33,621 bases of DNA from Opitutus sp. GAS368 (lineage in GTDB: Bacteria; Verrucomicrobiota; Verrucomicrobiia; Opitutales; Opitutaceae): assembly GCA_945874455.1 (NCBI GenBank), contig CAMCHO010000030.1:1-33621 (forward strand), read 5' to 3'. Under the pieces are notes generated by a model, which saw nothing but the letters and a program-made list of their open reading frames with translations, was not told the origin of the DNA and did not search any database. Both the position numbers and the translations under genes were made by a program. Numbering within the stretch: position 1 is the stretch's first letter; each line of letters begins with the position of its first letter. Below are positions 1 through 33,621 of the stretch, piece after piece.

Positions 1-154
1 GACGCGATACAACCGGCCGTCTACCATGCGTTCAAAAAAGTGCATTCCTTCAACTAGCAATAGCCGAGCGCCAAAACAAGCCGATTCCCTCTGGAAAAAC
101 CGAAAAACACGCCCTCAAAGCCTCCCGAAATGCGAAGGTCGGGCTAGCAGGTCG
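1..154. other. Non-coding left edge, nothing recognised
   Basis: I see no recognisable gene, RNA or repeat here. It lies downstream of the minus-strand toxin gene. A five-base inverted repeat (CCCGA near 124, TCGGG near 138) could form a weak hairpin beyond the toxin stop, but no clean T-run follows it on the minus strand, so I do not call a terminator. Confidence 0.4.
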
Positions 155-424
155 TCAGTCTTCGTAAACGCCCGAGCGATAGCCGACGGAGATGACGACG
201 ACCACGATCCGGTGATGTTCGATCCTGCAGAGTAGGCGGTAATCCTTTACGCGATAGCGCCGGTAACCCTTGAGATCGCCGCGGAGGGCTTTGCCGAAGG
301 CGGTGGGATCGGCCGAGCCTTTGACGCGCTGTTCCAGGAAACGCTTTATGTCCGCAGCGGTTGATGGCCCGAGGTTACGCAATTGGCGGGCCGCCTCGGG
401 GCCGATTTCATACGCCCAGTTCAC
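155..424 (-). CDS. RelE/ParE-family toxin of a type II toxin-antitoxin pair
   Basis: Short basic protein of about 89 residues with the RelE/ParE fold pattern: an N-terminal strand (NWAYEIGPEAARQL), an alpha-helical hairpin (PSTAADIKRFLEQRV), the GDLKGYRRYRVKDYRLLCRI core and a C-terminal VVVISVGYRSGVYED strand. RelE members cleave mRNA on the ribosome and ParE members poison gyrase. The sequence alone does not separate them, though the core and the Y-R pair near the end look more RelE-like. The reading frame overlaps the end of the antitoxin gene. I place the start at the GTG at 424-422 rather than the upstream ATG at 433, because a GGAGG (438-434) sits nine bases before the GTG but directly abuts the ATG. 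Translation is probably coupled to the antitoxin. Confidence 0.85.
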   Translation of the reverse strand: MNWAYEIGPEAARQLRNLGPSTAADIKRFLEQRVKGSADPTAFGKALRGDLKGYRRYRVKDYRLLCRIEHHRIVVVVISVGYRSGVYED

Positions 425-716
425 GCCACACATCCTCCGGTTTGAGGAGTTTCTCGCCGCTCTTCACATGGCGGTCCCACGCAGCGACGGCGGTGCGGTA
501 GTCGATTTCATCGTCCACCGCTTCGCATACCCGGTGCACGAGCGTCGCGAGGCGTTCGAGTTTCGCGTCGTTGGTGGCGGCCGGGACGGTGCCATCGAGG
601 GCGGCCCGCTTGATGTAGGCGGCTGGACTGAGACCGCGCTTGCGGGCGGCGGCAGCGATTTTACGTTTCTCCGCCGGAGTAAGGCGGATGGAGGTCGGGA
701 CGGTCGCGGAGCTCAT
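408..716 (-). CDS. Ribbon-helix-helix antitoxin, partner of the RelE/ParE toxin
   Basis: A 102-residue protein. Its N-terminus (TVPTSIRLTPAEKRKIAAAARKRG then LSPAAYIKRAAL) has the strand-helix-helix layout of RHH DNA-binding antitoxins: one short strand (TSIRLTP) that would insert into the major groove, then two helices. The C-terminal half ends in KPEDVWRELGV, the kind of tail that wraps around a RelE-type toxin. It is first in the operon, and the toxin follows with an overlap of 17 bases (26 if the ATG is used). The start ATG (716-714) lies one base after a perfect palindrome, so the protein probably represses its own gene. No Shine-Dalgarno sequence precedes the start. Confidence 0.85.
   Translation of the reverse strand: MSSATVPTSIRLTPAEKRKIAAAARKRGLSPAAYIKRAALDGTVPAATNDAKLERLATLVHRVCEAVDDEIDYRTAVAAWDRHVKSGEKLLKPEDVWRELGV
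434..438 (-). promoter_or_regulatory. Shine-Dalgarno site that decides the toxin start
   Basis: On the minus strand this reads GGAGG. It lies inside the antitoxin gene, nine bases before the GTG at 424 and zero bases before the ATG at 433. It therefore supports the GTG start. It is one of the few clear Shine-Dalgarno sequences in the window. Confidence 0.55.
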
Positions 717-717
717 A

Positions 718-751
718 CACTACAGCTGTAGTGCTCGTGGTTGGGTGTCAA
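718..751 (-). promoter_or_regulatory. Promoter and palindromic operator of the toxin-antitoxin operon
   Basis: Positions 718-733 form a perfect 16-base palindrome, CACTACAGCTGTAGTG. It ends one base before the antitoxin ATG. On the minus strand a perfect -35 hexamer, TTGACA, lies at 751-746. A weak -10 (TACAGC, 15-base spacing) falls inside the palindrome, which would put the transcription start at or next to the ATG. The likely reading is a leaderless, autoregulated promoter with the RHH antitoxin binding the palindrome. The core TACA-N2-TGTA also resembles BlaI/CopY boxes, but no such regulator is nearby. Confidence 0.6.
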
Positions 752-761
752 CGGCGGCGCT

Positions 762-1679
762 TTATCGGGGTAATTTTACCAGCGTGAACTCACGCAGCGC
801 GGGGCGACCCGGCGTGGCCTTGAGCTCGTCGTAGGCGACCTGTTGCAACGCGACCGCTTGGGTTGCTGAAATGCCGAGATCGCCGGCGGCGCGTTCGGTT
901 TTTCCGAGGGAGCGCGGGTCGAGGCCGGTGAGGTCACCGAAGATCACGAGCGCTTCGAGGTAGTAGCCGTAGGTGCTGGCGTGGTAGTGGTCGTTGGTCC
1001 ACAGGCTGACCTGGCCGAACGCGATGCCGTCGTAGGGATTCGGATCAGCGACGCCGGCTTGGAAGGCGCGGTTCCACGCTTCGCCGACCGGGAGGACTGC
1101 GCGGATGAGCGGAGTGCCGGCGGCAGCGAGATCGCAGCCGCGGCGCACGTCGAGCGCCATCGTTTCAATGGACTTGCCGTGCCAGGCTCCTTTTTCCGGA
1201 TACGTCTGGTCGGCGCGGGACCACGTGGCCACGAGGCGGATGTCGACGCGCGGATTCTTGCTGCTGAACAATTCGGAAATCTCCTTCGCTGCCTTGACCA
1301 GTTTCGTCGCGTCGCCCGGCTTGGTGTTATCCAGCATGCTCTGGCCGAGCATGACGACGCGGTCCCATGGGCGACCGATCAGGTCGGCCTTTTTCTCGAG
1401 ATGCAGATCGAGGCCGGAGCCGCCGACGGTTTCGAGGCTCACGGCGAAATCGAGCCCGGCTTGGTTGGCGAAGACTTTGAAGAGCGCGGGCACGCCGCCT
1501 TGTTTTCCATCGTTCAAATCAGTGACGGTTTCGGCGCGGTAGTAGCGCGCGGCGGAGCCGGAGCCGAACATGAAGCTGTTGCCGACGAAGAGAATCGTCT
1601 CGGGTTTGGCCGAACGATCGGCGGCGGACGCGAGCGAGAGCAATGCGGTGAAAGCGACGGTGGGGAGGCGAAAGTTCAT
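762..1679 (-). CDS. Exported SGNH-hydrolase-like protein
   Basis: About 305 residues from the chosen ATG (1679), which begins directly with a signal peptide (MNFRLPTVAFTALLSLASAA); an in-frame ATG at 1706 would add nine residues. After the signal comes ILFVGNSFMFGSG, where the serine of GNS fits the block I nucleophile of SGNH hydrolases. A glycine block (VGGSGLDLH), a GQS block and a C-terminal NDHYHASTYGYY segment supply candidate oxyanion and Asp/His residues. Such proteins are esterases or acetylhydrolases acting on carbohydrates or lipids; the substrate cannot be read here. It lies downstream of the AmiE-NamZ fusion on the same strand with a gap of about 120 bases, so co-transcription is possible. 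Confidence 0.7.
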   Translation of the reverse strand: MNFRLPTVAFTALLSLASAADRSAKPETILFVGNSFMFGSGSAARYYRAETVTDLNDGKQGGVPALFKVFANQAGLDFAVSLETVGGSGLDLHLEKKADLIGRPWDRVVMLGQSMLDNTKPGDATKLVKAAKEISELFSSKNPRVDIRLVATWSRADQTYPEKGAWHGKSIETMALDVRRGCDLAAAGTPLIRAVLPVGEAWNRAFQAGVADPNPYDGIAFGQVSLWTNDHYHASTYGYYLEALVIFGDLTGLDPRSLGKTERAAGDLGISATQAVALQQVAYDELKATPGRPALREFTLVKLPR

Positions 1680-1801
1680 AAGGGTATGTCGAGGGTGAGC
1701 GATCATATGCCTCAGTCCATCCCTCGGTGCTACCGGCTCGGGAAGGTTGCTGAAAAAATCGGTAAGCGTAGTCTGGGAGTGGTGAGGAATGGGGTGTCAG
1801 C

Positions 1802-4219
1802 CTAGCGGGCCGGTGATTTCTCGTAGAGCAAGAATGCTTTTCGCCGAGCTTCGAACGCGGTGAGTTCGCCGGTCCAGGCAGCTTTGATTTCCGCCAGAGT
1901 CTTCCCGTCTTTGATGGCGGCAAGGGTTTCATCTGCGCCGAGTAATCGGGCCATCGCATCCGTTTTAAATTTGTCCGGGTAGATCCGCTGCATGGCCCGC
2001 GCGAGCTCGATGCCGATATCGACGACCGAGCAGGTGTCTCGGTCAGTCAGCACGGCTCGGACTCCGCCGCATTCTTCGTCGCGGTATTTTAATTGCGCCG
2101 CCGGGCCGGGATAGAGGGCAGGGAGGGGCGTAAATTTAACGGCTTCAAAGCGCACGCCGGGGATTCCCGCGCGGTTGAGCTCCGCCGCTAGGCGCACGCC
2201 ATCGACGAAGGGCGCGCCCACTTGCTCGAAGGGTTTTGTCGTGCCGCGGCCCATCGAAACCACGGTGCTTTCGAGCAGGCATAGACCGGGGTAAAGCGTC
2301 GCCGCCGTGAGGCTGCGCATCGAGGGGGAGGGGTTGGTCCAGGGCAGGCCGGTCTCGTCGAGCCATTGGTTGCGCGTCCAGTTTTCACAGGCAACCACGG
2401 TGAGATCGGCGCCGAATTTGCGCTCGGCATTATACAGGCGGGCGAGTTCGCCGAGCGTCATGCCGTGGCGCACGGGCATCGGGTGGAATCCGATGAAGCT
2501 CGGTGGACGCGTCATCACCGGGCCTTCCACGCCCACGCCCCCGATCGGGTTGATGCGGTCGAGCACGAAGAATTTTTTCTTGGCGAGGGCGGCGGCTTCC
2601 AACGCGGTACCGAGCGTGGCGGAGTAAGTGTAGAACCGCGCGCCGATATCTTGGATGTCGAAGACGAGCGCATCGATCTCGCGCAGCTGCTCCGGCTTGG
2701 GCGCGCGGGCGCGGATCACGGCCAGGTCGTAGTCGGCGGCACTGGCAAAGTTCGCCCGCGGCGGGGAATCGCCGTAGAGGCTGTAAACGGGTAGCTTGGT
2801 TTTCTCGTCGATGGAGTCGCCCACTTTGTCGTCGGCGACGCCGCGAATGCCGTGCTCGGGGCTAAAGAGCGCGACGAGTTTCACGTCCTTGGCGGTGTGC
2901 AGCAGATCGATGGTGGCGCGACCCTCACGGTCGCGGCCGGTGTGATTCGTGATGAGGCCGATCCGCAGCCCGCGCAGCCGGGCGAAATCTTCGCGTACGA
3001 GCACGTCGATGCCGTTGAGTACGGCGCCGGCGTCGCGACCGATCGCTTCGGCGGCGAGGGTGCCGAGCGTGCGGCGCACGGGGGACGCGTCGCCTTTGCC
3101 TGCGGGATGCACGCGGTTGCTGAAGAAAATCACAAACGCTCGCGCGCCGGGATCGATCCACAGGCTCGTGCCGGTGAAGCCGGTGTGGCCAAACGAAGCG
3201 CCGGCGGGAAACCAGCGGCCGCGCGGACCTGAAAAGCGCGAGTCGATGTCCCAGCCGAGGCCGCGGCGGTCTGAGCCGTCGTTTTGGATACGTGTCATCT
3301 CGGCGACTGTCGCGGCGCTCACAAGGCGGACGCCGTCAAGTTGGCCGCCACCGAGGATCATGCGGCAGAAGCGCGCGAGGTCTTTCGTCGTGGTGAAGAG
3401 CCCCGCGTGGCCGGCGACGCCGTCCATGAAGCGCGTCGTGGGATCGTGGACGACCCCGCGCAACATCTGGCCGTCGGTGAGTTCGGTGGGGGCGACGCGG
3501 GCGAGTTTAGCGGCGGGCGGCAGGAAACCGGAATCGACCATCTTAAGGGGCTGAAAGATTTCCTTCACGGTGTAGTCATCGAGTCGCAAACCGCTCACGA
3601 TCCGCACAAGTTCGCCGAGGATAATGAAGTTGATATCGCTGTAGACGAAGGTGCTCCCGGGCGTGCTGCGGAGTTTTTCCTGGCAGGCGAGGGCGACGCC
3701 GGTTTCGTAGCCGGACCAGACGGGCTTGGTATCGACGTCCGGACGCAGGCCCGAGTGATGCATGAGGAGCTGGCGCACGGTGACGGCACTTTTGTCGTGT
3801 TGCGCGAAGGCCGGGAGGTAGCGCACGACGGGTGCGTCGAGCGCGAGTTTGCCGCGTTCGACGAGCTGCATGACGGCGGTGGTGGTCGCGACGACCTTGG
3901 TCAACGAAGCCGCGTCATAGATCGTGTCCTCGCTGATGGGTTCGGCGGTCGGCGACAGCGCGCGTTGACCATAAGCCTTGCGGTAAATTTCGCCCTCGCG
4001 TTCGAACCAGAGCACACCGCCGGGAATCTTTTTCGTGCTGATGGCCTCGGCCACCGCGGTGTCCATGGCCGCGAGTTTTTCGGGTTTGAACGTGGCCGCC
4101 GCGGCGTGGGCGAAAGACGCGCCCAGAGCACCGGTGGCCAAGACTAGCGCGAGACGGGCACGGCGACGCAGCGCGAGCCATCGTGACAGGAAATAAAAAG
4201 GGGAGGGATGGGCGTGCAT
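1802..4219 (-). CDS. Exported fusion: AmiE-like serine hydrolase and NamZ (DUF1343) exo-muramidase
   Basis: 805 residues from the ATG at 4219, chosen because it leads into a signal peptide (basic RRRAR, then LALVLATGALGASFAHA); an ATG at 4255 would add 12. Residues about 45-395 are a class C beta-lactamase-like (S12) domain: SLTK at 105-108, YSDIN at 193-197, and HTG at 345-347 in place of KTG. Residues about 405-805 are DUF1343, the NamZ family (GH171), with NHTG, SPEHG at 453-457 (its Glu lies in the proposed catalytic region) and FDIQDIGARFYTY. In Bacillus subtilis the S12 amidase AmiE and the exo-N-acetylmuramidase NamZ are separate neighbouring genes. Here they are one protein, which could strip the peptide from MurNAc and then release MurNAc. 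The pairing is inferred from family knowledge; a plain beta-lactamase-like esterase domain is the alternative. Confidence 0.85.
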   Translation of the reverse strand: MHAHPSPFYFLSRWLALRRRARLALVLATGALGASFAHAAAATFKPEKLAAMDTAVAEAISTKKIPGGVLWFEREGEIYRKAYGQRALSPTAEPISEDTIYDAASLTKVVATTTAVMQLVERGKLALDAPVVRYLPAFAQHDKSAVTVRQLLMHHSGLRPDVDTKPVWSGYETGVALACQEKLRSTPGSTFVYSDINFIILGELVRIVSGLRLDDYTVKEIFQPLKMVDSGFLPPAAKLARVAPTELTDGQMLRGVVHDPTTRFMDGVAGHAGLFTTTKDLARFCRMILGGGQLDGVRLVSAATVAEMTRIQNDGSDRRGLGWDIDSRFSGPRGRWFPAGASFGHTGFTGTSLWIDPGARAFVIFFSNRVHPAGKGDASPVRRTLGTLAAEAIGRDAGAVLNGIDVLVREDFARLRGLRIGLITNHTGRDREGRATIDLLHTAKDVKLVALFSPEHGIRGVADDKVGDSIDEKTKLPVYSLYGDSPPRANFASAADYDLAVIRARAPKPEQLREIDALVFDIQDIGARFYTYSATLGTALEAAALAKKKFFVLDRINPIGGVGVEGPVMTRPPSFIGFHPMPVRHGMTLGELARLYNAERKFGADLTVVACENWTRNQWLDETGLPWTNPSPSMRSLTAATLYPGLCLLESTVVSMGRGTTKPFEQVGAPFVDGVRLAAELNRAGIPGVRFEAVKFTPLPALYPGPAAQLKYRDEECGGVRAVLTDRDTCSVVDIGIELARAMQRIYPDKFKTDAMARLLGADETLAAIKDGKTLAEIKAAWTGELTAFEARRKAFLLYEKSPAR

Positions 4220-4407
4220 GGTATCAACGACGTTTGGCGGCGGGACAGGCGGCACGCCAGCTCATCCTTTCCATCCTGGGAGGCAACGGCAGCCCGTAGT
4301 TAATCATGGACTCGCCTCGGGCCCGCGGTTTATGACACGCGCTCATTTCAGCACTACCTGAGCGACGGTAAGCGTCTTTCTCACCTGTCCGCGAACCTGT
4401 AAAAACC
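4220..4407. other. Divergent intergenic region between amiE-namZ fusion and TonB receptor
   Basis: It must hold promoters for both divergent genes. Near 4331-4355 there is a TATGACA-like -35 for the plus direction, but no convincing -10 follows. No riboswitch fold that I recognise is present. Confidence 0.35.
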
Positions 4408-7400
4408 ATGAACTACTCCCGTATCGTCAGTGTAATTCCCCGGCTGTGGCGTTTGCCCACGAGCCTGTTTGTCCTCTTCGCTACGCTCGCCGTTTCGGCC
4501 GCGCAGGCCCAATCCACCTCGACGGGCGCGATCTCCGGCACCGTGACGAGCGCGAGCACGCGCAACGCCCTCCAAGGTGCGACGGTGTCCATCCCGTCCC
4601 TCAATCTCATCGAGTTCACCGACAACGCGGGGCGCTTCGTCATGAAGAGCGTGCCAGTCGGAGCCGTGGATCTCGTGATTACCTACTCAGGATTCAATGA
4701 GGGCCGGCAAAAAGTAACGGTTTCGAAGGGTTCGGTGACGCAGGCTGACCTCGAACTAAAGACCTCGGATGTTCTCGTGATGGAAGCGTTCACCGTAGCC
4801 ACGATCAAGGAAGGCCAAGCGCTCGCGATCACCGAACAGCGCAATGCCCTCAATGTGAAAAACGTCACCGCGTTCGATGAGTGGGGTATTCTCCCGACCC
4901 AAAATGTCGGCGAACTCGCCTCCCGTCTTCCCGGTATTACCTTCACGACGGACGAAGATATGTTGATTAACAATATCAGCATCGGCGGCCAGCCCTCCAG
5001 TTACACCCGTTTGAATGTCGACGGCATGTCCACAACCGGTGTCGGCGGCGACGGCCGCACCGCCACGCTGCACTCGTTCTCGGCCTCTAACTATGAGCAG
5101 ATCGAAATCATCAACGGCCAGACCGCTGACAAACGCGCCGACTCGCTCGGTGGTCAGATCAACCTGAAAACCCGTTCGTCGTTCTCGATGTCTGAACGCC
5201 GCCGCACCAGCTACACGGCGTCCGGTCGCTATTTTCCCTCGTGGTCCAAGCGCAACGCGGCCGTGGCCGAGCGCCCCTGGCGCCCCGATTTTAGCGTGAG
5301 CCACACCGAGGTCTTCGATGTGTTGGGCGGACGCCGGAATCTCGGTGTCGTCGTGACGGCGTCCTATCAGGAGGTGCTCAACCCGCACAATTGGGATACC
5401 AATCTCTACGAAAACACCGTCAACCCGGTGGCACAATTGCGCGACTACACCCGCACCAGCGGCTTGAACGACCGTTTCCTGACCGCGTTCACGGGGCGGG
5501 TTGATTACCGCGTGTCCCAGACGACGAACGCTTCCCTGCGCTTCATTTACAACGCCGGTTCCGAGCCATTTTTCCACTATACGGCGGTCAATCCTTGGGT
5601 CTCCACCAACCTCACCGTCAATGATCCCGTCACGAATCCGAACGGGGCGATCAAGGCGGGCTACACCGCCAACCGCATTGAAATTCTCCCCGTTAACAAT
5701 ACCGCGCTCCAGCCCGGTGGTGTGGCCGTCGGCGCCGCCCAAATGCGTCTGAATCCGCAGCGCTATTCCTTCACGAGCAAGAATCCCACGGGCACGTTGG
5801 CCATCGACCACAACTGGGGACGCTTGAAAGTCGACCACGCTTACCGTTGGAGCAACACGCACTGGGATTCTGGTGCCGGCCGCGAACGGGAGAACGGCAC
5901 GGTCGGGTTGCGCACGCGCGATGCGATCGGCTATATCCTCGATAACTCCGACCAGCAGGGGAAAGTGTTTACCCAGACGGGCGGAGCCAGCGTCTACAAC
6001 ATCGCGAGCTACACGCCCTTCGTCATTACCGCCGCCAACACGTCGACGCAGCCGGTGCCCGTGACCTCGACCGTCTTTAACAAGCGCGACACGGTAACGG
6101 ACACCAACGAGGTCAGCGCCACGATCAATGCGTCCTATCTGCTGCCGACGCAGCTGCCCATCACGCTCAAGACCGGTCTCGATACGGTAAACCGTCGCGT
6201 CAATAATCGTCCGGTGTATCCCCGCCGCTGGTACGGTGTCGTCGGGTCGGTCCTTCCGGCTAACGCCCTGATGCCGCTCACGGAGTTCGAACGCCTGAAT
6301 GGCGGATCCCGCCTTCCGGTCGTCGAACCGGCTGCGATCAGCACCACCTTGGGCAATAGCGCACTCTGGTATGAAGATGTGAATTTCACGGCGACGCAGC
6401 AATACACCAACCGCCGTATCATGGAAGAGGGCGTCGACGCGGCCTACCTGCAGGGCCAGACGAAGCTCGGTCGATTGACCGTCGTCGGCGGCGTGCGCGG
6501 CGAATGGGTCACGACGGATACCTTCACTTATTTCCGCGCCCGCACGACACCGGTCGTAGCTGAGCCTGATCACTTCAAACGGGCCGCTTTGGACTTTGCG
6601 AAACTCTCCCGCGACGGTGGCTATCACAAATTCTTCCCGAGCCTCCATTTCGCCTACGACCTCACCAAGAATTTGAAGGCCCGCGCCAGCTGGTCCAACA
6701 CCTATGGGCGCCCAGCGCTGGCCAGTCTCGTGTCGGCGCCTTCGGGCAACGACACCAATCGGACGGTCACGATGGGCAACCCGGGCCTCAAGCCGCAGGT
6801 GGCGGACGCCATCGACTTGAAGCTCGAATATTACTTCAGCGACTCGGGTAAATTCGAGATCCATGGCTACCGGAAAAACATCAAGGAATACATTGGCGCC
6901 GCCGGTCGCTCCGGACAACTCGTGGCCGAGGGTAACGACAACGGCTTCGACGGCCTTTACGGTGGCTATGAAATCATCCAGTCCGCGAATCTCGGTAACG
7001 CCAAACTCAACGGACTGCAGTTCGATTTCCGTGAGCGCCTCTCGTTCTTGCCCGGCCTGCTCAAAGGCCTGACGGTTCGGGCGAATTACACTTACCTCGA
7101 GACGTCCGGTAAGTTCGCCGGCACGGTCGATCTCAAGAATGGTCAGGTGGCTGGTTTCATTCCGCGCGCCTACAACGCCGGACTGATTTACGCCTACAAG
7201 AAGTTTGGCGCTTCGTTCGACATGAATTACACGGGGCGCTACCCGGTCGCCTACAGCCTGACGTCACCCGGCAACGGCAATATCTATCGAGACGCGTGGA
7301 AAATGATGAATGCGGGAGTGACTTACCGGGTCCGTCCCGACACCACCCTCTTCCTGAACGTCAATAATTTGGCTCAAGAAGGCCCCCGGCAGTACATGTT

Positions 7401-7473
7401 CATGGAGTCTCGGGTGCGTGCGCAATGGGTCGTGCCACGCACGCTCAAGTTCGGCGTCGACGGTCGATTCTAA
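4408..7473 (+). CDS. TonB-dependent outer-membrane receptor with N-terminal carboxypeptidase-regulatory domain
   Basis: 1021 residues. A signal peptide (residues about 1-35, ending SAAQAQ) is followed by a CarboxypepD_reg-like domain (GAISGTVTSASTRNALQGA, about 38-120). Then comes a plug domain (about 150-260; QNVGELASRLPGITF, NVDGMSTTG, SLGGQINLKTRS) and a 22-strand-type barrel ending in ...TLKFGVDGRF with the terminal aromatic typical of Omp insertion. A candidate TonB-interaction segment is VLVMEAFTVATIKEGQ before the plug. Such receptors import siderophores, vitamins or oligosaccharides with TonB-ExbBD energy; no neighbouring enzyme reveals the ligand. The length and domain order match the large receptor families of Opitutaceae. 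A strong intrinsic terminator follows. Confidence 0.93.
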   Translation: MNYSRIVSVIPRLWRLPTSLFVLFATLAVSAAQAQSTSTGAISGTVTSASTRNALQGATVSIPSLNLIEFTDNAGRFVMKSVPVGAVDLVITYSGFNEGRQKVTVSKGSVTQADLELKTSDVLVMEAFTVATIKEGQALAITEQRNALNVKNVTAFDEWGILPTQNVGELASRLPGITFTTDEDMLINNISIGGQPSSYTRLNVDGMSTTGVGGDGRTATLHSFSASNYEQIEIINGQTADKRADSLGGQINLKTRSSFSMSERRRTSYTASGRYFPSWSKRNAAVAERPWRPDFSVSHTEVFDVLGGRRNLGVVVTASYQEVLNPHNWDTNLYENTVNPVAQLRDYTRTSGLNDRFLTAFTGRVDYRVSQTTNASLRFIYNAGSEPFFHYTAVNPWVSTNLTVNDPVTNPNGAIKAGYTANRIEILPVNNTALQPGGVAVGAAQMRLNPQRYSFTSKNPTGTLAIDHNWGRLKVDHAYRWSNTHWDSGAGRERENGTVGLRTRDAIGYILDNSDQQGKVFTQTGGASVYNIASYTPFVITAANTSTQPVPVTSTVFNKRDTVTDTNEVSATINASYLLPTQLPITLKTGLDTVNRRVNNRPVYPRRWYGVVGSVLPANALMPLTEFERLNGGSRLPVVEPAAISTTLGNSALWYEDVNFTATQQYTNRRIMEEGVDAAYLQGQTKLGRLTVVGGVRGEWVTTDTFTYFRARTTPVVAEPDHFKRAALDFAKLSRDGGYHKFFPSLHFAYDLTKNLKARASWSNTYGRPALASLVSAPSGNDTNRTVTMGNPGLKPQVADAIDLKLEYYFSDSGKFEIHGYRKNIKEYIGAAGRSGQLVAEGNDNGFDGLYGGYEIIQSANLGNAKLNGLQFDFRERLSFLPGLLKGLTVRANYTYLETSGKFAGTVDLKNGQVAGFIPRAYNAGLIYAYKKFGASFDMNYTGRYPVAYSLTSPGNGNIYRDAWKMMNAGVTYRVRPDTTLFLNVNNLAQEGPRQYMFMESRVRAQWVVPRTLKFGVDGRF

Positions 7474-7504
7474 AATCGGAATTCTCACGCCGTTTTATTC
7501 GACC

Positions 7505-7536
7505 AACCGCCGGTCCTGCGACCGGCGGTTTTTTTG
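7505..7536 (+). terminator. Intrinsic terminator of the TonB receptor gene
   Basis: A perfect 11-base-pair stem (AACCGCCGGTC, 7505-7515, with GACCGGCGGTT, 7520-7530) around a CTGC loop is followed by a T-run ending at 7535. It lies 31 bases after the receptor stop codon. This is the clearest terminator in the window. Confidence 0.93.
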
Positions 7537-7618
7537 TAGGTTTTTGTAGGCCCGGCCGGTGGCCGGGCAGTAAAAACCGGCCGGTGGCCGGGCAGTAAAA
7601 ACCTGCCGCCGGCCGGTT
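7531..7618. repeat. Short tandem repeats after the terminator
   Basis: Two copies of the decamer TTTTTGTAGG (7531-7550) precede two perfect tandem copies of a 25-base unit (7552-7576 and 7577-7601). The unit begins CCGGCCGGTGG and ends GGCAGTAAAAA. A partial inverted piece (CCTGCCGCCGGCCGG, from 7602) follows. Each unit can form a GGCC-rich hairpin. The block fills the gap between the receptor terminator and the convergent gene end at 7619. Confidence 0.85.
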
Positions 7619-8095
7619 CTACCACTCCCCAAACCGGTAGCTCGTGTTAAAAATCAGCTCGATGCGTTTCGAGACGAAGACGCGCACTTTGATTTTTCCC
7701 CTGAGCCCGTGCGCGCCTTCCTCCGGCGTCGCTTTGCCCGTGATGCGGCGCTCCTCGCCGACGGTGTTCACAGCGAGGCCGGAGAACTCCACGGGCTCGC
7801 CGCGCTCGAGTTTGCGCAGGCTCTCGTCGGAGAGTGTGATCGCAAGTGTGCCCTTTTCGTTGGAGAAAAAATACGGGAAAACCTTCGCGGCGTAGGTCGA
7901 CTCGTAGGTGCCGTTTTTCCGCACGAAGGGCGGCATCGTCATCGCAACCGTGCCGATGTAAATGGAGGTCTTGGTCGGCTCGATCGTCACTCGGGCAAAC
8001 GTGCTGAACGGGGCCTCGGCCTCCGCCGCTCCCGCCGCGAGCGCGAGGGCGAGGGGGAGCGTGCAAATCAAGGAGGTGAGCCAGCGCCGCAACAT
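7619..8095 (-). CDS. Small exported protein of unknown function
   Basis: 158 residues with a clear signal peptide ([26 protein letters not shown]). The mature part is strand-rich, with [30 protein letters not shown], a [19 protein letters not shown] segment and a basic C-terminal strand [16 protein letters not shown] ending at SYRFGEW. I recognise no family. The pattern suggests a compact beta-fold periplasmic protein. It is divergent from argH (84 bases apart) and converges on the receptor gene. Codon use matches its neighbours, so it looks like a native gene. Confidence 0.7.
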
Positions 8096-8179
8096 CGCGC
8101 GAATGTGCGGGGGACGTTTCCCCCCGCAACCCTCTTTCGCGTTGCACCGCGCCGCGCCGAACCGTCATCTCGTGCTTCT

Positions 8180-9583
8180 ATGGCCAAGAAAAACTCTCAC
8201 GTGACCTGGGGCGGACGCTTCACAGCGGGCCCCGCCGAGTTGATGCTGCAGTTTAGCGAGTCCGTCTCGTTTGACCGCCGCCTTGCGCCCTTCGATATCG
8301 CCGGCAGCAAGGCCCATTCTGCGATGCTCGCGCACGTCGGGCTCATCACCGCGAAAGAGCGCGACGCCATTCACGCCGGCCTCGACGCCATCTTGGCCGA
8401 GGTGCATGCCGGCACGTTCCGGTGGGACACGAAGCTCGAAGACGTGCACATGAACATCGAGCAGGCCCTCACGAAGCGCGTGCCGGCCGCCGCCAAACTC
8501 CACACCGCGCGCAGTCGCAACGACCAAGTCGCGACCGATATGCGCCTGTGGTTCAAATACGCGTGCGCCGTTCTCCGCGAAAAAATACTCGGCGCGCAAC
8601 GCGCCTTGCTCGCGGTGGCCGCGGCCAATCGTGATGTGCTGATCCCGGGCTACACGCACCTCCAGCGCGCGCAGCCGGTGTTTCTTTCGCACCACTTGTT
8701 CGCTTGGATGGAAATGCTCGACCGCGACCGCGCCCGGCTCGCCGACGTCGCCGCGCACGCCAACTGGAGCCCGCTCGGCTCCGGGGCCATCGCCGGCACG
8801 ACGTTGCCGATCGACCGCGAGTTCACGGCGAAGGCGCTCGGCTTCGTCGATGCCAAGGGCCGCCCGCAGGTCACGCAAAACTCCATGGACACCGTGGCCG
8901 ATCGCGACCTCTTCATCGAGTTCGCCGCAGCGTGCGCGACGTTTGGCGTGCACGCGTCGCGCATCGCGGAAGATCTCATTCTTTGGAGCAGCACCGAGTT
9001 CAAATTCATCGAGCTGCCTGATGCGTTTTGCACGGGCTCGTCATTGATGCCGCAAAAGAAAAATCCTGATTCCTGCGAACTGCTCCGCGGTAAGTCGGCG
9101 CGGCTGCAAGGCAACTTGCACACGCTGCTTACCCTGACGAAGGGGTTGCCGCTCACTTACAATCGCGATCTCCAAGAGGACAAGCCGCCGGTATTCGACA
9201 GCTTTGACCAGACCGCGATTTGCGCCGATGTGCTCGGAGGCACGCTGGAGGGCATGACGTTTTACCGCGAGCGTTGCGCCGCGGCCGTGGCTGATCCTGC
9301 TCTGCTCGCGACCGATCTGGCCGACTACCTCGTGCTCAAGGGCGTGGCCTTCCGCGACGCGCATCACGCTGTCGGTGCGGTGGTGCGGCTCGCGGAGAAA
9401 AACGCTGTCGCGCTCGATCAACTGCCGACGGAGGACGTGCAAAGAATCAACGCAGCGTTTGGTGCCGATTGGGTGGAGGTCTTTGACCTCAAGCGCGCGC
9501 TGGCGAAGCGGACCGGCACGGGGATGCCCGGTCCGACGCAGGTCGCGCGGCAATTCTCGCGCTGGACGAAGCTCCTCAAGTAA
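8180..9583 (+). CDS. argH: Argininosuccinate lyase
   Basis: 467 residues, normal for the family. It cleaves argininosuccinate to arginine and fumarate, the last step of arginine synthesis, in the cytosol. The family is visible from WGGRF near the N-terminus, HTARSRNDQ (about 110), [11 protein letters not shown], the substrate loop with [12 protein letters not shown] (about 285-296) and the C-terminal helical domain with DLADYLV. The frame stays open far upstream, but the ATG at 8180 gives the family's standard start and follows a pyrimidine-rich stretch. No other arginine genes are adjacent, so it appears to be a single-gene unit. Confidence 0.97.
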
Positions 9584-9989
9584 CGCGTGTTTGCGGCGTA
9601 GCGTTCGCGGAGTAGTGGCCCTGCTCGTGAGAGCAGGGACCGGCCTCACGCCGCACACGCCCCGTCCCGCCGCTCACGAGGCGGGCCACCACGAATCGCT
9701 CGATGCCCCCGCTTTTTCCCCCGATCACGTCCGACGTGGAGCATGCACCCTCTCGGGTGGGTTTGCGGAGATGAACGCTCGAAAAAGGGATGGATGGGTA
9801 GGCCCACGCGAACATGAGGCGGCCTTCGACTCCGCTGCCGTCGCGTCCCCTGAGCGCGGCCTCGGGGAGGAACGTCCAAACCATGAGGTGGCGCGCGAGG
9901 CCGAGGATCCGGACAGGGGCGCGCACGGCCGGTACCCGCGATGTGTGTCGTTGACCTAGCAGGCGTAAAGCCTGACCACCATTCCTCGC
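9584..9989. other. 406-base gap between argH and mutL with nested hairpins
   Basis: No gene is recognised. Near the argH end there is a compound inverted repeat: CCCTGCTC/GAGCAGGG (from about 9620), CCCGCC/GGCGGG, and an outer GTGGCC/GGCCAC pair enclosing both (about 9616-9691). The centre is unexplained GC-rich sequence, open in one frame but with no family features. A small hairpin CAGGC-GTAAA-GCCTG (9960-9974) ends 15 bases before the mutL ATG, and a TTGACC (9951-9956) could be part of a mutL promoter. Confidence 0.4.
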
Positions 9990-11798
9990 ATGGCCAAAGT
10001 CCGTATTCTCTCCGACCGAGTCGCCAACCAGATCGCCGCTGGTGAGGTGATTGAGCGCCCGGCTGCGGTGGTGAAGGAGTTGTTGGAAAACGCCCTCGAC
10101 GCCGGGGCCACGCGGGTCGAGGTCGAGTTCCGCCACGGCGGGCGCTCGCTCATGCGGATCGAGGACAACGGTCACGGCATGTCGCGCGACGATGCGCTCC
10201 TCGCCCTCGAACGCCATGCCACCAGCAAGATCGTCGAGGCCGCCGACCTCGACCGACTTGCGAGCTACGGGTTTCGCGGCGAGGCGTTGCCGTCGATTGC
10301 GAGCGTATCGCGCTTTGAATTACAAACGCGAGAGCAGGGGAGCGATGCGGGGACCGAGATTTTGGTGAACGGGGGCAAGTTTGTGCACGTGCGCGATTGT
10401 GGCCGGCCCGTGGGCACGCGCATCGAGGTGACGCACCTGTTCAACTCGGTCCCGGCGCGCCGCAAGTTCCTCAAGACCGATCAGACCGAGGCGGCGCACA
10501 TTGTGCAATGCGTGCGGCTCTACGCCCTCGCGTGCCCGCGCACGTCGTTCACACTGATCGAAGACGGTCGCACGGTATTTCGTTCGCCAGAGTGTGCGAC
10601 CCTCGCCGAGCGCATTGCGGAAATTTTTGGTCGGCAGACCGCCGATTCGCTGGTGCCGATCGACGCGGCGGGGGAGGGGATGGGCTTGCATGGGCTGATC
10701 GGCCGGCCCGGCGTGGGACGTTCGACCCGGCACGAGATGATCGTGTTTGTGAACCAACGGCCGGTCGACAGCCGCACGCTCAATTACGCGCTGATCGAGA
10801 GCTATCACGAGTCTTTGCCAAAAGGGCGCTACCCGCTCGCGTTTGTATTTTTTGAATGTGATCCGGCGTCGGTGGATGTGAACGTCCACCCGGCGAAACG
10901 CGAAGTGCGCTTTCGGAGCGAGCCGCAGGTGCGCGGCTTCGTGATTCGCGCCGTGTTGTCACGTCTGCGTGAGCTCGGCACTCCTGCCGGAGGGGCGCTC
11001 CAAATCGCTCCTGCCGGAGGGGCCGTTCGCGTCGCTTCCTTTGACGTTCGTAGTCCCGGCGTCAGTCTGAATCCGTCGCAGCCGGTTAAAGCGGGGACGA
11101 CTAACCCAGCCACCCCGCCGGACATCCGCGCGACATCCCTCGCGCCGCGTCTCCCGGTCTCGCTCTCTCCCCTCATCCCTCCCACGCCTGCGCCAGTCGA
11201 AATTCGTAAACCTGAAATCGTCATTCCTCCGTGGCGCTTCCTCGCGCTCGCCCACGGCAGTTATGCGCTCTTTGAAACGGCGGCGGGGCTCGTGTTACTC
11301 GACCGTCGCGCGGCGCACGAACGCGTTTGGTTCGAGCGCCTGCGCGAACAATTTCGCTCCGGGCTGGTCCCGAGCCAACGGCTGCTCTTGCCCGTGCCGC
11401 TCGAACTCGACCCCGTTTCGTCGGCGTTGTTGCTGGACCGTCTCACGTTTCTCCACACGCACGGCTTTGAGATCGGTGAGTTCGGTCGCAATTTTTTTCG
11501 GGTCGAAGCGGTGCCGGCGTGGATGGAGCCGGCCGACGCGGAGCCGTTTTTACGTGATCTCCTCGGGGCGTTTCGTGACGGGCGACTACCCGACAAAGAC
11601 ACGGACCTCGCCCGGGAAGCATTAGCCCGGCTGGCGGTGGCGAAGGCTGTTCGCTTGCCCGAACGCGCCGGTGAGGCCGAGCTTCAGTCGCTCGTGGCGC
11701 AACTCCTCGCCACGCGTACGCCCCTCAGCAGTCCGGCCGGCCGGCCGACTTACATTGAACTGAACCACAGCGAGCTCGCGCGGCGCTTTCAGAAATAA
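9990..11798 (+). CDS. mutL: DNA mismatch repair protein MutL, endonuclease motifs degenerate
   Basis: 602 residues. The N-terminal GHKL ATPase is intact: ELLENALDAGAT (about 30-41), IEDNGHGM (about 56-63), ERHATSKI and GFRGEALPSIASVS. An Ala/Pro-rich linker (about 330-410) joins it to the C-terminal dimerisation domain. In MutL proteins that nick DNA, this domain carries DQHA(X)2E(X)4E and CPHGRP. Here the first reads DRRAAHERVWFE (from about 438) and the last reads SPAGRP (581-586). Both the histidine of the first motif and the cysteine and histidine of the last are gone, so the protein probably cannot bind the nuclease metals. It should still bridge MutS to downstream repair enzymes. No mutS or mutH lies nearby. 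Confidence 0.96.
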   Translation: MAKVRILSDRVANQIAAGEVIERPAAVVKELLENALDAGATRVEVEFRHGGRSLMRIEDNGHGMSRDDALLALERHATSKIVEAADLDRLASYGFRGEALPSIASVSRFELQTREQGSDAGTEILVNGGKFVHVRDCGRPVGTRIEVTHLFNSVPARRKFLKTDQTEAAHIVQCVRLYALACPRTSFTLIEDGRTVFRSPECATLAERIAEIFGRQTADSLVPIDAAGEGMGLHGLIGRPGVGRSTRHEMIVFVNQRPVDSRTLNYALIESYHESLPKGRYPLAFVFFECDPASVDVNVHPAKREVRFRSEPQVRGFVIRAVLSRLRELGTPAGGALQIAPAGGAVRVASFDVRSPGVSLNPSQPVKAGTTNPATPPDIRATSLAPRLPVSLSPLIPPTPAPVEIRKPEIVIPPWRFLALAHGSYALFETAAGLVLLDRRAAHERVWFERLREQFRSGLVPSQRLLLPVPLELDPVSSALLLDRLTFLHTHGFEIGEFGRNFFRVEAVPAWMEPADAEPFLRDLLGAFRDGRLPDKDTDLAREALARLAVAKAVRLPERAGEAELQSLVAQLLATRTPLSSPAGRPTYIELNHSELARRFQK

Positions 11799-11868
11799 GA
11801 CAGAGATAAGCCGCCACCGACACTCGCGCTGGCGCGAATCATGTTAGTATTTTGACTTTCTCTCTCTC

Positions 11869-14502
11869 ATGCCCACCGCACCAAAGAAAAATTCCACCGC
11901 GAAAGCCCAGCCAGCGACCGAAGCAAAACCGGCCAAGGCCGTCCGATCCGTGGCACCGCAGCGCCCGTCCGCTCGGCGCGCGGCCGCGTCCCTCGCCAGC
12001 ACCGCGCCCTTTCCGGCCGCGGACCTCATTCAAGCGATTCGTAACCAGCCCGCTTCAGCGGACAAGCCGACCGATGCTTTTCGTTCACTGATTCAGCGCC
12101 ATCTGGTTTCTACGCTCGCGCGCCATCCGGCTTCCGCCACGTCGCGCGACTGGTGGGTCGCCACCGCCCTCGCGGTGCGCGATACGATCCATGAGCGGAT
12201 GATTGCCACGCAGGCCGTGCACAACGCCCACAACGTCCGCCGGATTTACTATTTCTCCCTCGAGTATCTCATGGGACGTCTCTTCGGCAATAATCTCATC
12301 GCCACCGGGCTGCTCGACACCGCCAAGGAGGCCCTCGAGTCGCTCGGGCAGGACTTCGAGAAAATCCGCGAATCCGAGGTCGACATGGGCCTCGGTAATG
12401 GCGGCCTCGGTCGCCTCGCCGCGTGCTTCCTCGATTCCCTCGCGACGCTTGACTACCCGGCGCTCGGCTACGGCATCTACTACGAGTTTGGGCTCTTCAA
12501 GCAGGCCTTCAACAACGGCCACCAGATCGAGCATCCTGATAATTGGATTATTTTCGGCAGCCCATGGGAGGTGGTGCGTCCTGAATACACCCAAGAGGTG
12601 CGCGTTTTTGGACGCGTCGAAAATGTGTTCGATGATCGCGGCAACTACCGTCCACGTTGGGTGGATACCAAGACGATTTTGGGTGTGCCCCACGATATTC
12701 CGATCGCCGGCTTCGGTACCCAGACGGTCAACCTCCTGCGTTTGTGGGCCTCGAAATCCACGGAAGACTTCGATCTGGCGGCGTTCAACAGCGGCGGCTA
12801 CGTCGAGGCCGTGCGGGAAAAAGCCGTGGGCGAGACCGTCTCAAAAGTTCTCTACCCGAACGACAAGACCGAAAACGGCAAAGAGCTGCGCCTCGTGCAG
12901 CAGTATTTTTTTGTCGCCTGTTCCCTGCGTGATCTCATCCGGCGGCATTTCCGGTCGCCGGGCAACTCGTGGGCAAATTTCTCCGACAAAGTCGCCGTCC
13001 AGCTCAACGACACGCACCCCGCCATCGCTATCATCGAGCTCATGCGCCTGCTCATCGACGAGGAGCAGATGTCGTGGGATGCCGCTTGGGCGATTGTCTC
13101 GAAAACCTTCTCCTACACCAATCACACCTTGTTGCCAGAGGCTCTGGAGAAGTGGGGCGTCGCTCTGTTTGAACGCGTGCTGCCGCGCCATCTCCAGCTC
13201 ATTTTCGACGTCAACACGCACCTGATGGTCACCGTCGAAGCCAAGTGGCCGGGCGACAACGAAAAGAAGCGCATCTGCTCCCTCATCGAGGAGCACGGTC
13301 ACAAGCGGGTCCGCATGGCGAATCTCTCCGTGGTCGGTTCGCACACCGTCAACGGCGTCGCTGCACTCCACACCGCGCTCCTGAAGAAGGATCTCTTCCC
13401 TGAGTTCGACGCGCTCTATCCGGGTAAATTTCAGAACAAAACCAATGGCATCACGCCGCGACGCTGGCTGTTTAAGAGCAACCCCGGATTGTCGAAACTG
13501 ATTACGCGGCAGCTCGGCAGCGAGGCCTGGGTCCGCGATCTCGATCTGCTCCGTGGGCTGGAAAAGTTCTCCGACGACCCGGGGGTTCAGCGTGAGTTCA
13601 TGGCTATCAAACGCGCCAACAAGGTTGAGCTCGCCGCGACGATTAAGGATCTGTGTGGCGTCGTGGTTTCCCCGGATGCGCTGTTCGACGTGCAGATCAA
13701 ACGGCTCCACGAATACAAGCGGCAGCATCTCAATCTGCTGCACATTCTCGCACTCTACCGGCGGATCTTGCAGAATCCGGCCATCGATTTGGTGCCGCGC
13801 GTCTTCATCTTCGGAGCGAAGGCCGCGCCGGGTTACGACCTCGCGAAGAACATCATCCGTGCGATCAATGTCATTGGCGCCCGCATCAACGCCGACGAAC
13901 GCATCGGGGGGAAACTCAAAGTGGTCTTCCTCCCGAATTATCGGGTTTCGCTCGCGGAAAAAATCATCCCGGCCGCCGATCTTTCGGAGCAGATTTCCAC
14001 CGCCGGCAAAGAGGCGTCCGGCACCGGTAACATGAAGCTCATGGCGAACGGCGCGCTGACCATCGGCACACTCGACGGTGCCAACGTCGAGATCGGCGAA
14101 GAAGTGGGCGCCGACAATATCTTCATCTTCGGCCTCACCGTCGACGAGGTGGAGGCGCTCTGGGCCAAGGGCTACCAACCGTGGGACTATTACCACGCCG
14201 ATGAGGAGCTTCGCGCGGTGATTGATTGGCTGGGCAGCGACTATTTCACCCCGGGCGAACAGGGGGCCTTTGGTCACGTCCACGCGAGTCTGTTGCAGGG
14301 TGGCGATCCCTACCTGCTCCTCGCGGATTTCCGTTCCTATTCCGACGCGCAGGCCCGGGCTGATGCCGCTTATCGCGACCAGACCAAGTGGGCGAAGATG
14401 GCCATCCTCAATACGGCGCGCGTCGGCAAGTTCTCCAGCGATCGCACGATCCGGGAATACGCGCAGCAGATTTGGAATCTGGCGCCGGTGCCGGTGCGCT
14501 AA
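11869..14502 (+). CDS. glgP: Glycogen/starch phosphorylase
   Basis: 877 residues. It releases glucose-1-phosphate from alpha-1,4-glucans using phosphate and PLP (GT35 family). Key stretches are [57 protein letters not shown] and the PLP site [14 protein letters not shown], whose lysine is about residue 723 and would form the Schiff base. The family is usually about 820 residues. The extra length is an Ala/Lys/Pro-rich N-terminal tail of roughly 50 residues, likely disordered. The start follows a run of pyrimidines (TTTCTCTCTCTC), not a Shine-Dalgarno. No other glycogen genes adjoin it. Confidence 0.96.
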
Positions 14503-14509
14503 GCCGGAG

Positions 14510-14529
14510 CGGCGGCTTTCCAGCCGCCG
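14510..14529 (+). terminator. Hairpin after glgP
   Basis: An eight-base-pair stem (CGGCGGCT, 14510-14517, with AGCCGCCG, 14522-14529) around a TTCC loop starts seven bases after the glgP stop. The sequence after it is TTCGTGTTTG rather than a solid T-run, so termination may be partial. The remaining gap to 14717 holds further imperfect inverted repeats and no recognised gene. Confidence 0.5.
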
Positions 14530-14717
14530 TTCGTGTTTGCCCGCCGGCGTGCCCCAGAGCGGTCCTCCGGTCACGCAGCTCGTTTTGAGTGCTCTCGAAC
14601 GAACTCCGGTGGCGCGGTCGCTCACGCTTGAGCAGCGGACGCGAGTTAAACCGCCCGCTTCGCCACCGCCGCCGAAGTTGACTGGTAACCGTCGCGTGTT
14701 TCCGAAATCTATTCCCC

Positions 14718-15974
14718 ATGCGTCGCCACGTCCTCTGCCTGCTCGTCTCCTTAGCCTGCGCGGCTGCGGTGGCTGCGGCGGAGTCGGTGCGGCCGATTCC
14801 TCCGCTGACGGCCGATCTTTCCGGCCAGCTCTCGCTGCCCAAAATCCCCGGTCTGCCTCCGCTCGCGTGGCGCGTGCACGCGCGCTCCGCGGCCGGCCAC
14901 AGCCTCGCCTTCGACGCCACGGCGACCGCGCCGGGCTTGGAACTCCGCCTTGAATTTACGCTCCCCGGCGGCGAGTCGCCGGGTACGTGGCGCCTCGTGC
15001 GCGCGAAGTGTGACGCGGCCTGGTGGTGGCGCCTCAGCATTGCGCAGGCCGGAGTGACAACGTTGCCCGCTGATTTCACCTTTGCTGGGCAGCTCACTTT
15101 GGAGGGGGCCGGCCGGTGGCGCGGGTCCGAGGCCACCGGCACGTTGTCTGCCACCCTCGCTGCCGGCACCGCTGGCAGTAAATCCCAACACTGGAGCGCG
15201 AGTGGGCTGGAACTTGCTGCCGACCTCGAGCTCACTCCGACGCGCGTCGCCGTGCGCACCGCGCGCGCCCACGTGGACACGATTCAAGCCGCCGGGCTCA
15301 CGGGGAGAAATCTCATTCTTGAGCTTGCCGGTGCCGAGGCCGGCCGCCTTGCGGTGAGTCGCGCCGAGGTCGCGGCCTTCGGTGGGCGGATTACTCTGGC
15401 GCCCTTTACGCTCGATCCGGTCGCACCGGCGGTGAACAGCGTCCTTGAATTTTCGGGCGTCTCGCTCGGTGACCTCGCCAGCTTCGTGCCCCAAGCGCTC
15501 CAGCAAGCCGGCGGCCAAGTCGCTGGGCGCTTATCGTTGAACTGGAGCCGGCAGGCCGGGCTGGGGCCCGCTAACGGGTCCCTCGCGGCCGCCGCGGGAC
15601 AAGCGGCCACGGTGCGCCTCGCCTCGTCTCCGGGGTTACTCACGGGGAATTCACCTCCGCGCATCGCGCTGCTACCCGCAGCGATGGGACCGCTCAGCCG
15701 CTGGTTCTCCCTCGAAAATCCAGCTCATGGCATGCTCCAGCGCATCGAGCTGGGTCAGGCCCCTCTCGCCGTGGAAAACCTCAGCCTGCGCCTTTATCCG
15801 GATGGGGCGGGTGGCGCGCGTTCCGCTCAGGTCGAGGTCGTCGCCCGCACCACCGGCGCGGGTGATGTGGTCGAAAAAGTCACGTTCACCGTCAACGTCT
15901 CCGGCCCCCTCGATCACGTGCTGCGTCTCGGCCTGGATGACCGCGCGAACATTCGCCTGAACACGGCCAGATGA
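14718..15974 (+). CDS. ydbH: YdbH-like periplasm-spanning lipid-transport protein, short form
   Basis: 418 residues with an N-terminal signal or anchor (MRRHVLCLLVSLACAAAVAAA). The body is repetitive beta-strand sequence of the AsmA/TamB-like type (LAVSRAEVAAFGGRITLAPFTLDP, NSVLEFSGVSLGDLASFV), and the C-terminus resembles YdbH: PLAVENLSLRLYPDG then VEVVARTTG. In Escherichia coli, YdbH joins inner and outer membranes with the lipoprotein YnbE and moves phospholipids between them. The assignment rests mainly on the next two genes being YnbE and YdbL in the same order as in E. coli. E. coli YdbH has about 880 residues, so this copy is half-length. An unrelated AsmA-like protein is the alternative. 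Confidence 0.75.
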   Translation: MRRHVLCLLVSLACAAAVAAAESVRPIPPLTADLSGQLSLPKIPGLPPLAWRVHARSAAGHSLAFDATATAPGLELRLEFTLPGGESPGTWRLVRAKCDAAWWWRLSIAQAGVTTLPADFTFAGQLTLEGAGRWRGSEATGTLSATLAAGTAGSKSQHWSASGLELAADLELTPTRVAVRTARAHVDTIQAAGLTGRNLILELAGAEAGRLAVSRAEVAAFGGRITLAPFTLDPVAPAVNSVLEFSGVSLGDLASFVPQALQQAGGQVAGRLSLNWSRQAGLGPANGSLAAAAGQAATVRLASSPGLLTGNSPPRIALLPAAMGPLSRWFSLENPAHGMLQRIELGQAPLAVENLSLRLYPDGAGGARSAQVEVVARTTGAGDVVEKVTFTVNVSGPLDHVLRLGLDDRANIRLNTAR

Positions 15975-16018
15975 AACCTGAGTTGCCCTTTGCGGTCTCG
16001 TGTGTGCAATCCTCGTCT

Positions 16019-16201
16019 ATGCTCCGCTGCCTCCCGCTTCTCGTGACCGCGCTCGTTCTCGGCGGTTGCATCCACGTCACGATGGACCCGATTCAAGTCC
16101 ACGCGACGATCGACGTGAACGTGAAAGTCGACAAAGCCCTCGACGATCTCTTCGGCGACCTCGACAAGCAGGACGCGTCCATGAAATCCGCTGCGAAATA
16201 A
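16019..16201 (+). CDS. ynbE: YnbE-like outer-membrane lipoprotein
   Basis: 60 residues from the ATG at 16019, almost the same length as E. coli YnbE. It has a lipoprotein signal with the lipobox LGGC (14-17). The mature part (IHVTMDPIQVHATIDVNVKVDKALDDLFGDLD) is a strand pair ending in an acidic tail and carries the conserved MDPI-VHATIDVNVKV pattern of the family. In E. coli it stacks on YdbH as a beta-strand assembly and anchors the bridge in the outer membrane. The frame could begin at 15971, where an ATGA overlaps the ydbH stop, but those 16 extra residues would spoil the lipoprotein signal. Confidence 0.85.
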   Translation: MLRCLPLLVTALVLGGCIHVTMDPIQVHATIDVNVKVDKALDDLFGDLDKQDASMKSAAK

Positions 16202-16223
16202 AAAACCCTCTCCTCCCGCTCGT

Positions 16224-16598
16224 ATGAACACCCAGCTCCGCCTTTTCGTTCTCCTCGGCCTCGCTTTCTTCTCATTGGCCGGCAGCGCCGTAGCCCAGGA
16301 TATCGCCGCGGCGAAACAGCGCATGGCTTCCCGTCAATCCGAAGTCGCTTCGTTGAAAACCAGCGGTGCGGTCGGTGAGAACAACCGCGGCCTCCTCGAA
16401 GTGCGCCGTAGCGGTGGTGCTTCCGCCAAGATCGTCGCCGATGAAAATAGCGACCGCGGCGTGCTCTACGCCGAAGTCGCCAAGCGCACCGGCGTCTCCG
16501 TCGACGACTCCGGCCGCGCGCGCGCGAAGCAAATCGCCGCCAACAGCGCCGCCGGTGTTTGGATTCAAAAAGAAGACGGATCGTGGCACCAAAAGTAG
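16224..16598 (+). CDS. ydbL: YdbL-like periplasmic protein (DUF1318)
   Basis: 124 residues: a signal peptide (to about AVAQD), then a DUF1318 domain with KQRMASRQSEVASLKTSG, VGENNRGLLEVR, ENSDRGVLYAEVAKRTG and a C-terminal WIQKEDGSWHQK. In E. coli YdbL acts with YdbH and YnbE and is thought to help assemble or control the YnbE stack. It starts 22 bases after ynbE, so the three genes form one operon. The order ydbH-ynbE-ydbL is the same as in E. coli. Confidence 0.87.
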   Translation: MNTQLRLFVLLGLAFFSLAGSAVAQDIAAAKQRMASRQSEVASLKTSGAVGENNRGLLEVRRSGGASAKIVADENSDRGVLYAEVAKRTGVSVDDSGRARAKQIAANSAAGVWIQKEDGSWHQK

Positions 16599-16723
16599 GG
16601 GCGAGGGCGGACTTCTGTCGGCCGCACCGTGCGAAAACCTGCCGTGTGCAAAGCCGGACTGCGGTCTGATCTCCGTTGGTCCAGCGCTTGCATTCGTCTT
16701 CTCCGCTGACTTCCTTTTGCCCA

Positions 16724-17707
16724 ATGAAATTGCCCCGCTTCGTCTCCATCCTCGTCGCGCCCGTGGTGCTCTCGACGGCCGTTTTCGCGGCCGATTTCGC
16801 GCCCGCGATCATTTACGACATGGGCGGCAAGTTCGACAAGTCGTTCAACCAGTCGGCCAGTGACGGTACGGTCCGATTCAAAAAGGAAACCGGCATCGAG
16901 GTCCGCGAGTTTGAGGTCACCAACGCCGCCCAACGCGAACAAGCGATGACCCGCTTTGCGCAACGCGGCTCCCAAGTCATCGTCGCCATTGGGTTCTCCC
17001 AGGCCTCCGCCGTCGAGGCCGCGGCTAAGAAATTCCCGAACGTGAAGTTCGCGATCATCGACGGCACCGTGAATCTGCCGAACGTCCAATCGATCAACTT
17101 CCGCGAACAGGAATCGTCCTTTCTCTGCGGCATGGCCGCCGCGCTCGCTTCGAAGACGGGCAAGGTGGGTTTCGTCGGCGGCATGGATATTCCGCTGATT
17201 CGTAAGTTTGCCCAAGGCTACACCGACGGCGCGAAGTTCGTGAATCCTCAGGCCGAGGTTTTCCAAAACATGACCGGCACCACGGCCGCCGCTTGGAATG
17301 ATCCCACGAAAGGCGGCGAACTCGCCAAGGGCCAGATCGGTCGCGGTGCCGACGTTATTTTCCACGCCTCCGGCAATACCGGTGGTGGGGTCATGCAAGC
17401 CGCGAAGGACGCCGGCAAGCTGAGTATCGGCTGCGACGCCAACCAAAACTATCTTCATCCGGGCAGCGTCCTGACTTCCGCCGTGAAACGCGTCGATATC
17501 GCCGTCTACCAGACGATCATGGATGCTAAAAACGGCACGTGGAAGGGCGGTCCCGTCGTCCTCGGTCTGGCCGAAGACGGCGTTGGCTATTCCCTCGACG
17601 AGCACAACCGCACGCTCATCACCCCCGCCATGGAAGCCACACTCGCCACCGCCAAAGCCGACATCATCTCCGGCAAACTAAAGGTTGCGGAGTACAAGGT
17701 GCCGTAA
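16724..17707 (+). CDS. BMP-family substrate-binding protein of a nucleoside ABC importer
   Basis: 327 residues. The ATG at 16724 leads directly into a signal peptide ending in FAADF; there is no lipobox, so it should be soluble in the periplasm. BMP-family marks are IIYDMGGKFDKSFNQSASDG, the VTNAAQREQAMTRFAQRG segment, VIVAIGFSQASAVEAAA, KFAIIDG, AALASKTGKVGFVGGMDIPLIRKF and HASGNTGGGVMQAA. Family members bind purine nucleosides (PnrA, BmpDEFG types). It is first of four genes forming a complete importer. A long inverted repeat separates it from the ATPase gene. Confidence 0.92.
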   Translation: MKLPRFVSILVAPVVLSTAVFAADFAPAIIYDMGGKFDKSFNQSASDGTVRFKKETGIEVREFEVTNAAQREQAMTRFAQRGSQVIVAIGFSQASAVEAAAKKFPNVKFAIIDGTVNLPNVQSINFREQESSFLCGMAAALASKTGKVGFVGGMDIPLIRKFAQGYTDGAKFVNPQAEVFQNMTGTTAAAWNDPTKGGELAKGQIGRGADVIFHASGNTGGGVMQAAKDAGKLSIGCDANQNYLHPGSVLTSAVKRVDIAVYQTIMDAKNGTWKGGPVVLGLAEDGVGYSLDEHNRTLITPAMEATLATAKADIISGKLKVAEYKVP

Positions 17708-17711
17708 ATTT

Positions 17712-17793
17712 AACCACGGAGGGACGCGGATTGCGGCCGATCTTTTACCGGCACCGGCTCCTCTCCCCTCTGAATCCGTGTTCATCCGTGGTT
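17712..17793 (+). repeat. Long inverted repeat between binding-protein and ATPase genes
   Basis: The left arm (17712-17732, starting AACCACGGAGGGACGC) pairs with the right arm (17773-17793, ending CATCCGTGGTT) at 18 of 21 positions, or 20 of 21 if G-U pairs are allowed, around a 40-base loop. The right arm read on the minus strand is AACCACGGATGAACACGGAT, which I recognise as a dispersed intergenic repeat of this bacterial group (from memory). It begins five bases after the binding-protein stop and contains the probable GTG start of the ATPase gene (17788). Confidence 0.8.
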
Positions 17794-19329
17794 GAAAAAT
17801 CCGTAGCTCCCGCCCTCGAGCTGCGCGCCATCGACAAGCGTTTCGGCACCGTCCACGCCAACCGGTCCCTGAGCTTTGCCGTCGCGCCCGGCAGTATCCA
17901 CGGGCTCATCGGTGAAAACGGTGCGGGCAAGTCGACGCTGATGAATATCGTTTACGGATTTCACCGGGCGGACTCCGGCGAGATTTACGTGCATGGTCGC
18001 CGCGTCGATCTCGGCTCGCCGCAAGACGCGATCCGCGCGGGCATCGGCATGGTTCACCAGCATTTCATGCTCGTGGAGAATTTCACGGTGCTCGAAAACG
18101 TCGTCCTCGGTGTCGAGGGTGGCGCGTTGCTCGCGGGCGGACTCGCCCGCGCGAGGAGGGAACTCGAAAAGCTCGCCTGCGACTACGCGCTCGCTGTGCC
18201 GCTCGACACCGTTGTGTCCGAGTTGCCGGTCGGACTCCAGCAGCGCGTGGAGATCCTCAAGGCGCTCTACCGCGGCGCGCAGATTCTCATTCTCGACGAA
18301 CCGACCGCCGTTCTGACGCCACAGGAGGCTGACGCGCTCTTCAACATGCTGCGCCGTCTCCGCGACGAAGGGAAATCCGTCATCCTCGTTACCCATAAGC
18401 TGCGCGAGATTATGGCCATCACGGATCGGGTGACGGTCATGCGGCAAGGCGTCATCGTCGGCGAAGTGGTCACCGCCACCACATCGCCGCGGGAGCTCGC
18501 GGAAAAAATGGTCGGGCGCGCCGTGCTGCTCCGCGTCGAAAAAAAACTCGCCCAGCCCGGTGCCACACTCCTCGCCGTGCGCGACCTCGAAGTCCGCGAT
18601 CGCCTGGGTGTCGCCCGGGTCAAAGGCGTCAGCTTCGACCTTCGCGCGGGCGAGATCGTCGGCGTCGCCGGTGTTTCCGGCAACGGCCAGTCCGAACTCC
18701 TCGAGGCTCTCGCCGGTATCCGTTTGCCAACCCGGGGCTCGATTACGTTGCAGCATCACGACCTCGTGCGCGAGCACCTCGGCCCGCGAGAGCGTCGCGC
18801 GCTTGGCCTCGCGCATGTGCCCGAGGATCGTTTACGCATGGGCGTCGTCACGAATTTCTCCGCCGAGGATAACGCGATCTTGGGCTACCACGACCGCGCC
18901 GAGTGCACGCGCGGCGGCTGGCTCGACCGCGCCGCTATTCGCAAGGCCTGCGAGGGGAAAATGGCTGCGCACGACGTGCGCCCACCGCTGCCCTCGCTGC
19001 GCATCGCGGCGTTCTCCGGTGGCAACCAGCAAAAGCTCGTGCTCGCCCGCGAGATTGATGTGGACCCACGGGTGCTGCTCGTCGGTCAGCCGACGCGCGG
19101 CGTCGACATCGGCGCGATCGAGTTCATCCACAAGAAACTTGTCGCCCTGCGCGACGCCGGGAAAGCCCTCCTGATCGTCTCGGTTGAACTCGACGAAATC
19201 CTCGGTCTCGCCGATCGCATCCTCGTGATGAATGCGGGCGAGATCGTCGGTGAATTGTTGCGGGCCGACGCGACGGAGGAAAAAATGGGGCTCCTGATGG
19301 CCGGCGTGAAATCTGAGGGTCCCGCATGA
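17788..19329 (+). CDS. Double ATPase of the nucleoside ABC importer
   Basis: 513 residues from the GTG at 17788; the frame has no closer ATG before the conserved ELRAIDKRFG. Two fused ABC domains are visible. The first has Walker A GENGAGKST, Q-loop MVHQHFMLVENFT, the signature-like ELPVGLQQRVEILKAL and Walker B ILILDEPTAVLTPQE. The second has a degenerate Walker A GVSGNGQSE, signature FSGGNQQKLVLARE and LLVGQPTRGVDIGA in place of Walker B. This asymmetry is normal for BMP and sugar importers of the YufO/RbsA kind; only the first site should hydrolyse ATP well. The gene ends with an ATGA overlap into the first permease. Confidence 0.95.
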   Translation: MVEKSVAPALELRAIDKRFGTVHANRSLSFAVAPGSIHGLIGENGAGKSTLMNIVYGFHRADSGEIYVHGRRVDLGSPQDAIRAGIGMVHQHFMLVENFTVLENVVLGVEGGALLAGGLARARRELEKLACDYALAVPLDTVVSELPVGLQQRVEILKALYRGAQILILDEPTAVLTPQEADALFNMLRRLRDEGKSVILVTHKLREIMAITDRVTVMRQGVIVGEVVTATTSPRELAEKMVGRAVLLRVEKKLAQPGATLLAVRDLEVRDRLGVARVKGVSFDLRAGEIVGVAGVSGNGQSELLEALAGIRLPTRGSITLQHHDLVREHLGPRERRALGLAHVPEDRLRMGVVTNFSAEDNAILGYHDRAECTRGGWLDRAAIRKACEGKMAAHDVRPPLPSLRIAAFSGGNQQKLVLAREIDVDPRVLLVGQPTRGVDIGAIEFIHKKLVALRDAGKALLIVSVELDEILGLADRILVMNAGEIVGELLRADATEEKMGLLMAGVKSEGPA

Positions 19330-20462
19330 GCGCCTCCGCCAAACTTCCTCGTTGGGCCGAACGGGGGTTGCTGCCGCTGATCAATCTCGCTGCCGCCCTG
19401 ATCCTTTCGGGCGTCGTCGTGAAAATTCTTGGCGAGAGTCCGTGGGCCGCGCTGAAGCTGCTGGTGAGCGGGGCGCTCGGCACCCAAGAGGGGATCGGCT
19501 ACACGCTCTACTACGCCACGAATTTCATCTTCACCGGCCTCGGCGTCGCGGTCGCGTATCACGCCGGGCTCTTCAACATCGGTTGCGAGGGTCAGGCCTA
19601 CGTCGGTGGCCTGGGCAGCGGATTGGTCGCGCTGTGGCTGGGTGACCGCGCCCCGTTACTCGTGGTGCTGCCGGTCGCGATCATGGCCGGTGCCGCGTTC
19701 GGTGCCGCGTGGGCACTGATCCCCGCGTGGCTCCAGGCGCGCCGCGGCAGCCACATTGTGATCACCACGATCATGTTTAACTTTATCGCGGCCTCGTTGA
19801 TGACTTATCTGCTCGTCAACGTCCTCATCAAGCCCGGCCAGCAGTCGCCTGAGTCGCGGGAATTTGGTGCGAATGCTTTTCTCCCCGCTGCGCACGAACT
19901 TTTTGCGAAGATCGGAATCACGTTTTCCCCGTCTCCGTGGAACCTCGCTTTTGCGATCGCGCTCCTCGCCGCGGCGCTCGTGTGGGTGCTGGTGTGGCGC
20001 ACGCGTTGGGGTTATGCGCTCCGCGTCGCGGGGCAAAATCAGTCCGCGGCCGTTTACGCCGGCATTTCGCCTTCGCGGATTATTATTCAAGCGATGCTCT
20101 TGTCGGGTGCGCTTGCCGGCTGTCTCGGGCTCAATGAACTCCTCGGCTCGCAGCACCGGATCCTCATTGATTTTCCCAGTGGCGCCGGCTTCGTCGGCAT
20201 CGCGGTCGCGCTGATGGGCCGCAATCATCCGGTCGGGATCTTAGTCGCCGCCGTGCTCTTTGGTGCCCTCGCCCAAGGCGGTTCGCAGCTCGCCTTCGAC
20301 CTGCCGAAGATTAATCGCGACATGGTCGTCGTGATCCAGGGCTTGGTGATCTTGTTCTGCGGTGCGCTGGAGAATGTTTTCCGCACGCCACTCGCGAAAC
20401 TGTGGCCCGGGCGCCTCGCCCGTAGTCCGCAACCCTCGGGCGGGATGCCCGTACCGCGCTGA
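19326..20462 (+). CDS. Nucleoside ABC importer permease 1 (YufP-like)
   Basis: 378 residues with about eight to ten hydrophobic membrane segments, BPD_transp_2 family. Family-like parts are YYATNFIFTGLGVAVAYHAGLFNIGCEGQ near the N-terminus and ALRVAGQNQSAAVYAGIS (the EAA-like cytoplasmic loop that contacts the ATPase), followed by GAGFVGIAVALMGRNHPVGI. It starts inside the ATPase stop (ATGA), so translation is coupled, and is two bases from the next gene. Confidence 0.94.
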   Translation: MSASAKLPRWAERGLLPLINLAAALILSGVVVKILGESPWAALKLLVSGALGTQEGIGYTLYYATNFIFTGLGVAVAYHAGLFNIGCEGQAYVGGLGSGLVALWLGDRAPLLVVLPVAIMAGAAFGAAWALIPAWLQARRGSHIVITTIMFNFIAASLMTYLLVNVLIKPGQQSPESREFGANAFLPAAHELFAKIGITFSPSPWNLAFAIALLAAALVWVLVWRTRWGYALRVAGQNQSAAVYAGISPSRIIIQAMLLSGALAGCLGLNELLGSQHRILIDFPSGAGFVGIAVALMGRNHPVGILVAAVLFGALAQGGSQLAFDLPKINRDMVVVIQGLVILFCGALENVFRTPLAKLWPGRLARSPQPSGGMPVPR

Positions 20463-20464
20463 CG

Positions 20465-21439
20465 ATGGAGACCTACACGCTCATCGTCCTCACGCTCGCC
20501 GCCACGATTCGCGTAGCGACGCCGCTGCTGCTCGCGGCGATCGCCGGGATGTTCTCCGAGCGGTCCGGCGTTGTGGACCTCGGTCTGGAGGGGAAAATGC
20601 TCGGCGCCGCCTTTGCTGCCGCCGCCGTGTCCGCCGCGACCGGTTCCGCGTGGGCCGGGCTCGGCGCAGGGATCGCCGCCGCTGTACTGCTCGCGTTGTT
20701 ACTGGCATTTGCGACCGTCAGCCAGCGCGGCAATCAAGTCGTCGCGGCGATGGCCATTAATATCATGGTGGCCGGGCTGGGTCCGACGCTGGCACTCGCG
20801 TGGTTTAATCTCGGTGGCCAAACGCCGCAGCTCGACGGCCCCGGCCAACGTTTCACGTCGCTCGTGTGGCCCTGGGCCAGCACCGCAGCCGAGCATCCGT
20901 TTCCCGGGCTGCTCTATGCGCAGCTGCTCAGTGGCCACAACCTGATCGTTTACGCCGCGGCCGCATTGGTACCCGCGAGCGCCTGGGTGCTCTTTCGCAC
21001 GCGCTTTGGACTGCGGCTGCGCGCGGTCGGCGAAAACCCTCACGCGGTCGATACGGCGGGCATCTCCGTGACTGGACTCCGCTATCAGGCGATTTTGATT
21101 TCAGGTGTGCTCTGCGGTGTGGCCGGGACCTATCTATCGACGGCCGCGAGCGCCGGATTCACTCGCGATATGACCGCAGGCAAGGGCTATCTCGCGCTCG
21201 CCGCGTTGATTTTTGGAAAGTGGAAACCGTATCCGACGCTCTTCGCTTGTCTGCTGTTTGCGTTCACGGATGCGCTCGCCTCGCGTCTCCAAGGTGTCGC
21301 GCTCCCGCTCGTCGGCGTCATTCCGGTGCAGGCGATTTTGGCCTTACCCTACGTGCTCACGGTGCTGCTGCTCGCCGGTTTCGTCGGCAAAGCCACGGCG
21401 CCAGCCGCCATCGGGGTGCCCTACGCGAAGGAGAAATGA
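20465..21439 (+). CDS. Nucleoside ABC importer permease 2 (YufQ-like)
   Basis: 324 residues, strongly hydrophobic, BPD_transp_2 family. It begins METYTLIVLTLAATIRVATPLLLAAIAGMFSERSGVVDLGLEG, the usual start of this subunit. The ATPase-contacting loop reads LRLRAVGENPHAVDTAGIS, and GKGYLALAALIFGKWKP follows. It pairs with the preceding gene to form the membrane channel. It is the last gene of the importer operon; an inverted repeat follows its stop. Confidence 0.94.
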   Translation: METYTLIVLTLAATIRVATPLLLAAIAGMFSERSGVVDLGLEGKMLGAAFAAAAVSAATGSAWAGLGAGIAAAVLLALLLAFATVSQRGNQVVAAMAINIMVAGLGPTLALAWFNLGGQTPQLDGPGQRFTSLVWPWASTAAEHPFPGLLYAQLLSGHNLIVYAAAALVPASAWVLFRTRFGLRLRAVGENPHAVDTAGISVTGLRYQAILISGVLCGVAGTYLSTAASAGFTRDMTAGKGYLALAALIFGKWKPYPTLFACLLFAFTDALASRLQGVALPLVGVIPVQAILALPYVLTVLLLAGFVGKATAPAAIGVPYAKEK

Positions 21440-21450
21440 TGGCTGGATAA

Positions 21451-21516
21451 CGTTGAGAGCGGAGAGCTCCCCATCGGCCACCTTCGCTCTGGTCTCGCAG
21501 CTCTCAGCACTCAACG
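21451..21516 (+). repeat. Inverted repeat between permease and carbonic anhydrase genes
   Basis: The left arm CGTTGAGAGCGGAGAGCT (21451-21468) pairs with the right arm AGCTCTCAGCACTCAACG (21499-21516) at 16 of 18 positions around a 30-base loop. There is no T-run. It starts 11 bases after the permease stop and ends 16 bases before the next start, so it fills the gap. It may act as a terminator or RNA-stabilising hairpin, or simply be a dispersed repeat. Confidence 0.8.
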
Positions 21517-21532
21517 CTCCATACCGCTCCTC

Positions 21533-22057
21533 ATGACCATCCACGATCGTCTCGCCGCCCATCTCACAAAAACTCCCGACACCGGCCGCGCGCTCTTCGT
21601 TGCCGGCAGTGCCACCGTCGTGGGAGACGTCACGCTGGGTGCGAACTCCAGTGTGTTTTACGGTGCCGTACTCCGTGGCGACATCGGGCGGATCGTCGTG
21701 GGCGAGGGGAGTAACATCCAGGACAACGCGGTTGTTCACCTCGCTGACGACCTCGATGCGACCATCGGTGCGTGGTGCACGATCGGTCACTCGGCCATTG
21801 TCCACGCGTGCACGATCGAGGATGAATGTCTGATCGGCATGGGGGCCACCGTCCTCGACGGTGCGCGCATTGGGGCGCGGAGTATCGTGGGCGCGAACTC
21901 CCTGGTGCCCCAGCGCTTCACGTGCCCGCCCGGCTCGATGGTGTACGGCTCGCCCGCGAAAGTCGTGCGCCCGCTCACCGACGCCGAGCAACGGTCCCTT
22001 CGCCCGTGGGCGGAGAAGTATGTCGTGGTGGCGACGGCGCACGAGGCGCGGGCGTAG
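21533..22057 (+). CDS. Gamma-class carbonic anhydrase-like hexapeptide-repeat protein
   Basis: 174 residues forming a left-handed beta-helix of hexapeptide repeats (VVGDVTLGANSSVFYGAVLRGD, VGEGSNIQDNAVVHL and so on). Three histidines match the zinc ligands of gamma carbonic anhydrases: H69 in NAVVH, then H86 and H91 in TIGHSAIVH, with the usual five-residue spacing. The C-terminal helix (TDAEQRSLRPWAEKYVVVA) packs against the trimer in this family. The protein is cytosolic and close to YrdA/PaaY types, whose activity varies. A real CO2-hydrating role is plausible but not certain. Confidence 0.9.
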   Translation: MTIHDRLAAHLTKTPDTGRALFVAGSATVVGDVTLGANSSVFYGAVLRGDIGRIVVGEGSNIQDNAVVHLADDLDATIGAWCTIGHSAIVHACTIEDECLIGMGATVLDGARIGARSIVGANSLVPQRFTCPPGSMVYGSPAKVVRPLTDAEQRSLRPWAEKYVVVATAHEARA

Positions 22058-22103
22058 AGTGGCGCTCAGGCCTCGACCGGTGGCGCGGAGGGTATCGCGC
22101 CCA

Positions 22104-22123
22104 AGGCGGATTGAAGTCCGCCT
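22104..22123. terminator. Small hairpin between carbonic anhydrase and folA ends
   Basis: AGGCGGA (22104-22110) pairs with TCCGCCT (22117-22123) around TTGAAG. It lies between two converging genes and touches the folA stop. There is no T-run on either side, so it may be a repeat remnant rather than a true terminator. Confidence 0.35.
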
Positions 22124-22626
22124 CACCGCTCCAGCGTGAGAAACGTGTAGCGAAAATGATCGTCGGCACCCTCGCGTCGGGCCGTTTCGCGCCACGCCAA
22201 ATGCCGCCACTCGGGCATAAACGTGTCGCCCGGCACCTCGGCGTGGATGAGGGTGAGGTCGAGAATCAGGGCGCGTCCGGTGGCCTCCGCGAGGGCGAGC
22301 GTCTCGGTGTAAATCCGCTCGCCGCCGCAGATCATAATTTTTCCGGGTAAGGATTCTGCGGCGGTGAGGGCATCGCCTAAGTTCGCGGCGATCTTCACCG
22401 TCTCGCCGTCCAGCGCCGTGTTGCGCGTGATCACAATCGGCCGTCGGCCGTCGAGTGCGGCGCGCGGCCAAGTCTCGAAACACACGCGGCCCAGTACGAC
22501 AATCTGTCCAGCGGTCTCGCGGTGAAAGTGCTTCGTATCCTCCGGGATATGCCACGGCAGCTTCCCGCCGCGACCGATCACGCGGTTCTCGGCGCAGGCG
22601 ACGATGAGATGAAGTGGCTTGGGCAT
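22123..22626 (-). CDS. folA: Dihydrofolate reductase
   Basis: 167 residues, normal length. It reduces dihydrofolate to tetrahydrofolate with NADPH in the cytosol. Family marks are LIVACAENRVIGRGGKLPWHIPEDTKHF (the PWHIPED loop carries the catalytic acid), VVLGRVCFETWP, RRPIVITRN and KIMICGGERIYTETL, and the closing strand FRYTFLTLER. Its start is well defined. It converges with the carbonic anhydrase gene and has no thyA neighbour in view. Confidence 0.96.
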   Translation of the reverse strand: MPKPLHLIVACAENRVIGRGGKLPWHIPEDTKHFHRETAGQIVVLGRVCFETWPRAALDGRRPIVITRNTALDGETVKIAANLGDALTAAESLPGKIMICGGERIYTETLALAEATGRALILDLTLIHAEVPGDTFMPEWRHLAWRETARREGADDHFRYTFLTLER

Positions 22627-22851
22627 GAGCGACTCACTGAACCGACTTATCTGGGGAACACACGGAAATCCTCGGGGTTTTTGTTATTCTGGACGTGTCA
22701 CTCGCGACGTGGTGTCGAACCTGCCCGCCCTCGTCGGGCGCACGCCGGCGCTGACGCTCACGCAGGCGACTGAGCCATAGGTTGCGATCCTGCTGACGCG
22801 TTTCAAAGTGCGCTTGCTAGGGCTGGTTGGGTCGCGAAGCCTATCGGCGCC
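22627..22851. other. Divergent gap between folA and the alpha/beta hydrolase
   Basis: It should contain the folA promoter and the promoter of the hydrolase-psuG operon. A hairpin GCCCGCC-CTC-GTCGGGC lies near 22721-22740. I find no convincing -35/-10 pair and no recognised gene. Confidence 0.35.
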
Positions 22852-23715
22852 ATGTCGTCCCGCTTCCTCGCTGCGCTGCTCTGCGCTCTCGTCTGCCGCG
22901 TCCTGCACGCCGCCCCGATTCCGGCGGGCCCCGGCACGTTTGAATGCCCGAACGGCACCGAGCCCATCACCGTGTTCACGTACAAGCCGCCGACTTACAA
23001 AGATGGGCCATTGCTCATGGTGTTTCACGGAGTGGGGCGCAACGTCGAGGACTACCGCAACTTCGCGATCACTTTGGCCGAGCGCTTTGGGTTGATCGTC
23101 GTGACACCGCTGTTCGACAAAGAACGCTTTCCGAGCTCACGCTACCAGCGCGGCGGTTTGCTCGACCCGAACGGCAAGACCCAGGCCTCCGCAGCGTGGA
23201 CCTACGCGGTGATCCCGAAAATTGTCGCCCACGTGCGCGGCCTCGAGGCCAAGCCGAAACTGCCTTACTATATGATTGGTCACTCGGCGGGCGGACAATT
23301 TCTCGTGCGACTCGCGGCGTTCATGCCGGGTGAGGCGGTGCGCATTGTGGCCGCCAATCCGGGCTCCCATCTTTTCCCGGACCGGGTCCAGCAATTCGGT
23401 TATGGCTTCGGCGGCCTGCCGGACGAGCTGAGCAATGACGATGTGATCCGCCGTTATCTTGCGGCCCCACTCACGATCTATCTTGGCACCGGGGACAACA
23501 CGCCCGAGCACAGTTTCGACGCCAGTCCTGCGGGTATGGTGCAAGGCCCCCATCGGCTCGCGCGCGGTCGGGCCTGTTTCGCCGCCGCGCAGACACTCGC
23601 GAAAGAACGCGGGTGGGCGTTCAACTGGCGCACGGTCGAGACACCCGGCATCGGCCACGAAGCGGCGTTCATGTTCGCGGCGCAGGAAGCGGGCGACGCG
23701 CTTTTTGGAAAATGA
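22852..23715 (+). CDS. Exported alpha/beta hydrolase
   Basis: 287 residues with a signal peptide (MSSRFLAALLCALVCRVLHAAPIP). The alpha/beta hydrolase triad can be traced: nucleophile S145 in GHSAGG, D215 in YLGTGDNTPEHS and H269 in TPGIGHEA; the oxyanion strand is LLMVFHGVGRN. The overall layout resembles polyhydroxybutyrate depolymerase/LpqC-type esterases. Its stop codon overlaps the psuG start (ATGA), so the two are translated together, which is unusual for an exported esterase and a cytosolic nucleotide enzyme. The substrate is unknown. Confidence 0.85.
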   Translation: MSSRFLAALLCALVCRVLHAAPIPAGPGTFECPNGTEPITVFTYKPPTYKDGPLLMVFHGVGRNVEDYRNFAITLAERFGLIVVTPLFDKERFPSSRYQRGGLLDPNGKTQASAAWTYAVIPKIVAHVRGLEAKPKLPYYMIGHSAGGQFLVRLAAFMPGEAVRIVAANPGSHLFPDRVQQFGYGFGGLPDELSNDDVIRRYLAAPLTIYLGTGDNTPEHSFDASPAGMVQGPHRLARGRACFAAAQTLAKERGWAFNWRTVETPGIGHEAAFMFAAQEAGDALFGK

Positions 23716-24695
23716 CCGAGCCCATCCTCCTCTCCGCCGAAGTCGCTGCGGCCCTCGCCGCCGGGCGCCCCGTCGTCGCTCTCGAATCAACGCTCATTAC
23801 GCACGGTCTGCCGTATCCGGCGAACGTGGAAACCGCGCTCGCGATGGAGGCGGCGGTTCGTGAGAGCGGGGCTGTGCCGGCGACGATCGCTGTGCTCGGC
23901 GGGAAGATCACCGTAGGCCTCGCGCGGGCGGACATCGAGCGACTCGGGGCGCTTCCGTCGGGGACGGTGCGGAAGTGCTCGCGACGGGACTTGCCGATTG
24001 CGGTGGGACTCGCCGAGGACGCCGCGACGACGGTGGCGGGCACGATGATCATCGCGCACATGGCGGGTATCCGCGTTTTTTCTACGGGGGGAATCGGCGG
24101 CGTGCATCGCGGGGCGCCGTTCGATGTGTCCGCGGACTTGCTCGAACTCGGTCGCACGCCGGTGGCGGTAGTGTGCTCGGGGGCGAAATCGATTTTGGAT
24201 TTACCGCTCACGCTCGAGGTCCTCGAGACGCAGGGCGTGCCCATCCTCGGGCTCGGCACCGACTCTCTGCCCTCGTTCTACTCGCGGAGCAGCGGCCTGC
24301 CGGTCGATGTCTCCGTCGCGACGCCGGCTGAAGCCGCCAAGGTCGTCGCGGCGGCGCGGCGGCTCGGCGCGCAGCATGGAGTGCTGCTTGCGGTGCCGGT
24401 GCCGGCGAAGGACGAGCTGCCGACGGAGCGGGTCGAGGCGGTGATTTTACAGGCTACGGCCGAGGCGGCGGCGCAGGGGATTTACGGGAAACGGGTAACG
24501 CCCTTTTTGCTCGGTCGCGTGGCCGAACTCACCGGTGGCGAATCGCGGCGGGCCAACTTGGCGCTCTTGATCAACAACGCGCGCGTCGGCGGTCAGCTCG
24601 CGGTCGCCCTGTGCGCGTTGGAAAACGCCGGCCAGCGGGGTGTCACCGCGCGCAACGATGATCGCGGCGGTTCGCCGGGCCCGCTACGCTCGTAG
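23712..24695 (+). CDS. psuG: Pseudouridine-5'-phosphate glycosidase
   Basis: 327 residues. It splits pseudouridine 5'-phosphate into uracil and ribose 5-phosphate, reversibly, in the cytosol. The family's motifs are all here: VALESTLITHGLPYP (catalytic Glu25), AVLGGKITVGL, GTVRKCSRRDLP, STGGIGGVHRGAPFDVSADL (metal-binding Asp), VCSGAKSILDLPLTLE (the Schiff-base lysine) and LLINNARVGGQLA. The start overlaps the hydrolase stop. A frame open upstream is only the hydrolase gene read in another frame. In E. coli psuG is paired with the kinase psuK; no kinase is in this window. Confidence 0.95.
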   Translation: MTEPILLSAEVAAALAAGRPVVALESTLITHGLPYPANVETALAMEAAVRESGAVPATIAVLGGKITVGLARADIERLGALPSGTVRKCSRRDLPIAVGLAEDAATTVAGTMIIAHMAGIRVFSTGGIGGVHRGAPFDVSADLLELGRTPVAVVCSGAKSILDLPLTLEVLETQGVPILGLGTDSLPSFYSRSSGLPVDVSVATPAEAAKVVAAARRLGAQHGVLLAVPVPAKDELPTERVEAVILQATAEAAAQGIYGKRVTPFLLGRVAELTGGESRRANLALLINNARVGGQLAVALCALENAGQRGVTARNDDRGGSPGPLRS

Positions 24696-24704
24696 ATTTC
24701 TTCC

Positions 24705-27341
24705 ATGATCCGTTGTTTCTATCTACTCATCCTCGTCGCCGCGCTCTTCGTCCCTCGTAGTGGGTGGAGTGCGACGGGACCGGCGGTCGGACCTTTTTTT
24801 GAGTCGGCCCAACCGTTTTTTCATTCGCAGGTTGAAGTCTTTGCGCCGACCCAGGGGAAAACGACGGGCGAAAACATGGTCGTGCGGGGAATTGTGCTGC
24901 CGCTGTCCTCGGGGCATTGCGTGTTGTTCGACCAAGAACTGCTGCGCGTCGCGGCCATTTGGCGCACTCCCGCCGGTGGCACTCCGGTCACGTTGGCCAC
25001 GATGGCGCAGATTTCTTACGCCAATTTACGCCAGAAGGCGGGGGCGGGGCATCCGCGGCCGACTGGCCCCGTGTTGATGAGCACGGGCGTTTTTCCCGGA
25101 GTGGCCGGCGAGAGCGGCGCCTTGCGCGACGACCCACGTCCGACGGGACGCGAAGGCGAGGCCGGTCGCGGACCGCTGCCCACCACGTTCGGTCGGTTCG
25201 ACGGAATCGAATTGGCTGGAGCGGTTGCCGTGCTGCGTTACCACGTCGGCACAACCGCAGTGGCGGAGTGGCACGAGGCCCGCAGCACGGATGGCTTGGT
25301 CGAGGTCATTCGACATTTCGAAATTGCGCCCCACGCGCACGCGTTGGTGTTCGCGCTGGGTGTGGGCGGGGTGGAGCCGCTGAGCCTCATGGCCAATGCC
25401 GATGCCTTCGTGGTGGCGAAGCAGGACGCGGGATTTGTCGGCACGCTGGCACCGTCGAGTGTCCGGCAACGGGTCAGTGTCGCGTGGCGCTTCGGGGCGA
25501 GTGGCGGAGCTGGGGCATTGCCGGAGACACCGCCGCTGCCGCGGACGAGTACCCAGCGGCGCTGGGCCGGCACGGTGACGGCCAGCGTGCAACGCGATGC
25601 GCTCGCGCAGAATGGGCTCGTGCTCGACCGCATCGCGACTCCCGACGCCAATCCATGGGCGCGACGCGTGCGTGCGGCCGATCTGGCGTTTTTGACTGAC
25701 GACCGGGCGGCGGTCGTGACTTACGATGGCGACGTGTGGCTGGTCGACGGATTTGCGGATCCGCAACTCACGCGGCTCACCTGGCAGCGCTTCGCCTCGG
25801 GGCTGCATGAGCCGCTGGCCATCGCCGCGCCGCAGGGGATGATTCAGGTGGCCACCAAGAACGGTCTCGTGCGGTTGCATGCGCGCGACGGGAGCGGGGA
25901 GGCGACCTGGTTCGAGAATTTCAGTGATCAGCTCCTGCAGAGTCAGACGACGCGATCGTTTCCCCTGGATATGGCGATGGGGCCCGATGGTTCGACTTAT
26001 GTGACCCAAGGCGGAATTGTCGATCGGAGTGGCATGCAGGCGGGAGGAGAGGGGACGGCGCACACCGGTGCGATCGTGAGAATTTCCCCCGATGGCCGAA
26101 GCGCGCAGGTCGTAGGGAGCGGCGCTCGCGAACCGTTTCTCGCGGTTCATCCGACGACCGGTGTGGTGACGGCGACGGATCAGCAGGGGCACTACATTCC
26201 CTCCTCGGTGTGCTACCTCGTGCGACCCGGGGATGATTTTGGTTACGTGCAGGACAAGCCGACGAAGCTCGCCCGGCCACTCGTGTGGCTGCCGCATGAG
26301 CAGGACACCTCGTCGGCGTCCGAGGTCTGGATGGTCGGTCAGGGGATGGGCGCGTGGAATGGGCGGTTGCTGCATCTCTCCTATGGAACGGGTCGCGTAT
26401 TTCTCATTACGCCGGATCTGGACGCGCCGATGGCACAAGGCGCGGTGATTCCGCTCGATTTGAAAACAGATCTGCCGCTGCTCCATGGCCGGATGAACCT
26501 GCGTGGGGATGCGCTGTTTTTTGCTGGGCTGCAAATCTACGGGACGAACACCACGAACAACTGGGCGTTGGGCCGGTTGCGACCGGGCAAGACAGAGATC
26601 GTCACCGCATTGGCGGCGCGATCCTGCGAGGACGGCGTGGTGCTGGAGTTTGCCGCACCGCTCGACCCAGCCTCGCTGGGCGCGGAGAAAATCGCGGCGC
26701 GCGCGTGGAATTATAAACGCAGCTCTGCTTACGGCAGCGGGCGCTACGCACTCGACGGTGCGGCCGGCGTCACGCCGTGGGGCGTTGCCCAGACGGTGCT
26801 ATCGGCGGATCGGAAATCGGTGTTCGTGCATTTGCCGAAACTTCCTGCGGTGGCCCAGCTCGAGGTGCGCCACGATTTTAGGATGGCCAGCGGCACGGCC
26901 GCACGCGGCGTAGTTTATTTTACGATTCATCAGCCGCGCTCACTCGATTTGGCGAAGGCAGGTTTTGCTGGCGTCGATCTTTCCCAGCAACCGGTCGTCG
27001 TGGCCCGCGCCAAAGAGGAGCTCGCGTCAGTGGCGATCGGCAAGGCCCTGGCGGAGAGCGTGGGCTGTGCGACGTGTCACTCGGCGGATGGGACGACCGA
27101 GGGCAAGATCGGCCCCACGTGGCAGCGGTTGTTTGGCAGCAAGCGGACGTTACTCGATGGCACCAGTGAACTGGCGGACGAACTTTACCTGCGGGAGAAA
27201 ATTCTCGATCCGACGCAAAAGCCGACCAAGCCCGGGGTGATTGAAATGCCGAGCTATCGCGGAGTCCTGAGTGAGCAGCAGGTGGAGTCGCTCGTGCTCT
27301 ATATCAAAAGCCTCGGTGCCCGGGGAGGCCGGGCCGAGTAG
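24705..27341 (+). CDS. Exported propeller protein with C-terminal cytochrome c domain (DUF6797-like)
   Basis: 878 residues. A signal peptide (MIRCFYLLILVAALFVPRSGWSA) is followed by an N-terminal domain resembling DUF6797 (about 25-300; this name is from memory). A beta-propeller region of the Gsd/NHL type follows (about 320-640; LDMAMGPDGSTYVTQGG, HTGAIVRISPDGRSAQVVGSG, RPGDDFGYVQ). A single cytochrome c domain ends it: CATCH at about 789-793 and the likely axial methionine in VIEMPSYRG near 848. Proteins like this are common in Verrucomicrobiota and Planctomycetota and probably oxidise sugars or related compounds in the periplasm, passing electrons to the heme. It begins nine bases after psuG, so it is likely in that operon. 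Confidence 0.87.
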   Translation: MIRCFYLLILVAALFVPRSGWSATGPAVGPFFESAQPFFHSQVEVFAPTQGKTTGENMVVRGIVLPLSSGHCVLFDQELLRVAAIWRTPAGGTPVTLATMAQISYANLRQKAGAGHPRPTGPVLMSTGVFPGVAGESGALRDDPRPTGREGEAGRGPLPTTFGRFDGIELAGAVAVLRYHVGTTAVAEWHEARSTDGLVEVIRHFEIAPHAHALVFALGVGGVEPLSLMANADAFVVAKQDAGFVGTLAPSSVRQRVSVAWRFGASGGAGALPETPPLPRTSTQRRWAGTVTASVQRDALAQNGLVLDRIATPDANPWARRVRAADLAFLTDDRAAVVTYDGDVWLVDGFADPQLTRLTWQRFASGLHEPLAIAAPQGMIQVATKNGLVRLHARDGSGEATWFENFSDQLLQSQTTRSFPLDMAMGPDGSTYVTQGGIVDRSGMQAGGEGTAHTGAIVRISPDGRSAQVVGSGAREPFLAVHPTTGVVTATDQQGHYIPSSVCYLVRPGDDFGYVQDKPTKLARPLVWLPHEQDTSSASEVWMVGQGMGAWNGRLLHLSYGTGRVFLITPDLDAPMAQGAVIPLDLKTDLPLLHGRMNLRGDALFFAGLQIYGTNTTNNWALGRLRPGKTEIVTALAARSCEDGVVLEFAAPLDPASLGAEKIAARAWNYKRSSAYGSGRYALDGAAGVTPWGVAQTVLSADRKSVFVHLPKLPAVAQLEVRHDFRMASGTAARGVVYFTIHQPRSLDLAKAGFAGVDLSQQPVVVARAKEELASVAIGKALAESVGCATCHSADGTTEGKIGPTWQRLFGSKRTLLDGTSELADELYLREKILDPTQKPTKPGVIEMPSYRGVLSEQQVESLVLYIKSLGARGGRAE

Positions 27342-27491
27342 GCTGAATATCTCAGGCTCGCCCCGTCGAAGGCAGGTGTCACCGAGCGCACATTTTCAGC
27401 TCCATCCGGGATCTTTTTAGAAAATATTTCCGCGATGAGCGCAAGGTGGACGCCGTTGATTTCTAAGTTCGACCGGCTGCTGACCGGGCAC
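27342..27491. other. Gap after the cytochrome protein gene, AT-rich patch
   Basis: No gene recognised. A patch near 27411-27430 (ATCTTTTTAGAAAATATTT) is far more AT-rich than the surrounding DNA. Very short open frames across it have no family features. Confidence 0.35.
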
Positions 27492-27519
27492 AAAAAAGGG
27501 CGGGTCCGAGACGCCGCCC
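27492..27519 (-). terminator. Intrinsic terminator of the cyclophilin gene
   Basis: On the minus strand a nine-base-pair stem forms from GGGCGG-C-GTC-TCG-GAC-CCGCCC (27519-27498) with one bulged base and a three-base loop. Six T residues follow (27497-27492). It lies about 30 bases past the gene's stop codon. Confidence 0.85.
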
Positions 27520-27547
27520 CACTTTTAAACCTGATTGGCTGCGGCGA

Positions 27548-28057
27548 TTAGCTCGCTGGCACGATCGTCACGCTCTCGACTTCGACGCGGTCGATCGGCG
27601 TGCTCTTCTCGCTGCCGCCGACGGAGACGTTGGCGATGAGCTCGAGGACGTCGTCGCCCTTCACGAGTTGGCCGTAAGCCGTGTATTGGCCGTCAAGGAA
27701 ACCCGCGTTGCCGTGGCAGATGAAGAATTGGCAGCCGGCGGAGTCCGGGTGCGAGGAGCGGGCGGCCGAGAGGACGCCGCGGACATGGGGCTTTTTGTTG
27801 AACTCGGCTTTGACCTTGTAGCCGGGGTCGCCGGTGCCGGGCATTCCCTTGGCACCCTTTTTGGTGTTGGGGCAACCGCCTTGGATCATGAAACCCTTGA
27901 GAATGCGGTGAAATGCGGTGCCGTTGTAGAAACCTTCGCGGGCGAGTTTTTTGAAATTCTCGACGTGCTTCGGTGCGACGTCGGGCCAGAAGGCGAGGGT
28001 CATTTCTCCGAGGGAGGTCTTGATGATGGCGTGTTCGGTAGGTGCGGGAGTGCTCAT
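27548..28057 (-). CDS. Cyclophilin-type peptidyl-prolyl isomerase
   Basis: 169 residues from the ATG at 28057, chosen because the 24 residues before it (from 28129) do not resemble a signal and would overlap the divergent promoter. The domain is a compact cyclophilin: IIKTSLGEMTLAFWPDVAPKHVENF, FYNGTAFHRILKGFMIQGGCP (the FHR catalytic region), SAGCQFFICHGNAGFLDGQYTAYGQLVKG. It catalyses cis-trans isomerisation of prolyl bonds. No signal peptide, so cytosolic. It is divergent from the NUP gene. Confidence 0.93.
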   Translation of the reverse strand: MSTPAPTEHAIIKTSLGEMTLAFWPDVAPKHVENFKKLAREGFYNGTAFHRILKGFMIQGGCPNTKKGAKGMPGTGDPGYKVKAEFNKKPHVRGVLSAARSSHPDSAGCQFFICHGNAGFLDGQYTAYGQLVKGDDVLELIANVSVGGSEKSTPIDRVEVESVTIVPAS

Positions 28058-28137
28058 GGAAGTCGCAGCGAACCGGTCGCGCTCGGGTGCCGCAAGAACC
28101 AATTTGCGCGCCGCGTGAGACCTGCTCACCTTCAGAA

Positions 28138-29184
28138 ATGCGCCGCCTAAGTTTATTGGTTTCCCTATTTTTTCTCCCGCTGATCACCTCGGCTGCCGAA
28201 GTGATCCGGCCCAAGGTTGTCGTGGTAACAATGTTCGAACCTGGCAAGGACACGGGGGACAGCCCGGGGGAGTTTCAATTTTGGGTGGAACGTGAAAAAC
28301 TCACCGAGGTGCATGCGTTCCCGCAAGGCTACCGAGATTTGCGGACGAACGCGGAGGGGAGCGTGCTCGGTATCGTCACCGGCGTGGGCACGGCCAAGAG
28401 CACGGCTTCCATCATGGCGCTGGGGCTCGATCCGCGCTTTGATTTGACGAAGAGCTATTGGTTGGTGGCGGGGATCGCTGGCATCGATCCCCATGACGGT
28501 CCGCTCGGTGCCGCGGTGTGGGCCGAGTGGTTGGTCGACGGCGATCTGGGGCACGAGATTGATGCGCGCGAGATGCCGGCGGGTTGGACGACGGGGTACA
28601 TTCCGTTGCGAAAAAAGAAACCCTACGAACTGCCCGTGGACCGCAGTGAGGGGGAGGCCTACCGGCTTGGTCCGGGTTTCGTTGAGTGGGCCTACCAGCT
28701 CACGAAGGACACCCCGTTGGCCGACACCGCCGCGATGCAGAAACGGCGCGCCCTCTACACCGGTTATCCAAAAGCGCAGCGGCCCCCGCTCGTGATGAAG
28801 GGCGATAACCTGTCATCCATGACCTATTGGCACGGCAAGATCCTCAATCAGTGGGCGAATGATTGGGTTAAGTATTACAGCGAAGGCGCGGGCAACTACG
28901 TCACAACGGCGATGGAAGATACGGGCACGATGCAATCGCTGACTTTCCTCGCGCGGGCTAAACGCGTCGATGTGCGGCGCGTACTCGTGCTGCGCACGGC
29001 CAGTAATTTCGACATGCAATGGCCCGGTGGTGACGCGGCGGATAGCCTCAGCGGTGAAAAACTCGGGCCCGGATATTCGGCGTATCTCCCCTCGCTCGAA
29101 GCGGCGCATCGGGTGGGCAGCATCGTCGTGCACGAACTCGTGAAGAACTGGCCGCGCTACGAAAACGAAATCCCGAAGAAGTGA
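28138..29184 (+). CDS. Exported NUP-family (purine nucleoside permease / phosphorylase-fold) protein
   Basis: 348 residues; the ATG at 28138 begins a signal peptide (MRRLSLLVSLFFLPLITSAAE). The rest matches the NUP family: IRPKVVVVTMFEPGKD, FPQGYRDLRTNAEGSVLGIVTGVGTAKSTASIMALG, WLVAGIAGIDPHDGPLGAAVWAEWLVDGDLGHEID, TAMEDTGTMQSLTFLARA and LRTASNFDMQWPGG. The family is named after a yeast nucleoside permease, but there are no membrane segments after the signal here. The glycine-rich VTGVG/VAGIAG pattern and the TAMEDTG helix recall nucleoside phosphorylases. I infer a periplasmic nucleoside-cleaving or nucleoside-binding enzyme. The nucleoside importer and psuG nearby fit this. Confidence 0.87.
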   Translation: MRRLSLLVSLFFLPLITSAAEVIRPKVVVVTMFEPGKDTGDSPGEFQFWVEREKLTEVHAFPQGYRDLRTNAEGSVLGIVTGVGTAKSTASIMALGLDPRFDLTKSYWLVAGIAGIDPHDGPLGAAVWAEWLVDGDLGHEIDAREMPAGWTTGYIPLRKKKPYELPVDRSEGEAYRLGPGFVEWAYQLTKDTPLADTAAMQKRRALYTGYPKAQRPPLVMKGDNLSSMTYWHGKILNQWANDWVKYYSEGAGNYVTTAMEDTGTMQSLTFLARAKRVDVRRVLVLRTASNFDMQWPGGDAADSLSGEKLGPGYSAYLPSLEAAHRVGSIVVHELVKNWPRYENEIPKK

Positions 29185-29199
29185 CGCGTCGGTGACGCG

Positions 29200-29745
29200 T
29201 AGCGCAGATCACTACTCAATGAGCTCGCGAGGAGCATGGGCGTGGTGACGGGCAGCGTGCGGGCGGGGTGGGCTTGTTCGAAGGCGTAGCCGAGGGCGAG
29301 CAGGCGGGCTTCACTGAACGCGGGACCGATGAACGACAAGCCGACCGGCAACCCCGGATCCGAGGTGAAACTCGCCGAGACAATCAAGTTGGGCCAGCCG
29401 GTGACGTTCGCGAGGATGGCCGTGCCGGAGTAGATTTTGGGCGGGAGCGTGACGCCATCGTCCTTGATCAGGCGCGGTGGGCGGACCCCGTGGGTCGCTC
29501 CGGCCATAACGTTGAGTGCGTCGGCAATGCCTGCGCCTGAGCCCGCCGCTGGAACCGCTGGGTGAGCGTGCGAGGACCTGGGGGAGAATTTGACCGCCAA
29601 GGGTGCTGAGGGCGCCGCCGCTCGCGAACTCGCTGAGGTTGACCTTCGCGATGATCACGCACCCGGCAGCACGGAGACGGCGGATGTGTTCGGCGTCTTG
29701 GACGCGGGGCAGGGCGGGCAGGGGCCGAAGCGAGCGAGGGGGCGC
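29200..29745 (-). pseudogene. Decayed amidase-signature gene (truncated, deleted, frameshifted)
   Basis: Two minus-strand pieces of one amidase are visible. The first (about 29745-29560) reads DAEHIRRLRAAGCVIIAKVNLSEFASGG then RSPSGSSGG, the Ser-rich active-site part of the GatA/amidase family. The second, in another frame (about 29560-29200), reads SGAGIADALNV then GLPVGLSFIGPAFSEARLLALGYAFEQA, the typical C-terminal end. The N-terminus is missing, a -1/+1 frameshift lies at the SGSSGG region (about 29560) and most of the middle of the protein, with the rest of the active site, is absent. It is squeezed between gmhA and the NUP gene. It cannot make a working enzyme. Confidence 0.85.
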
Positions 29746-30306
29746 TCAATCAAACGCGTCGTCGATCAACTCGCAGAAATGATGGATCAAAAAGAGATGG
29801 GCCTCCTGTGTGGCCGGGCCGCAGTTGCCCGGGATGATGAGATCGCAGGTGGCGAGGCCCTTGGCGTGGCCACCGCCGCGGCCGAGGAAGGCGATGGACT
29901 CGAGCTGCAGCTTTTTCGCTTCGTGCAGGGCGGCGAGGATGTTGGCCGAATGACCGCTCGTGGTGAGCACGACGAGCAGATCTTCCGGGCGCGCGAAGCC
30001 GGCGATTTGACGCGAGAAGGCGTGTTCGTGGCCGTAGTCGTTGACGACGCAGGTGAGGAGCGAGCCGTCGGCGGAGAGAGCGATAGCGGGCAAGGCACGG
30101 CGGTTTTTGGCGTAACGGCCGACGAGTTCGGTCGAGAAATGGGCGGCCTCAGCTGCGCTGCCGCCATTGCCGCAGATGAGCAATTTTCCGCCACGGCGGA
30201 GCGTCGCGAGGATCATCTGGCCGGCGCGGTCGATCTCGGGGCGAATTTCGGAGAGCGACTGCAAGGTGCGGACGGTTTCGGCGAGAGAGACTTCGAAGGA
30301 GCGCAT
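29746..30306 (-). CDS. gmhA: Phosphoheptose (sedoheptulose 7-phosphate) isomerase
   Basis: 186 residues of the SIS-domain family. It converts sedoheptulose 7-phosphate to glycero-manno-heptose 7-phosphate, the first step to the heptose of lipopolysaccharide core. Marks are LLICGNGGSAAEAAHFSTELVGRY (the histidine takes part in zinc binding), VVLTTSGHSANILAAL, CDLIIPG and the C-terminal TQEAHLFLIHHFCELID. The length matches GmhA. No other heptose genes are next to it. A decayed amidase gene begins right after its stop. Confidence 0.92.
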   Translation of the reverse strand: MRSFEVSLAETVRTLQSLSEIRPEIDRAGQMILATLRRGGKLLICGNGGSAAEAAHFSTELVGRYAKNRRALPAIALSADGSLLTCVVNDYGHEHAFSRQIAGFARPEDLLVVLTTSGHSANILAALHEAKKLQLESIAFLGRGGGHAKGLATCDLIIPGNCGPATQEAHLFLIHHFCELIDDAFD

Positions 30307-30435
30307 GGTACGGGGAAGGAAAGTAGCGAGCAGCGCGTAGCGGGTAGCGAGTAGAAAAATGGGGTCGGAGCCGAGTACGGGGAATGCGCCGAATCAAGCT
30401 CGCTACCCGGTCCATGAACCTCAGTACTTTTGAGG
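30307..30435. repeat. Divergent gap between gmhA and recF with an 11-base inverted repeat
   Basis: CGGGTAGCGAG (30341-30351) is exactly complementary to CTCGCTACCCG (30399-30409), with a 47-base loop. The left arm is part of a run of GTAGCG(A/G)G copies from about 30323. It looks like a dispersed repeat placed in the shared promoter region of gmhA and recF. Confidence 0.7.
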
Positions 30436-31536
30436 GTGCGCCTCCGCAAACTTACACTCCGCCACTTTCGCAACGTGGGCTTTGCTGCGTTGGAACTGAA
30501 GGGGCGGCAGCAGTTTTTGATCGGGGCGAACGGCCAGGGGAAAACGAATCTACTCGAGGCGGCGGGTTTTTTGACCGCGCTCCGGTCGTTTCGCGCGGCG
30601 GACAATAAACTGCTGGTCGGCCACGGTGAGCACACGGCGGCGATCGCGTGCGAGCTGGAGCACGAGCGGCAGGGCGAGACGAAGGTCACGATCAAGCTGC
30701 GGCACGACGGCAAGGAGCTCTGGTGCGACACCGAGCGCGTGACGCGGCTCGCGGATTACCTCGGGAAATTTCCGACGGTCGTATTTTCGTCGCAGGATTT
30801 GCAGTTGGTGCGGGGCTCGCCGGCGGGGCGGCGGCGTTGGTTGGACCTGACGTTGGCGGCGATGGACGCGGGGTATTTGCGAGCGTTGCAGACGTTCACG
30901 CGGGCGCTCGCGGAGCGGAATGCGTTGTTGAAACGAGGCGTGGCGGACTCCGCGCAGCTCTCAGCGTTCGAGCACACCTTGGCCCCGGCGGCAGCGGAGC
31001 TGATCCGCCTGCGAGCGGCGGGCCTCAAAGCGCTCGGCGCGTCCTTGGAGAAAAACTACGCGCGCTTGTGTGATGAGTCGGAGCCGGCCGGGCTCGCGTA
31101 TGAGCCGGACTTTGCCGAGCCCTCGGCGGAGGCGTTGCTCGCGCGGCTGGAGTCGGGGCGGTCGCGCGATGCGCAGTTTCGCACGACGCTCGTGGGGCCG
31201 CATCGGGATGACTTTCATTTTACGGTGCGACACGCCGCGGCGAAGGAGTTTGCTTCAGAGGGGCAACAGCGATCGCTGGTGCTCGCGCTGCGCTTGGCGC
31301 AGGCGGCGTGGTTTCATGAAAAGAGCGGTATCCGGCCGGTGCTGCTCGCGGATGATGTCCTCGGCGAACTTGACCCGACTCGGCGGCGGCGGTTTTGGTC
31401 GGCGATCGACGCGGAGTCGCAGGTGATCGCTACGGGGACGAGCTTGCCGGATGCGGTGCTGGGAACGTGGCAGGTGTTTGCGGTGGCGGATGGTGTGTTT
31501 ACGGAAAAAGTGCTTGATATGGAGGCGACCGCGTGA
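30436..31536 (+). CDS. recF: DNA replication and repair protein RecF
   Basis: 366 residues from the GTG at 30436; a TTG at 30430 would add two. There is no ATG in frame before the conserved [12 protein letters not shown]. It is an SMC-like ATPase that helps load RecA at gaps with RecO and RecR. Marks: Walker [15 protein letters not shown], the [16 protein letters not shown] segment, [11 protein letters not shown], signature [17 protein letters not shown] and Walker [14 protein letters not shown]. No dnaA or dnaN is adjacent, which is common outside the classical oriC arrangement. Its stop overlaps the next start (GTGA). Confidence 0.96.
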
Positions 31537-32279
31537 CGCTGGAGCCGTGGCAATGGGCGCTGGCGGTGCTCGCCGCGCTGATCGTGGGGATCTCGAAATC
31601 CGGCATCGGCGGGCTCGGGATTCTTGCGGTGGTCCTGTTCACTCTGATGATGCCGGCGAAGCAGGCGACGGGCACGGTGCTGCCGTTGTTGTGTTTCGGC
31701 GACATCGTGGCGTCGGCGACCTATGGGCGGCACGCGAAGTGGCTGCACGTGTGGCGGCTGTTTCCGTGGACGGCGGGTGGTGTGGTGCTGGGATGGCTGG
31801 CCTTTGATCGGGTGAACGACCGGCAGGCGCAGGGTCTCATCGGCGCGATTATCCTGGGGCTGGTGGTGATGCAACTCATCCGGCGCAAATGGGGCGGGCA
31901 CGAGGCGGAGCATGGGGCGTGGTTCGCCCCTGCCATCGGCGTCCTCGCGGGTTTCACGACGCTCGTGGCGAACGCGGCCGGTCCCCTCATGGTCGTTTAC
32001 ATGCTCGCGATGCGGTTGCCGAAACTAGATTGGGTTGGCACGAGCGCGGTATTTTTCCTGCTACTCAATCTCTTCAAGGTGCCGTTTATGATCGATCTTG
32101 GGTTGATTCATGCGACGAGCGTTGCGTTCAACGTCTGGCTGGCTCCGGTGGTGCTCGCGGGCGCATGGTTCGGACGGAAACTCGTCATGAAGATCGATCA
32201 ACAGGCGTTTGAAAATCTCGCCCTCGCGCTCAGCCTCATTGCCGGGCTCAAGCTCGTCCACTCATCATGGCGCGGATGA
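31533..32279 (+). CDS. TauE/SafE family membrane permease
   Basis: 248 residues, GTG start overlapping the recF stop by four bases. About eight hydrophobic segments. The N-terminus [35 protein letters not shown] and the second-half [23 protein letters not shown] are the two repeats of the TauE/SafE family (PF01925). Members export sulfite, sulfoacetate and related organic anions; the substrate is unknown. It is wedged between recF and ruvC with overlaps on both sides. Confidence 0.92.
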
Positions 32280-32881
32280 ACGTCAGGCAAATGTGGGCGG
32301 CGAAGCTGGCGGGGAAACCGGTGCCGGCGGCGCTGGACGTGCCGGCGAATGGCGCGGCCTCGGGACAGGCGTCGTCGGGGGTGCGGGCGCGGACGCCGTT
32401 TAGCGGGGTGGTGTTGGGGATCGACCCGTCGCTACGCGGGACGGGTTTGGCGCTGGTCGAGTTTGCGGTGGGCCGGCAGCCGATTTTGTTGCGGTGTCAG
32501 ACGGTGAAGGTACACGCAAAACTGCCGATGGCGGTGGCGCTCGGAGAGATTCATCGGGCGGTGGCGGCGTTTTTGGATGCGGCGAAGGACGTCCGGCACG
32601 TGGCGCTGGAGCAGACGATTTTTGTGCAAAATTTTCAGACGGCGCAGATCCTCGGTGCGGCGCGCGGGGCGGCGATCTCGGCGGCGGCGTTGCGAGAGAA
32701 ACCGGTTTTCGAATACGCACCGTTGCGCGTGAAGCAGGCGGTGGTGGGTGCGGGCCGCGCGAGCAAGGAGCAGATGGCGCGCACGGTAATGGCGCTGCTG
32801 GGACACGGGCGCACGCTGGCGCTGGATGAGGCGGACGCGGCGGGCGTGGCGTTGTGCCATGCGTTCACTTGGCGGGAGTGA
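32267..32881 (+). CDS. ruvC: Holliday junction resolvase RuvC with N-terminal extension
   Basis: 204 residues from the ATG at 32267; a second ATG at 32276, overlapping the permease stop as ATGA, would give 201. RuvC cuts Holliday junctions made in recombination. The four acids are visible: [10 protein letters not shown] (first Asp), VALEQTIF (Glu) and [14 protein letters not shown] (two Asp); [21 protein letters not shown] is the DNA-binding region. About 45 residues precede the usual first strand, starting [15 protein letters not shown], then an Ala/Gly/Pro-rich linker. RuvC proteins normally begin at the GIDPG strand. No ruvA or ruvB is in this window. Confidence 0.94.
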
Positions 32882-32886
32882 GAGGG

Positions 32887-32963
32887 AAGGACCAAGGACC
32901 AAGGACCAAGGACCAAGGACCAAGGGCCAAGGGCCAAGTGCCAAGTGCCAAGTGCCAAGGACG
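32887..32963. repeat. Heptamer tandem array after ruvC
   Basis: Eleven tandem 7-base units, AAG(G/T)(A/G)CC: five AAGGACC, two AAGGGCC, three AAGTGCC and a final AAGGACG. The array begins five bases after the ruvC stop. The variants are in blocks, as expected from stepwise duplication by slipped replication. Confidence 0.93.
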
Positions 32964-33388
32964 GAGGAGGGGAGCGGATTTTTTTAACCGCGAAGAGATT
33001 TCGCCAAGCGGCAAGATTTTGGAGTGCGACGGCGGGTGATCGCCTGGTCGGGGAATCGGAGGTGTCGGCTGATCGCCGAAACGGGGTGTGTGCGCGCCGC
33101 GCGGCGGCGGGCTGGGGCGGACGCCGGTGGAAAGAGGGCGGCGTGCCGACAAGCGGCCGCGCTGCGATGGGGTGAATGGGCTGGCACTTGCCGCCGTGCC
33201 GTGGCGCGGTGGCTGGGGTGATTCGATTCCGGCTCGAGGCCGCGCGACCGTAAAAGTGCGCGGTCCCATTCAAACGTCAGTGCAACCCGCTCGGTGCAGG
33301 TGCAGCGTCACGTCAAACCGGCGACGTGCGAGGCCGGGGCGTCCACTCGCTGGCGCTCGCGGCTACGGGGCGTTGGCCCAAGGGGAAT
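32964..33388. other. Non-coding stretch between the heptamer array and receiver gene
   Basis: No recognised gene. Near 32983-33017 the sequence TTTTTTTAACCGCGAAGAG is followed by decayed copies of a similar motif (CGCCAAGCGGCAAG). This resembles the AACCGCGAAG... type of intergenic repeat. A GTGAATGGG (33174) and CCCATTC (33266) pair and CCGCGC/GCGCGG hairpins suggest secondary structure, without a T-run. Confidence 0.4.
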
Positions 33389-33621
33389 TTAGCCGAGGAC
33401 GGCTTTGAGGACTTTGCCGAGATCGGTCGCGCGGTAGGGATTGGTCAAGTAGCCGCAGAAGCCCAGGTCGAGATACTTGCGCGCCGACTCGGCGTGGTCG
33501 TAGCCGCTGGAGAGAATCGCGCGGACTTCGGGGTCTATTTCCTTGAGCGCTTGGAAGCACGCTTCGCCGCTCATGCCTCCGATTACCGTAAGGTCCATGA
33601 TGACGGCGTCGTAGGGGCGTC
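33389..33621 (-). CDS. Response-regulator receiver domain, C-terminal end only (runs off the window)
   Basis: 77 codons, open at the right edge. It reads RPYDAVIMDLTVIGGMSGEACFQAL (the phospho-accepting aspartate is the D of IMDLT), then VRAILSSGY (the conserved Ser/Thr switch position) and GFCGYLTNPYRATDLGKVLKAVLG to the stop. The pattern DLT-IGGMSGE and GYLTKPY is typical of receiver domains at the end of hybrid sensor histidine kinases. Here the highly conserved lysine of TKPY is asparagine (AAT, TNPY). It may be the tail of a hybrid kinase or a stand-alone receiver; the rest lies outside. Confidence 0.85.
   Translation of the reverse strand, partial: RPYDAVIMDLTVIGGMSGEACFQALKEIDPEVRAILSSGYDHAESARKYLDLGFCGYLTNPYRATDLGKVLKAVLG

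Follow-up and report, generated by a model that had tools for sequence, protein, structure and literature searches.

How a YdbH protein of half the usual length could take part in a lipid bridge between the inner and the outer membrane is the question raised by a three-gene locus of Opitutus sp. GAS368. The locus bears on two matters of general interest, namely the route of phospholipids to the outer membrane, and whether a continuous bridge between both membranes is required of AsmA-like proteins. The stretch analysed (the window) comprises 33,621 nucleotides of contig CAMCHO010000030.1, read on the forward strand. In E. coli MG1655 the genes ydbH, ynbE and ydbL encode proteins of 879, 61 and 108 amino acids. 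The initial annotation had recognized the E. coli gene order in the window and had described the YdbH as half-length, and both statements were borne out: three genes on the forward strand encode, in identical order, a 418 aa YdbH homologue (14718-15974), a 60 aa YnbE-like lipoprotein (16019-16201) and a 124 aa YdbL (16224-16598). Upstream lies the glycogen phosphorylase gene glgP (11869-14502, forward strand), which is context outside the system, and a gene for a BMP-type substrate-binding protein starts downstream at about 16694. Because the short ydbH frame can be extended upstream by only 12 more open codons and glgP ends at 14502, there is no space for a missing 5' half of ydbH.

Two features of the gene layout were observed beside this. 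The glgP gene precedes ydbH in 13 of 20 short-form loci (the nineteen described below and L031, whose N-terminus lies off the contig) and also in some loci of anchored YdbH; it represents an old neighbourhood in the family. At 15971-15974 the ydbH stop codon overlaps an ATG (ATGA) in the ynbE frame, from which an alternative YnbE of 76 aa could start. The ynbE start of E. coli likewise overlaps ydbH; the ATGA overlap was present in only some of the 20 relatives inspected. The overlap may be a hint of translational coupling.

The identity of the two smaller proteins was established by profile searches. YdbL, which has a signal-peptide-like start, matched DUF1318 (PF07027) with an E value of 6.7e-20 and 71.9 bits (cut-off 27 bits). 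The middle protein scored below the family cut-offs (12.5 versus 25.8 bits with PF13617, 16.8 versus 50 bits with NF038104), and is therefore called YnbE-like. A profile of nine such sequences aligned with E. coli YnbE at an hhalign probability of 95% (E 2.4e-8), and the lipobox LGGC (16058-16069, forward strand) could be read in the translation; the protein is a small lipoprotein that resembles E. coli YnbE and is encoded between ydbH and ydbL. The genes for YnbE and YdbL were present in all 20 short loci, YnbE being detected by pattern in 19 and by eye in one (G143), and 14 of these 20 stretches had been cut around YdbL in the same 14 genomes that were earlier found with YdbH alone. Compensation for the short YdbH by a longer YnbE monomer was considered and rejected: the median mature length was 46 residues in the short loci versus 49. 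This comparison relied on a sequence pattern that did not pick up YnbE in one short-form locus and in 26 of the 58 other loci, and some lengths were inflated by an upstream cysteine. In two genomes (L117 and L123; G131 and G210) second DUF1318 genes adjoin a lipoprotein without the usual YnbE motif, and these second pairs are perhaps diverged YnbE and YdbL. Two further genomes, both of the same group, carry DUF1318 matches with one internal TGA (G145:C12:5702-5947 and G165:C213:35382-35627).

Relationship of the 418 aa protein to YdbH had to be established through relatives. By itself, it had no match in Pfam or NCBIfam, and the PF11739 (YdbH-like) model found no match in the window's genome. 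Among seven short proteins scanned singly, two gave PF11739 matches above the cut-off of 26.3 bits. One, which is 61% identical to the window protein, matched at 6.8e-11 (42.2 bits), its residues 108-278 aligning to positions 609-778 of the 893-position model; the other, a more distant short protein, matched at 1.4e-12, with residues 63-312 on profile positions 568-793. The model was matched at E ≤ 1 by 5 of 16 short proteins; of 17 long Verrucomicrobiota YdbH proteins, 16 matched it. When the profile of the 16 short proteins was aligned with hhalign to the long Verrucomicrobiota YdbH, an E value of 3e-19 was obtained over columns 533-865 of 887, and with the anchored form of about 495 aa the E value was 2.5e-37 (columns 55-417 against 154-495). 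Alignment with the single E. coli YdbH sequence was weak (probability 30%, E 5e-4) and covered region 606-864 of 879, the same region as in the long-YdbH alignment. Neither E. coli YdbH nor the short profile found a relative among the PDB sequences at E ≤ 1. The alignments equate the window protein with about the final 40% of YdbH. The match to the C-terminal half, as judged by homology and not by a structure model, argues against the unrelated fold that would have contradicted the initial annotation. Homology and neighbours are those of YdbH, the transmembrane helix and the adjoining module appear to be lacking, and the protein is accordingly classified as a YdbH-derived homologue rather than as canonical YdbH.

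Variation of YdbH length was studied in Verrucomicrobiota. Matches to DUF1318 (YdbL) at E ≤ 0.01 were obtained in 104 of 288 genomes, and 100 loci were taken from 97 of the 104; the remaining genomes were the window's own, three with below-cut-off matches and three above the cut-off. An iterated profile detected a YdbH frame in 72 of the 100 loci and in six other loci, and 77 proteins were taken further. Nineteen of these, made up of the window protein, 14 proteins encoded elsewhere in its family and four from named close relatives, had a signal-peptide-like N-terminus and a median length of 418 aa (289-428 aa). The recurrence of such short frames in 19 loci shows that the window frame is not an assembly artefact. 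The other 58 proteins, with a median length of 832 aa (335-1120 aa), were treated as anchored; this class holds everything not read as short, including ten proteins with a doubtful or cut N-terminus, which were excluded from the classifier and the AxA counts described below (48 used) and included in the tree and the length median.

Where an anchor is expected, the window protein has a signal-peptide-like segment (residues 1-21, 14718-14780, forward strand) with a probable cut between AVAAA and ES. This cut was assigned by visual inspection of the AxA pattern, whereas the first AxA found by the script ends at residue 15. A two-feature classifier trained on the N-termini of 34 YdbL and 48 anchored YdbH proteins (leave-one-out accuracy 82%) assigned 16 of the 19 short N-termini to the signal-peptide class (P(TM) <0.5). 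The window protein scored 0.36, its near relatives 0.04-0.27, and three short N-termini (L069, L095 and L040) scored as transmembrane-like; the classifier is crude, as it misplaced 11 of 48 anchored and 4 of 34 YdbL controls. A strict AxA motif followed the hydrophobic core in 16 of 19 short but only in 18 of 48 anchored proteins (Fisher p 0.0009), and the median length of the core was 14 residues in the former and 19 in the latter. The start codons of the relatives had been chosen by a hydrophobicity score that favours hydrophobic starts in both groups, with that of G099 set by hand. In a wider search of the family 17 loci were opened, three of which repeated relatives already counted, and the N-termini of the 14 new relatives looked signal-peptide-like by eye. 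Taken as a whole, the short YdbH seems to have no N-terminal inner-membrane helix and to start with a signal peptide-like segment, which for the window protein itself is not certain given its P(TM) of 0.36. In the titles and abstract openings of the papers listed by literature searches no description of an anchorless YdbH was found.

The loss appears to extend beyond the helix. Since column 154 of the sister form of about 495 aa aligns with column 55 of the short form, the latter lacks about 120 residues, the helix included. In each of the six E. coli AsmA-like proteins, an anchor of about 22 aa is followed by a chorein-N region of about 120 aa, as described in PMC8593681. The segment absent from the short form fits the place of anchor and chorein-N region, and by its position it may be chorein-like. 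A search of 7 short-form genomes for a stand-alone copy of the missing N-terminal module was negative. The profile used (150 positions, from six anchored relatives) found both positive controls at E<1e-70, and the sole extra match, in the window's genome, had an E value of 0.078. The possibility that the gene was split into two was dismissed on the grounds that these 7 genomes yielded no separate copy of the module.

In the tree of the 77 YdbH C-terminal regions all nineteen short forms fell on one side of a single branch (SH-aLRT 99), and their sister group (support 99) consisted of six anchored forms of about 495 aa from the same family (G075, G122, G155, G169, G181 and G274); a single change of state suffices on this tree, which is a quick one with SH-aLRT supports only and in which the branches beyond the short and medium groups are long. 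The family also contains longer forms: one genome (G223) encodes an anchored YdbH of 975 aa, and 12 more genomes have weakly scoring open frames of 962-1094 codons. Forms of close to 300 aa occur in it as well. Of 150 genomes of the family, 105 were matched by the profile of the 16 short proteins: 66 scored >200 bits, 16 were in the medium range, 13 were long (the weakly scoring frames of 962-1094 codons) and 10 were others, all classes being assigned by profile score and frame length and not from individual N-termini. The homologue length search, which was carried out within Verrucomicrobiota, thus confirmed that the half-length form is real and confined it to Opitutaceae and close relatives. 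The suggestion that a minimal version of the bridge is the general state outside Proteobacteria was not supported, as the median length of the 58 anchored Verrucomicrobiota proteins is 832 aa. Because the short form is limited to one clade and long forms prevail elsewhere, the shortening belongs to this family and not to Verrucomicrobiota or non-Proteobacteria overall.

Some other unusual YdbH frames were encountered. A YdbH of only 289 aa, in which an internal stretch of the groove is absent, is encoded next to intact YnbE and YdbL genes in G018 (L074, 2981-3847), and open frames of 302 and 323 codons in G303:C88 and G387:C129 have the same internal gap. In family f17 (L093 and L105), YdbH proteins of 335-350 aa retain the transmembrane helix, which suggests a separate shortening in this Verrucomicrobiota family. 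G274 has a second YdbH-like frame of 486 codons (G274:C1:3253751-3254809), which precedes the main frame by about 7 kb.

The body of the short protein appears to be maintained. Between the window ydbH and six relatives dN/dS was 0.18-0.32, and by this measure of sequence divergence short ydbH is under purifying selection. Among the 11 columns that were invariant in 16 short proteins were N393 and G396, located in a conserved C-terminal end (residues 384-405; 15867-15932, forward strand), which by analogy with E. coli would face YnbE. Hydrophobicity with a period of two residues is expected for a groove with one greasy face. The lag-2 periodicity of the window protein (z 4.3) was close to that of E. 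coli YdbH (4.7), two controls gave -2.6 and -0.4, and the median over the 16 short proteins was 4.4 (range 1.7 to 6.3). AlphaFold models built from six-sequence alignments had a mean pLDDT of 49.6 for the window protein and 35.3 for a relative. The former showed meandering strands, with usable confidence only in about residues 60-210, and with this poor model Foldseek returned no match at E ≤ 0.001. Nine strands of the best-modelled stretch suggested about 17.6 residues per strand, from which the groove can be estimated to be some 110 Angstrom long in the mature short protein and some 230 Angstrom in E. coli YdbH, both being rough figures derived from a weak model.

A search for other AsmA-like genes, which the initial annotation had recommended, yielded two large proteins of 1006 aa (G000:C61) and 1234 aa (G000:C5) in the window's genome, each with a hydrophobic helix near the start as seen by eye; the link of these candidates to AsmA stayed below the Pfam cut-off. 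Neither had a Pfam match at E ≤ 0.1, and a relative in G160 reached 15 bits with AsmA against a cut-off of 29.8, so they were not accepted as full-length AsmA-like proteins. Relatives were found in all 11 genomes searched, independently of the YdbH type. The two proteins are weak candidates for inner-membrane partners. The window's genome also has small DUF748-like frames with a hydrophobic helix, hardly more than one domain in size (L134, 1412-2251; L135, 1278-2240; minus strand). Similar frames occurred in all 14 genomes inspected, which represent several YdbH types, and therefore nothing points to a pairing with the short form. TamB was tried as a compensating factor and discarded. In a look at 14 genomes it was present above the cut-off in 6 of 7 with short and in 0 of 5 with anchored YdbH, and this difference vanished in the set of 150 genomes. 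There, TamB family matches were found in 61 genomes: 31/66 of those scoring as short, 4/16 of the medium, 8/13 of the long and 5/10 of the other class, and 13/45 of those not matched. TamB does not track short YdbH, and the search of the window's own genome yielded no TamB.

Among the ways of spanning the envelope named by the initial annotation (a longer YnbE stack, a thinner periplasm or a partner), a partner appears to be the best option, although only as a candidate. We consider it quite conceivable, if somewhat short of probable, that this YdbH has dispensed with its inner-membrane half and is a secreted half-groove on the outer-membrane side, tethered by YnbE and in need of an inner-membrane partner. 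As judged from the sequences, the anchor helix and the module of about 120 residues would have been replaced once, in an ancestor within Opitutaceae, by a cleavable signal peptide, and the mature protein would be a periplasmic groove. By analogy with E. coli, YdbL would assist YnbE. For the YdbH C-terminus of E. coli an interaction with YnbE resembling beta-strand augmentation has been proposed (PMC12045153), and by the same analogy the C-terminal edge of the short form would pair with YnbE on the outer-membrane side. Speculatively, the groove of about 110 Angstrom, about half of the estimated length of E. coli YdbH, would have an open N-terminal edge, which might receive lipids in trans from an inner-membrane partner, most simply an AsmA-like protein. 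The specific form of this proposal, an AsmA-family bridge in two pieces with the YnbE-held secreted YdbH half docked end to end on an inner-membrane AsmA-like protein, is on the unlikely side. If true, it would add to the AsmA family a protein that lacks its own anchor; according to PMC12045153, all six members in E. coli are anchored to the inner membrane.

It was also considered that the operon encodes a minimal but complete bridge, in which the N-terminal segment remains uncleaved and serves as the anchor, and the distance left is covered by a longer stack of YnbE copies or by a periplasm that is thinner. YnbE is conserved and could multimerise, and the N-terminus of the window protein is less clearly a signal peptide than those of its near relatives, with three other short proteins scoring as transmembrane-like. 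A self-sufficient, envelope-spanning minimal bridge is nevertheless doubtful because the anchor in the inner membrane appears to be missing from the short protein: the hydrophobic core is short, AxA is present in most short proteins, and the module adjacent to the anchor is gone as well. Since in addition the YnbE monomers are not longer, we regard this arrangement as improbable. If YdbH and YnbE formed no continuous bridge, the short protein could be a soluble lipid carrier or a lipid handler that acts together with YnbE only near the outer membrane, with TamB or others responsible for bulk transport. This would agree with the occurrence of TamB in 61 of the 150 genomes and with the persistence of the 289 aa form together with YnbE and YdbL, but TamB neither follows the short form nor was found in the window's genome, and no such carrier is known to us from the family; a role of this type is rather doubtful.

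The occurrence of several YdbH lengths within one family could also be taken as a sign of relaxed constraint, the protein being a relic that moves no lipid and is left only with templating or capping YnbE. The low dN/dS and the preserved groove-like periodicity argue that the protein body is still selected, and make a relic decidedly improbable. Finally, the lack of a direct family match for the window protein would be compatible with an unrelated protein or an assembly artefact; in view of the chain of homology, the conserved operon and the similar short frames in many genomes, this is hardly credible. The secreted half-groove held by YnbE is thus the reading that we prefer. In any case the locus encodes a real, clade-specific half-length homologue of YdbH, which is probably anchorless and has kept its usual neighbours. 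It can be looked upon as a natural truncation experiment, in which the outer half of YdbH was retained with YnbE and YdbL, and the anchor and the adjoining module were dropped. As such, it indicates what portion of YdbH pays to be retained, and raises the question whether a groove can work with a free end or must borrow a partner in the inner membrane.

Of the known systems, the closest is YdbH-YnbE-YdbL of E. coli (PF11739, PF13617 and PF07027), with which the locus shares the gene order, the YnbE-like lipoprotein, the DUF1318 protein YdbL and homology to the C-terminal part of YdbH. It differs in that its YdbH has 418 instead of 879 aa and seems to be without the transmembrane helix and without the chorein-N region that PMC8593681 reports for all six E. 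coli AsmA-like proteins. PA2708 of P. aeruginosa (361 aa, PF05359) is another short AsmA-like protein, which its authors doubt to span the periplasm (PMC10900882). In contrast to the window protein, it has a predicted N-terminal transmembrane helix and belongs to another Pfam family, and YnbE is not named in PMC10900882. GspN of type II secretion, a small beta-taco protein, was reported to be structurally similar to YdbH, but it is placed in the inner membrane and serves the movement of lipoproteins by that secretion system (PMC12802150). Within the family, the anchored YdbH of about 495 aa is the sister in the tree and can be aligned over most of the short protein; it differs by retaining the N-terminal helix, which lies within the segment of about 120 residues absent from the short form. 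In the LptC-LptA-LptD system a beta-groove bridge that carries LPS is assembled from separate pieces, one of which is soluble and periplasmic. The likeness to this system is one of architecture, and despite the different cargo, LPS, it offers a precedent for a bridge made of pieces.
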